From Planctomycetia bacterium (lineage in GTDB: Bacteria > Planctomycetota > Planctomycetia > Pirellulales > PNKZ01): a DNA stretch of 64,000 bases. A model generated the notes under the pieces. The model was not told where the DNA came from, searched no databases, and was given only the letters and a program-made list of their open reading frames with translations. Positions 1 through 64,000 of this stretch are shown here, in pieces. The position numbers and the translations under genes are program-made. The stretch is from positions 1 to 64,000 of the forward strand of contig JAIOPP010000001.1 of assembly GCA_021413845.1 (NCBI GenBank). The letters are read 5' to 3'. Numbering within the stretch: position 1 is the stretch's first letter; every line of letters begins with the position of its first letter.

Positions 1-3000
1 GCAAGTTGCCGTCGGCGACCGCGGTGACCACTTTCACGATTCCGCGCACCTGATCGGTGAGGTTCGACGCCATGAAGTTGACGTTATCGGTGAGATCTTT
101 CCAGGTGCCACCGACGCCGGACACCTGCGCCTGCCCGCCGAGTTTCCCTTCGGTGCCCACTTCGCGCGCCACTCGCGTTACTTCCGAAGCGAACGCATTG
201 AGCTGATCGACCATCGTGTTGATCGTATTCTTCAGCTCGAGGATTTCACCCTTCACGTCGACCGTAATCTTGCGCGACAAGTCGCCGCGCGCCACGGCCG
301 TGGTTACTTCGGCGATATTGCGCACCTGGGCCGTGAGGTTCGAGCCCATCGTATTGACGGAGTCGGTCAGATCTTTCCACGTACCGGCCACGCCCGGCAC
401 CACGGCTTGCACGCCGAGCCGGCCTTCGGTGCCGACTTCGCGCGCCACGCGCGTTACTTCGGAGGCGAACGAGCGCAACTGCTCGACCATCGTATTGATG
501 GTTTCCTTGAGTTGCAGAATTTCCCCGCGCACGTCGACCGTGATCTTCTTCGACAAGTCGCCGTTCGCCACCGCGATCGTCACGTCGGCGATGTTGCGCA
601 CCTGGCTCGTGAGGTTGTTCGCCATCGAGTTGACGTTGTCGGTGAGATCCTTCCAGGTCCCTGCCACGCCCGGCACGGCCGCCTGTCCGCCGAGCTTGCC
701 GTCGGTGCCGACTTCGCGCGCCACGCGCGTCACTTCCGACGCGAACGCACCGAGCTGCTCGACCATCGTGTTCATGGTCTCTTTGAGCTGGAGAATCTCT
801 CCCTTCACGTCGACCGTGATCTTGCGCGACAAATCGCCGCGCGCGATAGCCGTGGCGACGTCGGCGATGTTGCGGACCTGCCCGGTCAAGTTCGAGGCCA
901 TCGAGTTGACGTTGTCGGTCAAGTCTTTCCAGGTACCGGCGACTCCCGGCACTTGCGCCTGTCCGCCGAGCTTGCCGTCGGTGCCGACTTCGCGCGCCAC
1001 GCGCGTCACTTCCGACGCGAACGCCCGCAACTGCTCGACCATCGTGTTCATGGTCTCTTTGAGTTCGAGGATTTCCCCGCGCACGTCGACCGTGATCTTC
1101 TTCGACAAGTCTCCGTTCGCCACCGCGATCGTCACTTCGGCGATGTTGCGCACTTGCGACGTGAGGTTCGAGGCCATCGAATTGACGTTTTCGGTCAAGT
1201 CCTTCCAGGTGCCGGCGACCCCTTCGACCGCCGCCTGCCCGCCGAGCTTCCCTTCGGTGCCGACTTCGCGCGCCACACGGCTCACTTCGGACGCAAACCC
1301 GTTGAGCTGATCGACCATCGTATTGATGGTCTCTTTGAGTTGCAGAATTTCGCCGCGCACGCCGACCGTGATCTTCTTCGACAAGTCTCCGTTGGCGACG
1401 GCGGTCGTCACTTCGGCGATGTTGCGCACCTGGCCCGTCAGGTTCGACGCCATGAAGTTGACGTTGTCCGTGAGATCTTTCCACGTACCGGCGACGCCCG
1501 GCACCTGCGCCTGCCCGCCGAGCTTTCCTTCGGTGCCGACTTCGCGCGCCACGCGGCTTACTTCGCCGGCGAAGGCGTTGAGCTGATCGACCATCGTGTT
1601 GATCGTGTTCTTCAGCGCGAGGATTTCTCCCTTTACGTCGACCGTGATCTTGCGCGAAAGATCTCCCTTCGCCACGGCCGTCGTCACTTCGGCGATGTTG
1701 CGCACCTGGCCCGTCAGGTTGTTCGCCATCGAGTTGACGTTGTCGGTGAGATCTTTCCAGGTACCGGCCACGCCCGGCACTTGCGCTTGTCCGCCGAGCT
1801 TGCCGTCGGTGCCGACTTCGCGCGCCACGCGCGTCACTTCGCCGGCGAACGAGTTGAGCTGATCGACCATCGTATTGAGCGTGTTCTTCAGTTCGAGGAT
1901 TTCACCCTTCACGTCGACCGTGATCTTCTTCGACAAGTCGCCGTTGGCGACCGCCGTGGCGACGTCGGAGATGTTGCGGACCTGACCGGTGAGGTTCGAC
2001 GCCATCGAGTTGACGTTGTCGGTCAAGTCTTTCCACGTACCGGCGACTCCGAGTTTTCCTTCGGTGCCGACTTCGCGCGCCACGCGGCTCACTTCGCCGG
2101 CGAAGGCGTTGAGCTGATCGACCATCGTGTTGATCGTGTTCTTCAACTCGAGAATCTCGCCGCGCACCGCGACCGTGATCTTCTTCGACAGGTTGCCGTT
2201 CGCCACGGCAGTCGTCACTTCGGCGATGTTACGGACTTGCGACGTCAGGTTCGTCGCCATCGCGTTCACGGAGTCGGTCAGATCTTTCCAGGTTCCGGCG
2301 ACGCCGCGCACTTCGGCCTGCCCGCCGAGTTCTCCTTCGGTGCCGACTTCGCGCGCCACGCGCGTCACTTCCGACGCAAATCCGTTGAGCTGATCGACCA
2401 TCGTGTTGATCGTATTCTTCAACTCGAGGATTTCTCCGCGCACGTCGACCGTGATCTTCTTCGACAAGTCTCCGTTGGCGACGGCCGTCGTCACTTCGGC
2501 GATGTTGCGCACCTGGCCCGTCAGGTTCGACGCCATGAAATTGACGTTGTCCGTGAGATCTTTCCACGTACCGGCGACGCCCGGCACCTGCGCCTGCCCG
2601 CCGAGCTTTCCTTCGGTGCCGACTTCGCGCGCCACGCGCGTCACTTCCGACGCAAACCCGTTGAGCTGATCGAGCATCGTATTGATCGTGTTCTTCAGCG
2701 CCAGGATTTCACCCTTCACGTCGACCGTGATCTTGCGCGAAAGATCTCCCTTCGCCACGGCCGTCGTCACTTCGGCGATATTGCGCACCTGGGCCGTGAG
2801 GTTCGAGGCCATCGAGTTCACCGAGTCGGTGAGATCTTTCCAGGTGCCTGCCACGCCCGGCACGGCCGCTTGTCCGCCGAGTTTTCCTTCGGTGCCGACT
2901 TCGCGCGCCACGCGCGTCACTTCCGAGGAGAAGCCGTTGAGCTGGTCGACCATCGTATTGATGGTCTCTTTCAATTCGAGGATTTCACCCTTCACGTCGA

Positions 3001-4027
3001 CCGTGATCTTGCGCGACAAGTCGCCGCGCGCCACGGCCGTCGTCACGGCCGCGATATTGCGCACCTGGGCCGTGAGGTTCGAGGCCATTGCGTTCACGGA
3101 GTCGGTCAGATCTTTCCACGTACCGCCGACTCCCGGCACCACGGCTTGTCCGCCGAGGCGACCTTCGGTGCCGACTTCGCGCGCCACGCGCGTTACTTCC
3201 GACGCGAACGAGCGCAATTGATCGACCATCGTATTGATGGCCTCTTTCAGTTGCAAAATTTCCCCGCGCACGTCGACCGTGATCTTCTTCGACAAGTCGC
3301 CGTTCGCCACCGCGATCGTCACGTCGGCGATGTTGCGCACTTGGGCCGTGAGGTTGCCGGCCATCTGGTTGACCGACTCGGTGAGGTCTTTCCACACGCC
3401 CGACACGCCGCGCACTTGCGCTTGTCCGCCGAGCTTTCCTTCGGTGCCGACTTCGCGCGCCACGCGCGTCACTTCCGACGTGAACACCGAGAGCTGCTCG
3501 ATCATCGTATTGACGAGCTTCGCCGAGCGCAAGAATTCTCCCTTCAGCGCGCGACCGTCGACTTCCAATTCCATCGACTGACTCAGATCCCCTTTCGCCA
3601 CGGCGCCGATCGCGCGGGCCACGTCGGAAGTCGGGCGCACCAAGTCGTCGAGCAGCGTGTTGATCGATTCGGTTTTCGCAGCCCAACCGCCGATCGCTCC
3701 CGGCAGCGTCATGCGCTGCTTGAGCCGTCCTTCCTTGCCGACGGAAACGCTTAAGCGCTTGATCTCGTTCGAGATCTGTTCTTCGTGGTCGATCGTTTGG
3801 TTGAATGCTTCGGCGATGCGCCCGTCGATGCCGAGCCAATTGCCGGGCAGGCGGACGGAGAAGTTGCCGTCGCGAAAGGCCATGATCGCCGTAAGAACTT
3901 GCCGCGAACGCTGTTCGGCGGAGTCGTGCAAGGCGGACGCTTTGTCCGTGTGTTCCGAAGAATCGTTGTCGAGCGTCACGCTCGGAGCCATGCCGGCGCG
4001 GTAACCGGATTTCGTCTCTTCGGTCAT
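1..4027 (-). CDS. Poly-HAMP signalling protein (N-terminal part; runs off the window)
   Basis: The minus-strand frame is open from an ATG at 4027 to the window edge (1342 codons), so the C-terminus is missing. The protein starts [12 protein letters not shown]. About 130 divergent residues are followed by HAMP-like units, each carrying [26 protein letters not shown], [12 protein letters not shown], [11 protein letters not shown] and [17 protein letters not shown]. Poly-HAMP arrays of this kind belong to group III (Nik1-like) hybrid histidine kinases, where they are followed by GAF, HisKA, HATPase and receiver domains; those parts would lie outside the window and were not seen. No membrane segment is visible in the N-terminus, so a cytoplasmic protein is likely. 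The first residues contain no HKD or PAS signature. The family call is firm, but kinase activity is inferred from family architecture. Confidence 0.88.
207..3510 (-). repeat. Tandem 276-bp repeats encoding 92-residue HAMP units
   Basis: The DNA coding for the TMVDQL box recurs at about 208, 484, 760, 1036, 1312, 1588, 1864, 2119, 2395, 2671, 2947, 3223 and 3499. Spacing is exactly 276 bp except between 1864 and 2119, where it is 255 bp (seven codons missing in frame). That gives twelve complete units plus partial ones. Similarity between units is very high, which suggests recent duplication or ongoing homogenisation. It also creates long spurious ORFs on the opposite strand. Confidence 0.9.
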
Positions 4028-4521
4028 AATGTCACACCTGGTGTCGACGTCGGATCAAGCGACTCGGTACAGCACATCATCTCGAATGATTCGTATGCAA
4101 TTTGCCCAGACCTTAGACCCGGCTGGAAACCTTCTCCATTCGCTTTAAATGTCGTAGCCGGCAGGATCCCTGTTTCCGGCAACCTTCATTTCCGGAATAT
4201 AGCCGCAAGCGCCAGAAGAATTCAAATCTCTCCGGTGAATTCAAGTCCGTCGTACGGCGTCGGATGCAGCTAGCGGCGCGCGTCGAGTGTCGATCTTCCT
4301 ATGTGGGAAGACGCACGAAGAGGAAGCACTTTGAGCCGATTGCCGTGGTCCGATTGCACGACATTCAGCGGTAGAATTGCTCGCGACGGGTTCCGGATTT
4401 TCGCTGGAAATCCGGCGTCGAATCCGGTCGTTCGGCTTAGGGCGATTACACTCGGTGGCGAACTTACGCCACGGCCTGATCGGAGGTAGAAACCGTACGC
4501 GATCGGATCCGGAATCGGGGG
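4028..4521. other. Intergenic region with no recognised gene
   Basis: This stretch of 494 bp lies upstream of the poly-HAMP gene and downstream of the hydrolase gene, both on the minus strand. I see no tRNA, no convincing coding frame and no strong hairpin. It presumably holds the promoter of the HAMP gene near 4028-4120, but no clear -10/-35 pair stands out. Confidence 0.5.
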
Positions 4522-5796
4522 CTATTGCGACTTCTCGAGGAGCGCTTGGAGTTTCGGAATCCTGACTCCCGCTTCCTTCCCGGCTGCGGAGTCGGGACTG
4601 TCGTCCTGAACTTGCTGCCAGAGCTCGATCGCTTTGCGGAGCATGCCGCCCCGCTGCGCTTCATACTGAGCCGGCAGCGCGCCTGAGCCGTAGCCATCGA
4701 TCGAGCGCGCTTCGGCCGCTAAGTAGCGGCGCTGCTCGGCGATGTCGTCGGCTTCCCAAGGACGTTCGGCGCGCGCTTCGTATTCGCCGAGCACGGTGAG
4801 CGCCGCATCGGCCGCGGCGACGTCGGGCCAACGGGTCGCGATCCCTTGAAGTTGCATCAGACCCGAGTAGACGGTTGCCGGCTTCTGCAATCGGAGCTTG
4901 GCTTCCTTGAGAAGCGCGTCGGCCCATTCGCTCCGGCTCGGAACATCGCTGCCGCCGATGCGCATCGCCGGCCATTGCGTAGCCTTGCGCTTGCGGTCGA
5001 CGGCTCCTTCTTCGAGCCACGCGAAGACCGGTGCGAGGGTTTGTCCGTCGGGGATGCCGTGCCCGAGGCCGGCTACCGTCCAACGCTTGGTGCGCACTCC
5101 GACGTCGGTGAACATCGGCTCGCGCAAGCGTTCGAGCTCGGCGCGGTTGAAGTCTTGCTCGCCCGTCACCAATGCGACACTGATGCGATCGGAGGCGCGC
5201 TGCCGTAGCCACGACTCTTCGCGCAACTTCTCGGCCCCGCATACCGGGATCACGCCGCCGAAGTATTCGGGGAGCCCGAACACGATGCCGCAGGCGATCC
5301 GCGAACCGCCCGAGAAGCCGCCGAGGTAAGTTCGGTCGGGATCGATCTTCTGGCGGCGCGCTATGTCGTCGATCACGTCTAGCACGATGCGCGCGCGGCG
5401 CGGCGCCGGGCAATTGTTTCCCGCGCCGAACGGGCTCGCGAAAATGACCCCTGCCTTCCGGCAGACCGTTTGCCATTGGCTCCAACCCGCGGGCGTGTCG
5501 CCGGCGGAAATGAACAGCACCACCGGCGCCGGTTTGCGACGATCGAGGTTTTCCGGAACGAAGAGTTCGTATCGCTGCTCCGTCGAATCGTAGCCCGCAA
5601 GCCAAGCCGCCGGCGGTTGCGCGGGGCTCTGGTTCGCGACGGCGAAAATCCAGTCGAGCCGCGTCGGTGCCGCGACTTTCACTTGCGCGTGGTAGCCGAC
5701 GAGCGCTTCGGCTGCGCGTGCCGTAAGTGGAAAGGCAGTTTGCAGAGCGGCGCAAAGCACGACGGAAAGGATGCAAGTTTTCGTCACGATGAACAC
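4522..5796 (-). CDS. Secreted alpha/beta hydrolase (PHB-depolymerase/esterase-like)
   Basis: A 424-residue protein with a signal peptide (MFIVTKTCILSVVLCAALQTAF, cleaved around ARAAEA). Residues 90-260 form an esterase-like alpha/beta-hydrolase core: PVVLFISAGD near the oxyanion region, GNNCPAPRR, then the nucleophile elbow GGFSGGSR (GxSxG) near residue 170 and the likely catalytic His in GLGHGIPDG near residue 250. Such proteins (PHB depolymerase or feruloyl esterase class) hydrolyse ester bonds in polymers, but the substrate here cannot be read from sequence. The C-terminal 150 residues are helical and TPR-like. The start is a GTG at 5796 giving a complete signal peptide; no Shine-Dalgarno is visible, and an in-frame GTG three codons downstream is an alternative. 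Confidence 0.78.
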   Translation of the reverse strand: MFIVTKTCILSVVLCAALQTAFPLTARAAEALVGYHAQVKVAAPTRLDWIFAVANQSPAQPPAAWLAGYDSTEQRYELFVPENLDRRKPAPVVLFISAGDTPAGWSQWQTVCRKAGVIFASPFGAGNNCPAPRRARIVLDVIDDIARRQKIDPDRTYLGGFSGGSRIACGIVFGLPEYFGGVIPVCGAEKLREESWLRQRASDRISVALVTGEQDFNRAELERLREPMFTDVGVRTKRWTVAGLGHGIPDGQTLAPVFAWLEEGAVDRKRKATQWPAMRIGGSDVPSRSEWADALLKEAKLRLQKPATVYSGLMQLQGIATRWPDVAAADAALTVLGEYEARAERPWEADDIAEQRRYLAAEARSIDGYGSGALPAQYEAQRGGMLRKAIELWQQVQDDSPDSAAGKEAGVRIPKLQALLEKSQ

Positions 5797-5931
5797 TTCG
5801 GGCTAAGTGAACGAAGTCTGCGGCGCATCTTCACACGAGGAAGAGGCTGCGACGTTTCGAGGATCTTCGCCGTTATCGTAACAGGACGAAAATCACATGC
5901 ACTACCCGAACGGCATCCGGCTAAGAGAAAA

Positions 5932-6696
5932 TCAGGCGGCAGCCGACCGATCGAGATCGGCACGATCGATTTTCGTGCGGCTAGGGCGTGCGAGAGGAGC
6001 TTGCGGCCGGCTTTCTTGATAGGCCGTCGTAGCGACGTTGGGGTGCGCGAGTTGCTCGGCCGCTTCGGTGAGTCGGTCCATTTCGCGTTGCACGTGTTCT
6101 TCGATCGCCGCCATTTCTTCGCGCGACGCGCCGCGCGGAACCGGAATCGGCTCGCCGGTAATCAGATAAACGGTCGAGAACGGCTTCGGGATCGAAAGGT
6201 TCGTCCAACTTCCCGGGATCTTCCAGTCGCGCGTGGCGGCGAAACCGCAAGGGACGATCGGCCGACCGGTATGTGATGCTAAAAACACCATGCCGGCTTT
6301 CGTGCGTCGTCGCGGGCCGCGCGGGCCGTCGGGGGTCATCACGATGTTGCGATCGTCGGGCAAGTCGATCATCTCGCGCATCGCCGACGCCCCGGCCCGG
6401 CTGCTCGAGCCGCGCACCAGACCGATGTCGCACATGCTCAGTCCTGAAGCCAAGAGCGAGCCGTCTTGGTGTTTGCTGACGAGCGCGACGGTTCGCTTAT
6501 GTCGGCCGGCGAAGATCGGATATGCAGCGACATCGTGCCACACGCTGTAGATCACGGCCGGGCCGTCGCCGTGATAGGGATTGACGCTCGGATCGGCTTC
6601 GAGGAAGTGCATGCGCAGCGTACGAAACAATGTGCGACAAACAGCGACCGCGCAGCGGGCCATGATGCGATTGACCCGCGGGCTGTGGATTTTCAT
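5932..6696 (-). CDS. DUF374 family lysophospholipid acyltransferase-like protein
   Basis: The family pattern is clear: YSVWHDVAAYPIF (conserved WH block), VALVSKHQDGSLLA, GSSSRAGASAMREM, TPDGPRGPRRRTKAGMVFLA and SHTGRPIVPCGF. DUF374 proteins belong to the LPLAT acyltransferase superfamily and are thought to acylate membrane lipids or lipid A-like acceptors. I place the start at the ATG at 6696 (MKIHSPRVN), giving 254 residues, because DUF374 homology begins just after it. The frame stays open to an ATG at 6858, but that extra stretch is rich in Arg/His and looks non-coding. The last 40 residues are low-complexity (Ala/Arg/Pro). It lies 135 bp upstream of the hydrolase gene on the same strand; co-transcription is possible but not shown. 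Confidence 0.75.
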   Translation of the reverse strand: MKIHSPRVNRIMARCAVAVCRTLFRTLRMHFLEADPSVNPYHGDGPAVIYSVWHDVAAYPIFAGRHKRTVALVSKHQDGSLLASGLSMCDIGLVRGSSSRAGASAMREMIDLPDDRNIVMTPDGPRGPRRRTKAGMVFLASHTGRPIVPCGFAATRDWKIPGSWTNLSIPKPFSTVYLITGEPIPVPRGASREEMAAIEEHVQREMDRLTEAAEQLAHPNVATTAYQESRPQAPLARPSRTKIDRADLDRSAAA

Positions 6697-7033
6697 AAGA
6701 GGCCGATGCGCAGAGTGGCGAATGCAGAGGAGCAAGTGCGATGTTGTGTGTGGGCGGAAAGAGATCGCGAGCGCCGCCACGCCTGTAGTCTTTTTCCGGA
6801 CGACGATGTACCCGGTTCTGCGCGCGGCGTCTATGTCGAATCGCGCCGCCCGCGGCATTCTCGGCCGCCCGGCGCAGGGGCAAAATTAGATTTCTCGGGG
6901 AATTGGCGGTCGAGACTTACGCGAGTTATGATCGTCGCATCAGTTGCAGCCGATTCATCCTCGGCGGACTTTCGCCCCGCTTGGCCTCACGTAAACTACG
7001 CCCCACGTAAATGGACCGCTTAAGGATCTGAGA

Positions 7034-8470
7034 ATGCTTTCGTCGAACTCTACGCTTCGCCGTCTTTGGCTCGCCGCTTCCGGTTGCTTGCTCTTGGCGA
7101 GCGTCGTCGCACACGCTCAACAGGCTGAAAAGAAACCGGTCGTGAAAGCGGCGGCTTCGAAGCCAGCCGCCTCGAAAGTGGCAGCTTCGAAGCTGAAGCA
7201 AATGAAAGACGTTCCCTATCCGCCGACGCTTCCCGGCGGCGTCTCGAGCGTTACCGAGACGTCGGCCGATTTTCTGAAGCGGCCGGAGTCGATGTCGAGT
7301 GAAGTCGAAACGGCAACCACTCCGCCGACGGTCGACTTCGCTTACTACCCGGGCCAGAACTACCTCGGCGATCCGTGGTCGAACTGGGGCGACAGCATCG
7401 CGGTCGGCGACAAATACTATGCCTCGATCGGCGACCATGCTTCGCCGACCGGCAACGCCTTCATCTACGAATACGATCCGGCGGCGAAGACCTTTCGCAA
7501 AATCTTCGAAGTGAAGGAGACGCTCAAGGTGCCGGAGGGGAAGTATGCGCCCGGCAAGATTCATAGCCGGCTCGATCTCGGGAGCGACGGCAAGATTTAC
7601 TTCTCGACGCACCGCGGCTCGCCGAAGACCGCCGCCGACGCCTACGACTACCGCGGCGATTGCATCTTCCGCACCGATCCGAAAACCGGCACGACCGAGA
7701 TCGTCGTCGAAGGGGCCGTCGCGAAGCATTCGATTCCGACGAGCGTGCTGGATCCCGAGCGTTTGATTTTCTACGGCGGCACGGCGCACGGCGTCGATGC
7801 GCCGGCGAAAGGGATCCAGTTCGTCGCCTACGATTGCAAGAATAACAAGCTGCTGCAAACGAACGGCGACGGTCCGCCGCGCTATTTGCTGTTCGCTAAG
7901 TCGACCGGCTGCGTGTACTACGTTCCCGCGTCGAACGACGCCGGCCGGCTGGTGCGCTTCGATCCGAAAGTCGGCGGCGCTCCGGTGGCGATCGACGCCG
8001 TGTTGGGCGTCCGTGCCGCGACCCAAGAGACCCCGCAAGGGAAGATCTACACCGCTTCGACCGGCCAAGGCAAAGGGGATGCGATGCTCTGGTCGTTCGA
8101 CGTAAAGACCGAAAAGGTCGAGCAACTCGGCAACGGCGCGGTCGGCTCGCAAGCCTACATCGCGTCGATGGATGCCGACCCGACGGGCCGTTACGTCTAC
8201 TACGTGCCGGGTGCGCATGGGGGCAGCGAGCAAGACGGCTCGGCGGTCGTGCAGTTCGACACCGAGACGCGGCGCAAGAAAGTGATCGCCTTCCTGAATC
8301 CCGTGTTCCAAGGGAAGTACGGTGTCTCGCTGAAGGGAACCTACAGCACGGCCTTGGACCCCAAGGGAGAGAAACTTTTCATCACCTGGAACGCGAGCCG
8401 CGAGACGACGCCGTGGGACTGCTGTGCGCTGACGGTGGTGCATATTCCGGCGAGTGAGAGGAAGCCGTAG
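7034..8470 (+). CDS. Secreted beta-propeller protein of unknown function
   Basis: 478 residues. A signal peptide (RRLWLAASGCLLLASVVAHAQQ) is followed by a Lys/Ala-rich spacer (residues 30-57) and a domain of repeated beta blades, for example NAFIYEYDPAAKTFRKIF, GDCIFRTDPKTGTTEIV, GRLVRFDPKVGG, AMLWSFDVKTEKVEQL and SAVVQFDTETRRKKVI. The pattern of a dipeptide, DPxTG and a turn is that of a six- or seven-bladed propeller of SMP-30/YVTN type. No catalytic residues can be named. A TAAACT sequence at 6992-6997 could be the -10 element. The downstream DUF1080 gene follows after 60 bp that hold a heptamer repeat, so the two may be co-transcribed. Confidence 0.7.
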   Translation: MLSSNSTLRRLWLAASGCLLLASVVAHAQQAEKKPVVKAAASKPAASKVAASKLKQMKDVPYPPTLPGGVSSVTETSADFLKRPESMSSEVETATTPPTVDFAYYPGQNYLGDPWSNWGDSIAVGDKYYASIGDHASPTGNAFIYEYDPAAKTFRKIFEVKETLKVPEGKYAPGKIHSRLDLGSDGKIYFSTHRGSPKTAADAYDYRGDCIFRTDPKTGTTEIVVEGAVAKHSIPTSVLDPERLIFYGGTAHGVDAPAKGIQFVAYDCKNNKLLQTNGDGPPRYLLFAKSTGCVYYVPASNDAGRLVRFDPKVGGAPVAIDAVLGVRAATQETPQGKIYTASTGQGKGDAMLWSFDVKTEKVEQLGNGAVGSQAYIASMDADPTGRYVYYVPGAHGGSEQDGSAVVQFDTETRRKKVIAFLNPVFQGKYGVSLKGTYSTALDPKGEKLFITWNASRETTPWDCCALTVVHIPASERKP

Positions 8471-8477
8471 GGGGCAG

Positions 8478-8512
8478 TGGTCGGTGTTCGGTGGTCAGTG
8501 GTCAGTGGTCAG
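8478..8512 (+). repeat. Five tandem heptamers (TGGTCAG type)
   Basis: Units are TGGTCGG, TGTTCGG and three exact TGGTCAG copies, directly after the stop codon of the beta-propeller gene and 18 bp before the ATG of the DUF1080 gene. The array is non-coding if translation starts at 8531. Confidence 0.85.
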
Positions 8513-8530
8513 TTTGTTGGAGTTACTGTG

Positions 8531-9178
8531 ATGCGAATTCTGGTTGGGATTTTGTTGTTGAGTTTGTTCGTTTCGGTGGCCGTTGCTGCTGAGCCCGAGG
8601 CGGGGTTTGTCTCGCTCTTCGACGGCAAGTCGCTCGCCGGATGGACGACGGCGCCGGGAGCTTACGCGGTCGAAGACGGCGCGATCGTCTGCGTGGCCGG
8701 GAGCAAGGGGAACTTGCTGAGCGAGCGCGAGTACGCCGATTTCGTGATCCGCTTCGACTTCAAACTTTCGCCCGGCGCGAACAACGGCCTTGCCATTCGC
8801 TCGCCGCTGAAGCAGACGGGCAACTTGCATGTCGAAGGGATCGAGCTCCAAATCCTCGACAACTCGGCCGAGAAATACAAAACGATCAAGCCGTATCAAT
8901 ACAACGGCTCCGTCTACGGCATCGTCGCGGCGAAGCAAGCAGGCTTGAAGCCGGTCGGCGAGTGGAACTCGCAAGAGGTCCACGTCGAAGGACGCCACAT
9001 CAAGATCACGCTCAACGGCACGGTGATCGTCGACGCCGATCTCGACAAAGCGAGCACGCCCACCACGCTCGACGGCGTCGTGCATCCGGGCCTAGCCCGC
9101 CCGAAAGGCCATCTCGGCTTCCTCGGCCACGGCGACCGGATCGACGTGCGCAACATCCGAATTAAGGAATTAAAGTAG
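8531..9178 (+). CDS. DUF1080 (3-keto-disaccharide hydrolase-like) secreted protein
   Basis: 215 residues from the ATG at 8531 (MRILVGILLLSLFVSVAVAAEP, a clean signal peptide). The frame is open 18 codons further upstream, but that part only translates the heptamer repeat and is discarded. The mature part is one LamG-like jelly-roll typical of DUF1080: GFVSLFDGKSLAGWT, IVCVAGSKGNLLSEREYADFVI, FDFKLSPGANNGLAIRSP, VEGIELQILDN, YNGSVYGIVAAK, EWNSQEVHVEGRHIKITLNG, and GHLGFLGHGDRIDVRNIRIKEL. Members act as 3-keto-disaccharide hydrolases or sugar-binding modules and are heavily expanded in planctomycetes. The actual substrate is unknown. The stop codon lies inside a dispersed repeat (9171-9205). 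Confidence 0.85.
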   Translation: MRILVGILLLSLFVSVAVAAEPEAGFVSLFDGKSLAGWTTAPGAYAVEDGAIVCVAGSKGNLLSEREYADFVIRFDFKLSPGANNGLAIRSPLKQTGNLHVEGIELQILDNSAEKYKTIKPYQYNGSVYGIVAAKQAGLKPVGEWNSQEVHVEGRHIKITLNGTVIVDADLDKASTPTTLDGVVHPGLARPKGHLGFLGHGDRIDVRNIRIKELK

Positions 9179-9205
9179 TAGGCACGTTCCACGTACCGTA
9201 ACCAC
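9171..9205 (+). repeat. Dispersed palindromic (REP-like) repeat, copy 1
   Basis: A 35-bp block identical at 34 of 35 positions to 33197-33231. Its core GGCACG-TTCCA-CGTACC is an imperfect hairpin. It overlaps the last Lys codon and TAG stop of the DUF1080 gene. Confidence 0.8.
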
Positions 9206-9282
9206 TTCCGCAACGAAGCTGTCGACGCATCACGCTTCGTTTCCTTGGCGGAACGCGATGCTTTAACAAGCTGCGTCGTGAC

Positions 9283-9302
9283 CGGCCGGCTTACACCGGC
9301 CG
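9283..9302. terminator. GC-rich hairpin between convergent genes
   Basis: CGGCCGG (9283-9289) and CCGGCCG (9296-9302) are perfect inverted arms around a 6-nt loop, sitting between the convergent DUF1080 and transglutaminase-like genes. There is no T tract, so it is either a factor-aided bidirectional terminator or a second REP-type sequence. Confidence 0.4.
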
Positions 9303-9339
9303 CTCGCCCGGAGAGTGTCGCTTCATCGAACGTGCTTCG

Positions 9340-11346
9340 TCACGGCGACGGCCGATCGATTTCGATCCAACTCGCGGCCCCTGCGCGGCCTGTGATGTTG
9401 CGCGAGCGGACTTCGACGCGGTTCTTCCCCGGATGGAGTGCCCAGGTAAAGCCCGACTTCACCGGTTGCGCTTCGCCGTCGTCGATCTTGGCCGTGAAGG
9501 TCTCGAAGCCCGGCGTGACCGTGTCGCAATGGACTCGAAACTCGCCGTTAGACTGGGTCGGCTCGAGGGTGATGTGAACTTGGTTGACCGACCAATCCCA
9601 GTTTTCGCGGCGATGTTCGCGCAGGCCGTAGAGCATCGCGGCCGGCAGCGTGTCGTCGCTCCAAACGTGATGGCCGGTCCAGAACCAGCCGCGCATCCCT
9701 TGATTCAGCGGGAGCGGCACTTGCGTTTCGAGGAAGTTGCTGCGTGGAATCATCCGCAGCTCGACGAACGGCGGGAAGCTTTTGAGCCCGTCCCATTTGT
9801 ACTTCGTCTCGGCGACGGTGCGCACCTCGACCGGCTTGAAATCCCGTTCCGCAAAGAACGCCAACTGTCGCTCGCGCAGCTCCAGGTGCGAGAGCGGAAT
9901 CTTCGTTGCGAGGTCGACCAGGTACCAGCCGGTGTTGCCGTCGATATAGACCCATTTGTCGAAGTCGTTCGACCAAATTTCGCAGGTCTCATGGCCGGAG
10001 CGAATCTTGTCGGTCATGTTTCCGGAGCCGAGCGAGACGATCCGTCCGACGAGCCCGAAGCTTTCGCAGGCCTGCAACAACACGAGGTTGTACTGCTGAC
10101 AAAAGCCGCCGATCGGCGTGCCGTCGTCGGCAGGTTTAAGAATCTCGCGGGCGTTCCACGCCGGATAGATTTTGTTGAGATGTCCCTTCTCCCAACGCTT
10201 CGTCGCCCACGCGGCAAGCCGCTCGATGAGCTCCCACTCGCTCTTGGCGCCGGCCGTGAGCTCGTCGAGCTTGTGCTCCTCGCGAAACCGCTTCAATTCG
10301 GGATGGTCGAACTTTTCGTAGGCGAACGGAATCGAGGAGCGGCGGAGCTCGGGGTTGTGCTTCCCGACGAGCTTGAGCGACTTCGTCCAATCGTAGATCA
10401 GCCGCGACGATGCGGAGATTTCCAAGCTCGTCAGTCGCGCCGTCGCGAGCGGAGTGGCTCCGATTTCGTAGCGAAGTTGCAGGTAGCGACCGGAACGATT
10501 GCCGTTTTCGACGAAATTCTCGGAGAGGGGCGTGTTGAGGTACTGAGTGGAGCCGCCGAATCGCGCCGTGTTGACATCGACCTTCGGCCGGATGTCGATC
10601 CGCGAAACTCTTTCCGAAGGGGGCGGAATCTCAAGGCCGGCGAGGTTGCCCAGATCGATGGGGGGCAACGTCAATATGCCCATCCGTGGATGCCGCTTCA
10701 GAAACAGCCGCACATAGTATTCGCCGTCGACGTCCCCCTTCGTCCCCAACTCGGTGTCGGTCCAGGTCTTGCCGCCGTCGCTGCTCTTCGCGCTGCGGTT
10801 CGGATGCTTCGTGCGGGTAGTCGAACCCTTAGCGAAGTCTTCGTCGCGCGCGATGAACACGCTGCCGGTGCCGCGCAGCACGATCTCATTCGGACCCTTC
10901 TTCAAGTGCGTCGGCGCGAAGCGAAACTTCTGCCAGTAGTTTCCTTCCTTGCCGAGTGGTTCGAGCGAGGCTTCGTCGCCGTTGATCACGGCTTCGATCT
11001 TGCCGCCGGTACCGACGAGCAGAATCGCTTCGTGCGTGCGAGGGTCGTCGACGAGGAGCGTCTTTTTGATCCGCACGTCGGGCCCAAGCTTCTCTTCGTT
11101 GGGTAAGTAAGAGAAGCCGGCGGCCGGGCCGTCGTCTTCGATCAATTCGCCGTCGATGAGCTCGATCGCCGTGCCGTCGGCCGAGAGCCGCAGATTAGTG
11201 CTGACTCCCTCGGCGAAGAGCTGCGCGGCGGTCCAGCGCCGCGTCGTGAGGGGATCGAGCGATTGAGCGAATGCCGAGGTCGCCACGGCGGTGACTGCGG
11301 CGGTGACGACGAAGAAAAGCCGGACGATCAACAACGGTTGCGACAT
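9340..11346 (-). CDS. Secreted transglutaminase-like cysteine protease-fold protein
   Basis: 668 residues from the ATG at 11346, chosen because it gives a signal peptide (MSQPLLIVRLFFVVTAAVTAVATSAFA) without the odd Pro/Arg-rich lead of the longer frame. Residues 70-330 are beta-rich, with sialidase-like GSVFIARDEDFAKG and SSDGGKTWTDTE. A transglutaminase core follows: GGFCQQYNLVLLQACESFGL (nucleophile Cys near residue 412), GHETCEIWSNDFDKW (His near 451) and YIDGNTGWYLVD (Asp near 466). The C-terminus (VHITLEPTQSNGEFRVHCDT) looks like an Ig-type domain. The fold supports peptidase or amidase chemistry outside the cytoplasm; the substrate is unknown. It is transcribed divergently from operon A across 276 bp. 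Confidence 0.78.
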   Translation of the reverse strand: MSQPLLIVRLFFVVTAAVTAVATSAFAQSLDPLTTRRWTAAQLFAEGVSTNLRLSADGTAIELIDGELIEDDGPAAGFSYLPNEEKLGPDVRIKKTLLVDDPRTHEAILLVGTGGKIEAVINGDEASLEPLGKEGNYWQKFRFAPTHLKKGPNEIVLRGTGSVFIARDEDFAKGSTTRTKHPNRSAKSSDGGKTWTDTELGTKGDVDGEYYVRLFLKRHPRMGILTLPPIDLGNLAGLEIPPPSERVSRIDIRPKVDVNTARFGGSTQYLNTPLSENFVENGNRSGRYLQLRYEIGATPLATARLTSLEISASSRLIYDWTKSLKLVGKHNPELRRSSIPFAYEKFDHPELKRFREEHKLDELTAGAKSEWELIERLAAWATKRWEKGHLNKIYPAWNAREILKPADDGTPIGGFCQQYNLVLLQACESFGLVGRIVSLGSGNMTDKIRSGHETCEIWSNDFDKWVYIDGNTGWYLVDLATKIPLSHLELRERQLAFFAERDFKPVEVRTVAETKYKWDGLKSFPPFVELRMIPRSNFLETQVPLPLNQGMRGWFWTGHHVWSDDTLPAAMLYGLREHRRENWDWSVNQVHITLEPTQSNGEFRVHCDTVTPGFETFTAKIDDGEAQPVKSGFTWALHPGKNRVEVRSRNITGRAGAASWIEIDRPSP

Positions 11347-11531
11347 GCGGATCACCGAGGCGGGGTGTGGGCTGAGCGGGGCGATTATCATCGTCCGCCC
11401 CGAGCGCGGCAAGTTGGGAGCCAGGGGGCGCGAAACGCGACTGCGGGTTCTATCAAATCTCCGTCGTCGCTCGACTCGCTCGACGACGGAATAACCGCTA
11501 CGGCCGTTTGTCCGTTTTCGCGACTCCGATC

Positions 11532-11560
11532 TTTACCTTCCGGTGCCGACGTTGCATAAT
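11532..11560 (+). promoter_or_regulatory. Probable sigma70-type promoter of operon A
   Basis: TTTACC at 11532-11537 and CATAAT at 11555-11560 are separated by exactly 17 bp, about 62 bp upstream of the chosen start at 11623. This is a match by eye only. Confidence 0.45.
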
Positions 11561-11622
11561 AAGTGTGTTCATTTTCCGACTTCCGTCTGCTCGCATCCTC
11601 CCACCTGTTGCGAACTTCCCGC

Positions 11623-14052
11623 ATGCCGCACCTACTCGGCTGCCTACGCCTAGCCGCATTCCCGATCTGCTTTTGGGTCTGGGCCTGTTCGTTGTCTCAG
11701 GCCGACGCCGCCGAACCGCTGGAAGTAACTCCTGCGACGGTGACGCTCGATCGGCCGGAGAGCACGCTGCAGTTGCTCGCTACGATCCGAGCGGCCGATG
11801 GTCGGGCCGTCGATGTGACGCGCGCGGCGAAGTATCGGATCGAAGGTCCGGGACCGGCGAAGGTCGACGCCTTGGGGCTCGTCGAACCGGTGCGCGACGG
11901 CAAGACCACGGTCGTCGTCGAACATGCCGGCCGTGCGGTTCGCATTCCCGTCACGGTCGCCACGGTCGACCATCCGGTGCCTATCTCCTTTCCTCACGAC
12001 ATCCTGCCGATTCTTACGAAGACCGGCTGCAACACCGGCGGCTGCCACGGCAAAGCCGAAGGCCAAAACGGGTTCAAGCTCAGTGTCTTCGGCTTCGATC
12101 CGCAAGGAGACCATGCGGCGCTCACGATGGAAGGGCGCGGCCGACGCGTGTTTCCATCGGCACCCGACGAGAGCTTGCTGCTCCGCAAAGCGACGGCCGA
12201 AGAACCGCACGGCGGCGGCCAGCGGATGGAAGTCGATAGCCTCCGCTATCGCCGAATGAAGCGGTGGATTTCGGAAGGGGCCGGGTACGTTATCGAAGGT
12301 GCGCCGCAGGTCGTGCGGATCGAAGTCGAACCGGCGGAGCAGGTCTTACTGGCGCGCGAGAGCCGGCAAGTGCGCGTGTGGGCCATCGACGACAAGGGGG
12401 CCCGACACTGCGTGACGACCGAAGCCGAATACGAATCGAATGCGACGACCATTGCCGGAGTCGACGACCGCGGACTCGTGCAAGCCGCCGACATTCCGGG
12501 CGAAGCCGCGATCTTGGCCCGCTACCTGGGGCACGTCACCGCTTGCCGCGTTACGATTCCGCGGCCGGGCGTGAAGTTCACCCGCCCGCCGGAAGTGAAC
12601 TTCATCGATCGCTTAGCGTGGGACAAGCTCGAACGCCTCGGCATTGAGCCGAGCCCTTTGAGCGACGACGCCGGCTTCGTGCGTCGCGTCTATCTCGACG
12701 TCATCGGCACGCTCCCGACCGCCGCCGAAGCACGATCGTTCCTGGCGGACAAAGCGGCCGACAAACGGGCGAAGCTGATCGATCAACTTCTCGCTCGGCC
12801 CGAGTATGCCGACTATTGGACGATGCGCTTCAGCGATGTGCTGCGCGTCGATCAATTCAAGATCACGCCGGCCGGCTCCGTGGCGATTACCCGTTGGTTG
12901 CATAAGCAGTTCTCCGAGAATCGGACGTACGATTCGATGGTGCGCGAGCTTTTGACCGCGAAGGGGAACGTGAAAGCGGAAGGCCCGGCGGCGTATTACA
13001 AAGCGCTGGATACTCCGGAATTGCTGGCGCGCGGCGTAAGTCAGACGTTCCTCGGCGTGCGCTTGGAATGTGCGCAGTGTCATCACCACCCGTCGGACAA
13101 ATGGGGCCAAGACGACTACTACGCGATGGCCGCGCTCTTCAGCGGCGTGACGAACAAGAAGCTGGCCGGCGGGGGCGAAGCGGTCGTGCCCGGCTTAGCG
13201 AAGGAAGTGAAACATCCGCGCACGAACGCAGTGATCGCGCCGCGCACGTTGGGAGGCGAGCCGGTCGAGTTCGCGCCGTATGAAGATCGCCGCGCGCACC
13301 TGCTGCGCTGGATGGTCGCCGACTCGAATCCGTATTTCTCGACGATGATCGCCAATCGGCTCTGGTCGCACTACTTCGGCCGGGGCTTGGTCGAGCAGAT
13401 CGACGACCTGCGCGCGACGAACCCGGCCACGAACGAGCCGCTGTTGAACGAGCTAGCGAAGCACATGCGCGCCTCGAAGTACGATCTCAAGGCGTTCACG
13501 CGTACCTTGCTCAACTCGCGCCTTTATCAACTCAGCTCCGAGCCGACGCCGAGCAACATCGGCGACTCGCAGAACTTCTCGCACGCCGCGCATAAGGCCC
13601 TCTCGGCCGAGGTGCTGCTGGATGCATTCTGCGAAACGACGGGCGTAGCCGAAGAGTTTCAAGGCTGGCCGTTGGGAACCCGGGCGATTCAAATTTGGGA
13701 CAACCGCCTGCCGCTGTACTTCTTCCGCATCTTCGGCCGGCCGGTGCGCGTGACGGTGTGCGAATGCGAGCGGAGCAACGAGCCGAGCATCGCGCAGGCC
13801 CTGCATCTGATGAACTCGCCCGAGATGGGTGCCAAAATTCAAGACCGAAGCGGCCGTGCGGCGAAGCTCGCCGCTTCGACTCTGGCGGTCGATGTCGTGA
13901 TCGAGGAGTTGTTTCTGACGGCGCTGGCCCGCCTGCCGCGCGCCGAAGAGCTCACCGCCTCGCGTTCGGCGTTTTCCGGCGATCGCCGTCGGGGTGCCGA
14001 AGATGTCTTATGGGCCCTGCTGAATAGTAAAGAGTTTCTCTACAACCGTTAG
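11623..14052 (+). CDS. Surface cytochrome-like DUF1549/DUF1553 protein, CX4CH type (operon A)
   Basis: 809 residues from the ATG at 11623 (signal peptide MPHLLGCLRLAAFPICFWVWACSL); a longer frame begins at 11563 but lacks a sensible leader. Order: bacterial Ig-like domain (residues 33-112), a heme-type motif CNTGGCH (136-142, a CX4CH spacing) inside a PSCyt-like segment, a second Ig-like domain (230-312), DUF1549 (about 326-530, with FIDRLAWDKLE, FVRRVYLDVIGTLPT and the CAQCHHHP motif at 483-490), and DUF1553 (about 560-800, ANRLWSHYFGRGLVEQIDDLRATNPATN). These proteins are taken to be exported, possibly heme-binding, surface proteins; function is unproven. Nine bp separate it from the DUF1501 gene. 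Confidence 0.87.
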   Translation: MPHLLGCLRLAAFPICFWVWACSLSQADAAEPLEVTPATVTLDRPESTLQLLATIRAADGRAVDVTRAAKYRIEGPGPAKVDALGLVEPVRDGKTTVVVEHAGRAVRIPVTVATVDHPVPISFPHDILPILTKTGCNTGGCHGKAEGQNGFKLSVFGFDPQGDHAALTMEGRGRRVFPSAPDESLLLRKATAEEPHGGGQRMEVDSLRYRRMKRWISEGAGYVIEGAPQVVRIEVEPAEQVLLARESRQVRVWAIDDKGARHCVTTEAEYESNATTIAGVDDRGLVQAADIPGEAAILARYLGHVTACRVTIPRPGVKFTRPPEVNFIDRLAWDKLERLGIEPSPLSDDAGFVRRVYLDVIGTLPTAAEARSFLADKAADKRAKLIDQLLARPEYADYWTMRFSDVLRVDQFKITPAGSVAITRWLHKQFSENRTYDSMVRELLTAKGNVKAEGPAAYYKALDTPELLARGVSQTFLGVRLECAQCHHHPSDKWGQDDYYAMAALFSGVTNKKLAGGGEAVVPGLAKEVKHPRTNAVIAPRTLGGEPVEFAPYEDRRAHLLRWMVADSNPYFSTMIANRLWSHYFGRGLVEQIDDLRATNPATNEPLLNELAKHMRASKYDLKAFTRTLLNSRLYQLSSEPTPSNIGDSQNFSHAAHKALSAEVLLDAFCETTGVAEEFQGWPLGTRAIQIWDNRLPLYFFRIFGRPVRVTVCECERSNEPSIAQALHLMNSPEMGAKIQDRSGRAAKLAASTLAVDVVIEELFLTALARLPRAEELTASRSAFSGDRRRGAEDVLWALLNSKEFLYNR

Positions 14053-14061
14053 AGGTGCGCG

Positions 14062-15387
14062 ATGGCTCGTCTATTTTCCGATCGCATGCATCGGCGCGAT
14101 GCGCTCCGAGTCGGCTCCGTCGGACTCATCGGCGGCCTGTCGCTTCCGCGACTCTTGGAGTTGGAAGCGGTCGCCGGAACGGGCAAGCCTGCGCGAGCCA
14201 AGTCGGTGATCTTCCTCTTCATGGAAGGGGGCCCGAGCACGATTGACATGTGGGACATGAAGCCCGACGCGCCGACCGAGATTCGCGGCCCTTGGACGCA
14301 GATCTCGACGAACGTCACCGGCACGTTCGTCGGCGAGCATTGCCCGCTCACGGCGAAGATCTGCGACAAGTTCACGATCCTCCGCTCGCACAGCCACACG
14401 GACAACGGCCACAACACCGGCTACCACTATTGCATGACCGGCTATAAGGCCGCCTTCGCCGACGGCCAGTCGGGAGGCACGCCGAGCAACTTGCTCTTCC
14501 CGTCGCTCGGCTCGATCGTCGCGCGCGAGCTCGGCCCGCGGGGCAACATTCCGTCGTACATCAACTTGGCCGACCCGATGGATGCCGGCGGTCCCGGCTT
14601 CTACGGACCGGAGTACGCTCCGTTCGTGCTCGAGACCGATCCGATGCAGCCCGACTTCGAAGTGCGCGATTTGCGTCTGGCGCCGGGAGTCACCGGCAGC
14701 CGGCTCGACGATCGCCGTGGCATCCTAAGCGCTATCGATCGCGTCGCTGCGACTCCCCCTGCCGATCGGCGCGGCGTGATGTCGACGTATTACGAAAAAG
14801 CGTACAAGATGATCACCGCGCCCGACGCGCGGAAGGCCTTCGACATCACGGCCGAAAGCGACAAGATGCGCGAACGCTACGGCTACACCTCGCTCGGGCA
14901 ATGCGCCTTGCTGGCGCGGCGCTTGGTCGAGGCGGGCTCGCGGTTCATCGGCATCGACAACGGCTCGTGGGACACGCACTTTTCGCAGTTCCCGAGCTTG
15001 AAGGAAGACCTTATTCCGGCCGCCGATCGCGCGTTCAGCGCCCTGGTGACCGATCTCGAAGAGCGCGGCCTGCTCGACTCGACGCTCGTCATTATGATGG
15101 GCGAAATGGGCCGCACGCCGCAGATCAATGCCCGCGCCGGGCGCGACCACTGGTCGATGGCGCAAAGCGTGCTCTGGGCCGGCGGCGGCGTGAAGCCGGG
15201 ACAAGTCATCGGTGCGACCGACGCTCGCGGCGCCGCTCCGACGACCGAACCGTACGGAGTCGAAGACGTCATCTGCACGCTGCTTCGCCAGCTGGGGGTC
15301 GACACGACGAAAGTCTACAACACGCCGCTCGGCCGGCCGGTGCCGATCGTCAGCGGCGGTCGCGTCATTCCCGGGCTGATGGCGTAA
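14062..15387 (+). CDS. DUF1501 Tat-exported protein (operon A)
   Basis: 441 residues. A twin-arginine leader (HRRDALRVGSVGLIGGLSLPRL) is followed by the DUF1501 core: AKSVIFLFMEGGPSTIDMWDMKP, NTGYHYCMTGYKA, FPSLGSIVARELG, GSRFIGIDNGSWDTHF, LEERGLLDSTLVIMMGEMGRTPQIN, GRDHWSMAQSVLWAGGGVKPGQVIGATD. DUF1501 resembles the alkaline-phosphatase/sulfatase superfamily fold, but I see no formylglycine CxPxR motif. An AGAGG site lies just before the ATG. Tight coupling to the DUF1549/1553 gene is the usual planctomycete arrangement. Its role is unknown; it is presumably a folded, possibly metal-dependent partner exported by Tat. Confidence 0.88.
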   Translation: MARLFSDRMHRRDALRVGSVGLIGGLSLPRLLELEAVAGTGKPARAKSVIFLFMEGGPSTIDMWDMKPDAPTEIRGPWTQISTNVTGTFVGEHCPLTAKICDKFTILRSHSHTDNGHNTGYHYCMTGYKAAFADGQSGGTPSNLLFPSLGSIVARELGPRGNIPSYINLADPMDAGGPGFYGPEYAPFVLETDPMQPDFEVRDLRLAPGVTGSRLDDRRGILSAIDRVAATPPADRRGVMSTYYEKAYKMITAPDARKAFDITAESDKMRERYGYTSLGQCALLARRLVEAGSRFIGIDNGSWDTHFSQFPSLKEDLIPAADRAFSALVTDLEERGLLDSTLVIMMGEMGRTPQINARAGRDHWSMAQSVLWAGGGVKPGQVIGATDARGAAPTTEPYGVEDVICTLLRQLGVDTTKVYNTPLGRPVPIVSGGRVIPGLMA

Positions 15388-15454
15388 TCGCCCTCCCGAA
15401 TCGCTCGCCGATTTCATCGCCAACTCGAACCACGTTTATTCGGATCGACCGCTC

Positions 15455-17896
15455 ATGCTTGCGCAACTCTTGGTGTTCGCGGTTCTCGGCGAAGCGTCCG
15501 TCGTGGCGAACGTTCGTCCGCAGATCGGTTATGTCTATCCTCCCGGCGGCCGCGCAGGGACGACGATCGAAGTACGTCTCGGAACGTACGATTGGACCTC
15601 GGACATGCAGCTGTTCGTTCACGATCCGCGCGTGAAGATCGAGATTACCGGTCCGGCGGGCGAGCCGATTCTCACGCCGCCGCCGTATTGGTTCGGTGCC
15701 AAAGCCGGCGTGGCGCAGGCTCCTTTGCCGCGAGAAGTTCCAGCCAGAATTACGATCGCCGCCGATGCCCCTCCGGGCCCCATTCGCTGGCAAGTCGCCA
15801 ATGCCAACGGCGCCTCCGATTCCGGCACGTTCCTCGTCGGCGACTCGGCCGAGTTCGTCGAGCCTGAAAAGACGTTGGAGCCGCCGGTGCTGCCGTCGCT
15901 TCCGGTCGTAGTCTCAGGGCGCATCTCACGGATCACCGAGATCGATCGCTATCGCTTCACGGCAGCCGCGGCCGGCATTGTGACATGTAATCTTTCCGAC
16001 GATCTCGGCCGGCCGTTCAACGGCGTCATCGCCGTTCGCGAAGACGCGCCCGATGCGGCATCGGGCACGCTCGTCGTCGACGCGGCCGACACGATCGGAA
16101 CCGGCGCGATCGCGATGTTTACCGCTCGCGCCGGTGCGAAGTACATCGCCGAAGTCTACGACGCGGACCATGCCGGCGATCGGGGCTTCGTCTATCGTCT
16201 CTCGATCGTGCCGGGCCCGCGCGTTTTGACGACGTTGCCGCTCCTGGCTGCCCGCGGCAAGGCGACGAGCTTAGAAGTCGTCGGCTGGGGCGTGGCGACG
16301 GGAGCGTTGAAGCTGGAATCGAGCGTGCAATCCGTCGCCGCTCCGAACTCGAAAACCGACGTCGTGCGACAAGCCTTTACGACCCCGGCGGGACCGGCGA
16401 AAGGCTCGCTCTTCCTGGCCGATGCGGCCGATGCTTTGGAACCGAAATCGGCGGACGCCGGTTCGCGCCGGCTGGTCGTCCCTTCGCGAACGTCCGGTGC
16501 GCTCGACGTCCCCGACGCGGCGTCGGGCATGGCCGTCGATCGGTATCGCTTCACGGCGAAGAAGGCAGATGTAGTGCGGCTCGCGGTCGAGGCCGCTCGC
16601 TTCGGTTCGCCCGTCGATCCTTCGATCGTCGTCGTCGATGCCGCGGGAAAAGAGATCGTGCGCAACGACGATGTCGGTGCCGACTCGACCGATGCCGCCG
16701 TCGACTTCACGGCTCCTGCCGATGGCGACTACGACGTGCTGATCTCCGACTTCTCCGGCGCGCCGCCGTCTCGAGCGCACGTCTATCGCCTCGTCGTCGA
16801 CAACGCGGCCGACCTTGCCGAGTTCGAGTTGACGTTGCCCGATCAGTTCACCGTCGCGATCGGCGCCAAGGCCGACTTGACCGCGAAGATCGTGCGCCGC
16901 GGGGGCTGGAAAGAGTTCATCGAATTGAAGCTCGAAAACTTGCCGGCGGGCATGTCGATCGTGGAAGAAGTCGTTCCCGCGCCGGCCGCCGCTCCGGCGA
17001 AAGACGCGAAGCCGGTCGTGAAGAAAAAAGGCGCGCTCGCCGATCAGCGCTTGTCGCTCACCGTTGCGGAAAACGCCGCCGCTACGGCTGCGCCGGTCGT
17101 CATCGTGGCGACGACGACGCTCGGAGATCGCGTGATCGAGAAGCGTTCGCGGCCGATTATTCTCGTTGCGACGATGAAGCCCCGCTGTTGCATTAAGTCC
17201 GCCGTGCAAGACGGCGGGCGGACGGTTAGTCGCGGTACGACGTATCCGGCCGATGTGATCGTCGAACGGCTCGAAGGCTATACCGGACCGGTTACGCTTC
17301 GGATGGCGGCTACGCAATCGCGGCAGCGACGCGGACTGCGCGGCGAGACGGTCGAGGTGCCCGCCGGCGTCGAGCAGATTCGGTATCCCGTGTACATGCC
17401 CGAGTGGCTGGAGACGAACCTCACCGCGCGCATCAACGTGATCGGCGTGACGGAAGTGGCCGATCCGAAGGGAAACAAGCGGCAAGTCACGGGCGCGATG
17501 GACGGGCAGATCGTCATGTCGTACGAAGGAGCGTTGCTCAAGATCTTGCACGAACCGCAAGAGCGAGTCGTTGCCCTCGGCGGCACGATCGACATTCCGG
17601 TGAAGGTCTCACGCTTGCCGAAATTGCCGCAGGACGCCAAGATCGAAGTGATCGCCGACGAAGATTTCCCGTCGCTCTTCACCGCCGAAACGCTCACGGC
17701 GCCGAAGAATATCTCGACCGTCGTCGTGAAGGTGCGCGTGGCGAACGAGACGAAGGCGCTCGGCCGTCGCGCGGTGAAGATTCGCGCCACGGTGATGCAA
17801 GACGGCCTCTGGCCGGCGATCTCGGAGACGAGCGTGCCGGTAACGATCGAAACCACGCCCGCCGTGGCAGCACAGCAAACGGCGAAAACGCCGTAG
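15455..17896 (+). CDS. Secreted PPC-domain protein (operon A)
   Basis: 813 residues. A short hydrophobic N-terminus (MLAQLLVFAVLGEASVVA) precedes YVYPPGGRAGTTIEVRLGT, the IPT/TIG-like opening of this planctomycete family. Two pre-peptidase C-terminal (PPC) domains follow: about 165-250 (SGRISRITEIDRYRFTAAAAG) and 345-440 (DRYRFTAKKADVVRLAVEA, ADGDYDVLISDFSG). The rest is a chain of Ig-like or CARDB-like beta domains (KADLTAKIVRRGGWKEFIELKLENLPAG, GTIDIPVKVSRL). No enzyme motif is seen; it is probably a binding or structural partner of the two proteins upstream. It starts 67 bp after the DUF1501 gene and converges on DUF1028. Confidence 0.8.
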   Translation: MLAQLLVFAVLGEASVVANVRPQIGYVYPPGGRAGTTIEVRLGTYDWTSDMQLFVHDPRVKIEITGPAGEPILTPPPYWFGAKAGVAQAPLPREVPARITIAADAPPGPIRWQVANANGASDSGTFLVGDSAEFVEPEKTLEPPVLPSLPVVVSGRISRITEIDRYRFTAAAAGIVTCNLSDDLGRPFNGVIAVREDAPDAASGTLVVDAADTIGTGAIAMFTARAGAKYIAEVYDADHAGDRGFVYRLSIVPGPRVLTTLPLLAARGKATSLEVVGWGVATGALKLESSVQSVAAPNSKTDVVRQAFTTPAGPAKGSLFLADAADALEPKSADAGSRRLVVPSRTSGALDVPDAASGMAVDRYRFTAKKADVVRLAVEAARFGSPVDPSIVVVDAAGKEIVRNDDVGADSTDAAVDFTAPADGDYDVLISDFSGAPPSRAHVYRLVVDNAADLAEFELTLPDQFTVAIGAKADLTAKIVRRGGWKEFIELKLENLPAGMSIVEEVVPAPAAAPAKDAKPVVKKKGALADQRLSLTVAENAAATAAPVVIVATTTLGDRVIEKRSRPIILVATMKPRCCIKSAVQDGGRTVSRGTTYPADVIVERLEGYTGPVTLRMAATQSRQRRGLRGETVEVPAGVEQIRYPVYMPEWLETNLTARINVIGVTEVADPKGNKRQVTGAMDGQIVMSYEGALLKILHEPQERVVALGGTIDIPVKVSRLPKLPQDAKIEVIADEDFPSLFTAETLTAPKNISTVVVKVRVANETKALGRRAVKIRATVMQDGLWPAISETSVPVTIETTPAVAAQQTAKTP

Positions 17897-17944
17897 CATT
17901 CTAACGTCGGCGAAGAAGCGAGTCGTCGATAGCTATGACTTGAA

Positions 17945-18757
17945 CTACGGCTTGTTCGGGCAGGGAACCACGAACGGTGCCTTGCCTCCGGCCCAGTCTC
18001 CTTTGGCGTCGTGCTTCAACTCGGCATAACGTTTGGCGAGATCCATGACGGCGTCTTTGCTGTCGTCGACGTCGAGCGCGAGCCAGTCTCCTTCGACCCC
18101 TTTCTTGGCGACCCGAATGCCGGCGGCCAAGCGTCCGCGATGATCGCCCCCTGCGCAGTCGCCGGCGACGAGCGCGGCCATCAAGCGATCGGCGAGGCTC
18201 CCCTTCGTTTCTTCATACGCCTTCGACATCTGCACGAGCACCTCGCGGCCGGCGAGCGTGTTGCCTTGGACGGTGTAGAAACGGCCGGCCATCGCACCCC
18301 AGTACAAACTCTTCTCACCCGCTTCCGATGGGTTGTGGATCGCCGTCCGTCCGCGCATGTCGATGATCGCCAGTTGCCGTTGCTCGGGCTTCGTGTCGTC
18401 TTTCAGCAGGTTCGCGAGGACTTGCTCCGGAGGCATTCCGGTTTGCAGCAGATCGAGCGCCGGCACGCCCCACTTCGCGTTGCCGTGATGCTGCGTGCAA
18501 AACGCGCCGACGTCGGCGCGCGCATACGGCACGACCTTCCCCACGGCCGGATACATGCTCGCCACGGCGGCACCGCAGACGTTGTTCTCCTTGTCGATCG
18601 CGACGATCGAGAACGTAGCGATGATCTTCGGCAATTCAGCGAGCGGCTTCCTCTCGCCGGCATTCTCGGGCGGGGCGGCAGCGGCCCGGCCTGCGCAAAG
18701 CGCTACGGCACCGAAGAACAGAGCCGCGGCGAAAGCTTTCCGATTCAAGCAAGTCAT
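17945..18757 (-). CDS. DUF1028 family protein (putative Ntn-hydrolase), secreted
   Basis: 270 residues. A signal peptide (KAFAAALFFGAVALCAGRAAAAPP) is followed by the DUF1028 pattern over almost the whole length: ATFSIVAIDKENNVCGAAVASMYPAVGKVVPYARADVGA, WGVPALDLLQTGMPPEQVLANLLKDD, RQLAIIDMRGRTAIH, YWGAMAGRFYTVQGNTLAGREVLVQM and LMAALVAGDCAGGDHRGRLAAGI. DUF1028 has been placed in the Ntn-hydrolase superfamily; in other members the segment begins at a Thr or Ser that would be the N-terminal nucleophile, here T48 of ATFSIV if processed. The leader means it acts outside the cytoplasm. Substrate unknown. It converges with the PPC gene and is divergent from operon B. Confidence 0.82.
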   Translation of the reverse strand: MTCLNRKAFAAALFFGAVALCAGRAAAAPPENAGERKPLAELPKIIATFSIVAIDKENNVCGAAVASMYPAVGKVVPYARADVGAFCTQHHGNAKWGVPALDLLQTGMPPEQVLANLLKDDTKPEQRQLAIIDMRGRTAIHNPSEAGEKSLYWGAMAGRFYTVQGNTLAGREVLVQMSKAYEETKGSLADRLMAALVAGDCAGGDHRGRLAAGIRVAKKGVEGDWLALDVDDSKDAVMDLAKRYAELKHDAKGDWAGGKAPFVVPCPNKP

Positions 18758-18928
18758 GATCGTGTGTTCCTAAGAGAAATCGAGGTGGCGAAGACGGCGG
18801 CCGGAGGTGCGGGAATCGGCATCGTAGTCGAGAAAACCGCGAAAATCCACATCGCGAACGACGAACTTGCGAGCGGCGGGTGGTAAACTGAATGTTCGTC
18901 GAAGTCGGAAATCGCGAGGAGTCGAAGC

Positions 18929-21427
18929 GTGCGTGCATTGGGTCTTCAATCATCGTTCTTTACGGTCGTCGTCTGCTGCGCCGCGGCGTGCGTTGTTCCC
19001 GGTCGCGCTGCGGCCGAAGAAGCTTCCCCGTTTCTCAAGTTCTACTGCGCCGAGTGCCACGGCGGCGCCACTCCCGACGGCGGATTGTCCGTCGAAGACC
19101 TACGCTTCGACGCCGCCGATCCGGCGAGCTTCGCGAAATGGGTGCGCCTCTTCGATCGTGTGCGTAAGCAAGAGATGCCGCCGAAGGATCAGCCGCAACC
19201 GACCGCCGCCGAGCGCGAAGCGTATTTGAAACAGTTGGAGACGAAGCTCCATGCCGCCTCGCTCGAACGGCAACTGCGCGAGGGGCGCGTCTTGGTTCGC
19301 AGACTCAATCGCAACGAATATCAAAACACGCTGCACGATCTGCTCGGCATCACGACCGATCTGAAGTCGCTCCTGCCCGACGACAACACGGTCGCCGGGT
19401 TCGACAACATCAGCACCGGCTTGGAAACGTCGGCCGTGCATCTCGTGCGCTATCAAGCGGCGGCCGATAAGGCGCTGGCCGAGGCGTTGCCCGTCGGGCC
19501 GATCTTGAACGAAGCGCACCGTTGGACCGGTCGGCAGTTTCTCGACAGCCGGCCGAAGCCGAACCGCGAAGGAACGGCTCCGTTCGTGCGCTTCGAGGGA
19601 GACACGCTCGTCCTCTGTGCGTTGCTCTATAAGCACGGCAGCGTGACGACGCGCGCGGCGCCGATCGACGGGCGATACCGCATTCGGGCCTCGGTGCGCG
19701 CCGTGAACAACGAGGGAAAGCCGATCCCCGTGCTGATCGGCAAGATCAGCTCCGATCGGTTCGCGCATGAGCGGCTCGAACACATTCTTTCGATTCAAGA
19801 CGCGCCGGCCGGTAAGGCGCGCGTCGTGGAAGTCGAAGCCGATCTCCCTCGCGGCGAGCAAATCTATATCGAAGGCCAAGGGCTCACGTTCTTCAACGAC
19901 TTGAAAAAGAAGCTCGACGGCAAACCGGTCGGCGATGCTTATGCAGGGCCCGGCCTCGCGGTCGATTGGATCGAAATGGAAGGCCCGCTCGATGCGGGCG
20001 TCGGATATCGGCGGCTCTTCGACGCGTTGCCGCAAGTCCCTTCGCGCTATCTCGCAGATACGCTCGCCGGCAAGCCGGTGGACGGCAGTTGGAAGAAGTG
20101 GCCGTACCCGGGCGAGTATTCGAAGTACCCGCTCACTCCGGTCTCCCGCGATCCGCAAGCCGACGCCGCGCGCTTGATGCGCGCGTTTCTGCCCCGCGCG
20201 TTTCGCCGACCGGTCTCCGACGCGACGGCCGAATACTTCATCCAGGTTTGCACCGACCAACTTGCCCAAGGAGAAATCTTCGGCGATGCGATGATCGCGG
20301 GCTACAAGGCGGCGCTCTGTTCGCCGCGCTTTCTGATGCTCGTCGAAAAGCCCGGCGCGCTCGACGACTTCGCGCTCGCCTCACGGCTCTCGTATTTTCT
20401 GTGGAGCTCGCAACCCGACGACGAGTTGCTCGCCATCGCCGCGCGCGGAGAGCTGCGCAAGCCCGACGTGCTGAAGACGCAAACGGAGCGGCTTTTGAAC
20501 GACCGCAAAGCGGAGCGTTTCGTCGCCAACTTTACCGGCCAGTGGCTCGAGCTGCGCAAGATTCACGACATGAAGCCCGATGCGATGTACGTCGAGTACG
20601 ACGAAAAGCTGGCATGGTCGATGCCGGAAGAGACGCGCTCGTTCTTCAAAGAAGTCCTGCGGCACGACTTGCCGACATCGTCGTTCTTGCACTCCGATTG
20701 GTTGATGCTCAACGAGCGCATCGCGAAGCACTACGGCATCCCGAACATCGACGGCATGGATTTCCGGAAAGTTGCGCTGCCGAAAGATTCGCATCGTGGC
20801 GGCATCGTTACGCAGGCGGGCATCCTCAAGCTGACGACGAACGCGACTTATACATCGCCCGTCAAACGCGGAGCTTGGATCCTCGAGCGGATCCTCGGTC
20901 TGCCCCCTTCGCCTCCGCCGCCGAACGTCGCGGCGATCGAGCCCGACATTCGCGGCGCGGTGACGATTCGCGAGCAGCTGGCGCTGCATAAGTCGGTCGC
21001 GAGCTGCGCGGCGTGCCATGTGCAGATCGATCCGCCGGGTTTCGCCTTGGAAAACTTCGACGTCGTGGGAGGCTGGCGCGACCGTTATCGCTCGAAGGAA
21101 GGCGGGGGCTCGAATCAATACGTCGCTCTCGTGAACTATCCCGAGCGAAAGGTTTGGCTGGCGAAGCCGGTCGAAGCGTCCGGCGAGACGGCCGCGGGCG
21201 AGTCCTTCCGCGATATCGACGCTTACAAGCAGCTTCTGCTGCGCGATCCCGATCAATTGACGCGGAATCTCGCAGAAAAGCTGCTGATTTACGGGACGGG
21301 AGCCGTCCTGCAGTTCAGCGATCGCGAGGCGGTGGAGCAGATCGTCGCCGAGGCGCGTGCGCAGAAGCACGGCTTTCGCTCGCTGATCCATGCGGTCGTG
21401 CGAAGTCGCGTGTTTCAGACGAAGTGA
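18929..21427 (+). CDS. Surface cytochrome-like DUF1587/1595/1592/1588/1585 protein (operon B)
   Basis: 832 residues. A leader (MRALGLQSSFFTVVVCCAAACVVPGRAAAEE) is followed by a cytochrome-c motif CAECHGG (C40-H44) with KQEMPPKDQPQP as the likely axial-Met region. Then DUF1587 (LVRRLNRNEYQNTLHDLLGI), DUF1595 (LMRAFLPRAFRRPVSD), DUF1592 (ALASRLSYFLWSSQPDDELLAIA), DUF1588 (HRGGIVTQAGILKLTTNATYTSPVKRGAWILERILG, then the CAACH motif near residues 692-696 and DPPGFALENFDVVGGWR) and DUF1585 (YKQLLLRDPDQLTRNLAEKLLIYGTG). This is the usual partner of a DUF1552 protein. It is probably a surface redox protein; the biochemical role is not known. Confidence 0.88.
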   Translation: MRALGLQSSFFTVVVCCAAACVVPGRAAAEEASPFLKFYCAECHGGATPDGGLSVEDLRFDAADPASFAKWVRLFDRVRKQEMPPKDQPQPTAAEREAYLKQLETKLHAASLERQLREGRVLVRRLNRNEYQNTLHDLLGITTDLKSLLPDDNTVAGFDNISTGLETSAVHLVRYQAAADKALAEALPVGPILNEAHRWTGRQFLDSRPKPNREGTAPFVRFEGDTLVLCALLYKHGSVTTRAAPIDGRYRIRASVRAVNNEGKPIPVLIGKISSDRFAHERLEHILSIQDAPAGKARVVEVEADLPRGEQIYIEGQGLTFFNDLKKKLDGKPVGDAYAGPGLAVDWIEMEGPLDAGVGYRRLFDALPQVPSRYLADTLAGKPVDGSWKKWPYPGEYSKYPLTPVSRDPQADAARLMRAFLPRAFRRPVSDATAEYFIQVCTDQLAQGEIFGDAMIAGYKAALCSPRFLMLVEKPGALDDFALASRLSYFLWSSQPDDELLAIAARGELRKPDVLKTQTERLLNDRKAERFVANFTGQWLELRKIHDMKPDAMYVEYDEKLAWSMPEETRSFFKEVLRHDLPTSSFLHSDWLMLNERIAKHYGIPNIDGMDFRKVALPKDSHRGGIVTQAGILKLTTNATYTSPVKRGAWILERILGLPPSPPPPNVAAIEPDIRGAVTIREQLALHKSVASCAACHVQIDPPGFALENFDVVGGWRDRYRSKEGGGSNQYVALVNYPERKVWLAKPVEASGETAAGESFRDIDAYKQLLLRDPDQLTRNLAEKLLIYGTGAVLQFSDREAVEQIVAEARAQKHGFRSLIHAVVRSRVFQTK

Positions 21428-21503
21428 GGTCGGCGCGCGGCAGCCGGCGAGTAGAATAATAGAACGACCATTTACGGTTTACGACCATCTCAGGTGCGCT
21501 CGA

Positions 21504-22775
21504 ATGACACGTCTCTCTCGCCGCTCGTTGCTCCGCGCCGGGGCCGTCTCAATCGCGCTGCCGTTTCTCGACGCCATGCTGCCGCGCGGGCTCAGGGCCG
21601 ACACCCGCGCCGCCGCCGAGACGCCGAAGCGAATGGTGCTCATCCACCGGCCGCTCGGAACGTATCATCCTTATCTGGTGCCCGAGAAAGCCGGCCCCGA
21701 TTACGTCGCCCCGCGCTACCTCAAGCAGCTCGAAGCCCATCGCAAGCACCTCACGCTGTTCTCCGGAATCGGGCACCGCGGGTATCCGAACTCGCACCAT
21801 ACGGAATCGGCGTTGTTTACCGGCGTTGCGCCGGAAGGGCTGGCTCGGGCCGATGATATTCACAACACGGTTTCGCTCGATCAAATCGTCGCTGAACAAA
21901 TCGGCGGGCGGACGCGCGTCGCCAGTCTAACGTTGAACACTGCGAACTGCGCTTCGCTGTCGTGGAACCGCAAGGGGGTGCCGGTGCCGTGGGAGCGCAG
22001 CCGCGCGAACCTGTTTCGTCGGCTCTTCATCGACGGCACGCCGGCGGAAGTGGCCCGCGAAGTGAAGCGGCTTGAGCATGGGCGCAGCATTCTCGACGGC
22101 ACGCGCGACCAACTCAAACTCCTAAGCTCCGAGCTCGGCGCGGGCGATCGGCAGCGTTTGGAAGTGTTGACCGGCTCGATCCGCGAAGCCGAAGTCATGC
22201 TGCGGCAAGACGAAGCCTGGGCGGCGAAGCCGAAGCCGGTCGTCGATGCGAAGGTGAAGGAGTTCGAGCAGGCCGAGCATTGGGTGGCCGCGCAAAAGCA
22301 ATGGTACGCACTCGTGCATCTCGCGCTGCAAACCGACTCGACCCGCACCATCGTGCTCGGGCTCGGCGAGCAGGGGCAGCAGAACATTCCGGACCTGTTG
22401 ATCGGCCATCACGACGCCTCGCACCACGGCAAAGATCCGGCGAAGATCGAGCAATTCGCACGTTACGAAGAAAAGGAATACGGCGTCTTCTCGACGTTCC
22501 TCGATAAGCTCGTCGCCACGCCGGAAGCCGGCGGCACGCTACTCGATCGGACGCAAGTCATGATCGCCAGCAGCTTGGGCGACGCCTCGGCGCACGCTTC
22601 CGACAACTTGCCCGTGTTTCTGGCCGGCGGCGGCTTCAAGCATCAAGGGCACGTGGCGTTCGACCAGAAGAACAACTACCCGCTGTCGAATCTGTTCGTG
22701 CGCATGTTGCAGCAAATCGGCGTCGAGACCGATCGCTTCGGCAGCAACACGGGCGTGTTGAGCGAGCTGGGCTAA
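21504..22775 (+). CDS. DUF1552 Tat-exported protein (operon B)
   Basis: 423 residues from the ATG at 21504; the frame is open 38 codons upstream but the twin-arginine leader (LSRRSLLRAGAVSIALPFLDAMLP) only makes sense from here. DUF1552 pattern: RMVLIHRPLGTYHPYLVPEKAG, LEAHRKHLTLFSGIGHRGYPNSHHTE, VSLDQIVAEQIG, NCASLSWNRKGVPVPWERSRANLFRRLF, LDGTRDQLKLL, QRLEVLTGSIREAE, LALQTDSTRTIVLGLGEQGQ and MIASSLGDASAHASDNLPVFLAGGGF. It always travels with DUF1592-type proteins and is related to DUF1501. A TAGAAT at 21452-21457 in the 76-bp gap could be an internal -10 element. The gene converges on the metallophosphoesterase gene with an 18-bp gap. Confidence 0.87.
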   Translation: MTRLSRRSLLRAGAVSIALPFLDAMLPRGLRADTRAAAETPKRMVLIHRPLGTYHPYLVPEKAGPDYVAPRYLKQLEAHRKHLTLFSGIGHRGYPNSHHTESALFTGVAPEGLARADDIHNTVSLDQIVAEQIGGRTRVASLTLNTANCASLSWNRKGVPVPWERSRANLFRRLFIDGTPAEVAREVKRLEHGRSILDGTRDQLKLLSSELGAGDRQRLEVLTGSIREAEVMLRQDEAWAAKPKPVVDAKVKEFEQAEHWVAAQKQWYALVHLALQTDSTRTIVLGLGEQGQQNIPDLLIGHHDASHHGKDPAKIEQFARYEEKEYGVFSTFLDKLVATPEAGGTLLDRTQVMIASSLGDASAHASDNLPVFLAGGGFKHQGHVAFDQKNNYPLSNLFVRMLQQIGVETDRFGSNTGVLSELG

Positions 22776-22793
22776 CGAGCCGCTCGCCTGAAG

Positions 22794-23696
22794 CTATGCG
22801 GGCTTGCGCGCGAGCGTTTTCGTCGCCGGTTGCTCTGCGCCGAGCGGTTGGTAGCTGAGCTCGATTGCGCCGTCGCGAATGTTCACGCGCGTAAAGCCGG
22901 CGCGGAATTCGGGCAGGTTGTAGCCCGGCGCGTTTTGCTTTTCGAGGCCGCGGTCTTGGTTGTAGAGCGCCGAAGGGAAGACGATTTCATGTACCGGACC
23001 ATGATCGCTCCAGCCGCGCAGCCCGTTGTGGAAGTGCCCGTGTAGCACGGCAACGGTTCGCTCGGCGTGGCTTCCCAGCAGCGCGTAGAACTCTTTCTGG
23101 CCGGAAGCCGGCTTCACGAACCAGCCTCGATCCGGGTGCTTGTTCTCATGCACCGGAACGTGCATCGCGAAGAGGAGCAGCTTGTCTTGCTTGGCGGCGC
23201 CGGCGCATTGGTCCGTGAGCCAAGAGATTTGATCGGCGGTGATGAAGCCGTCGTGCGAGTCGCGATGAGCGTTGCCGAGCAGCACGACCCGCAGCCAGTC
23301 GTGGTCGAACGCCATGTCGATATCCGGGCGGACGTATTTCCGAAAGAGCTCCGCGGGGTCATGGTTGCCGGGGACTTCATGAACCGGCTTCCGAATCAGC
23401 TTTCGGCCGGCGACATACTTGGGATACTGCGCCTCGCGGCCGCCGTCGACGATGTCTCCCAGATGCAAGACGAAAGCGCCGGGGGCGGCGTCGATCGCCG
23501 CTGCGGTCTTGAGCCACTGCTGCTCGGCGGAGTCTTTGTCGTTGTAGCCGAGATGCGTATCCGTGACGACGACGAACGCGAGATCGCTTCGCTTCTCACC
23601 GGCCGCACGCAAGGACGAAGGTCGCAGCACCAGCGTCGTTGCCGTTGCGCCGACGGTGCCGAGAAACCGGCGACGAGTGTAAGAAATCGTATTCAT
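22794..23696 (-). CDS. Tat-exported calcineurin-like metallophosphoesterase (operon C)
   Basis: 300 residues. A Tat leader (YTRRRFLGTVGATATTLVL) precedes a complete set of metallophosphoesterase motifs in order: DTHLG (about 45), LHLGDIVDGG (about 79), GNHD (about 110), FAMHVPVH (about 178) and VLHGHFHNG (about 217). These coordinate two metal ions and hydrolyse phosphate mono- or diesters. The leader puts it outside the cytoplasm. It lies 34 bp downstream of the esterase gene and is probably the last gene of operon C. Substrate is unknown; phosphate release from a nucleotide, phospholipid or phosphosugar is possible. Confidence 0.88.
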   Translation of the reverse strand: MNTISYTRRRFLGTVGATATTLVLRPSSLRAAGEKRSDLAFVVVTDTHLGYNDKDSAEQQWLKTAAAIDAAPGAFVLHLGDIVDGGREAQYPKYVAGRKLIRKPVHEVPGNHDPAELFRKYVRPDIDMAFDHDWLRVVLLGNAHRDSHDGFITADQISWLTDQCAGAAKQDKLLLFAMHVPVHENKHPDRGWFVKPASGQKEFYALLGSHAERTVAVLHGHFHNGLRGWSDHGPVHEIVFPSALYNQDRGLEKQNAPGYNLPEFRAGFTRVNIRDGAIELSYQPLGAEQPATKTLARKPA

Positions 23697-23730
23697 GATA
23701 ACGCTCGAAAGTGCTGAGAAACGCTGGAAG

Positions 23731-26700
23731 CTATTCGGCGGAGATGGGAACTTCGCAGAAGGTCAGCGCGGCGATGCCGTTGGCGCCGTACAGTAAATTG
23801 TCGGGGCTCCAGGCGGCACTGTCGAGATACGTGACCTTCGCGGCGCGCGAAGGGCCGGCGAGGCGGAGCGTGATCCGGTTGCCGGCGGCCTTGCCCGACG
23901 TTACCTGCTTGGCGACGCCGTCGAGATAGAACTGACCGGTTAAAGCGTCGTTCCAGACGACCTCTTGATCGAATTCCAAAACGAGTTCCTCGGGCTTGCC
24001 GGCGGCGAAGTAGGCGCGTTTTAAGTTGGCCGGGGTGAGGGAGCCCTCGATCTGTTCGCGATACGTGTGCCGCTGCACTAGCGGGTAGAGCAAGCGCGCG
24101 AACTCGGCGTAGCCTTCTTTCGGAAAGTGGCAAGTGCCCGGAGGCTTGATACCGAGCGTCGACATGACGCTTAAGTTGGAGAACGCGTCGGGAAGCGTCC
24201 GCTGGACTTCGCGCAGCCGATTGTCCGAGCCCTTGGTCCCCATCGAACAAGACTTCGGCCAAATCTGGAACGTGTAGTAATTACCGACGTTGGGATAGTC
24301 GCCCTTCCAAGCCGCGGCGAGGTCGATGAAATAGCGGCGGTAAGTCTCCCAACCGAACTTGCCGGTCGGCCCGTCGGCGTTTTGGTCGTTCTCTCCTTGG
24401 TGCCAAAAGACGGCGCGAATGCCGTGCGTCAGCTTCGCTTCGCGCACGCGCCACAACAGCCGGCCGTAGATCGTGGCGACGTCGGTCGGGTCGGCCGGGT
24501 TGCGTTGATGCTGATCGATGCGCGTCCCGCCGACTGCGCCGTTGAGGATGCAGATCGGCACCTTCCGGCTTTCGACCAACCGCCGCGCGAGCTCCATTCC
24601 CCAATAGCCGATCTCTGACTTGCCGCCGGGGCTACGGGCTTGCGCCGCGGCCCAGAGCTTGAGCCGCGAGCCTTGAGGGCTGCCGTCGGTCGCGCCGAAC
24701 GTCCGGATCCATTCACTCGGCGAGAGGGGATTCTCCTTGCCGAAGTCGGTGGCCACGGCGTTCGACTGGCCGATGATGAGAAACGCGTCGCCGCAAACCA
24801 AGTTGCCGGCCGTATGCAAGACGGTCTCTCGATCGCCCGACTTCGAGCCGAACTCGGTGCGATACTTGATTAGGCCCGGCTTCAACTTCACGGACAGCGC
24901 GTACCGCTTCTCGGCCGAGAGCTTGCCGCTTACCGAGCGATACGGCTGGTCGTCGGCGAAGACGCGCAGAAAAACGGAGTCGGCCTCGGCCGCGAGGGTG
25001 CCGGCGTAATGCAGCGTCGCTTCGCCGGGCGTGTTGGTTGCGCCGTTCGAGACGCTGCTCGAGACATCATCGCGGGCGAAGAATTGGTTGTCTTCCGGCC
25101 GCTCGTCGGCCGATGGTTGCCGCGGAATCCAAGGGTCGCTGCCGAGCGGGGGCTCTTGGACGGCGACCACCGTCGCTGCCGTGATCTTGGCGCCGCCGTT
25201 GTCGATCGCCAGCGAGACTCGCATTGCGCCGCTGTTTTGAGCCCGCGTGAGAAGCAGCTTGCCGGGCTCCTCTTGCTTCAACACCGCGATGCCGTCGACG
25301 GTCCAAACGTAGTTCAACTTGTCGGCGCCGGCGGCTTGCATCTCGGCGAGGTTCGCGATCTGCGGCACGACTTCGATCGCTTGTCGGCCGTCCCAAGCGG
25401 TCGGAGCGCCGAGGGTGAAGCGGGGCTCCGGGATCTCGTTGCCGACCGTGATCATGATCTGCTTGGTCTTCACTTCTCGTTCGTAGACCGCTCGGAGCTC
25501 GAGCGTCAGCGATTCCGTAGCGGTCGTGCGGTCGGCAGCGAACGTGTACGAGAAGCGATCCGTGGCGACGACGGTTTCGCGGCCGTTGCGCTTAAGAACC
25601 CAAGAGAGCTTTCGCGCGCCGCCGGCTTGCGCCGTGATCGTCGCCTTCCCTCCTTCGGCGACCTTGAGCTGCGTAGCAGAGACTGCGAGTTCGTTGCCCG
25701 GCCGCACCGGTGGGCCGACCGCCGTGTGCTGCGTCTTTTGGTTCTCGTACTGGAGCTTGATCCAATCGGCGGAGCGAGCGACGCTCGAAACGCGGACTTC
25801 GTCCAAGTCGCCGAGGAAGTCGTAGTTGTGGTACCAGCCGCCGAGCCAGAGCCGTGCAGGGGTCTTGATGTCGAGCTTCGGGTTGCCCGAGCCGGCGAGC
25901 GCGCCGTTGAGATAGATTCGGCCTTCGCCTCCGGAGTAGGTGTGAACGACGTGAACCCATTCGTTGAGCGGAAGGATCTCAGGGGCGTCGACGTCGGAGA
26001 AGTCGCTATCGATATGGAGATGCGGCGGGCTGCGCAACAGCATGCGGATTTTGCTGCCGCGGTTTCCCCCTTCGTTCCCCCAACCGATGATCGTCGCGTT
26101 GGGGCGCTCGGCGCGAAACCAAGCCTCGGTGCTGTGGTTGCTTCCGCCGCTGGGATAGTTCGGAATCTTATCGCCGCAAAAGATCCCTTGCTTCCCCGCG
26201 AAATGGCGTCCGCTGCCGATCATGCCGGGCACGATCGTCGTGTCGACGTCTTTCGACGGGAGCGTGCCGACTTCATCGACCACGGTAGCTCCGAGATGCC
26301 AGGTGCTCACATAGCCGTTCGCGTCGTTGAAGACTGCTTTGCCGTTCGATTCGCTCTTCGCATCGGCTTTGCCGTAGAACATGCGCAGCTCTTGCTGAGC
26401 GTTGCCGACGATCTTCGGCACGCGAACCCACACGGCAGCCTCGCCGCGCTCGGCGTCCCAGTTTTCGATTTGATACGGCAGCGCGAGGCCCGCGGCCGTG
26501 GCGAAGCGGAGGTCTTCGCCGTGCGGTTGCGCTTGGGCGAAATCGAAGGAGTCGCGCTGTAGACGGACGAGCAGCGGAAAATCTTCCACGACGGCCGAAG
26601 CCGGAAGATTCGCTCCCTCGGGCGTCGTGAGAATGTAGAACGAAGCCGACCGCTGCCAGCCGTCGTATTGAGCCGGAGCGCGCGTCGCGCCTAAAAGAAC

Positions 26701-26751
26701 CAGCAAGAGAACCGAAAACGAAACGACGACCGCCTGGGGCATGCGAGGCAT
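23731..26751 (-). CDS. Secreted DUF2341-LamG-sialate O-acetylesterase fusion (operon C)
   Basis: 1006 residues with a signal peptide (VVVSFSVLLLVLLGATRAPAQ). Order: DUF2341 (about 50-145, FPLLVRLQRDSFDFAQAQPHGEDLRF), LamG/concanavalin-like domain (about 150-340, STEAWFRAERPNATIIGWG, GRIYLNGALAGSG, GDLDEVRVSSVARSADWI), two Ig-like domains (345-540), a linker, then a SASA-type SGNH esterase with block I FLIIGQSNAVA near residue 657 and block III FWHQGEND near 782. The SASA domain removes acetyl groups from sialic acid or from acetylated polysaccharide; LamG and Ig parts suggest polymer binding. The C-terminal 120 residues (ANLKRAYFAAGKPEELVLEFDQEV) are another beta domain. It probably deacetylates an exogenous glycan. 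Confidence 0.83.
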   Translation of the reverse strand: MPRMPQAVVVSFSVLLLVLLGATRAPAQYDGWQRSASFYILTTPEGANLPASAVVEDFPLLVRLQRDSFDFAQAQPHGEDLRFATAAGLALPYQIENWDAERGEAAVWVRVPKIVGNAQQELRMFYGKADAKSESNGKAVFNDANGYVSTWHLGATVVDEVGTLPSKDVDTTIVPGMIGSGRHFAGKQGIFCGDKIPNYPSGGSNHSTEAWFRAERPNATIIGWGNEGGNRGSKIRMLLRSPPHLHIDSDFSDVDAPEILPLNEWVHVVHTYSGGEGRIYLNGALAGSGNPKLDIKTPARLWLGGWYHNYDFLGDLDEVRVSSVARSADWIKLQYENQKTQHTAVGPPVRPGNELAVSATQLKVAEGGKATITAQAGGARKLSWVLKRNGRETVVATDRFSYTFAADRTTATESLTLELRAVYEREVKTKQIMITVGNEIPEPRFTLGAPTAWDGRQAIEVVPQIANLAEMQAAGADKLNYVWTVDGIAVLKQEEPGKLLLTRAQNSGAMRVSLAIDNGGAKITAATVVAVQEPPLGSDPWIPRQPSADERPEDNQFFARDDVSSSVSNGATNTPGEATLHYAGTLAAEADSVFLRVFADDQPYRSVSGKLSAEKRYALSVKLKPGLIKYRTEFGSKSGDRETVLHTAGNLVCGDAFLIIGQSNAVATDFGKENPLSPSEWIRTFGATDGSPQGSRLKLWAAAQARSPGGKSEIGYWGMELARRLVESRKVPICILNGAVGGTRIDQHQRNPADPTDVATIYGRLLWRVREAKLTHGIRAVFWHQGENDQNADGPTGKFGWETYRRYFIDLAAAWKGDYPNVGNYYTFQIWPKSCSMGTKGSDNRLREVQRTLPDAFSNLSVMSTLGIKPPGTCHFPKEGYAEFARLLYPLVQRHTYREQIEGSLTPANLKRAYFAAGKPEELVLEFDQEVVWNDALTGQFYLDGVAKQVTSGKAAGNRITLRLAGPSRAAKVTYLDSAAWSPDNLLYGANGIAALTFCEVPISAE

Positions 26752-26845
26752 AAAGGTGCGAATCCGAGTTGGGGTGCGGCGAGGAGACGTGTCTGCGACT
26801 GCGAGCTTGTTTGACGAGCTTGTGCGTTTGCTCAGACCGCCGGGC

Positions 26846-28276
26846 TTAGGCGAAGAGGTCTTTCACGACGCGGCCGGCGACATCGGTTAGGCGGTAGTCG
26901 CGGCCGGCGTGGCGATAGGTGAGCTTCTCGTGGTTCAAGCCGAGGAGATGCAGAATCGTGGCGTGGAAGTCGTGGAGATGGACTTCGTCTTCGGCGACGG
27001 CGCAACCGTGCTCGTCGCTCGCGCCGTAGCTGAAACCACCTTTGACTCCCCCTCCGGCGAGCCACGACGTAAACACTTCGGCATGATGCTCACGGCCTTT
27101 GGCATCTTTGCCGGTGTTGAACGGCGTGCGGCCGAACTCCGTGGTCCAGACGACGAGCGTGTCTTCGAGCATCCCGCGAGCTTTGAGATCTTTCAGCAGA
27201 CCGGCGATCGGTTGGTCGACGTTTTTCGCCAGCGGTCCGTGCGCGGCCATGTCGCTATGCGAGTCCCAGTTGTTCGAGGCGCCGGTATCGATGAGCTCGA
27301 TGAAGCGCACGCCGCGCTCGGCCAAGCGTCGGGCCACGAGGCACTGCCAAGCGAAGCCTTTCGTGCTGCCGCGCGGCAGGCCGTACAGTTGGTGAGTCGC
27401 TTCGGTTTCTTTCGTCAGGTCGAAGGCTTCGGGCGCTTCCGCTTGCATCCCGAAAGCGGTCTCGAACGATTGAATGCGGGCCGTGAGATCGGCGTCGCCG
27501 ACGCGCTGGGCCAGATGGCGGCGATTGAATGTCGCAGCGAGGCCGAGCTCCAGGGTTTGCAGTTCCGCGCTCGATTGGCGGCGCTGGATGTTGGCGATCG
27601 GCTCCGGGCCGGGCGTGACGGGAGTTCCTTGATGGCAGCCGGGAAGAAAGTCGGAGGCCCACACTTGTCCGCCGGCGTACGGCAGGAACGGCGCAAGCAC
27701 GACGAACGACGGCAAGTTCTGGTTGACGGTGCCGAGCCCGTGGCTGACCCAAGAGCCGATGCTCGGACGGGCGAACGTCACGGAACCGGTGTGGATGCCG
27801 AGGGTCGCTTGAAAGTGATCGGCATGGTCGTTGCGCATCGAGCGGACGAGGCAGAGATCGTCGGCGCAGGCGGCGATGTGCGGAAACAGCTCGCTGATCC
27901 ACAGGCCCGACTTGCCGCGTTGCTTGAATTCCCACTGCGGCCGCTTGAAGAATTTCTCGACTACGCGGTTGTTCGGCGCGAACGCTTCGAGCATCTTCGC
28001 CGGGACTTGAAACGCTTGGTTGTGGTCGGCGATGAGGCGGGGCTTGTAGTCGAACGAATCGACATGCGAGACGCCGCCGCTCATGTTGAGGAAGATGACT
28101 CGCTTGGCGCGCGGCACGAAGTGCGGCGACTTCGGAGCAAGCGGATCGGCAGGCGAGGAAGCCGGCGAGCTGCTATTCGCCAGCAATTCGGAGACGATGC
28201 CGGGGAGCAGCATCGACCCGCCCACGAGCGAGCCGATCAGCGAGCGACGGGAGTAGCAGGGGTTGTCGTGCGGCAT
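26846..28276 (-). CDS. DUF1501 Tat-exported protein (operon C)
   Basis: 476 residues from the ATG at 28276, which gives a Tat leader (YSRRSLIGSLVGGSMLLPGIVSELL); the frame is open 14 codons further. Core: AKRVIFLNMSGGVSHVDSFDYKPRL, FKQRGKSGLWISELFPHIA, DDLCLVRSMRNDHADHFQA, PSIGSWVSHGLGTVNQNLPSFVVL, RRLAERGVRFIELIDTGASNNWDSHSD, TLVVWTTEFGRTPFN, GREHHAEVFTSWLAGGGVKGGFSYGASDEHG and LHDFHATILHLLGLNHEKLTYRHAGRDYRLTD. The conserved Asp/His residues resemble the metal sites of alkaline-phosphatase-like enzymes. It follows the PSCyt1 gene after 63 bp, as in the standard pair. Confidence 0.88.
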   Translation of the reverse strand: MPHDNPCYSRRSLIGSLVGGSMLLPGIVSELLANSSSPASSPADPLAPKSPHFVPRAKRVIFLNMSGGVSHVDSFDYKPRLIADHNQAFQVPAKMLEAFAPNNRVVEKFFKRPQWEFKQRGKSGLWISELFPHIAACADDLCLVRSMRNDHADHFQATLGIHTGSVTFARPSIGSWVSHGLGTVNQNLPSFVVLAPFLPYAGGQVWASDFLPGCHQGTPVTPGPEPIANIQRRQSSAELQTLELGLAATFNRRHLAQRVGDADLTARIQSFETAFGMQAEAPEAFDLTKETEATHQLYGLPRGSTKGFAWQCLVARRLAERGVRFIELIDTGASNNWDSHSDMAAHGPLAKNVDQPIAGLLKDLKARGMLEDTLVVWTTEFGRTPFNTGKDAKGREHHAEVFTSWLAGGGVKGGFSYGASDEHGCAVAEDEVHLHDFHATILHLLGLNHEKLTYRHAGRDYRLTDVAGRVVKDLFA

Positions 28277-28339
28277 GGGGCAGGTCCTACGAGCGAAATT
28301 CCTTGAACGACCAAGCATCGCAAACTCGAGCCGGTGAAA

Positions 28340-30838
28340 TCAATCGACGAAGATCAGCTCGTTGCTGCTGAGAAACGCGCGGGCGAACGCCGACCAAGTT
28401 TGTTGTTCCAATTGCGCCGGCGGAGTTTTGAGCGCCGTCAGTTTCTCGCGGTATTGCTGCAAGAAGTCGCGGCATTCGCGTTCTTCGTCGCTCGTCGGAT
28501 CGCGCGTGAGCGCGACTTGAAACGCCATGCTCAATCGGCCGTGTTCGTCTTGCGTTGCGGCGAGCAGCCGGCCGGCGAATTTCTCGGCGGCCGTGTGCGC
28601 TAAAGGGTCGTTCATGACGAAGAGCGCTTGCAGCGGCGTCGTGCTCGGCAGGCGAACTCCGGTGCTGATGCTCGGGTCGGCTCCGTCGAACAACGCCAAA
28701 TAGCGATTCTTGCGCAGCCGCTGTTGCATCAGATAGACGCTGCGGTGGCGGGTCGGGTAGTCGCCCGTAAACGGCTTGTGTTGCGACCAGTTCCAAGTGT
28801 GCGCCAACGGAAACGGATGCGCTCCGCCGCGCGACTCGTCGAGATCGCCGCTGACGAACAGCAGCGTGTCGCGAATCCCCTCGGCATCGATGCGATGCCG
28901 CGTCTGCTTCCAAAACAGTTCGTTCGTAGGATCTTGCTTGATGCCCGAGGCGATGTCGCCGCTGGAGAGCTGCCAGGCATGGGAAAGCAGAATGAGCTTG
29001 TGCATCGACTTGATCGACCAGCCCCCTTCGACGAACCGTGCCGCGAGAAAATCGAGCAGCTCCGGATGGGTCGGCGCTTTGCCTTGCTTGCCGAAGTCGT
29101 TGGGAGTCTGCACGATTCCCTTGCCGAAATGATGCTGCCAAATGCGATTGACCATCACGCGCGCGGTCAGCGGATTCGTCCGGTCGCTGATCCACTCGGC
29201 CAGTTGCAGCCGGCCGCTCGTCGGAACTTTTTCCGCCAGCGTTTGGTTGCCGAGCACGGCGGGAAAGTGCCGCGGAGTTTCGTCGCCCAAGCGTTTGGGA
29301 TCGCCGCGGAGTTGGATCTTGGCGTTGGCCGGCTCCCCTTCGGCCACGGCATACGCGTTGTTCACGAGCGGGGTTTCCGTCAGCACGGTCGTCCGTTGCT
29401 TCTTCGCCTCGGCAACGGCGGCGTTCGCGGCTGCGACGCTTTTCTTTTTGTCGGCCTTCTCCTTATCGGAGACCTCGGGAGCTTTTTTCGCTTCGACGAC
29501 GGCGGCTTCCAGACGCTTGATTTCCGCGTCGACCTTCGCCAGCTTTTCACGATGCGGCTTGAGCAGCGCCTCGACTTCCTGCGCCGGCATGAGCGGCACG
29601 AAGTCGGCTTGCATCCGGCTTACTTCGGCTCCCGGGAAGGGATAACGCGTGCTATTGAAAATGCCGTAGAGACCGTAATAGTCGCTCATCGTGAACGGGT
29701 CGAACTTGTGATCGTGGCAACGAGCGCAAGCGATGCTCGACCCGAGAACCGCTCGACCGAGATTGTCGATCGTGTCTTCGAGCGTCAGATGGTGTTCGCC
29801 GGTCCGGTCGCCGCCGAAGCGCCGCGCAATAGCAAGATAGCCGGTCGCGGTGATGCGTTGATACCGTTCGGCGTCGGTCTTGCTCGCAAGCAAGTCGCCG
29901 GCGAGTTGCTCGCGCAGAAATTGATCGTAAGGAAGGTCGCGGTTGAAAGCCTCGATGACCCAATCGCGATACTTGTGCGCTTGCGGCACCGGATAATCGG
30001 AGGCGTTGCCGCAGGTGTCGGCATAGCGGACGACGTCGAGCCAGTGTCGTCCCCAGCGCTCGCCGTAGCGCGGCGACGCCAGCAGCCGATCGACGACCGT
30101 TTCGAACGCGCGGGAAGAGTTGTCGGCGAGGAAGGCTTCCATCTCCGCCGGAGTCGGCGGAAGGCCCGTAAGGTCGAACGTGACGCGGCGCAGCAGCGTT
30201 CGCTTGTCGGCGTCGGGTGCGGGAGCGACGTTCGCTTGTTCCAAGCGCGCGAGAATGAACGGATCGAGCGAGGTTTGCGACCAAGCGGTGTTTTTTACTT
30301 GCGGCGGTTTCGAATCTTGCACCGGTCGGAACGACCAGAATTGCCGTCCCTCTTCCAGGCTCATGCCGAATTTCGGTCGCGATGCGATCGCCGAGCCCTT
30401 CGCGGTCGAGGCAAGGCGGGGATCGGGTGCCCCCATTTTCACCCAGGCGCCGAGGTCGGCCAATTGCACGGCGGGGAGTTTATCTTCCGGCGGCATTTTC
30501 AAATCTTTGTCGGTCTGCCGCACGGCGATGATGAGCAGGCTCTTCTCAGGATCGCCTGCGACGAGTGCCGGTCCCGAGTCGCCCCCCTTCAAGATGGCTT
30601 CGCGCGAGTCGAGCAGCAGCCCACCCTCGGCTTTCTTGCTTTCGGTGCTGTGGCACCCGTAGCAGCGCTCGACGAAGATCGGCCGAATTTTTCGCTCGAA
30701 GAATTCGATGCCAGCGGGCGACGCGTTCGTGGGAGCGGTTTCTGCGGCGTATAGAGGAGTCGAGCAGACGATCGACAGCAGCACGATCGAGATCGTGCGA
30801 GCTCCGGTCGCGTCGCAGGCGGGGAGACTTCGGTTCAT
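28340..30838 (-). CDS. PSCyt1-DUF1549-DUF1553 surface cytochrome protein, CX2CH type (operon C)
   Basis: 832 residues from the ATG at 30838, giving a signal peptide (GARTISIVLLSIVCSTPLYAAE); a longer open frame to 30958 is probably untranslated. PSCyt1 carries the motif CYGCH (C59-H63), GGLLLDSREAILKGGDSGPALV, and KMPPEDKLP with a likely axial Met. DUF1549: LDPFILARLEQANVAPAPDADKRTLLRRVTFDLTGLPPT and SPRYGERWGRHWLDVVRYADT, closed by CARCHDHKFDPF. A charged coiled coil follows (about 430-500, LLKPHREKLAKVDAEIKRLEAAV), then DUF1553 with LAEWISDRTNPLTARVMVNRIWQHHFG and SIKSMHKLILLSHAWQLS. It is the first gene of operon C, divergent from the enolase gene. Confidence 0.88.
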   Translation of the reverse strand: MNRSLPACDATGARTISIVLLSIVCSTPLYAAETAPTNASPAGIEFFERKIRPIFVERCYGCHSTESKKAEGGLLLDSREAILKGGDSGPALVAGDPEKSLLIIAVRQTDKDLKMPPEDKLPAVQLADLGAWVKMGAPDPRLASTAKGSAIASRPKFGMSLEEGRQFWSFRPVQDSKPPQVKNTAWSQTSLDPFILARLEQANVAPAPDADKRTLLRRVTFDLTGLPPTPAEMEAFLADNSSRAFETVVDRLLASPRYGERWGRHWLDVVRYADTCGNASDYPVPQAHKYRDWVIEAFNRDLPYDQFLREQLAGDLLASKTDAERYQRITATGYLAIARRFGGDRTGEHHLTLEDTIDNLGRAVLGSSIACARCHDHKFDPFTMSDYYGLYGIFNSTRYPFPGAEVSRMQADFVPLMPAQEVEALLKPHREKLAKVDAEIKRLEAAVVEAKKAPEVSDKEKADKKKSVAAANAAVAEAKKQRTTVLTETPLVNNAYAVAEGEPANAKIQLRGDPKRLGDETPRHFPAVLGNQTLAEKVPTSGRLQLAEWISDRTNPLTARVMVNRIWQHHFGKGIVQTPNDFGKQGKAPTHPELLDFLAARFVEGGWSIKSMHKLILLSHAWQLSSGDIASGIKQDPTNELFWKQTRHRIDAEGIRDTLLFVSGDLDESRGGAHPFPLAHTWNWSQHKPFTGDYPTRHRSVYLMQQRLRKNRYLALFDGADPSISTGVRLPSTTPLQALFVMNDPLAHTAAEKFAGRLLAATQDEHGRLSMAFQVALTRDPTSDEERECRDFLQQYREKLTALKTPPAQLEQQTWSAFARAFLSSNELIFVD

Positions 30839-31102
30839 AAGCGCCAACCAAAGGGGTTCGTCGGCAGGAGTTTGCGGTGGGACGGCGATCGATGTCGGCA
30901 GGGAGCGAATTTTTGGTGGGGACTCCCGACGGGCAGGCGGTTTCCATTCTAACAACAAGCCGCGGTTCTGGCGCGTCGAACTCGGCGCGGATTTCCCCGT
31001 TTTTTCGGTTCCTTCGGCACCCGACGCATCGCATAATCACCCGCTCACTTTCATCGAACGGCTACTTCCCCTAGTTCTGTCTCTCGGGATTTTGCGCACG
31101 CC

Positions 31103-32221
31103 ATGAAGATTACCGACGTCGAAGCGATTTTCGTCTCTCAGAAGCAAGTTCGCGCACAGTGCGACAGCGGCCAAGACGCGCTGATCGTCCGCGTGACGAC
31201 CGATGCGGGCATCACGGGAATCGGCGAAGTCGATAGTGCCCCGCTGGCCGCCAAGGCGGTGATCGACGGACCCTTCTCGCATACGATCAGCACCGGCCTG
31301 AAGCATCTGTTGATCGGGCAAGATCCGTTCGAGACGGAACGCCTGTGGCACACGATGTATCAACGGACGATCTATTCCGGGCGCCGCGGAATCGGCCTGC
31401 ATGCGATCAGCGGGATCGACCTCGCGCTGTGGGATATCAAAGGCAAGGCGCTCGGCTTACCGGTTTGGAAATTGCTCGGCGGTGGTTTTCAAAAGCAGAT
31501 TCGATGCTACGCGAGCACGCTCTTCGGGGCCACGCCCGCGGCTACCGGCGAACTTGCCAAGCGAATTCGCGACCGTGGGTTCAGCGCCGTGAAGTTCGGC
31601 TGGGCCCCGATGGGGCAAGATGCGAAGACCGACGTCGATCTGGTGCGCCAAGCTCGGCGCGGCTTCGGCGACGACGGCGATGTGATGATCGATGCCGGGC
31701 TCGTCTGGGACGCACGGACGGCGATCCAAAGAGCCCGCGCGTTCGCCGAGTTCAACATTGCCTGGCTCGAAGAACCGCTGCAGCCCGACGACTACATCGG
31801 CTACAAGAAGCTCACGGAAGCGAGTCCGGTGCATATCGCAGCGGGCGAATCGGAAAGCAATCGGCAGTCGTTCATCGATCTCATGGATCAAGGCGGGGTC
31901 GATATCGTGCAGGTCGATCTTACCCGCTGCGGAGGGTTCACCGAGGCGATGAAGATCGCGAGCCTAGCGGCCGACCGAGGGTTGAAGGTCGCCAACCACG
32001 GGTTCAGCACGTATATCAACGTGCATGCGGCCTTGCACTGGCTCAACGCAATTCCCAATGCCCTGATCGCGGAGTTCGTCGTGCAAGAGAACACCGACCT
32101 GCGCGAGATGCTCACGACGAACAACGTCCGCCAAGTCGACGGCATGCTCCCGATTCCGGACGCGCCGGGCCTAGGCATCGAACTCAATGAAGAGCAAGTG
32201 CGGAAGTTTCAAGTAGCATAA
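31103..32221 (+). CDS. Enolase-superfamily dehydratase/racemase (mandelate racemase-type)
   Basis: 372 residues, no leader, so cytoplasmic. N-terminal capping domain (MKITDVEAIFVSQKQ, DALIVRVTTDAGITGIGEVDS) and a TIM-barrel domain: GIGLHAISGIDLALWDIKGKALGLPVWKLLGG, FSAVKFGW (Lys region near 168), DVMIDAGLVW (Asp ligand near 196), IAWLEEP (Glu near 222), HIAAGESES (Glu near 249) and VANHGFSTYINVHAALHW (His near 299). The metal ligands D-E-E and the catalytic Lys/His pair fit sugar-acid dehydratases of the mandelate racemase subgroup. Which acid sugar is used cannot be told. It is followed after 32 bp by the amidohydrolase, and the pair may degrade a sugar acid or lactone. CATAAT at 31032-31037 could be the -10 element. 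Confidence 0.88.
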   Translation: MKITDVEAIFVSQKQVRAQCDSGQDALIVRVTTDAGITGIGEVDSAPLAAKAVIDGPFSHTISTGLKHLLIGQDPFETERLWHTMYQRTIYSGRRGIGLHAISGIDLALWDIKGKALGLPVWKLLGGGFQKQIRCYASTLFGATPAATGELAKRIRDRGFSAVKFGWAPMGQDAKTDVDLVRQARRGFGDDGDVMIDAGLVWDARTAIQRARAFAEFNIAWLEEPLQPDDYIGYKKLTEASPVHIAAGESESNRQSFIDLMDQGGVDIVQVDLTRCGGFTEAMKIASLAADRGLKVANHGFSTYINVHAALHWLNAIPNALIAEFVVQENTDLREMLTTNNVRQVDGMLPIPDAPGLGIELNEEQVRKFQVA

Positions 32222-32253
32222 CTTCGGCCTTCTTTTTCTTATTCGGAACTCCC

Positions 32254-33204
32254 ATGCAGCGTAGAACCTTCCTCGCCGGCGGACTGGCAGCTTCCCTCAG
32301 TCTCAAGTCGGTGTCGTCGCGCGCGGCAGCCGAGCCGACGAAGCTCGACATCATCGATTGCCATACGCACTTCTACGATCCGTCGCGGCCCGAGGGTGTG
32401 GCGTGGCCGGGCAAGGGGACGCCGCTCTATCGCACCGTGTTGCCGAAAGACCTCCGCGCGCTGAAGCAATACCGGCCGGTGACGGGCACCGTGATCGTCG
32501 AGGCGAGCCCGCGCTTGGAAGACAATGCGTGGTTGTTGGAGCTCGCCAAGACTGACCCGTTCGTGGTCGGAATCGTCGGCCACTTGAAGCCGGGGGAACC
32601 GGAGTTCGCGTCGCACGTGAAGCGCTTTGCCGCCGATCCGCTCTATCGCGGCATTCGGGTCGGCTCGGCGACGGTGAAGACGGCGCTCGAAAAGAACGAC
32701 TTCGCCGATCTCAAGATGCTCGCCGATCATGACCTGGCGCTCGATGTGAACGGCGGGCCCGACACTCCGGCGCTGGTGGCGCAACTCGCGGCGAAGTTGC
32801 CGCAACTCCGGATCGTGCAGAACCACATCGGCAACGTCGCGATCACGAAAGATGCGCCGCCGAGCGAGTGGCAAGCCGGCATTCAAGCGGCGGCGAAACA
32901 CGCGAACGTGTTTTGCAAGATCTCGGCCTTGGTCGAAGGGGCCGGCCGGGGCGGTAAGAAGGCGCCGACCGAGCTCGACTTCTATCGGCCGTATATCGAT
33001 GTGGTTTGGAATGCGTTCGGCGACGAGCGTGTCGTCTACGGCAGCAACTGGCCCGTCTCCGACAACGCGGCCGACTATTACACGCTCCAGCGGATCGCGC
33101 TGGAATACGCCTCCACGAAGGGAGATGCCGCCGTGAAGAATTTTTGCGCGCTGAATGCGAAGCGGGCCTATAAGTGGGTGGAGCGGCCGGGCCGGCTAAA
33201 GTAG
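32254..33204 (+). CDS. Amidohydrolase-2 family lactonase-like protein with Tat-like leader
   Basis: 316 residues. MQRRTFLAGGLAASLSLKSV is a Tat-type leader, then the metal-binding start of the barrel IIDCHTHFYDPSRPEG (H37, H39), VTGTVIVEASPRLEDNAWLLELAK, FVVGIVGHLKP, YRGIRVGSATVK, LALDVNGGPDTPALVAQLAAKLPQLRIVQNHIGN, and NVFCKISAL. RVVYGSNWPVSDNAADYYTLQRI holds the conserved Asp-like C-terminal motif. The family includes sugar-lactone hydrolases (for example L-rhamnono- or L-fucono-lactonase type). Placed in an operon with an acid-sugar dehydratase, a lactonase role is attractive. The exported leader next to a cytosolic enolase is odd and may mean a periplasmic lactonase. The stop codon is inside a dispersed repeat. 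Confidence 0.83.
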   Translation: MQRRTFLAGGLAASLSLKSVSSRAAAEPTKLDIIDCHTHFYDPSRPEGVAWPGKGTPLYRTVLPKDLRALKQYRPVTGTVIVEASPRLEDNAWLLELAKTDPFVVGIVGHLKPGEPEFASHVKRFAADPLYRGIRVGSATVKTALEKNDFADLKMLADHDLALDVNGGPDTPALVAQLAAKLPQLRIVQNHIGNVAITKDAPPSEWQAGIQAAAKHANVFCKISALVEGAGRGGKKAPTELDFYRPYIDVVWNAFGDERVVYGSNWPVSDNAADYYTLQRIALEYASTKGDAAVKNFCALNAKRAYKWVERPGRLK

Positions 33205-33231
33205 TAGGCACGTTCCACGTGCCGTAACCAC
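33197..33231 (+). repeat. Dispersed palindromic (REP-like) repeat, copy 2
   Basis: Matches copy 1 at 9171-9205 in 34 of 35 positions, again overlapping the last Lys codon and TAG stop of the gene in the same register. Core GGCACG-TTCCA-CGTGCC is a perfect 6-bp hairpin. Confidence 0.85.
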
Positions 33232-33344
33232 ATGCGAGCTTGGAGCACGACCCACCTGCGCGCCACGTTCAGTCTCCGTTCAATAGCCCCGGATGCATAT
33301 CCGGGGACCCGGCCGTACTCGTAGCGCGAAGCCGTATGTGGCGG

Positions 33345-33369
33345 ACGGCACGTGGAACGTGCCTGCTAC
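33345..33369 (-). repeat. Dispersed palindromic repeat, copy 3 (inverted)
   Basis: The reverse complement matches 33201-33225 at 24 of 25 positions. Copies 2 and 3 thus form a 169-bp inverted-repeat structure (33201-33369) in the 288-bp gap before the G8 gene. Confidence 0.85.
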
Positions 33370-33391
33370 TTGGGTCTCTAGGGAAGTATTG

Positions 33392-33420
33392 TCGACAGCC
33401 TTGCGCCGGCGCCCTACAAT
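33392..33420 (+). promoter_or_regulatory. Probable sigma70-type promoter of the G8 gene
   Basis: TCGACA (33392-33397) and TACAAT (33415-33420), 17-bp spacer, about 72 bp upstream of the start. This is the best -35/-10 pair seen in the window. It lies just after the inverted repeat pair. Confidence 0.55.
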
Positions 33421-33492
33421 GCGCGCGCACACCCGGCCCTATTCTTCTCGGCCGTTCTTCGCTCGCCGCACTCTCTGATTGGAGACTTGGTC

Positions 33493-35982
33493 ATGCCTCG
33501 CACGCTGCCGGTCGTTTGCGCCTCCGTGTTCTTCGCACACTTGCTTTCGTCGGCTGCATCGGCGGCCCCGGCCGTGCCGTCGGCAGATGGTAAGCATTCG
33601 CACAACCATGCCCACGCGCACCGGATTCAATTCGACTTGCGAAGCGTGCGCGACGGCAATTGGTCGGACCCGACGATCTGGCAACCGGCCCGGCTCCCTA
33701 AAGAAGGAGACCGTGTTCTGGTGGCCCGCGATACGCGCGTCACGTACGACTCGGCGAGTAAGTCGACGATCCGCTTGCTTCAAGTCGTCGGGACTCTGGC
33801 GTTTGCTCGCGATTGCGACACGGAATTGAACGTGGCGTTGTTGAAAGTGCAAAACAGCGATGAGTGCAGCGAGAGTGGCTTCTCGTGCGACTTCCCGGGA
33901 GTGAATGAAGTCGGCGAGCCGCAAGCCCCGCAACCCGGCGCGCAACAGCGAGCCCTACCGACGCTCGAAGTCGGCACGCTCGCCGAACCGATTCCTGCGA
34001 AATATACGGCTCGCATTCGTCTGCATTATCTCGAAGGGCTCGATAAGGTCGACGCTCCGGCGATCGTCTGCTGCTCGGGCCGCATGGAATTTCACGGCGC
34101 GCCCTTGAGCCGCACTTGGGTCAAGCTCGGTGCGAATGCTGCGGTCGACGCGAAGACCATCACGCTCGCGGAGCCCGTCTCGGGCTGGCGTGTCGGCGAT
34201 GAAATCATCGTCACCGCCTCGAAGAAGACGGCACGTCGAGGATCGTATCGCGACGACGCGAGCAAGATGGGAACGGAAGAGCGGCGGATTACGAAGATCG
34301 AGGGGACGACGTTGCACCTCGACGAGCCGCTCAAGCTGTTGCATTACGGCGAAGGAGAGTTTCGGAGCGAGGCGGCGAATCTCTCGCGCAACGTGATCGT
34401 CGAAAGCGCCGATCCGGCCGGCGTTCGCGGACACACGATGTACCACGCTTTCAGCCAAGGGGGCATCAGCTACGCGCGCTTCGCGCACCTCGGCAAAGAG
34501 GGAGTGCTGGGGCGCTACGCGATCCATTTTCATCTCGTCGGCGACACGATGCGCGGCAGCCAAGTGCTGGGGGCGGCGATCGTCGATTCGCAGAACCGTT
34601 GGGTGACGATTCATGGAACCGAATATCTCGTCGTTCGCGATTGCGTCGGCTATCGGAGCGTCGGGCACGGCTTTTTCATGGAAGACGGCACCGAGATCTA
34701 TAACCTGCTCGATCGCAACCTCGGCGTGCAGGCCTTTCAAACGAAGCGGCTCCCGAAGCAAGTGTTGCCGTTCGACCCGAACGATGGCGCGGCCTTCTGG
34801 TGGGCCAACGGGCGGAACACGCTCGTGCGCAACGTGACGTGCGAGAACGATGAATACGGCTACCGTTTCGATATGAAGAATCTGAGCTCGTTCAGCAGCA
34901 CGCTGCCGATTACGATGCCCGACGGCACCAGCAAACGGATCGATGTGCGCACGATTCCGATTTGGCGCTTCGAAGAAAACGAAGCGCATAGCGAAGGGGT
35001 CTACGGCTTAGTCGTGGCTTGCAACGGCGATAGCCAGCCCGACACCGCGATCCGCGATCAAAACATGCTCGACCAAATCAACAAGATCGATTGGACCGGG
35101 CCCGATGTGAAGCACCCGCACGTGATTCGCGGGCTCAAGATTTGGGAAGCGCACTATGCGTTTCGTCCGCATAGCCCGTCGATGCTGATCGAAGACATTC
35201 GGATCGATCGCGTGGCGTACGGCATCTATCGGCCGACGTTCGACAACCAAGTCTTCCGCAACTTGCATCTGACGAATGCCGGCGGCGAGCCGTTCAACCG
35301 CGGCATGGACGACGCCAGCGCGCAAGCCGGTCGGATCACGGTCGACGGCTTGAAGATCGGCAATTTCGTCGGCGGCAATCAAATGCATCCGGTCGTCCAC
35401 ATGAGCGACAACAATCTCTCGGGCACCGCCGCGAGCTATTTTCGTAACGTCACCTGGGCGAACTCCGACGGCAAGCGGCCCGTGTTCAATCGAGGAGGGA
35501 GTACGCGCGTCGATCCATTCGTGCCGGTCGGCGTGCCGTATTACGTTTACGATCATTACGGGCCGGGCCGGCATGCGAAGATCGTGAGCACGAAGGCCGC
35601 GGATTTGATGAAGGACGGCAACAAGTACAAGGCCGAGCCTCCATTGACCGGCGACGAATCGGTCGTGGCCGAAGTGAGCGATGTCCAGTGGCCGAAGCTG
35701 TTGGACCCGGTCGACGATTTGCCCCCGGCGACGATCATCACGCAAGCGGTTCGTAGCGGCGCTAAATTGCGCGTCGCGGGAATCTCGCACGACAACGGCG
35801 AGATCACTTCGGTCACGGTGAACGGCCAAGCGGCCGTGATCCAATCGAACCGGATCGGCGTGGCCGATTGGTCGCTCGAACTCCCTCTGCCGGCAGACGG
35901 AAAGATCATGGCGCTCGCGACCGATCGCGCGGGAAACATCGAGCAGACGGGGCACATGCGCCAAACCGACGCGCGACCTTAA
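33493..35982 (+). CDS. Secreted G8-domain / CEMIP-like right-handed beta-helix protein
   Basis: 829 residues; start at the ATG 33493 because GGAG at 33481-33484 sits 8 nt upstream. Signal peptide VVCASVFFAHLLSSAASAAP, then a His-rich stretch (KHSHNHAHAHR). Residues 45-150 are a G8 domain (RDGNWSDPTIWQPARLPKEGDRVLVARDTRV). Residues 150-450 follow the beta-helix of eukaryotic CEMIP/TMEM2 and PKHD1L1: GRMEFHGAPLSRTWVKL, GRYAIHFHLVGD (near 341), NRWVTIHGTEYLVVRDC (near 371) and GHGFFMEDGTEIYNLLDRN (near 392). CEMIP and TMEM2 are associated with hyaluronan cleavage; here a polysaccharide-binding or cleaving role is only inferred. The C-terminus (residues 760-829) is Ig-like. Confidence 0.82.
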   Translation: MPRTLPVVCASVFFAHLLSSAASAAPAVPSADGKHSHNHAHAHRIQFDLRSVRDGNWSDPTIWQPARLPKEGDRVLVARDTRVTYDSASKSTIRLLQVVGTLAFARDCDTELNVALLKVQNSDECSESGFSCDFPGVNEVGEPQAPQPGAQQRALPTLEVGTLAEPIPAKYTARIRLHYLEGLDKVDAPAIVCCSGRMEFHGAPLSRTWVKLGANAAVDAKTITLAEPVSGWRVGDEIIVTASKKTARRGSYRDDASKMGTEERRITKIEGTTLHLDEPLKLLHYGEGEFRSEAANLSRNVIVESADPAGVRGHTMYHAFSQGGISYARFAHLGKEGVLGRYAIHFHLVGDTMRGSQVLGAAIVDSQNRWVTIHGTEYLVVRDCVGYRSVGHGFFMEDGTEIYNLLDRNLGVQAFQTKRLPKQVLPFDPNDGAAFWWANGRNTLVRNVTCENDEYGYRFDMKNLSSFSSTLPITMPDGTSKRIDVRTIPIWRFEENEAHSEGVYGLVVACNGDSQPDTAIRDQNMLDQINKIDWTGPDVKHPHVIRGLKIWEAHYAFRPHSPSMLIEDIRIDRVAYGIYRPTFDNQVFRNLHLTNAGGEPFNRGMDDASAQAGRITVDGLKIGNFVGGNQMHPVVHMSDNNLSGTAASYFRNVTWANSDGKRPVFNRGGSTRVDPFVPVGVPYYVYDHYGPGRHAKIVSTKAADLMKDGNKYKAEPPLTGDESVVAEVSDVQWPKLLDPVDDLPPATIITQAVRSGAKLRVAGISHDNGEITSVTVNGQAAVIQSNRIGVADWSLELPLPADGKIMALATDRAGNIEQTGHMRQTDARP

Positions 35983-36010
35983 CCCCGACGATCTTTCGGA
36001 CGATTTCGCT

Positions 36011-36028
36011 TACGCATGGCGATGCGTA
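36011..36028 (+). terminator. Possible weak hairpin after the G8 gene
   Basis: TACGCAT and ATGCGTA are perfect 7-bp arms around GGCG, about 28 bp after the stop at 35982. No T tract follows directly, so terminator function is doubtful. Confidence 0.25.
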
Positions 36029-36155
36029 GATGTTTCTATTTCCGGCGCAGAGTGGGCTTCCACGGGCTTCTTGGTAGCTGCCCAGGGGGTGGCGTTGCTA
36101 GAATAGTACCCTCGCCGGCCCTTGCTCCACTCCTCGAACGATTGCGCTATCGGTC

Positions 36156-37544
36156 ATGAAATGTTCCGCTCTTTTGATGTCGTTGTGCATGTTGTCGCTG
36201 TTTGCCGGAGTCGCCGACACGACGGCTGCGCCGATCAATTATGAAACCGACATCAAGCCGATCTTCCGCCGCCATTGTTTGAAGTGTCATGGCGACGATA
36301 TGCAGAAGGCCGATCTCAATCTGCAAAGCTACGCCTCGGCCATCAAAGGGGGGAGCGGTGGGAAAGTGTTGGTCGCCGGCCGGACCAGCACGAGCCTGCT
36401 CTTCGAAGCGATCACCAACTCCGACGAATCGGCGCGCATGCCGCCGAACGCGCCGCCGCTGCCGGAGAAGGAGATCGAGTTGATTCGGGCCTGGATCACC
36501 GAAGGGCTGCGCGAGACGGAAGGGAGCGAGGTGAAGACCGCGACGCGCGATCTGGCCTTTAAGCCCGCGGCTCCGGCCGGCGAGAAGATCGACGTGGCGA
36601 TGTTGATGCCGAGCGATTTGCCGGCCGTTTCGCTGCCGCCTGCCGTGCGGCCGTTGCCGGCCTTAGCGATGGACGTCAGCCCTCGCGCGCCGCTCGTGGC
36701 CGTCGCCGGGCAGGAGTATGTGCGACTCATCAACACCGAAACGCAAAAAGAGATCGGTCGACTGCCGTTTCCCGAAGGGGTGCCACATGTGATCCGTTTC
36801 CACCGCGACGGCGCAGTGCTGCTCGTCGCCGGCGGCAAGCCGGTGCAGTCGGGCAAGGTCGTGCTGTTCGACGTGCATAGCGGTAAGCGACTAGCGGCCT
36901 TCGGCGACGAGCTCGATGCCGTCCTCGCCGCCGACTTGAGCCCCGACCAAAAGTTGGTAGCGCTCGGCGGTTCGGGCAAGGTCGTGAAGGTCTATTCGAC
37001 GGCCGATGGTCAATTGAAATACAAGCTCACGAAGCACACCGATTGGATCACCTCCGTCAGCTTTAGCCCCGACGGTACGAAACTCGCGACGGCCGATCGA
37101 ACCGGCGGCTTGCATCTTTGGGAGGCCGCCGGCGGCGGGATCGTCTTGACGCTTGCCGAACATAAGGGAGCGATTCGCGCGATCCAATGGCGCAGCGATA
37201 GTAAGCTGCTCGCGACCGCCGGCGAAGACGGCTTGCTCATTTGGTGGGATACGAAAGACGGCTGGCCTGCCGTATCGAAGCCGAACGCGCATCCTCCGAA
37301 GCGTCCGGAGGGAACCTACGGCGAATTGAAAAACGGAATTCTTTCCGCTGGGTTCGGGCCCAACGGACATTTGCTCACCGCCGGCCGCGATCGGTTCGTC
37401 CGCTATTGGGATCCCGCGGGGAATCAATTGAAGTCGTTTCCGTTGGAGCCGGCGATCCCGCTGACGGCTCGCATCACGTCCGACGGCAAGACCTTGATCG
37501 CCGGCGATGTCGCCGGGGCGATCCATTTTTGGCCGGCACCCTAG
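36156..37544 (+). CDS. PSCyt1-WD40 repeat surface protein (operon D)
   Basis: 462 residues. A leader ([24 protein letters not shown]) is followed by PSCyt1: [21 protein letters not shown] (CLKCH, C41-H45), [23 protein letters not shown] and [11 protein letters not shown] (axial Met near 95). From about residue 165 the protein is a beta-propeller with WD40-type blades: [89 protein letters not shown] and [10 protein letters not shown]. This fusion is common in planctomycetes. The propeller may be a protein- or glycan-binding platform. It is the first gene of operon D; TAGAAT at 36099-36104 may be its -10 element. Confidence 0.86.
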
Positions 37545-37591
37545 TTCGCGCTCGCTTCGAAACCACACCACATTTCTTAAACGATGTGAGA

Positions 37592-38926
37592 ATGAATATG
37601 GCCTTTCAAGAACCTGCTTCGTTCCGATTCAACCGCCGCAGCGCGATGCAGATCGGGTTTTGCAGCGCGCTCGGTCTCTCGGTGAAAGACCTGTTGCGAG
37701 CCGAAGAAAAAGCCGGCGCGAAGGCCGCGCCGGCCAAGAGCGTGATCCATTTACAGTTGCCGGGCGGATTCGCCTCGCAAGAGTCGTGGGATCCGAAGCC
37801 CGAAGCGTCGGTCGAGTATCGCGGAGCGTTCGGAGTCGTGAAGACGAACACGGGGGACTTGTTCAGCGATCGCTTTCCGCGAACCGCTCAAGTGGCCGAC
37901 AAGATCACGGTCGCCCGCTCTTGCTATTGCAGCATCCCTGATCACGCCCAGGCTCGTTATCACCTCAACACCGGCTATTTGCCGACGACGGTGATCGACT
38001 ACCCGCAAATGGGAGCGATCGTGTCGCACAAACTCGGCCCGCGCGCCGGCCTGCCTCCCTATGTGGCGGTTCCCGACGTGGCAGCCGATATCGGGGGTAC
38101 CGGCTACCTGAGCGGCAAGTACGGAGCGTTCGGTCTCGGCGGCAGTCCCGACCGCGCCGGGAAGTTCCAGGTGCAAGATATGGTGTTGCCGGGGACGTTG
38201 ACGGAAGCGAACTTTCGCCGTCGTCAATCGATGCGCAACATCGTCGAGCAACAATTGCGAGCGTACGACAGCGACCTCGTGACGCTCGACGCGATGGACG
38301 ATTTCTACAAGCAGGCCTACACGCTGATCTCGTCGCCGGAAGCGCGGGCCGCATTCACGTTGGACACGGAATCCGCCGAGACGAAGAAGCTATACGGCGT
38401 CGGCGAATACGTCGGGCCCACGGCTTCGATGGTCGGCGGGAAGTTGTTGTTGGCGCGAAGGTTGGTCGAAGCCGGCGTACGCTTCATCTCGGTGGACAAC
38501 GGCGCCAACTGGGACGACCATATCGGCATTCAAAGGTCGTTCGAGTCGAAAGCCCCGGAACTCGATCAAGCGATCGCCGGCATGATCACCGATCTCGATC
38601 AACGTGGGCTGCTCGACAGCACGCTGGTGATGATCACGACGGAGTTCGGCCGCACGCCGAAGATCAATAAAGACAGCGGGCGCGACCATTGGGCCCGCTC
38701 CTACTCGATGGTGCTCGCAGGCGCGGGCATTACGCGCGGCCAAATCTACGGTGCTTCCGACGCGACGGCAAGCGAGCCGGCTCAGAACCCGCTCGTGTTG
38801 GCCGACTTCTTATACACGGTTTACAACCAGATCGGCATCGACGCCGACGACGAGTTGCTGGCGTTCGGCACGCGGCCGATCGAGATCGTGAAAGGCGGAA
38901 AGCTTGTGAAGGGGTTGCTCCGCTAA
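37592..38926 (+). CDS. DUF1501 exported protein (operon D)
   Basis: 444 residues from the ATG at 37592 (or 37598). N-terminus FRFNRRSAMQIGFCSALGLSVKDLLRAEE is a twin-arginine-type leader. Core: AKSVIHLQLPGGFASQESWDPKPEASVEYRGAFGVVKT, QARYHLNTGYLP, YPQMGAIVSHKLGPRAGLPPYVAVP, GVRFISVDNGANWDDHIG, LDQRGLLDSTLVMITTEFGRTPKIN and GRDHWARSYSMVLAGAGITRGQIYGASDATASEP. The QESWDPKPE segment replaces the more common SHVDSFDPKP; DUF1501 otherwise typical. It lies between the PSCyt1-WD40 gene (47 bp) and the PPC gene (60 bp), so it differs from operon A in gene order. Confidence 0.87.
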   Translation: MNMAFQEPASFRFNRRSAMQIGFCSALGLSVKDLLRAEEKAGAKAAPAKSVIHLQLPGGFASQESWDPKPEASVEYRGAFGVVKTNTGDLFSDRFPRTAQVADKITVARSCYCSIPDHAQARYHLNTGYLPTTVIDYPQMGAIVSHKLGPRAGLPPYVAVPDVAADIGGTGYLSGKYGAFGLGGSPDRAGKFQVQDMVLPGTLTEANFRRRQSMRNIVEQQLRAYDSDLVTLDAMDDFYKQAYTLISSPEARAAFTLDTESAETKKLYGVGEYVGPTASMVGGKLLLARRLVEAGVRFISVDNGANWDDHIGIQRSFESKAPELDQAIAGMITDLDQRGLLDSTLVMITTEFGRTPKINKDSGRDHWARSYSMVLAGAGITRGQIYGASDATASEPAQNPLVLADFLYTVYNQIGIDADDELLAFGTRPIEIVKGGKLVKGLLR

Positions 38927-38986
38927 CATCGCAGCCTGCTCCTGTCTCGCCGGCTTGATTACATGTTCCTTGTGAAGAGTTGATTC

Positions 38987-41521
38987 ATGCGCTTTCGTTC
39001 GTCGGTTTTGTTTCTACTCGCGATTTCTATCTCGGCATCGACCGCCGATGCGCAGTATCAGCGGCATATCGAAGCCGTATTTCCGCGCGCCGGTCAACGA
39101 GGGACGACGATTGATCTGGAGATTCACGGGCTGTTTCTCGAAGACCCGCAAGAGGTTCTGTTTTATCGGCCCGGCATTCGCGCCGTAGCGATCGAAACCT
39201 TGCCGGATCTTTCGCAACTCGATGCCCAGGGGAAGCTCAATCCGGTCGATAAACGGATCGGCGGTCGAGCTTTCGGCGCGACCGTAAAGCAGCGGATCCG
39301 AGCGAAGGTCACGATCGACGCCGACTGCCCGATCGGCTTGCACCCGCTGCGCGTGCGAACCGGTAAAGACATCACGACGCTGTCGACGTTTTGGGTCACG
39401 CCGTTTCCCGTGCAGGCCGAAGCCGAGCCGTTCGGTGAATTGGCTCCGAACAGCGTGATCGCTCGGGCCGAAGTGTTGTCTGCACCGAACGTGACCGTCC
39501 TCGGCTACATCCTGCCGGGGCCGATCATGGATCACGACATCTATCGTGTGACGCGCAAGAAGGGGGAGCGGATCTCGGTCGAAGTGAATTCGGTCCGTCT
39601 TTCCAACATCTGGTGGGCCCGCGGAGAACTGGACCTACTCGTCAAAATCCTCGACGCATCGGGCAAAGAGCTGGCCTTGTCGGATGATACCGCGATGCTC
39701 GTGCAAGATCCGCTCGTCTCGATCTTGGCGCCGCACGACGGCGATTACTTCATCGAGATTGCGCAGAGCTTGTATTCCGATACGAGCAACTCGTTCTACA
39801 CGCACTATCTGGCTCACATCGGAACCTTCGAGACGCCGCAAGCGATTTATCCTGCCGGAGGCATGGCGGGTCAGCCTCTCGACGTGACGTTGATCGGCGA
39901 TCCGCTCGGGAACCGTGCTAAGAAAATATCGCTTCCCGCCGAGACGGGCGACTTCGAGCACGACTTCGGCGCGGCATATCCGCTGTCGATGCGCGTCTCG
40001 AAGTATCGGAACGTGCTGGAGTCTGCCGAGAAGAAAACGCCACCCGTAGTCAACGAGGCCGGCGAGCTTCCAGTGGCGTTGAACGGCATTATCAGTCGAC
40101 CCAACGAAGTCGACGAATTCCGGCTGCGGCCGAAGAAAGATCAGGGATATCTCGTTCGCGTGTATGCCCGTTCGCTCGGCACGCCGCTCGATCCGCAAAT
40201 CGACATCCGGCCCGAAGGGGCGGAAGACGCGGAAGTCACGGCGGACGACGTCGCCAACTACGAAGAGCGCGGCTTGCCGGGCGTGCCGAATGCGTTTCGC
40301 CGCCTCAGCATCATGGATCCCTCGATCGTTTGGAAGCCGAAAGGGGACGGCCCGCACATCTTCCGCATCAAGGACATCCGCAATCAAGGAGCGCCGACCT
40401 GCGTCTATCGAGTCGAAATCGAGCCGCTGGAAAATCGCGTCAACACTTACTTGGTAACGCGAAACTATTCGCGCGAATCGCCGCGCGATTCCGGCCTCGC
40501 GATCCCGCAAGGGAACCGCTGGACCTTACAGTTGGGCCTGAGCCAAGGTCAGGGCAATCCGTATCGCGACGAACTCCAACTAGTCGCCGAAGGTTTGCCG
40601 CCGGGCGTAGAAATGATTGCGCCGCCGATTCGCACGGAAGCCGGCTCGTATCCGGCGACCGTGCCGATTCAGTTCGTCGCGAAACCGGATGCCAAGCCGC
40701 AAGCGGCGTTGATTCGCGTGTTGGCTCGGCCCGCGAAGCCGGGAGTTGAATTTCATTCCCGCGCCGGACAGGCCATTCTTTACGTCGGCGACCACTTCGG
40801 GCAAAGCTCCAATTCGCTGATCGTCGATCAATACGCGCTAGCGGTGACGAACCCGGCACCATTCTCCGTCGATGTCGAAGTGCCGAAGATTCCGCTGATT
40901 CAAGACGGCGAGTTGTCGGTGAAGGTCAAGTTGCATCGAAAGCCGGGCTTCGACGAGCCGATTCAAATCGTATCGGCCTGGAACCCCGCCGGCGTAGGCT
41001 CCGAGCCGACGATGGAAATTCCCGCCGGCGTGTCGGAAGCGATCTATCGCTTCACCGCCACGACGAACGCGACGCCGGCGACATGGCAAGTCGCGATTCA
41101 AGCGCGCACGCTGCCGCGAGAACCTAAAGACGTCGCCGGAACCGGACAGCTGCAGGTGTCGTCGCCGTTTTTCAATCTCACGGTTGCGCAGCCCTATGTG
41201 CGGCTCGTGAGCGAGCCTGTGGGAATTCGCCGTGGTGCGAATGCGAAGTTCGTTTGGAAGGTGAGCCCGCAACATCCGTTCAAAGCGGTGGCGTCGGCGA
41301 AGCTTTCCGGCTTGCCGAAAGGAATTCAAGTCGCCGAGCCGCTGCCGGTGTTGAAGCCGAATGCCGACGAATTGGTGTTCGAGCTGCGAGCCGATAACGA
41401 AGCGTTGCTCGGGCAATACAAGGAGATCGGCGTCGAGCTCACGTTTCGCGAAGAAGGCCAGGAAATTCGCCAGCGCACGGGCGTCGGCGTTTTAAGAATC
41501 GATCCCGCACTTCAGAAGTAA
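38987..41521 (+). CDS. Secreted PPC-domain protein (operon D)
   Basis: 844 residues. Signal peptide MRFRSSVLFLLAISISASTADAQ is followed by HIEAVFPRAGQRGTTIDLEIHG (same IPT-like opening as the operon A protein), LHPLRVRTGKDITTLSTFWV and a PPC-type domain (MDHDIYRVTRKKGERISVEVNS, DASGKELALSDD, APHDGDYFIEIAQS). A second PPC-like unit begins at NEVDEFRLRPKKDQGYLVRVYAR. The rest is Ig-like beta (QLGLSQGQGNPYRDELQLVAEGLPPG). No catalytic motif is visible. It is a paralogue of the operon A PPC protein, and in both operons it accompanies a CX4CH-type cytochrome-like gene. Probable adhesion or binding role at the cell surface. Confidence 0.8.
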   Translation: MRFRSSVLFLLAISISASTADAQYQRHIEAVFPRAGQRGTTIDLEIHGLFLEDPQEVLFYRPGIRAVAIETLPDLSQLDAQGKLNPVDKRIGGRAFGATVKQRIRAKVTIDADCPIGLHPLRVRTGKDITTLSTFWVTPFPVQAEAEPFGELAPNSVIARAEVLSAPNVTVLGYILPGPIMDHDIYRVTRKKGERISVEVNSVRLSNIWWARGELDLLVKILDASGKELALSDDTAMLVQDPLVSILAPHDGDYFIEIAQSLYSDTSNSFYTHYLAHIGTFETPQAIYPAGGMAGQPLDVTLIGDPLGNRAKKISLPAETGDFEHDFGAAYPLSMRVSKYRNVLESAEKKTPPVVNEAGELPVALNGIISRPNEVDEFRLRPKKDQGYLVRVYARSLGTPLDPQIDIRPEGAEDAEVTADDVANYEERGLPGVPNAFRRLSIMDPSIVWKPKGDGPHIFRIKDIRNQGAPTCVYRVEIEPLENRVNTYLVTRNYSRESPRDSGLAIPQGNRWTLQLGLSQGQGNPYRDELQLVAEGLPPGVEMIAPPIRTEAGSYPATVPIQFVAKPDAKPQAALIRVLARPAKPGVEFHSRAGQAILYVGDHFGQSSNSLIVDQYALAVTNPAPFSVDVEVPKIPLIQDGELSVKVKLHRKPGFDEPIQIVSAWNPAGVGSEPTMEIPAGVSEAIYRFTATTNATPATWQVAIQARTLPREPKDVAGTGQLQVSSPFFNLTVAQPYVRLVSEPVGIRRGANAKFVWKVSPQHPFKAVASAKLSGLPKGIQVAEPLPVLKPNADELVFELRADNEALLGQYKEIGVELTFREEGQEIRQRTGVGVLRIDPALQK

Positions 41522-41570
41522 CCGCCGGCGAAAGTCGGCCGTACTACGAAATACGTCAGGTTAGTCGAAC

Positions 41571-43823
41571 ATGAAGAACGAAATGACTACGCATATTCGC
41601 CGCTTGAGCATGACGCTGGTTCACAGGGTCGTCTCGGCGCTCGCGCTCGCTTGGGGTGCGCTCTGTCCTACCTTCGTCGAAGCCGCGGCCGACGTGCCGA
41701 GCTTTCGGCAAGATGTGATGCCGGTCTTCTTCCGCGCCGGTTGCAATGCCGGGGGATGCCACGGAGCGTCGCGCGGTAAAGACGGCTTCATGCTCTCGCT
41801 TTTCGGCTACGACCCGAAAGGCGACTACTTCCGCATCACGCAGGAGATGGTCGGGCGGCGCGTGAATGTGGCGGCTCCTGAAACGAGCTTATTGCTGCTC
41901 AAGGCGACGGGGAGCGTCACGCATACCGGCGGCAAGCGCTTCGCCGTTGATAGCGATTACTACCGTACGTTGCTGGCGTGGATTCAAGCCGGCGCTCCCG
42001 ACGATGCCGAGTCGGTGGCCGTGCCCGTCGAGATCACGCTCACGCCGGAGCGGATCGTGTTTCAAGGGCTCGGTACGCCGGTGCAAAGCAAAGTGACGGC
42101 CCGTTACTCCGACGGCTCGCAGCGCGACGTTACGAAGTTGTCGCTGTTTCTCACGAACAATCCGGCGACGGTCGCGATCGAAGCCGATGGCTTGGTGAAG
42201 CCGGTAAGCCGCGGCGACTCGCATGTCTTTGCCCGGTTCGATCGTTTTACGATCGGCTCGGAGATTATCGTGTTGCCGGAAAAGACGGACTTCAAGTGGT
42301 CGAATCCGCCGGCGAACAACTACATCGACCAGCTCGTATACGATCGCTTGCAGAAGCTCTATATCTTGCCGTCGGAGTTGTGCGACGACGAGACGTTCCT
42401 CCGTCGCATCTATCTCGATCTCTGCGGCATCCCGCCGACCGTGGCCGAGTATCGCAAGTTCATGGCCGATGCGAGCCCACGCAAGCGCGAAGCGCTCATC
42501 GATGAGTTGCTGGCAAGCGAGGCTTTCTCGCGCGTCTGGGCCGGGATCTGGGGCGAATGGGTGCGCTTGATCGCGAGCGGCTACATTCCCGATGCCACCG
42601 ACGCCAAAGCCGCGAACACCTACGCGCAATGGATTCTCAAGCAGTTCAAGACGAACCGTCCGTTCAACGAGTTCGTCGCCGATCAGATCAAAGGCCGCGG
42701 CAGCAACCTAACCGATGCTCCGTCGAACCTCTACACGATGCTGGTGCAAGATCGCGCCTTCCGCCCGAAGGATTTCGCGGCGAATTTTGCGCAGCTCATG
42801 ACCGGCATTCAGATGCAATGCGCCGAGTGCCACAATCATCCGTTCGATCGTTGGACGATGACCGATTACTACGGAAACGTCAGCTTCTTCAACGGAATTC
42901 GCCGCAAGCAGGGGGTCCAATACCGCGACTTCATCATCTACAACGACCCGACCGCCCCGCCGGCGAAGCACATCGTCGACCAACGGCCCGTCCCTGCGAC
43001 CGTGCTCGGCGGCGAAGCTCCGGTTCCGCCCGATGTCGACCAACTCGAGGCCTTAGCCGCATGGCTGACCGCACCCGACAACCCGCACTTCTCCCGCAAC
43101 TTCGCCAACCGCATCTGGGCCCACTTTTTCGTTCGCGGGCTCGTCGAACCGATCGACGATATGCGGATCAGCAATCCTCCGACGAACGGGCCGCTGCTCG
43201 ACGCGCTGGCCGAGAAGTTCGCCGCTTCGGGCTTCAATCTCCGCTCTCTGATCCGCGATATTTGCATGTCGCGCGTGTATCAATTGTCGATCCATCCGAA
43301 CGAGACGAACAAGGAAGATCGGCGGCAATTCTCGCGGCGTAGCTTGCGCCGTGCTCGTGCCGATATCTTGCTCGATTCGATCATCACGGCGACCGACGGC
43401 ACGCACTCGTTCCGCTCTTGGCCGCAGGGAACGATGGCGATGGAATATCATCCTCGCGCCAGCGCGCCGACCGCCGGCGACCCGTTTCTCTCGACGTTCG
43501 GTCGTTCGAAACGGGGGAGCATCTGCGCCTGCGAAACGCGCAACGAAGTGACGATCTCGCAAACGCTGCATCTCTTGGTCGGTGATACGATGCAGAAGAA
43601 CGTCGACAAGGGAACCGTCGTTCCGGACCTGATGAAGACGAAGAAGACTCCGGAAGAGATCATCGAAGAGCTTTACATCCGAGCTCTGACGCGGAAGCCG
43701 AAGCCGGAAGAGCTTAAAGCCTTGCTCGCGCTCCTTGCGCCGTCGGAAAAGCCCGACGCGCAGTTCTACAAAGATCTTTTCAGCAGCTTGCTGAACTCCA
43801 GCGAGTTCATGTTCAACCATTAA
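41571..43823 (+). CDS. Surface cytochrome-like DUF1549/DUF1553 protein, CX4CH type (operon D)
   Basis: 750 residues. A signal peptide (VVSALALAWGALCPTFVEAAA) is followed by SFRQDVMPVFFRAGCNAGGCHGASRGKDGFML with a CX4CH motif (C58, C63, H64), an Ig-like domain (about 150-240, EITLTPERIVFQGLGTPVQSKVTARYSDGSQRDVTKL), DUF1549 (YIDQLVYDRLQKLYILPSELCDDETFLRRIYLDLCGIPPT, closed by CAECHNHPFDRW near 418-426) and DUF1553 (DNPHFSRNFANRIWAHFFVRGLVEPIDDMRISNPPTN). It is the last gene of operon D, 49 bp after the PPC gene. Relative to the operon A homologue it lacks the first Ig-like domain. Function inferred as exported redox protein. Confidence 0.87.
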   Translation: MKNEMTTHIRRLSMTLVHRVVSALALAWGALCPTFVEAAADVPSFRQDVMPVFFRAGCNAGGCHGASRGKDGFMLSLFGYDPKGDYFRITQEMVGRRVNVAAPETSLLLLKATGSVTHTGGKRFAVDSDYYRTLLAWIQAGAPDDAESVAVPVEITLTPERIVFQGLGTPVQSKVTARYSDGSQRDVTKLSLFLTNNPATVAIEADGLVKPVSRGDSHVFARFDRFTIGSEIIVLPEKTDFKWSNPPANNYIDQLVYDRLQKLYILPSELCDDETFLRRIYLDLCGIPPTVAEYRKFMADASPRKREALIDELLASEAFSRVWAGIWGEWVRLIASGYIPDATDAKAANTYAQWILKQFKTNRPFNEFVADQIKGRGSNLTDAPSNLYTMLVQDRAFRPKDFAANFAQLMTGIQMQCAECHNHPFDRWTMTDYYGNVSFFNGIRRKQGVQYRDFIIYNDPTAPPAKHIVDQRPVPATVLGGEAPVPPDVDQLEALAAWLTAPDNPHFSRNFANRIWAHFFVRGLVEPIDDMRISNPPTNGPLLDALAEKFAASGFNLRSLIRDICMSRVYQLSIHPNETNKEDRRQFSRRSLRRARADILLDSIITATDGTHSFRSWPQGTMAMEYHPRASAPTAGDPFLSTFGRSKRGSICACETRNEVTISQTLHLLVGDTMQKNVDKGTVVPDLMKTKKTPEEIIEELYIRALTRKPKPEELKALLALLAPSEKPDAQFYKDLFSSLLNSSEFMFNH

Positions 43824-43985
43824 GTTTCATCGCTTGGTACGTCGATTGCAGATGGCAAGTCGGCCGGCGCGATCGGTTCGTGAAACACGATGGCTGACGC
43901 AGCCAGGCGTGCGCAACGATCGATCGTTTGCGACCGGTCACGGCGAAGTCGAGCAACCTAGTTCTAACCAAGCGAGTACGACATC

Positions 43986-44414
43986 ATGGCCGCGAAATCG
44001 ACGAACAAGAAGAGTGAGAAGAGCGAAAAGAATCTGCCCGAGGTCTCGAAACAAACGGCCGGCGGCATCGGGGGCGCCGTCCTAGGTGGAATGGTTGCCG
44101 GACCGATCGGTGCGATCGTCGGCGGCGTGGCCGGGGCGCTGGTCGGAAACTCGTCGGCCGCAGGTAAGAAACCGATCAAGAAGGCCGTCGAGAAAGTACG
44201 GGCCGAGTTGCCCGCCGCCGAAACCGTCAAAAAGCTGGCGGCGAAGGCGATGCCGACGAAGCTCCTGAGCGGGTCGGCAACCAAGAAGTCGACGACCAAG
44301 AAGTCGGCCACGAAGAAAGCCGCGAAACCGGCCACGAAGGCGAAGGCTTCGGCACCCAAGGCCGCCGCGAAGGGTGCGAAATCCGCCAAGCGCGCCGCGA
44401 AGAAGCGAGGTTAG
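43986..44414 (+). CDS. Glycine-zipper plus histone H1-like Lys/Ala-rich protein
   Basis: 142 residues. Residues 1-22 are charged (AAKSTNKKSEKSEKNLPE), residues 23-55 form a glycine-zipper hydrophobic segment (GGIGGAVLGGMVAGPIGAIVGGVAGALVG), and residues 58-142 are a Lys/Ala/Pro-rich tail with tandem KKSTTKKSATKK and KAAKPATKAKASAP repeats like eukaryotic H1 or the bacterial AlgP/HctB tails. The tail would bind DNA or another polyanion; the glycine zipper would pack helices or insert in a membrane. No signal peptide. It stands alone between operon D and operon E. Low-complexity composition makes homology-based naming unsafe. Confidence 0.72.
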   Translation: MAAKSTNKKSEKSEKNLPEVSKQTAGGIGGAVLGGMVAGPIGAIVGGVAGALVGNSSAAGKKPIKKAVEKVRAELPAAETVKKLAAKAMPTKLLSGSATKKSTTKKSATKKAAKPATKAKASAPKAAAKGAKSAKRAAKKRG

Positions 44415-44449
44415 GGAGCCCGAGGTCGAACAGGAGAACGAAAGCGTCT

Positions 44450-45892
44450 CTAAGCGAGAATCTCGGTGACGACATGTCCGTGGACGTCGGTGAGGCGCAT
44501 GTCGCGTCCGCCGAAGCGGAACGTCAGCTTCCAATGATCGAGCCCGAGAAGGTGCAAGATGGTCGCGTGAAGGTCGTGGATCGTCGTGACGTTTTCGACC
44601 GCCTGCATGCCAAGCTCGTCGGTCGCTCCGTAGACGGTCCCCGGCTTCACCCCTCCGCCTGCCATCCAAATCGAGAATCCTTCGGGATGGTGATCGCGTC
44701 CGTCTCGCCCGGCGGAGTGGGGCGTCCGTCCGAATTCGCCGGCCCAAACGACGAGCGTCTCCTCGAGCAGGCCGCGGCGCTTGAGGTCTTTCAATAGCGC
44801 GGCGATCGCTTGATCGGTATCGAGCGCGTTCTTTTCGTGCCCTTTCTTGAGGCCGCCGTGTTGGTCCCAGGTGCCGTTCGAGGCGCCGGGCGGGCAGGTG
44901 ATCTCGACGAAGCGCACGCCCGACTCGATCAAGCGCCGCGCTCGGAGGCATTGAATGCCGTATTGCCGTTGTGAAGCGATTTTGGAATCGATCCCGTACA
45001 GCGCTTGCGTCTCGCGGGTCTCGCGCGACAAGTCGACGATGTCCGGCACTAGCGATTGCATGCGATACGCCAATTCGTAGTTGCCGATCGCCGCCTCGAT
45101 GGCCCGTTCGTCGCCCGAGCGATCGGCGAACGCTTTGTTCTGCCGCTGGGCCCACGCCAGCTTGGCTTCTTGGATGCGTCGGTCGTCGTTGCCGGGCCGG
45201 ATGTTGTCGACCGGCGCCCCTTCGATGCGAAACTGCGAAGCTTGATTCGTGATCGGCAAAAACGCACTCGAAAACGTTTCTAAGCCGCCGCACGGCACCA
45301 CGCCGAAGCTCAGCACCACGAAGTTCGGCAGGTTTCGATTCTCGCTTCCCAAGCCGTACGACACCCAGGAGCCGAGGCTGGGCCGGCCGGCGAAATTCGC
45401 ACCGGTATGCAGATGCAGCACGCCGGTCGAATGGAGCGGCAAGTCCGCTTTCATCGAGCGGATCACGGCCAGGTCGTCGGCGCAAGTCGCCAGGTACGGA
45501 AACAGCGAGCTTACCGGCAGGCCCGACGCGCCGTGCTTCGCGAACTTCCACGGCGATTTCAACCAGAGCCGATCGCCGCGGGCCGTGGGATTCTTGGAGT
45601 CGGCGTAGGCTTTGCCGTCGAGTTCGTCGAGCTTCGGCTTCGGGTCGAACGAATCGACGTGCGAAACGCCGCCGTCCATGAAACAGAAAATGACGTTCTT
45701 CGCCTTCGCCGGAAAATGCGTTCGCACTGCGGCTGCTTCGTCGGCCCGAGCGCCGCGCCGCTCGTCGTCCAGCAAGCCGGCGAGCGCAACGAGTCCGAAA
45801 CCGCCGGCGAAGTCTTGCAAGACCCGACGTCGCGACGTCGGCGCTTCGAGGCGGCCGGGGCAAACGTGAGGCGTTCGACGCGTAAAAGACAT
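44450..45892 (-). CDS. DUF1501 Tat-exported protein (operon E)
   Basis: 480 residues. The leader has a twin-arginine run (TSRRRVLQDFAGGFGLVALAGLL). Core: AKNVIFCFMDGGVSHVDSFDPKPKLDEL, WKFAKHGASGLPVSSLFPYLAT, DDLAVIRSMKADLPLHSTGVL, PSLGSWVSYGLGSENRNLPNFVVL, RRLIESGVRFVEITCPPGASNGTWDQHGG, RGLLEETLVVWAGEFGRTPHS, GRDHHPEGFSIWMAGGGVKPGTVYGATDELG and IHDLHATILHLLGLDHWKLTFRFGGRDMRLTD. It is close in pattern to the operon C DUF1501 protein. It starts 39 bp after the PSCyt1 gene and is the third gene of a run headed by the GntR gene. Confidence 0.88.
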   Translation of the reverse strand: MSFTRRTPHVCPGRLEAPTSRRRVLQDFAGGFGLVALAGLLDDERRGARADEAAAVRTHFPAKAKNVIFCFMDGGVSHVDSFDPKPKLDELDGKAYADSKNPTARGDRLWLKSPWKFAKHGASGLPVSSLFPYLATCADDLAVIRSMKADLPLHSTGVLHLHTGANFAGRPSLGSWVSYGLGSENRNLPNFVVLSFGVVPCGGLETFSSAFLPITNQASQFRIEGAPVDNIRPGNDDRRIQEAKLAWAQRQNKAFADRSGDERAIEAAIGNYELAYRMQSLVPDIVDLSRETRETQALYGIDSKIASQRQYGIQCLRARRLIESGVRFVEITCPPGASNGTWDQHGGLKKGHEKNALDTDQAIAALLKDLKRRGLLEETLVVWAGEFGRTPHSAGRDGRDHHPEGFSIWMAGGGVKPGTVYGATDELGMQAVENVTTIHDLHATILHLLGLDHWKLTFRFGGRDMRLTDVHGHVVTEILA

Positions 45893-45931
45893 GGAGGTAT
45901 CGCTGAAAAGTCGCTCGACGTCGGACGTCGC

Positions 45932-48900
45932 TTAGGGAATGTAAATGAATTCTTCGGTGATGAACAACGCATGGGCCGCATCGCGCCAGACCGGAACCGC
46001 CGTTAAGACACGCTCGTCGGCGACGCCGTGCAGCTTAGCCAACGTCTCGACCATCGCTTCGAATTGCGAACGCTCCTCGTTTGCCGGCAGGCGTCCGTAA
46101 GCGGTGCGGAACATCGCGTCGATGCGCTCGCCGGTCGAACGGTGCGAACTCTTGCAGAGCCGCTCGGCCCACACTTCGGCTTGCTGCAAGACGAAGGGAT
46201 CGTTCAGCAATGCCAAGGCCTGCGCCGGCACTTGCGTCGCATCGCGACGACCCTGCGCGACTTTTCCTCCGGGTAGGTTAAACGCGCCGAGAAACTTCGG
46301 CGACTCCATCAGATTGAACTTAATGTAAACGCTCCGTCGCCCGGCTCCATCGAGCGGACCCGGAAATAATCTTCGATCGGCATTTGCTTGTTCGCGAAAC
46401 GGCTGCACGCTCGAGCCGTAGAGGGTCGGATCAAGCCTTCCGGAAGCGGTTAGGATCGTGTCGCGAATCGCTTCCGCTTCCAATCGACGCGCAGGGAAAT
46501 GCGAAAGCAGGCGATTTTCCGGATCGCTTTGCAAGGCCGCCGCCGACGGCGTTGCCGCAGCTTGAAACGTTTGCGACGTAACGATCAGACGAATCAACTG
46601 CTTCGTCGACCAGCCTTCTTCGACGAAGCGTGCGGCGAGATAATCGAGTAGCTCCGGATGGCTCGGCAAGTCTCCGATGCGGCCGAAGTCGTCGACCGTG
46701 CGGACGAGCCCTGCGCCGAACAAATGATGCCAGATCCGATTCACCATGACCCGAGCCGTGAGTGGGTTGTCGGCCGAGGAGATTCGCGCGGCCAATTCTA
46801 ATCGCCCGCTTCCTTGGATCGAAGCAAATGCATCGTCGCCGAAGACTTCTAAATACCCTCGCGGCGCCGGCGGGCCGGGGCGTTGCCAATCGCCGCGAAT
46901 GAAGATCGGCTGCTCGATGCCCGAGCCGAAGTCTCCCATGCCCGGCACGACGCGCGGCGACTGAATCTCGTTCTCGATGCGTCGATAGTCGGCGAAGAGC
47001 TGCGCGACTTCGGGAAGCGCCTGCGTCGAGTTCCGTAACAAGCCATGCTTCAATAAGGCACTCAGCCAACGAACGTCGTCATCGGTGCAAGCGTCGCTCG
47101 TCCACGCGCGCAAGGCACTGCGTACGGCGCCGGCGTAGTTACGGGCCACGTCGTCGAGCGTTTGCGGAACAGGTCCGTCGAGCAATCGGGAAAGGTGGCC
47201 GAGCGATGCTTCTGGCGGTTTCGGATCGTCGTGCAAGACGACCTGCGTGACGCCGAAATAAGAGCGGCGGTCTCCGGCCGCTTGATCCCAAGGAAGGCGG
47301 TAGTTCTGCTTGTCGCCGCCGAGCGACGAGAGTTGATCGGGAAACTTCGGATTGTCGAGCATCGTCATCAGCTCGACGTAGTTCCGCAGCGTCGCGCGCT
47401 CGTCGGGAATCGGAAACGTGATCCAAGTCGGCTCGTCGGAAGTGAGGGCTCGATAATTCTTGTAGTTCAATTGGCAATGGTTGGAGACCAGGCGCACGGC
47501 GCTGCTATGCCGTCCGACGACTTGAAAGCTCACATGCTTCCCGGTCTCGGGAAGCTGCGGCGATCGTAAGGTGCCGTTGAGTTTGTCGCTCAGTGCGTGA
47601 GTGTAATATCCGGCCGGCACGACGGATCCGACTAACGCTTCGCCCGCTCTGGCGACGACGAACTCGCCGCTCTTGGTGGGCCGCTCGCGAAACCCTTGCC
47701 CGCCGACTTCCCAGCCATGATCGCCGTCGCGCCGAAAATCGGCCCAAACAAGATGAGATTTTTCGGCTGCGAGTCTTTCTTGTTGGAGTTTTCGACGCGC
47801 GGCGACGAGCGATTGCCATTTTGCGGCGAGCATGGCGGCGTCGTCGGCCGGCTCGCGAACGAGCGTTCTCCAAACGTCGAACGGCTCGTCGACTGTCGAT
47901 GTTTCCGCAGTCAGTATCTTTTGCCAAAGATCGAGCCGCTCGGCTTCTAAACCTGCGGCTAAGCGGGCCGCGTCCGTTTGTTTCCGATGGCGCGCCGCGG
48001 CGGCCTGCATATACTTCGCGACTTCCTCGGCATCGCGAGCCCAAGCGGCTGCGATGAGAGGGCGAATCTCGGCTTTCACCTCTTTCAATCGCTCGAGGGG
48101 AGCCCGATTCACCTCAGGCGTATCGATCGTATGACTGACGAGCCGCGAGCTGCGCAAGATGCCGAGTAGTGCATGGTAGTCGCGGGCCGAGATCGCGTCG
48201 ATCTTGTGATCGTGGCAGCGTGCGCAGGCGACCGTGGTTGCTTGAAACGTCTTCGTCAACGTGTCGAGCTGATTGTCGACGAGGTCGTAGCCGATTTGCC
48301 GCAGTCCGATGCAATCGTCGTGGTTCACTTCGCCGAAGCGATAAAAGCCCGTGCCGATCACCGACTCGTTGAAGTGCTCGGCCGTGTTGAGACGCGGGCG
48401 AGGGAGCAGATCGCCGGCGATATGTTCGCGCACGAGCTGGTCGTAGGCAACATCGGCGTTGAAGGCGCGAATCAGATAATCGCGATAGCGCCACGCATAA
48501 TGCACTTCGTAATTCCATTCGTTGCCGTGCGTCTCGCTGAAGCGGACGATATCCATCCAATGCCGAGCCCAACGCTCGCCGAAATGCGGCGACGCGAGCA
48601 TGCGATCGACCATCGCCGCATATGCCGATTGCTGATCTTTGCCGGCTACGAGGGCATCGATCACGTCCTGCTTCGGTGGGAGGCCGGTCAACACGAAGCT
48701 GAGCCTGCGGGCGAGCGTGCCGAGTTCGGCATGGGGAGCGAGCGCGAGCGATTGCGATTTCAAATGGGCGGCGAGGAAGCGATCGACCGGATGGGTGCCG
48801 GCGTTCGTGTCGGAAGTTTCGGGCACCGGCGGCTTCTTCACCGGTTGCAAGCTCCACCAAGCGCGCCGTGCGCGGAGCGTTTCGCTCCAGGCGGAGTTCT

Positions 48901-49306
48901 CGGGTTTCACCGGTGACGCGGCGTCGGCGATGCGTGGATCCGCGGCCCCCGTCTTAATCCAGCGCTCCAAATTGGCGATCGCTTCGCTCGACAATTTTCC
49001 CTTAGGAGGCATTTGCAGCGAGTCGTCGCCGTAGCGCACGGCTTGCAGCAGCAAGCTCTTGCTTGGATCGCCGGGCACGATCGCCGGGCCGGAATCGCCG
49101 CCGCGCCGCGTGCCGTCGCGCGTATCCAAGCGTAGGTTTCCTCCGATTTTGCGAGCACTTGCCGAGTGGCATTCGTAGCAATGCTCGACCAGCACCGGAC
49201 GAATGCGCTTCTCGAAGAAGTCGTGGTCGTCGGCGGCCGACGCAGGGCGCGCGGCAACCGAGACTGCGACGATCGTCATCGATAGGAATACTTGCCGACG
49301 TAACAT
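45932..49306 (-). CDS. Large PSCyt1-DUF1549-DUF1553 surface cytochrome protein (operon E)
   Basis: 1124 residues, nearly 300 longer than the operon C homologue. A leader (RRQVFLSMTIVAVSVAARPASAAD) is followed by PSCyt1 with the heme motif CYECH (C43-H47) and MPPKGKLSSE. DUF1549: DRFLAAHLKSQSLALAPHAELGTLARRLSFVLTGLPP, FGERWARHWMDIVRFSETHGNEW and CARCHDHKIDAI. A long insert (roughly residues 400-720) has a helical part (AAWARDAEEVAKYMQAAAARHRKQTDAARLAAGLEAERL) and a beta-rich part (LVWADFRRDGDHGWEVGGQGF, SFQVVGRHSSAVRLV), possibly carbohydrate-binding. DUF1553 follows with NPLTARVMVNRIWHHLFGAGL. It starts 11 bp after the GntR gene. Confidence 0.87.
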   Translation of the reverse strand: MLRRQVFLSMTIVAVSVAARPASAADDHDFFEKRIRPVLVEHCYECHSASARKIGGNLRLDTRDGTRRGGDSGPAIVPGDPSKSLLLQAVRYGDDSLQMPPKGKLSSEAIANLERWIKTGAADPRIADAASPVKPENSAWSETLRARRAWWSLQPVKKPPVPETSDTNAGTHPVDRFLAAHLKSQSLALAPHAELGTLARRLSFVLTGLPPKQDVIDALVAGKDQQSAYAAMVDRMLASPHFGERWARHWMDIVRFSETHGNEWNYEVHYAWRYRDYLIRAFNADVAYDQLVREHIAGDLLPRPRLNTAEHFNESVIGTGFYRFGEVNHDDCIGLRQIGYDLVDNQLDTLTKTFQATTVACARCHDHKIDAISARDYHALLGILRSSRLVSHTIDTPEVNRAPLERLKEVKAEIRPLIAAAWARDAEEVAKYMQAAAARHRKQTDAARLAAGLEAERLDLWQKILTAETSTVDEPFDVWRTLVREPADDAAMLAAKWQSLVAARRKLQQERLAAEKSHLVWADFRRDGDHGWEVGGQGFRERPTKSGEFVVARAGEALVGSVVPAGYYTHALSDKLNGTLRSPQLPETGKHVSFQVVGRHSSAVRLVSNHCQLNYKNYRALTSDEPTWITFPIPDERATLRNYVELMTMLDNPKFPDQLSSLGGDKQNYRLPWDQAAGDRRSYFGVTQVVLHDDPKPPEASLGHLSRLLDGPVPQTLDDVARNYAGAVRSALRAWTSDACTDDDVRWLSALLKHGLLRNSTQALPEVAQLFADYRRIENEIQSPRVVPGMGDFGSGIEQPIFIRGDWQRPGPPAPRGYLEVFGDDAFASIQGSGRLELAARISSADNPLTARVMVNRIWHHLFGAGLVRTVDDFGRIGDLPSHPELLDYLAARFVEEGWSTKQLIRLIVTSQTFQAAATPSAAALQSDPENRLLSHFPARRLEAEAIRDTILTASGRLDPTLYGSSVQPFREQANADRRLFPGPLDGAGRRSVYIKFNLMESPKFLGAFNLPGGKVAQGRRDATQVPAQALALLNDPFVLQQAEVWAERLCKSSHRSTGERIDAMFRTAYGRLPANEERSQFEAMVETLAKLHGVADERVLTAVPVWRDAAHALFITEEFIYIP

Positions 49307-49317
49307 CCGATTCTCGT

Positions 49318-50097
49318 TTATGTCGTCGGAGGGGTATGAATCGGATGTTGCGGCGGTTGCCGTAGGTCGCGCAGCAGGCTGTCGTAGGCCATGCTCAGAT
49401 GGTCGCGCATCTCGCGCCGCGCACGTTCGGCATCGCTGTCGACGACCGCCGCGTAGATCGCCGCATGCGAGCGATCGGCGCTAGTCCGATGTTGGGCCGT
49501 CGGCGGAACGTCGAGCAAGTACGGACGTAATAGCTGCATCAAGGTCTCTTGAACCCCGGCAAGAATCGCGTTGCCCGAGAGCCGAGCCAAGGCCGTATGG
49601 AATTCGATGTCGGATGCGACATAGTCGGCCCGCGGCGCGTCGAGCGGAAGCAGCATCAGCGTTTCCAGCGCACGACGGGCCGGCAGCATTTCCTCCAGGC
49701 GACGGCGTTCGGCCGCGCGTCCGACGAGCTCCACTTCGATCAGTCGTCGAGCGTCCAGTAGTTGAAGCAAATCGTGCGACTCTCGGACCACGGTTCGTGC
49801 GAGCGCCGCATGCGCCGCATCGTTCAGCGAACTGGTGAGCGTGCGCGCCGCGGGCGAAGTCGTTTCTAAAAACGCACCGATGCGCGGCACGATCTTTACC
49901 GCCCCCTTCGCTTGCGCTTGCAGGAGGGCATCGCGCACCTGAGTCGCCTTCACTTGCAATCGTTCGGCCAGCGATCGAACGCTCGGCAACTGATCTCCGG
50001 CGCGGAGCTTTTCTTGCTCAGCGACTCGTAAAACCCTTTCCCAGACGCCGGTCGCGTCGAGCGCCGCTTCGGGGAGTCGTGAAAGTTTGGACGGCAT
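49318..50097 (-). CDS. GntR-family transcription regulator, FadR/FCD type (operon E)
   Basis: 259 residues. Winged-helix DNA-binding domain at 15-80 (VWERVLRVAEQEKLRAGDQLPSVRSLAERLQVKATQVRDALLQAQAKGAVKIV) and an all-helical FCD effector domain (about 120-240) with metal/ligand residues in YVASDIEFHTALARLSGN, the His of SHAAIYAAVVDSD and RREMRDHLSMA. FadR-type regulators bind sugar acids or acyl-CoAs and repress until ligand binds. The ATG is at 50097. A perfect palindrome (50131-50151) lies between it and the divergent aldolase gene, a likely autoregulatory operator. Only 11 bp separate its stop from the PSCyt1 gene, so regulator and surface proteins look co-transcribed. Confidence 0.87.
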   Translation of the reverse strand: MPSKLSRLPEAALDATGVWERVLRVAEQEKLRAGDQLPSVRSLAERLQVKATQVRDALLQAQAKGAVKIVPRIGAFLETTSPAARTLTSSLNDAAHAALARTVVRESHDLLQLLDARRLIEVELVGRAAERRRLEEMLPARRALETLMLLPLDAPRADYVASDIEFHTALARLSGNAILAGVQETLMQLLRPYLLDVPPTAQHRTSADRSHAAIYAAVVDSDAERARREMRDHLSMAYDSLLRDLRQPPQHPIHTPPTT

Positions 50098-50130
50098 ATC
50101 TTGACAGGCCCGGCGCGAAGAGTGACGATC

Positions 50131-50151
50131 TGATAATCAACATGATTATCA
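50131..50151. promoter_or_regulatory. Palindromic operator between the GntR and aldolase genes
   Basis: TGATAATCA (50131-50139) and TGATTATCA (50143-50151) are perfect 9-bp inverted arms with a 3-bp spacer, in the 77-bp gap between divergent starts at 50097 and 50175. Each strand reads GATAAT, which resembles a -10 box. The site therefore may overlap both promoters, which would let one bound dimer block both. Confidence 0.72.
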
Positions 50152-50174
50152 CGCCTTCGGCGGCTGTCAACCCG

Positions 50175-50984
50175 ATGAATTTCCAAGCCCTGCGTCGATT
50201 CCGGAAGAAGCTTGCCGCTTCGGAGCCGGTCTATGGAATGTGGGTTACGTTAGAGTCGCCGAGCATCGCGGAGATCGCCGTCGGCTTGGGGCTCGATTGG
50301 ATCGTGATCGATGCCGAGCATGGGCATCTCGATTGGAGTGAGATCGTGGCGCATTTGCGCGCCGTGGTGCGGAGCGACACCGTCGCCCTCGTGCGCTTGG
50401 CTGAGTTGAACGGCGGCGCCATCAAGCGCGCGCTCGATCTCGGAGCCGACGGCGTCGTGATCCCATGGGTCGAGTCGACCGAGCAACTTCGACAAGCGGT
50501 GGCGTTCTCGCAGTATCCGCCGGAAGGGAAGCGAGGCATCGGCGCAGAGCGGGCCACGGCCTGGGGGCAAGCGTTCGTCGAACACACGAGCGAAGCCAAC
50601 GAGCAGGTATTGGTCGTGCCGATCTTGGAAACGGTTCGCGGCGTGGAGCAAGTGTCCGCATTGGCAACGCTCGCCGAAGTCGAGCTCTTTTTCTTCGGGC
50701 CTGCGGATCTTTCGGCCTCGGCCGGCTATCGAGGCGAATGGGAAGGGCCCGGCGTGGCGAAGCTGATCGCTGCTGCGAAAGAAGTGCTTCTCAAAAGCGG
50801 TAAGCAGTGCGGTGTGCTGGCGAAAGACACGGCCGATTTGCATCGTCGTCGCGACGAAGGGTTCCGCATGATCGGACTCGGCACCGATGCCGCGCTGTTG
50901 ATCCGCAGCATTCGCCAAGGGCTCAGCGAGGTTGGGCGCGAGGCCTCGATTCGCGCCGACATTTCGTCCCCGTCGAGAGAGTAA
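50175..50984 (+). CDS. HpcH/HpaI-family class II aldolase
   Basis: 269 residues from the ATG at 50175; the longer open frame runs through the operator and into the GntR start. Motifs: VYGMWVTLESPSIAEIAVGLGLDWIVIDAEHGHLDW (general base His and metal Glu region), VALVRLAELNGGAIKRALDLGADGVVIPWVES (substrate Arg near 74), KRGIGAERATAWG, VVPILETVRGVEQV (metal Glu) and FFFGPADLSASAGYRGEW (metal Asp). The family cleaves 2-keto-3-deoxy sugar acids or 4-hydroxy-2-oxo acids to pyruvate or hydroxypyruvate plus an aldehyde. Cytoplasmic. It lies 5 bp before a D-2-hydroxyacid dehydrogenase, and the pair is divergent from the GntR operon. Confidence 0.88.
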   Translation: MNFQALRRFRKKLAASEPVYGMWVTLESPSIAEIAVGLGLDWIVIDAEHGHLDWSEIVAHLRAVVRSDTVALVRLAELNGGAIKRALDLGADGVVIPWVESTEQLRQAVAFSQYPPEGKRGIGAERATAWGQAFVEHTSEANEQVLVVPILETVRGVEQVSALATLAEVELFFFGPADLSASAGYRGEWEGPGVAKLIAAAKEVLLKSGKQCGVLAKDTADLHRRRDEGFRMIGLGTDAALLIRSIRQGLSEVGREASIRADISSPSRE

Positions 50985-50989
50985 GCCGA

Positions 50990-52075
50990 ATGACCGCTAG
51001 TCATCAAGCAACGTCCAGGTTTCGGCTCGGGCAAACCGCGGATTTCTTTACCGACTCCGGCGAGCCTCGCTATCGGGACATGGGGAGCGGCGTTGCCGAG
51101 CACTATGCGGGGATCGAGTTATCTCGGCTCGAACGACACGAACCGGAAGTGCAAGCGGAGCAGCTGCGAGGTCTGCACGGTGTCGTCGTGCTCACGCCCC
51201 GTATTACGGCCCGAAGCTTGATGCTCGCTGATGAGTTGCTCGTCGTGGCGCGGTTCGGCGTGGGATACGACTCGGTCGATGTCGCCGCCTGCACGAATCG
51301 CGATGTCGCTCTGACGATTACGACGGGAGCGGTCGATAGGCCGGTCGCCGAAGCGACGATCGCCTGGATGTTGGCGCTCACGCATCACGTCAAAGCCAAA
51401 GATCGGCTGGTGCGCGAGGCTCGTTGGAACGAGCGCTCGCACTATATGGGCTCCGAGCTGCGCGATCGGACGTTGGGCATAGTCGGCTTCGGCGGAATCG
51501 GTAGGAAGGTGCTTGAGCTATTGCGCGGTTTCGGCATGCGTCCGCCGCTGGTGTTCGATCCGCATGTCGACGAGCGAGCGATCTCGGAGTTCGGTGCGCG
51601 ACCTGCGAGTTTGCGGCAAATGCTGACCGAAGCCGACTTCGTTTCGTTGCATTGCCCGCTGACGGAATCGACGCGCGGGCTCATCGGCTCGGCCGAACTG
51701 GCGCTAATGAAGCCGAACGCTTACCTCATCAACACGGCGCGCGGCGGGATCGTCGACGAAGAGGCTCTTTATCAGGCGTTGGTTGCCAAGCGAATTGCCG
51801 GCGCGGCTCTTGATTGTTTCGACGGCGAGCCTCTTACGATGCCGCCGAGGTTCGCGGAATTCGAAAACGTGCTGCTCGCACCGCATGCGATCGCCTGGAC
51901 CGATGAGCTGTTCCGCGATATCGGCCGAACGGCTTTCGGCGGTGTCGTCGAGCTTATCGAAGGACGACGGCCGCGCGGGGTCGTGAATCCGGAAGTCTTC
52001 GAGCGCCCGACCTTTCAAGCCAAGTGGCACAAGTTGCAACGGGCAGACGCCGGCCGGGTGGAAGCGCAGCGTTAA
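50990..52075 (+). CDS. D-2-hydroxyacid dehydrogenase (NAD-dependent)
   Basis: 361 residues from the ATG at 50990 (GAGAG upstream, 5 bp after the aldolase stop). NAD domain: LGIVGFGGIGRKVLELLRGFGM (GxGxxG), ADFVSLHCPLTESTRGLIG, AYLINTARGGIVDEEALYQAL (substrate Arg) and NVLLAPHAIAWTDELF (catalytic His). The N-terminal catalytic domain contains VVVLTPRITARSLMLADELLVVARFGVGYDSVDVAA. Such enzymes reduce 2-oxo acids, for example hydroxypyruvate to glycerate. Downstream of an HpcH-type aldolase it could reduce the 2-oxo acid the aldolase releases; this is inference. Confidence 0.9.
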   Translation: MTASHQATSRFRLGQTADFFTDSGEPRYRDMGSGVAEHYAGIELSRLERHEPEVQAEQLRGLHGVVVLTPRITARSLMLADELLVVARFGVGYDSVDVAACTNRDVALTITTGAVDRPVAEATIAWMLALTHHVKAKDRLVREARWNERSHYMGSELRDRTLGIVGFGGIGRKVLELLRGFGMRPPLVFDPHVDERAISEFGARPASLRQMLTEADFVSLHCPLTESTRGLIGSAELALMKPNAYLINTARGGIVDEEALYQALVAKRIAGAALDCFDGEPLTMPPRFAEFENVLLAPHAIAWTDELFRDIGRTAFGGVVELIEGRRPRGVVNPEVFERPTFQAKWHKLQRADAGRVEAQR

Positions 52076-52250
52076 TACCGACGTTAATATCGACGCCGGC
52101 CCATGTGACCGGGGCCGAGATAAGTCGGTACCCGCGAGCGAAACTGTCGCATGGCGAGGGTTCCGAGTTACAATCGTCGTCGCTGCAAGATTCGCTGCGC
52201 TAAGGTCGGCGTGAGCGAATGCTTGTCCCTAACGTAATGGAAGTCTGCCG

Positions 52251-55200
52251 ATGAAATTTCAAGCTCAGTTGCGATATCGTTTGCTTCCGCTGCTGATGAG
52301 CATCGCTTCCGTCGCGAACGCCGCTCCGGGCGAATCGCTTCCGTCGGCAGTTCAGGAGCGGGACCTCGATCTCGCCGCTTGCCAGTCGTGGACCGGCGCG
52401 GCGACGAAAGCAGCCTCGCTCGACGACGTGTCGGGAGCGTTGGGGTTGATGGTTCCGAAGTATCCCGGCTGGGCCGCAGGCATCGTAGCGAAACCGGGAG
52501 AAGCGGAGACGTTTCTTTATCGAATCGCTCTCACGCGTCCTATTAAGCTTGGCGCGCTTTACATTCCGCGGAACTATGAAGCTCGGCTTTTGAAGGCCGA
52601 CGCGCCGTATCCCGGCGATCCGAAGAATGAGACGCACTGGGTGCAACTTCATGCGCCGGCTCAAGCCGGCGGCTCGACGTTCGCTTTGGCGAGTGAAACG
52701 GAGTGCCGCGCTCTGTTGTTCCGCGAAACGATCGGCAACGGACGCTCGCACCTGCAAGGCGTGCGACTTTATACGCCGCGGCTGCATAACGTGACGCCCG
52801 ACTCGCAGCCTTATGCCGCCGAAGAATATACGCCGCCGAATACGGACCATCCTACGCATCCCGCCTCGAACCTGATCACCGGACAAGGGGCCTGGAAGAA
52901 CGCCGGTAAAGATCAATCGGGCCGTGTGCCGCGAGCGCCGATCAACGATCTCTTTCCGTGCGTGTTTTTGGTGAGTTGGAATGAGCCGCAACAACTTGCC
53001 GGCTTGGTCTTGAATTCCAATTTCGAGAAGTTCAGCGTCGAAGTTTTCGACGGTCCGGCCGATGTCCATCCGAAGGCGGGAACTGCGGCGGAATGGCGCG
53101 CGCTCGATGTGACCGGCGGCCCGGCGATTCCGAGCGAAGCAAAACAAACGTGGCGCTATTTGAGCTTCCCGCCGGTCGCGACGCGGGGCCTGCGATTAAC
53201 CGCCGCCAAGACCGCCGAAGGGCCGCTCGCGGAAATCTCGGCGCTCCACACGCTGATCGATCTCGGGACTCGTCCGGTGCCGACGCGCTCGGTCCGCGAG
53301 TCGTCGGCGCCGATCACGATCAAGCTACCGCTGGCCGAAGCAATGAACGTTACGCTCGGAGTGAACACGCCCGATGGTCGGCGTATTAAAAATCTTGTCG
53401 TGCGCGAACCGCGCGCGGCGGGAGAGCAAGCGATCGGTTGGGATCTTAAAGACGGCGACGGCAATTTCGTCGCGCCGGGCAAATATCCTTGGACGGCGAT
53501 CACCTATCCCGATTTGCGCACGCGCTACGAGATGACGGTGTATCCGAACGTCTCGCGCTACGCGCCGGAGAATTCTCCTTGGCTCAACGCCTTGAACGGC
53601 AGCGGCGGCTGGATGGCCGACCATTCGCCGCCGGTCAGTGGTTGTGCGGCGGGCGACCGTGTGTATCTCGGTTCGTATGTCGCCGAAAGCGGAGTATCGC
53701 TCATCGAATGCGATCTCAAGGGGCAGAAGCTCTGGGGGCATCATTCGTTCGCCGCTTGGACTGGCCCGCAATTTCTCGCCTCCGATGGCAAGGAAGTGTT
53801 CGTCGGCGCGAATATCTTGGATACGAGTAACGAATCGGTTTGGGCGGTCGATATGACCACGAAGGAAGTTCGCCGCCCGTTGTCGTTGGTGCCGACGTCG
53901 ACGCGCCCGCGCGGCATGCGCGGCTTGGCCGTTCACGACGGCAAAATCTACATCGCCTGCCAAGGGGTGGAAAGTTATCTGACGAATGCCGCTTCGGCCG
54001 ACGATGTCGACGTGGCGAAGTGCGTGCCGTTTTATCCTCCGGCCCGACCGCCTCGCGTGCAGTACGAGATCGTGCCCGACCGGCGCAACGACTTTCTCCG
54101 GCTGTTTCGTCTCCAAGGAACGCCGCCGGGAGGAGCGACGCAGTACACACTCGAACGCCTACGACCGCTCGGCATTGAAGCCGATCAGCAGCATGTCGTC
54201 GTGGCATTTCAGCGACCGGTCGCGATCGGCAGCCTTGCGTTTCCCCTGCCGCAGTTGAAGGGGGCGCGCGTCGTCGTCAGCGTGCTGAAGGGGACTGCTT
54301 CGTACCCGCCCGACGCCGAGCGGGAAGACTCTTGGACACGCTTGCCCGATCAAGCGAAGCAAGCGTGGGACGTCGTTCCGTTGCCGCCGAATACGGAGAC
54401 GCGCGCTGTGCGGATCAGCTTCTTGCGCGGCGCCGCGGGCGAAGGGGATCCGTTGGCCGGCCTGCTCGAGAAACCGAAAGCAAAGAAAGAAGGTTTCGAC
54501 GGCCTCGACAAACCGAAGACCGCAAAGCGCGACGACATGCTGAACTTCGGCGGCAGTTCCGAAGGAAATCCGGAATACGGGCTCGAAGGGATGAAGCTGT
54601 TGCGACGTCGCTTGGCGAACGTGGCCGGAGACGCGAAAATTAGCGTGAGCTCCGGCAAGGTCGGAACCGATGGTGTGTGGGATGCCGAGCGGACGAGCCC
54701 GCTGACGGAAAAAGATCCCGGCATCTATCTGATGCAATGGTCGCAACCGCAATCCCTGCGCGGTTTGGCGATCAAAGAGATCGACGGTGAGCTCACCAAG
54801 ATCGACGTCCTAAAAGATACCGGCACGCAAGCCGTCGAGTTGCGCGGCGACGAAGGCTGGGAGACGATCGCCGAGTATCGTCAGGAACGACGCGACCATC
54901 ATACCGGTTTCCCTAGCGCCAACGGCACGGCGCGCTATGTCGACGGCTATGTCGATTTCGGGCGCGATGTGTCGACCCGCGCCGTGAGGCTGCGAGTGGT
55001 CAAGCAATGGACCGATAACCTGCCCGACTCGCGCGGCATCCGCGCCGACTTAGGCGGGGTGAAGCTCGATGCTACCCGTTGCCGCATCTTCGGCGTAGCG
55101 GCACTCAAGTATCTCGGCGGCGAGCCCGCGATCGATGCCGCGGCGTTCCAACGGATCGAAATTTACGATGCCCGTTCGGGAGCCCCCGTCGGCGAAGTGC

Positions 55201-57554
55201 CGCTCGCACTGCCGGGGCAGATCGCGGTCGACGCGAAAGGGGAATTGCTTGCGGTCTCCGGCACGTCGATCGTGCGCGTCGATCTCAAACAAGGGAAGCA
55301 CGCGAAGCTGATCGACGGATTGGAGCAGCCCACGGCACTCGCCTTGGACCGGCAGGGAAATATCTACGTCTATGAAAACGGATCGGCTCACAAGCAAGTG
55401 CGCATTTACGATCCGTCGGGCACTCTCTTGCGTTCGATCGGCAAGCCGGGCGGATTCGTCGCCGGAGCTTGGGATGCCGAGCGACTCGGCGACGTCACGG
55501 CTTTGGCGGTCGATGCGCAAAATCAGCTGTGGGTCGTCGAGAATCAATACCACCCGAAGCGCATCACCGTTTGGAGTACGAACGGCGAACTGATTCGCGA
55601 GCATCTCGGCAACACATCGTACGGCGGCGGCGGCGTGCTCGATCGCAAGGACAAGAGCCGGCTATTCTACGGCCCGATGGAATTCGAACTCGATTGGAAA
55701 ACCGGACTGTCGCGGATCAAGTATCTGAATTGGCTCGGCAAGACGCCTCCGGGCGAAGTGCTACACGAAATCGACGGCAGAAGTTATCTCGTCACGCGGG
55801 CGGGCTTCGCCGAGCAACAGGTCGGCGTCGTCTATCGCTATGAACAAGGGAAGGCTCGACTCGCCGCGGCGATGGGACAAGCCGATATGTTCGAGCCGCT
55901 TAAAGAGACGAAGCTCTGGAACGAACTCGGAAACAAACCTTTGGCTCAAAGCTCGTTCTTGTGGAGCGACCTGAACGACGACGCCGAAGTGCAAGCGATC
56001 GAGGTGAAGCTGTTCGATGCGAAATCTCGCCAAGGACTCACGCTCTTCAATCGCGACTTGGGTATTCAAGGGGGTCCCACGCGATATACGGTGAAGCAGT
56101 TCTTGCCGTCGGGAGTGCCTATTTACGAGATCACGACGAATCCGAAGCTCGCAGGAATCATTTATCGACTCGACGGCGGCGGCTATCACAAGGTAGGCAA
56201 TCAGATCCACGAAGTCGGACTGGCCGCCGACGGCATGACGCGCTGGACGTATCCGGTCGACGGGATGGGCGTGCAGCCGTTTAATACCACGAAGCCCTGG
56301 CGGCGCGATCAGATTACGTCGCAGTTCGGCATCGTCGGCCATGAATCGACCGGAGCGCAAGGACCCGGTGAGTTCGTGATCATTCACGCCAACACCGGTG
56401 CTTGGAACATTTGGACTCATGATGGGTTGCTCATCGGTCCGCTGTTCCGAGACTTGCGTGATCCGCAAGCGAAGCCCTGGAGTATGAAGGAGCATGCCCG
56501 CGGTAGTTGGCTCGAAGACATTACCAGCGGCCAAGAACATTTCCGCGGCCACTTCAGTCGCAACGAGCAAGACGGGAAGTATTACGCCATCGCCGGGCAC
56601 AACCACATCTCGGTCCTCGAAGTCGCCGGGTTGGAGCAAGCCCAGCGGATCGGCGGAACTCTCGATATTACACCGGCCGATCTCGAGCGCGCGCAGAAGT
56701 GGGACTTGAACCGTGAGCAAGTCGAGGTCTATCAACGGGCCGCGGTCGTCGATGCCTATCGGCTGCGCAAGCCGCCGGCGATCGACGGTCGCCTCACCGG
56801 TTGGGGAGCGGCCGATGCCGCGATCTCGGGCCTCGACGACGATTACCGCTCGACGACCGGAGCCGAGTTCCGCATCGGCTACGACAAGGAATCGCTCTAC
56901 TTGGCGTGGCGCGTCCGTGGCTTAGGGCCGCTTAAAAACACGGGAGAGCAATGGGAACGGCTGTTCAAGACGGGAGCCTCGGTCGACCTGCAACTGGCGA
57001 CGAGCTTGGAAGCCACAGCAGATCGACAGGCTCCGGAAGTCGGCGATCTGCGGCTGTTGTTGACCTTCGTCGGCGATAAGCCGAAGGCGGTGCTTTATCG
57101 TCCGGTCGTGCCGGGCACGAAGCCGGAGAACGTCGTGCGCGTGACGTCGCCGACCGGCGAAACGACGTTCGACGAGATCAAACAACTGAACGACGTGCGA
57201 CTCGTGCGCTCGGGCGATGACAAGCAGTACACGCTCGAAGCGGCGGTGCCGCTGAGCGCGTTGGGGATCAAGCCGGAGCCCGGCTTGCGATTGAAGCTGG
57301 ATTGGGGGGTGCTCGTCAGCGGGCCCGACGGCAATGAAGTGATGCGGCGAATCTATTGGTCGAACAAGGCGACGCAGATCGTCGCCGACGCACCTAGCGA
57401 AGCACGCTTGCAGCCGCACCTTTGGGGGCACGTTCGCTTCCAAGACTTACGCCCCACGGCGGAAGAGCAACTAGAAACTCTCGCCGGCGACAAGAAGGCA
57501 AAAAAGAACTCCGTCGATGACTTGCTCAACGACATCAAGCCGGGAAAGAAGTAA
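52251..57554 (+). CDS. Giant secreted multidomain protein (FlgD-like, NHL, DOMON/CBM9-like)
   Basis: 1767 residues. Leader YRLLPLLMSIASVANAAPGE. Residues 30-340 are discoidin-like (NVTPDSQPYAAEEYTPPNTD, QQLAGLVLNSNFEKFSVEVFDG). A FlgD-type Ig domain lies near 364-420 (LGVNTPDGRRIKNLVV, AIGWDLKDGDGNFVAPGKY). A first propeller-like part (450-600, YVAESGVSLIECDLKGQKLWGHHSF) is followed by more discoidin-like segments (640-960) and NHL-type blades around 980-1130 (LPGQIAVDAKGELLAVSGTSIVRVDL, PTALALDRQGNIYVYENGS, VTALAVDAQNQLWVVE). Residues about 1500-1740 resemble CBM9/DOMON (KPPAIDGRLTGWGAADAAI, FRIGYDKESLYLAWRVRG, LEAAVPLSALGIKPEPG). No catalytic site is visible. TACAAT at 52169-52174 may be the -10. 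Confidence 0.8.
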   Translation: MKFQAQLRYRLLPLLMSIASVANAAPGESLPSAVQERDLDLAACQSWTGAATKAASLDDVSGALGLMVPKYPGWAAGIVAKPGEAETFLYRIALTRPIKLGALYIPRNYEARLLKADAPYPGDPKNETHWVQLHAPAQAGGSTFALASETECRALLFRETIGNGRSHLQGVRLYTPRLHNVTPDSQPYAAEEYTPPNTDHPTHPASNLITGQGAWKNAGKDQSGRVPRAPINDLFPCVFLVSWNEPQQLAGLVLNSNFEKFSVEVFDGPADVHPKAGTAAEWRALDVTGGPAIPSEAKQTWRYLSFPPVATRGLRLTAAKTAEGPLAEISALHTLIDLGTRPVPTRSVRESSAPITIKLPLAEAMNVTLGVNTPDGRRIKNLVVREPRAAGEQAIGWDLKDGDGNFVAPGKYPWTAITYPDLRTRYEMTVYPNVSRYAPENSPWLNALNGSGGWMADHSPPVSGCAAGDRVYLGSYVAESGVSLIECDLKGQKLWGHHSFAAWTGPQFLASDGKEVFVGANILDTSNESVWAVDMTTKEVRRPLSLVPTSTRPRGMRGLAVHDGKIYIACQGVESYLTNAASADDVDVAKCVPFYPPARPPRVQYEIVPDRRNDFLRLFRLQGTPPGGATQYTLERLRPLGIEADQQHVVVAFQRPVAIGSLAFPLPQLKGARVVVSVLKGTASYPPDAEREDSWTRLPDQAKQAWDVVPLPPNTETRAVRISFLRGAAGEGDPLAGLLEKPKAKKEGFDGLDKPKTAKRDDMLNFGGSSEGNPEYGLEGMKLLRRRLANVAGDAKISVSSGKVGTDGVWDAERTSPLTEKDPGIYLMQWSQPQSLRGLAIKEIDGELTKIDVLKDTGTQAVELRGDEGWETIAEYRQERRDHHTGFPSANGTARYVDGYVDFGRDVSTRAVRLRVVKQWTDNLPDSRGIRADLGGVKLDATRCRIFGVAALKYLGGEPAIDAAAFQRIEIYDARSGAPVGEVPLALPGQIAVDAKGELLAVSGTSIVRVDLKQGKHAKLIDGLEQPTALALDRQGNIYVYENGSAHKQVRIYDPSGTLLRSIGKPGGFVAGAWDAERLGDVTALAVDAQNQLWVVENQYHPKRITVWSTNGELIREHLGNTSYGGGGVLDRKDKSRLFYGPMEFELDWKTGLSRIKYLNWLGKTPPGEVLHEIDGRSYLVTRAGFAEQQVGVVYRYEQGKARLAAAMGQADMFEPLKETKLWNELGNKPLAQSSFLWSDLNDDAEVQAIEVKLFDAKSRQGLTLFNRDLGIQGGPTRYTVKQFLPSGVPIYEITTNPKLAGIIYRLDGGGYHKVGNQIHEVGLAADGMTRWTYPVDGMGVQPFNTTKPWRRDQITSQFGIVGHESTGAQGPGEFVIIHANTGAWNIWTHDGLLIGPLFRDLRDPQAKPWSMKEHARGSWLEDITSGQEHFRGHFSRNEQDGKYYAIAGHNHISVLEVAGLEQAQRIGGTLDITPADLERAQKWDLNREQVEVYQRAAVVDAYRLRKPPAIDGRLTGWGAADAAISGLDDDYRSTTGAEFRIGYDKESLYLAWRVRGLGPLKNTGEQWERLFKTGASVDLQLATSLEATADRQAPEVGDLRLLLTFVGDKPKAVLYRPVVPGTKPENVVRVTSPTGETTFDEIKQLNDVRLVRSGDDKQYTLEAAVPLSALGIKPEPGLRLKLDWGVLVSGPDGNEVMRRIYWSNKATQIVADAPSEARLQPHLWGHVRFQDLRPTAEEQLETLAGDKKAKKNSVDDLLNDIKPGKK

Positions 57555-57863
57555 TTTCCGGCGGAGATGGAAGCGATCCGAGCTCCGATCGTCATCGCTT
57601 AAACGAAAGCGGAAAACCTGCCTGTTCGATTTAGGCTTTCCATCAACCGCGAGTCTTCAGCGATCGTAAAGACGGCTTCGTTAAGCTAGATGACGCGCCG
57701 AAGTTTCCGGCCTTTCGACTTCACGACTGAGAAGACCCAGCGACGATTCGCGAGGTCGAAGTAGCGGGCTTAGACCGGTTTTTGGAAACCGAAGTCCGAC
57801 CGTATCTCTGACCAACTCCGGAATTGAACTTGGGTCTCGACGTAAACCCTTACAGCGTAAAAG
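57555..57863. other. Intergenic region upstream of the tRNA fragment
   Basis: About 310 bp after the giant gene. I see no coding frame, no complete tRNA and only a weak 7-bp inverted repeat (57571-57577 with 57594-57600) without a T tract. Confidence 0.45.
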
Positions 57864-57903
57864 TGGGCGATACAGGACTCGAACCTGTGACCCCTAGCTT
57901 GTC
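57864..57903 (-). tRNA. 3' fragment of a tRNA-Val gene (probable attachment-site remnant)
   Basis: Read on the minus strand: anticodon GAC (57901-57903), anticodon 3' stem GCTAG, variable region GGGTC, T-arm ACAGG-TTCGAGT-CCTGT, acceptor 3' strand ATCGCCC and discriminator A at 57864, with no encoded CCA. The 5' half (acceptor GGGCGAT, D-arm) is absent in the neighbouring sequence, so the gene is not functional. Stopping at the anticodon is typical of the duplicated core left when an integrase inserts into a tRNA gene. Orientation puts the element on the high-coordinate side. Confidence 0.65.
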
Positions 57904-58465
57904 GAGCGATCTTGGGCCTCGACTAAAAACCGCATGATTATCGAGGAATAGTGCGATTATATCGCTCGCTTGGACTATTTCAATCTCTTTCGTGAGCGCT
58001 CATTTTCTTTCGAGAAAAACGCGTATTGGCGAAGCGACGTGTGCCGAAACGCCGTAGAAGATTTTGGCGGTGGCCGTTGCTTGATGCGGAATGATTCGAG
58101 GCAATCGTGTCGCGACTAGCGGCGTCGCGAAAGAACGAAGATCGAAAGATCATTTGCGCCGCGAAACGAGATCGGTGTATCTTGATCTCGCTCGAGCAGG
58201 CACGGCAGTAGGCCCACTCCAACCTGCGAATCCCGATGGACCGTAAAAACTTGCTCGGCAACCAGATCGACCTGCTGGCCTAGTTCGTCGCGCGACTATG
58301 CGGCCTCTAAAGGTTCGGTCCACTGTTCGCGACCGGATAGCCGCACTATGCTAATTTCTCGTCCCAAGTCGTGGGCGAGGCGCCGATCATTCGTCGCCGG
58401 AAAGTCCCTTCGCTGACGGGCATCGACGCACGTTTCATGAACTCCGCACTCCGTACGAATCGCCG
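57904..58465. other. Non-coding or decayed region between the tRNA fragment and the truncated ORF
   Basis: 562 bp with no supported gene. A TATAAT reads on the minus strand near 57955-57960. A 15-codon ORF at 58238 (MDRKNLLGNQIDLLA) lacks a Shine-Dalgarno and is not called. The stretch may hold decayed island sequence. Confidence 0.4.
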
Positions 58466-59500
58466 ATGACTCCTAAGTCTCTTAAACCGCTGCTGGAACT
58501 TTTCGGAACGTTGAATTCGAACTCTGACCTGACACGGTTTCGCAGCGACTATCGCGAAGTTGTTCGACGACTCCCCGACAACTGCCCTGGTTTCCTGGTC
58601 CGCGCTCAGCATACGCTCGTCGACTGGGGAAGTCGACTGGATCACGAACCCGAAGTCGTCCTCGGGCAATGGCAAGCTCTCTCCGACGACGAATTCGACT
58701 CACTGCCCGACGCCTTGCAAACGCTGCTGTTTCGACTTATGCCGAAGTCGAAGTTTTCGCCCGACCAATGGCGCAGCTTCCTCGCCGAATGCAAAAACGC
58801 TAAGCTCGTCGAAGCCCTGCTGAAGCTACGCTTGATCGGCAAGAAAGACCTTTGCACGTGGATCGTTTCCGACCTGCAGTTCTTTGCTCAAAGCGCCGCG
58901 TTAGACTTCGCCGTACGTGCGAACTTGTTGAAGCCCAACGGCAAGCTCTGGGGGACGATCGCCGAGTCGGCGGCGCGTTCCTCTCGACTCATGTCACGAA
59001 ACGAGCTGCTGGTGTCGGTCTACGAACGCTGGAAAGACGCGCATGCCGACCGCGCTCTCACCACGTTACTTTCGACGGACAGCGACGAGGCGTCGACCGC
59101 GCTATTGTCCGTGTTGCTCGATTCCCCCACGAGCGCAGCACGCTTCATTCGGTTTCTCGCGCCGGAATTGGGCCGGCAGAATTCATCCGAGTCGGCGATC
59201 GAGCGCGTAAACAATTTGTTCTCGCAACTTTGCGTAGATGCGTTAACCGGAACAAACGACGCCCTCCGCCTCGAACGCGCCGGGACTGCCTTTGGATTGT
59301 TGCGTTTAACTTATGATCTCGCACGCTTTAAGACGGACAAGCCGGAGTTGAATTCGGGCATCGAGTTGACGCTGCGAAAATCGGCCGTGGCGATCGCGAA
59401 TTCCATCGCCCATCGAATTGAAGAAAACCCCGCCGCCCCGCAAAACTCGGCGTTTGTAACGCTAAGAGGGGGCGAAATGGCAGCCGTTTTGCGCGGGTGA
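58466..59500 (+). pseudogene. Unrecognised helical protein, 3' end cut by the IS element
   Basis: 344 codons from the ATG at 58466. I do not recognise the family. The product is predicted to be almost entirely helical, with Leu/Ala-rich stretches such as SLKPLLELFGTLNSNSDL, KLVEALLKLRLIGKKDL and SVLLDSPTSAARFIRFLAPELG, without signal peptide or membrane segment. The stop codon TGA (59498-59500) is the first three bases of the IS left inverted repeat, so the natural C-terminus is missing and its true length is unknown. Orientation is convergent with the truncated PLD gene on the other side of the IS. It belongs to the island and could be part of a defence or repair locus. Confidence 0.6.
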
Positions 59501-59509
59501 CCTGCCCCC
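59498..59509 (+). repeat. IS left inverted repeat
   Basis: TGACCTGCCCCC, perfect inverse of 60752-60763. Confidence 0.85.
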
Positions 59510-59569
59510 ATCAAACGAGTCCGGTCGCAAGGTGATAAACTTGCGGCTCTCACTTGAAAGGGGAAGGTC

Positions 59570-59848
59570 ATGGCGAGAAAGCGATTGAGTGTAGAGCAGA
59601 TCATTCAGAAGTTGCGGGAAGCGGAGTTGGAGTTGGCGCGCGGGCAGACGGTTCCGCAGGTGGCGAAGAAGATCGGCGTCACGGAGCAGACTTATTACCG
59701 CTGGCGAAAAGAGTACGGCGGCCTGCGGACGGATCAAGCGAAGCGCTTCAAGGAACTGGAGCAAGAGAATTCGCGACTGAAACGGCTGCTGGCCGACGCC
59801 GAACTCGACAAGGCGATTCTGCGGGAGGCCGCCGCGGGAAACTTCTGA
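59570..59848 (+). CDS. IS3-family OrfA (helix-turn-helix protein)
   Basis: 92 residues. HTH typical of the IS3 family: RLSVEQIIQKLREAELELARG, QVAKKIGVTEQTYYRWRKEYGG, then a leucine-zipper-like tail RFKELEQENSRLKRLLADAELDKAIL used for dimerisation. It binds the inverted repeats. The purine-rich AAAGGGGAAGG just upstream is a strong ribosome site. The last codons carry the frameshift heptamer, so it also forms the N-terminus of the OrfAB transposase. Confidence 0.9.
   Translation: MARKRLSVEQIIQKLREAELELARGQTVPQVAKKIGVTEQTYYRWRKEYGGLRTDQAKRFKELEQENSRLKRLLADAELDKAILREAAAGNF
59836..59842 (+). promoter_or_regulatory. Programmed -1 frameshift site G GGA AAC
   Basis: GGGAAAC has the X XXY YYZ form in the orfA frame, two codons before the orfA stop (59846-59848). 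Slipping back one base gives the orfB frame, which is open to 60729. Confidence 0.75.
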
Positions 59849-60729
59849 GCCCGACCGGTCGGCGACGAGTCGTCGAACACGTGCGGGAGACGCTCGCCGT
59901 GAGCGAGCGTCGAGCCTGCCGTGTGTTGGGACAAGCGCGGGCGACGCAACGTCGCCCGCGGCTCGTTCCCGACGACGAACCGCGATTGGTCGGGCGGATC
60001 GTGAAGTTAGCGAGCGACTACGGTCGCTACGGCTATCGTAGAATTACGGCACTTCTGCGTCGTGAAGGCTGGAGCGTGAACCATAAGCGAGTCGAACGGC
60101 TCTGGCGCCGCGAGGGCTTAAAAGTGCCGCAGAAGCAGCCGAAGCGACGTCGGTTATGGTTCAACGACGGCTCGTGCGTCCGGCTGCGGCCGACGCATCG
60201 CGATCACGTCTGGAGCTATGACTTCGTGCAGGCTCGAACGCACGACGGTCGCGCCTTCCGGATGTTGACGGTCATCGACGAGTTCACGCGCGAGTGCTTG
60301 GCGATCGACGTGGCGCGGAGGCTCACGAGCGAAGACGTGCTAGAACGGCTGAGCGACCTGTTCATTCGCCGCGGCGTGCCGGAGCACATCCGCAGCGACA
60401 ATGGCGCGGAGTTCACGGCCACGAAGATCAGAGAGTGGTTGCAACGGATCGACGTCAAGACGCTCTACATCGAACCGGGGAGTCCTTGGGAGAACGGTTA
60501 CGTCGAATCGTTTAACGGTAAGCTGCGAGATGAACTCTTGGAGCGTGAGATCTTCGACACGCTCCGGGAGGCGAAGGTGCTCATCGAACGATGGCGGAGA
60601 GAGTACAACACGATCCGGCCGCACAGCTCGCTCGGCTACCGACCCCCGGCACCCGAGGCCGTTCAAGCTTGGTCTTTTCGCTACGCTGCGCTCCGCGAAA
60701 AGACCAAGCTTGATTCATCCGAGTCCTAA
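59836..60729 (+). CDS. IS3-family OrfB, DDE transposase (made by -1 frameshift as OrfAB)
   Basis: About 297 codons in the -1 frame relative to orfA; expression as OrfAB would begin at 59570. N-terminal helical region VVEHVRETLAVSERRACRVLGQAR, DNA-binding GYRRITALLRREGWSVNHKRVERLWRREGLKVP, then the rve integrase core with catalytic residues D in WSYDFVQARTHDG, D in PEHIRSDNGAEF and E in PGSPWENGYVESFNGKLRDELLEREIF; the Y-N-x-x-R-PHSSLGYRPP ending is diagnostic of IS3. All catalytic residues are present, so the transposase appears intact. It cuts and joins IS ends via a circular intermediate. Confidence 0.9.
   Translation, partial: GKLLSPTGRRRVVEHVRETLAVSERRACRVLGQARATQRRPRLVPDDEPRLVGRIVKLASDYGRYGYRRITALLRREGWSVNHKRVERLWRREGLKVPQKQPKRRRLWFNDGSCVRLRPTHRDHVWSYDFVQARTHDGRAFRMLTVIDEFTRECLAIDVARRLTSEDVLERLSDLFIRRGVPEHIRSDNGAEFTATKIREWLQRIDVKTLYIEPGSPWENGYVESFNGKLRDELLEREIFDTLREAKVLIERWRREYNTIRPHSSLGYRPPAPEAVQAWSFRYAALREKTKLDSSES
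60663..60713 (+). terminator. Long perfect hairpin over the 3' end of orfB
   Basis: Arms 60663-60681 and 60695-60713 are perfectly complementary over 19 bp with a 13-nt loop, encoding the transposase C-terminus (WSFRYAALREKTKL). No T tract follows. It may block incoming or outgoing transcription or protect mRNA. Confidence 0.6.
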
Positions 60730-60751
60730 CATCACACTTGGTATCAGTACC

Positions 60752-60763
60752 GGGGGCAGGTCA
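60752..60763 (-). repeat. IS right inverted repeat
   Basis: Reverse complement is TGACCTGCCCCC, identical to the left end. Confidence 0.85.
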
Positions 60764-61462
60764 CTAGTACGCCATCTTCAGGTAGATGAAGTAGGGCGCG
60801 ATTGCATTATCACGCGCCCAGCTTTCTTCGATGATCTGTTCTAGCTCGGCGGAAATATCAAGGCACCAGCGATCGCTCCACCGCGCATCGAACCAGTCGG
60901 CAAGTTTTTGACATGCATCCTGATCGAGGACGTCGATGTTGAGTTCCCCTTGGTGCCGAAGTCCGGCGAGCGTCAGGTTGCTGCTTCCCAGGTAGCCGAC
61001 TTTCGGGCTCACTGGGTCAGGGCGGAACAGCAGATATAGCTTGGCGTGCAGCGTGTGGCGGAGGAACAGCTTGACGACGACTTTCTTCGCCCGAAGCTGT
61101 GCCGCAAGTCGGCGAAGACCTGCTTCGTCGGCGTTGTTAGGCGTGCCGACCATGAGCTGGTTACGAAATTCCAGGGCGAGCTTCTTCTTGAGACGAACGG
61201 CCGTGGCATTATCGATTCCGTCTGATGCGCCGTCCTGTTGGAGAGATTCTCGAAGCTCTTCGTAAGGAGACTGATGCATGCCCACGAGGAGCCGACAGCA
61301 GTTTCCCTCGCCACCGGACCAACGTTCGACGAGCTCGTCGACTTGCCGCCAGCCTCGCAGGTTAAAGTAGCCAACGCAAAAGTCGGCGCGATCAGAAACC
61401 GTAAGGGTGCTGCGCAATGCTGGAAGCAGTGATCGATCGATATTGTCGAAGATGTGCGGCAT
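60764..61462 (-). pseudogene. PLD-like N-terminal domain of a truncated SNF2-type helicase
   Basis: 232 codons from the ATG at 61462. The sequence is the N-terminal part of PLD-helicase proteins: MPHIFDNIDRSLLPALRSTLTVSDRADFCVGYFNLRGW, CCRLLVGMHQSPYEELRE, the phospholipase-D box RHTLHAKLYLLFR and VGYLGSSNLTLAGLRHQGELNIDVLD, then ESWARDNAIAPYFIYLKMAY. In full-length relatives this last block leads straight into SNF2 helicase motifs. Here a TAG stop sits at the IS edge (60764-60766), so the helicase domains are gone. Such proteins are found in anti-phage or restriction-type loci. It is probably a non-functional remnant. Confidence 0.75.
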
Positions 61463-61885
61463 GATAACTTGACGTACTTCAATGGGAGTCAGGTTTTACG
61501 AGAGAATTCGGTGCGTCCAGTAGTGAGCGGGTCTCGACAAGGCTTGTCGGTGATTGATTTGCGGAATAGTCCGGCGCTGGCGCGACAACATTCGCTTTCG
61601 CGGTGCTGAATTTGCAGTGCTGCGACGGCACCTTTTCGCGGTGTCGTGTACGAGCGACTTTACCAGAGGAGCCCAGTGCATGACAGCACTCGCGGGCGCG
61701 CATTTCGCGTTGCTGTGATTTGCAAACGCCCGGATGCGAACAGATGGGCAACTAGCTTAACGATCGAGCTAAATCCCGGGGGCGACCGCGTCAGAATACT
61801 TGAGCGAACGCATACCTACCGCGATCGCTTGTCGAACGTCTCGTTCGACCTCTCCCACCGGTTTTTCTTCGTCGAAGGAGAGTCC
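61463..61885. other. Divergent intergenic region before the DUF932 gene
   Basis: 423 bp. The frame of the DUF932 gene is open from 61646, but that part has no recognisable homology; the called start has a strong ribosome site. No hairpin or tRNA is seen. Promoters for both divergent genes should lie here. Confidence 0.45.
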
Positions 61886-62656
61886 ATGGTCAGTTCTACG
61901 CTCATGAATCATTGCGGAGCTCGGCAAGTCAACGCCGCAGAGTTGGCGACGATCGCACCGCCGCCGCCGACACAGACTTGGTTTCCGCTCGCCCACCGTG
62001 CCGTGCTCGACTCGGTCTGCGGTGCACTGGAAGGTGCCGGCTTCTTCATCTGTCGGAGCCGCTTGTCGGTTTCGCACGGCGGCTCGCGGTTCTTCGGTAC
62101 GCTCGACCTGACAACGAACGTCAGCGAGGGCGTGTCGCTCGCCGTCGGGATCCGCAACTCGAACGATCAAAGCTTTCCAATCGGCTTCTGTTGCGGCCAG
62201 CGAGTCTTCGTGTGCGACAACCTCGCCTTCACGAGCGAAATCGTCGTCAGCAAGAAGCACACGCGTTTCGGCCAGGAGCGGTATCTAGAAGGCTTGGCCC
62301 GAGCGGTCGGATCGCTTGATCAATATCGCCGCTCGGCTGCCGGCTGGATCGAACGGATGCAACAGTTCGAACTCGGCGACGACCTCGCGAACTCGCTGCT
62401 CCTGCAAGCCTACGAACGAAAGATCGTCGGGCTCCGGCTTCTGCCGCTGGTCGTCGATGAGTGGCGGAAGCCGTCGCGAGAAGAGTATCGTCCGCGCACG
62501 GCCTATTCACTGTTCAACTGCTTCACAGAGGTCTTGGGCCGTGAACGTCAATCGCGGTTCCCGGCCGAGTCGGCGCTCGCGACGATGCGGCTGTGCAAGT
62601 TGCTCGCGCCGGGCACGGCGTCTGCGGCCGGTGACGACTTCACGACGGCGGCGTGA
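61886..62656 (+). CDS. DUF932 phage/plasmid-type protein
   Basis: 256 residues from the ATG at 61886, chosen because AAGGAGAG (61875-61882) lies just upstream and family homology starts here (STLMNHCGARQVNAAELATI, TQTWFPLAHRAVLDSVCGALE). Further family blocks: RLSVSHGGSRFFGTLDLTT, SLAVGIRNSNDQSFPIGFCCGQRVFVCDNLAFTSEIVVSKKHTRFGQERYLEGLARAV and YSLFNCFTEVLGRE. DUF932 is common on plasmids and phages and is suspected of roles in DNA metabolism, without firm biochemistry. It is followed by an intrinsic terminator and then the ligase gene. Confidence 0.83.
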   Translation: MVSSTLMNHCGARQVNAAELATIAPPPPTQTWFPLAHRAVLDSVCGALEGAGFFICRSRLSVSHGGSRFFGTLDLTTNVSEGVSLAVGIRNSNDQSFPIGFCCGQRVFVCDNLAFTSEIVVSKKHTRFGQERYLEGLARAVGSLDQYRRSAAGWIERMQQFELGDDLANSLLLQAYERKIVGLRLLPLVVDEWRKPSREEYRPRTAYSLFNCFTEVLGRERQSRFPAESALATMRLCKLLAPGTASAAGDDFTTAA

Positions 62657-62703
62657 CATCGCGTCTGTCCGGTGCCTTATTCGGGCGTTCCTTTCAACAA
62701 CTC

Positions 62704-62751
62704 AAAGCGGCGATCAGCCTACTAGTGGGCTCGGTCGCCGCTTTCGTTTTT
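62704..62751 (+). terminator. Rho-independent terminator after the DUF932 gene
   Basis: Arms AAAGCGGCGATC (62704-62715) and GGTCGCCGCTTT (62733-62744) pair over 12 bp with one G-U, an inner AGCC/GGCT extends the stem, and CGTTTTT follows. It separates DUF932 from the ligase gene, which has its own ribosome site, so part of the transcription may read through. Confidence 0.75.
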
Positions 62752-62765
62752 ACCAGGAGGTTTCG

Positions 62766-63788
62766 ATGCCTGATTTGCTCGACGGCGAGTCGGTCGAAGT
62801 TCAAGGTTCGGGTCGACTGCCGTATGTCTTGAAGAATACCGGCGGCGTCTATTCCTGCTCATGCCCGGCGTGGCGTAACCAATCGCTGCCGATCGAACGT
62901 CGCACCTGTAAGCACTTGAAGAAACACCGTGGCGAGGCAACGGAAACGGAACGAATCGGCGGCGTCGTGCCTACGTCCTTGTCCTTAACGGCGGATCGGA
63001 AGCCCACGGCACCGCCGCTCCTGTTGGCGGAGACGTGGGACGGCGAGCAAGACGTCGCCGGTTGGTACTTCAGCGAGAAGCTCGATGGCGTGCGAGCCTT
63101 CTGGGACGGCCGGCAATTTCTATCTCGGCAAGGCAACGTCTTTCATGCCCCGGCTTGGTTTCGGGCCGAGTTGCCGGCGGAGCCCTTCGACGGCGAGTTG
63201 TGGCTGGCTCGCAAGTCGTTTCAACGGACAATGTCGATCGTCCGTCGCCAAGACGAATCGGACCTCTGGCGAGCGATCCGCTACGTCGTCTTCGATGCTC
63301 CGGCTCTTGGTGGTCCGTTCGAGGAGCGAATGGAGTATTGCCGCGATCGGTTCGCTCGCTATCCGTCGCAGCTCGTGAACGCATTGCCGCAACGGATCTG
63401 TCGCGGTGTCGATCATTTGCTAGCCGAACTCGACAAGGTGCTGCGCCTCGGCGGTGAAGGGCTGATGCTTCGCCGTCCCGGTTCGCTGTACGAGGCAGGG
63501 CGCTCGTCGACGCTGCTCAAGGTCAAGCGATTCTTGGATGCCGAGGCCCGAGTGATCGGACATCAGCCCGGCACAGGTCGACATCGCGGCCGGCTGGGGG
63601 CCTTACTTGTCGAACTCCCCAACGGAATTCGGTTCGCGGTCGGGACTGGCTTCAGCGATCGGGAGCGTGAGCGGCCGCCGGTTATCGGTTCCACCATTAC
63701 GTTCCGCTACCAGGAGCTTTCCGATCGGGGAGTACCTCGGTTCCCGGCGTTCGCTCGCCTTCGTAACGACTTGTTCGCCGCTTCGTAG
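62766..63788 (+). CDS. ATP-dependent DNA ligase with N-terminal SWIM zinc finger
   Basis: 340 residues from the ATG at 62766, preceded by AGGAGG (62755-62760) at 5 nt. Residues 20-55 hold a SWIM finger, C31-x-C33 and C48-x-H50 (YSCSCPAWRNQSLPIERRTC, then KHLKKH). The ligase adenylation domain follows: motif I YFSEKLDGVRAFWDG (Lys105 forms the AMP adduct), FDGELWLARKSFQ, YVVFDAP, motif IV GGEGLMLRRPG and motif V STLLKVKRF. A short OB-fold ends the protein (FAVGTGFSDRERERPPVIGSTITFRYQELSDRGVPRFPAF). This is a minimal ligase of the type found in accessory repair systems, joining nicks with ATP. The SWIM finger could bind DNA or a partner. Confidence 0.85.
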   Translation: MPDLLDGESVEVQGSGRLPYVLKNTGGVYSCSCPAWRNQSLPIERRTCKHLKKHRGEATETERIGGVVPTSLSLTADRKPTAPPLLLAETWDGEQDVAGWYFSEKLDGVRAFWDGRQFLSRQGNVFHAPAWFRAELPAEPFDGELWLARKSFQRTMSIVRRQDESDLWRAIRYVVFDAPALGGPFEERMEYCRDRFARYPSQLVNALPQRICRGVDHLLAELDKVLRLGGEGLMLRRPGSLYEAGRSSTLLKVKRFLDAEARVIGHQPGTGRHRGRLGALLVELPNGIRFAVGTGFSDRERERPPVIGSTITFRYQELSDRGVPRFPAFARLRNDLFAAS

Positions 63789-63847
63789 CGAGCCGGTCTC
63801 GCTCTCACGAAGCTCACCCACCCCTTTTCAACTTCGGAGTCAACGCC

Positions 63848-64000
63848 ATGAATCGTCGCTTTGAATTCGTCGAGGGCACGTCCGCCAAGTTTTGGGAAGT
63901 CAGTACCGTGTGTTGCGACGTTACGATTCGCTACGGTCGTATCGGGACTGCCGGCCAGCCGCTGACCAAATCGTTCCCCGATCCGGCCGCCGCCCGGAAA
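63848..64000 (+). CDS. WGR-domain protein (N-terminal part; runs off the window)
   Basis: 51 codons are visible from the ATG at 63848, 59 bp after the ligase stop. The sequence is a WGR domain: RRFEFVEGTSAKFWEV, then CDVTIRYGRIGTAGQPLTKSF, where RYGRIG stands for the WGR signature. WGR domains bind nucleic acid and also occur in eukaryotic PARPs, where they contact DNA breaks. What follows cannot be seen. Order and spacing suggest co-transcription with the SWIM-ligase. Confidence 0.8.
   Translation, partial: MNRRFEFVEGTSAKFWEVSTVCCDVTIRYGRIGTAGQPLTKSFPDPAAARK

Follow-up and report, generated by a model that had tools for sequence, protein, structure and literature searches.

The analysed window covers positions 1-64,000 of the 93,810-base contig C1 from the genome of a planctomycete of the order Pirellulales (G000), which amounts to 7.08 Mb in 167 contigs. 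Within this window, the minus strand carries a 3' fragment of tRNA-Val(GAC) at positions 57,861-57,907, an attR-type core whose 47 nucleotides are identical to positions 145,575-145,621 on the minus strand of contig C26. This block belongs to the sole intact tRNA-Val(GAC) gene of the genome (C26:145,577-145,651, minus strand), of which the fragment retains positions 31-75 of 75, plus two nucleotides, at 100% identity. It encompasses the anticodon stem and loop, the variable loop, the T arm, the 3' acceptor strand and the discriminator, followed by CTT. The original prediction had placed a fragment of about 40 nt at 57,864-57,905, which is borne out by a slightly longer block, and it had described the 5' half as missing, which holds since the bases upstream of the break are not tRNA, unlike in the intact gene. 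The matched block retains just the final two bases of the 5' anticodon-stem strand at its start and is preceded by GATCGC in the fragment and by ACTAGC in the intact gene, as part of the non-tRNA sequence ...TCGAGGCCCAAGATC in the former and of ...GGTTAGAGCACTA at the same place in the latter. This difference locates the break to canonical positions 30-32 in the anticodon stem and loop, one of the known sub-sites of tRNA genes, which comprise the anticodon loop and the T arm or its junction. As judged from the sequence, an exact match of 47 nt is far beyond chance, and a reversed control pattern gave no match in a genome-wide scan. No tRNA was detected in the window by either ARAGORN or Rfam at the gathering score, while at a relaxed threshold Rfam assigned 17.4 bits compared to a cut-off of 29, with the 5' half broken.

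Genes flanking the tRNA-Val fragment

On the low-coordinate side, the fragment is preceded by a long gene on the plus strand (52,251-57,554) encoding a protein of 1767 residues. This gene closes what is presumed to be the chromosomal flank and lies outside the island. It has a paralogue on contig C29 (49%) and no homologue in three sister genomes (G001-G003). On the high-coordinate side, the genes begin with an open reading frame of 344 residues at the island end (58,466-59,500, plus strand), without a match in Pfam, PADLOC, PHROGs or NCBIfam. It is followed by an IS3-type insertion sequence on the plus strand with approximate boundaries at 59,498-60,763, which contains orfA (59,570-59,848) with an HTH_Tnp_1 domain and orfB in an overlapping frame extending to 60,729. 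Further partial copies of this insertion sequence are found at C1:87,637-88,175, C116:10,154-10,483 and C26:1-140, where it forms the left end of the contig.

Next to the insertion sequence, the minus strand encodes the N-terminal PLD domain of a PLD (HKD)-Snf2 helicase (60,764-61,462; PLDc_2, 1.3e-9), which is cut off at the IS, with a PADLOC HKD and Snf2 match covering positions 81-184 of 948. The following gene on the plus strand (61,646-62,656) is a conserved island gene without family assignment and is 75-80% identical to genes in four loci of relatives, located in the tRNA-Val island on contig C3 and the tRNA-Glu island on contig C2 of G003, on C16 of G002 and on C38 of G003. Behind it, an ATP-dependent DNA ligase (62,769-63,788, plus strand) is identified by matches to DNA_ligase_OB_2 (3.9e-28), phrog_114 and PRK09125.1 and shares 67-70% identity with proteins on C38 of G003 and C16 of G002. 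The predicted change to IS, helicase remnant and ligase genes on the high-coordinate side is therefore confirmed, with the IS located at about 59.5-60.76 kb.

The two latter genes are part of a module at C1:61.6-78.2 kb, which in addition to the conserved gene and the ligase contains a clamp-like protein, a small gene and a PD-(D/E)XK/Cas4-like nuclease. Two giant serine/threonine-kinase-like genes of 1764 and 1513 residues with C-terminal extensions are found within this module (C1:65,976-76,129), and relatives of these genes on contig C158 are likewise located beside it. No capsid, terminase or tail gene was detected among the island proteins of C1 that were tested, which cover part of the open reading frames up to 93.8 kb.

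Conserved element end and gene module in sister species

The sequence that directly adjoins the fragment towards the island (C1:57,908-58,032, minus strand) is a conserved element end, or attachment-site arm, which contains TCGAGGCCCNNGATC and includes TCGAGGCCC. The closest relatives compared, G001 to G003, are members of the same genus, with G003 being the Pirellula sp. PB1.007 MAG (PNKZ01) of the order Pirellulales. Between C1 and contig C274 of G001, the arm aligns with 82% identity over 174 nt including the core, of which 125 nt are on the island side, and 24 nt of the arm are also present on C2 of G003. The arm motif is found in three out of 396 Pirellulales genomes, all of the same genus, and the same number contains a junction 27-mer spanning arm and core (TCGAGGCCCNNGATCGCTCGACAAGCT), which besides its occurrence here is located at position 178,835 of C2 in G003 and at position 6,157 of C274 in G001. 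In both relatives, the arm adjoins fragments of tRNA-Val. The sequence beyond the core on C274 is 85% identical over 273 nt to the region just 3' of the intact tRNA-Val in G001, as expected where the integrase end of an older element lay. The core on C274 is flanked on one side by the far end of an element and on the other by the integrase end of an older element, as a case of stacked integration. On C1, a short motif beyond the core (GGTTTACGTYGAG, about 13 nt) is shared with C2 of G003, and part of the low-coordinate side could thus also be derived from an element.

Conservation extends to the gene module, which on C1 is collinear and of the same polarity with a region on C3 of G003 (30.7-35.8 kb), located 10-15 kb from the tRNA-Val and integrase of that genome. 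Collinear versions, some lacking the ligase or the clamp, are found on C1, on C16 of G002 and on C2, C3 and C38 of G003, and parts of the module, with gene sets that are incomplete in some cases, are also present on C54, C158 and C116 of the window's own genome. The module is oriented towards the tRNA end, with a 3' fragment at the other end, and on C116 it is joined to a 3' fragment of tRNA-Arg(ACG). When genome contigs were scanned with the nuclease, the only match was PNKZ01000003.1, corresponding to C3 of G003. On the island side of the tRNA-Val on this contig, a region of low G+C contains an array of 14 unusual tRNA genes (11,694-13,055), which lies a few kilobases from an ORC-CDC6-like gene and type I restriction-type genes and resembles the tRNA arrays of mobile elements.

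A complete case is provided by C2 of G003, where an intact tRNA-Glu(CTC) at position 136,352 is overlapped by the 3' end of an integrase open reading frame and followed by module genes at 151-162 kb, restriction-type genes and, at a distance of 43 kb, by a 60-nt 3' fragment of tRNA-Glu at position 179,616. Just past this fragment lies the remnant of an older integrase, which is related to the one beside tRNA-Glu on contig C125 of the window's genome. A tRNA-Val fragment is located inside this island, 730 nt short of its end. The island shares with C1 module genes in matching polarity as well as a tRNA-Val core that adjoins the conserved arm. It carries its tRNA and integrase at one end and the 3' fragment at the other and differs from C1 in its location at tRNA-Glu(CTC), its completeness (43 kb) and its richness in restriction-modification-type genes.

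Probable integration at tRNA-Val and alternative origins of the junction

The fragment is very probably the displaced 3' half of tRNA-Val(GAC) at the attR end of an integrated element. We infer a recombination step in which a tyrosine recombinase would act on the attP of the element and on the part of the tRNA gene around the anticodon loop. As the attP would carry a tRNA 3' half, a complete tRNA would be rebuilt at the integrase end, whereas the original 3' half would be pushed to the far end of the element. On the minus strand, such displacement would place the element at higher coordinates (57,908 upward) and the chromosome at lower ones. This orientation had been predicted and is supported by the terminal 125 nt and the gene module, which both recur with the same polarity at tRNA-associated islands of sister species. 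Similarly, the proposed scar of tRNA-targeted integration is backed by the conserved junction in three species, by further 3' fragments and by integrases at tRNA-Val, since integrase genes adjoin tRNA-Val(GAC) in the window's genome, in G002 and in G003, and a decayed one containing stop codons does so in G001. Judged by its gene content, the element is best explained as a member of a family in this planctomycete genus, which carries the module described above, from the unassigned gene and the ligase to the Cas4-like nuclease.

The copy on C1 has probably decayed, as indicated by the insertion of the IS, the truncated helicase, the lack of an integrase up to 93.8 kb and a possible eroded core. 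Neither an integrase nor an intact tRNA is found on C1 between 57.9 and 93.8 kb, where the contig ends at position 93,810, 35.9 kb beyond the fragment, and a weak search for integrase remnants at 57.7-93.8 kb gave nothing better than an E value of 0.05. The last 600 nt of the contig match no other contig of the assembly. On the minus strand at C1:80,316-80,332, a stretch of 17 nt matches the T arm of tRNA-Val exactly and scored higher than each of 200 sequences simulated under a first-order Markov model and than five real controls matched in length. This piece is too short to be considered as more than a possible eroded core, and the suggestion that it may represent the other end of the element, whose size would then be about 22 kb, is tentative.

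An intact tRNA-Val(GAC) containing the same block was predicted on the minus strand to the right of the window, next to an integrase. Sequence and strand proved correct, and the gene resides on C26, not on the remaining 29.8 kb of C1. An integrase is located directly 3' of it, about 60 nt past its end, as part of a prophage-like element and not demonstrably that of the C1 island. This element (C26:121,484-145,651, including the tRNA-Val) contains integrase, HK97-type capsid, terminase and tape measure genes and ends in a fragment of tRNA-Pro(CGG). It is followed by a 10-kb element with an integrase, a Prim-Pol and an MmeI-type restriction enzyme, bounded by two tRNA-Pro fragments. A related prophage, whose integrase is 64% identical, occupies tRNA-Pro on contig C90. 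The affiliation of the C26 integrase with this prophage-like element, whose far side carries tRNA-Pro instead of tRNA-Val fragments, speaks against the preferred reading, as do the lack of an integrase and of an intact tRNA on C1 up to its end, the short motif beyond the core that is shared with C2 of G003 and the failure to find an empty site. The mixed ends suggest an exchange between islands, an insertion within a fragment or chimerism of the contig. In light of the prophage-like element, the tRNA-Pro-bounded element and the relative on C90, C26 and C1 may represent separate elements within a single stacked tRNA-Val array, or have had their ends exchanged by rearrangement, or one of the contigs may be chimeric.

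The fragment could alternatively constitute an internal boundary or an element-borne core, within a tandem array, a composite island or a larger island, instead of an outer edge. We regard this as unlikely, and as similarly doubtful that the DNA below 57.8 kb would be partly mobile as well, as this reading implies. There are precedents in the tRNA-Val fragment inside the tRNA-Glu island of G003, which shares a motif of about 13 nt with C1 on the far side of the core, in the stacked elements at tRNA-Val on C274 of G001, and in the tandem arrays known for tRNA islands (PMC4383910). Conversely, the genes found below 57.5 kb are long, intact and ordinary for a planctomycete, with a slightly higher G+C, and no integrase remnant adjoins the core. 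A comparison of 20 kb of the left flank with DNA of the sister genomes revealed scattered paralogue matches and no empty site, and the gene order near tRNA-Val differs between the window's genome and the three sister genomes.

With a probability that we consider low, the junction would originate from a rearrangement, in which an integrase or homology drives an exchange among related islands, or from mis-assembly, with the fragment being carried away from its tRNA. Such exchange is in line with the tRNA-Pro fragments that terminate the tRNA-Val side on C26, with the related prophage on C90 and with the flanks upstream of tRNA-Val, which differ from those common to G001 and G003, and integrase-driven inversions with breakpoints in tRNA genes were documented in Thermococcales (PMC5495485). 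A rearrangement would explain the displaced partner, yet the same integration event is needed to generate the fragment, and the conservation of arm and core in three species argues against an artefact at the fragment itself. Finally, the decay of a second tRNA-Val gene from its 5' end, which would account for nothing beyond the missing 5' half, is highly improbable and was rejected, since the 3' half is perfect, the break at the anticodon loop is abrupt and three genomes share the adjoining non-tRNA sequence together with the exact base at which it begins.

Relation to known tRNA-integrated islands

The mechanism, which is ordinary, textbook tRNA integration, follows the Islander principle, where islands integrated into tDNA leave a displaced 3' fragment (Hudson et al., 2014; PMC4383910). 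As in Islander islands, the fragment matches an intact cognate of the same genome in the same sense, each on the minus strand of its contig, the crossover is centred on the anticodon, an integrase is located beside the intact tRNA and elements are stacked, as on C274 of G001. A difference concerns the location of the intact tRNA and the fragment on separate contigs, C26 and C1. A comparable arrangement is found in PYG1 of Pyrococcus yayanosii, which carries a tRNA gene fragment at attR and a 44-bp direct repeat (PMC9897764). In either case, one copy of the repeat, which here spans 47 nt, lies in an intact tRNA and the other is a fragment, although the present host is bacterial (a planctomycete) and the likeness is drawn from the repeats and not from island content.

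Our literature search revealed neither a description of this element family nor a dedicated paper on tRNA-integrated elements of the planctomycete phylum. New is only the member itself and perhaps the element family with its shared DNA-handling module, which looks restricted to the genus. We consider it conceivable, though less likely than not, that the island belongs to an undescribed genus-restricted family of integrative elements, which would share a module of ATP-dependent ligase, clamp-like protein, Cas4-like nuclease and two unassigned proteins, come to occupy different tRNA genes by swapping integrase and attachment ends and ferry defence genes among Pirellulales. The classical scar of tRNA integration works as island marker in a planctomycete draft genome, where it fixes one edge of an island to the base, and it has brought to light a recurrent element family with defence-type cargo.

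Throughout the genome, about 10 out of 21 matches to integrase domains are located within approximately 1 kb of a tRNA gene. A search that scored 40 out of 66 candidates, and whose count is therefore a lower bound, identified at least six 3' fragments, derived from tRNA-Val (C1), tRNA-Pro (two on C26), tRNA-Arg (C116 and C66) and tRNA-Gly (C6). All of these fragments, including that of tRNA-Val, start at tRNA positions 28-34 in the anticodon arm and retain the 3' end, as fits Islander site class A, which is defined by an anticodon-centred crossover (PMC4383910). The fragments of tRNA-Arg(ACG) at C66:5,834-5,876 and C116:11,290-11,332 each adjoin an integrase or its remnant, with an intact gene and an integrase on C149 in what is probably a tandem array. 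The fragment of tRNA-Gly(CCC) comprises 46 nt (C6:244,765-244,810), and its intact counterpart on C29 is followed by two open reading frames with integrase domains 2-3 kb downstream.
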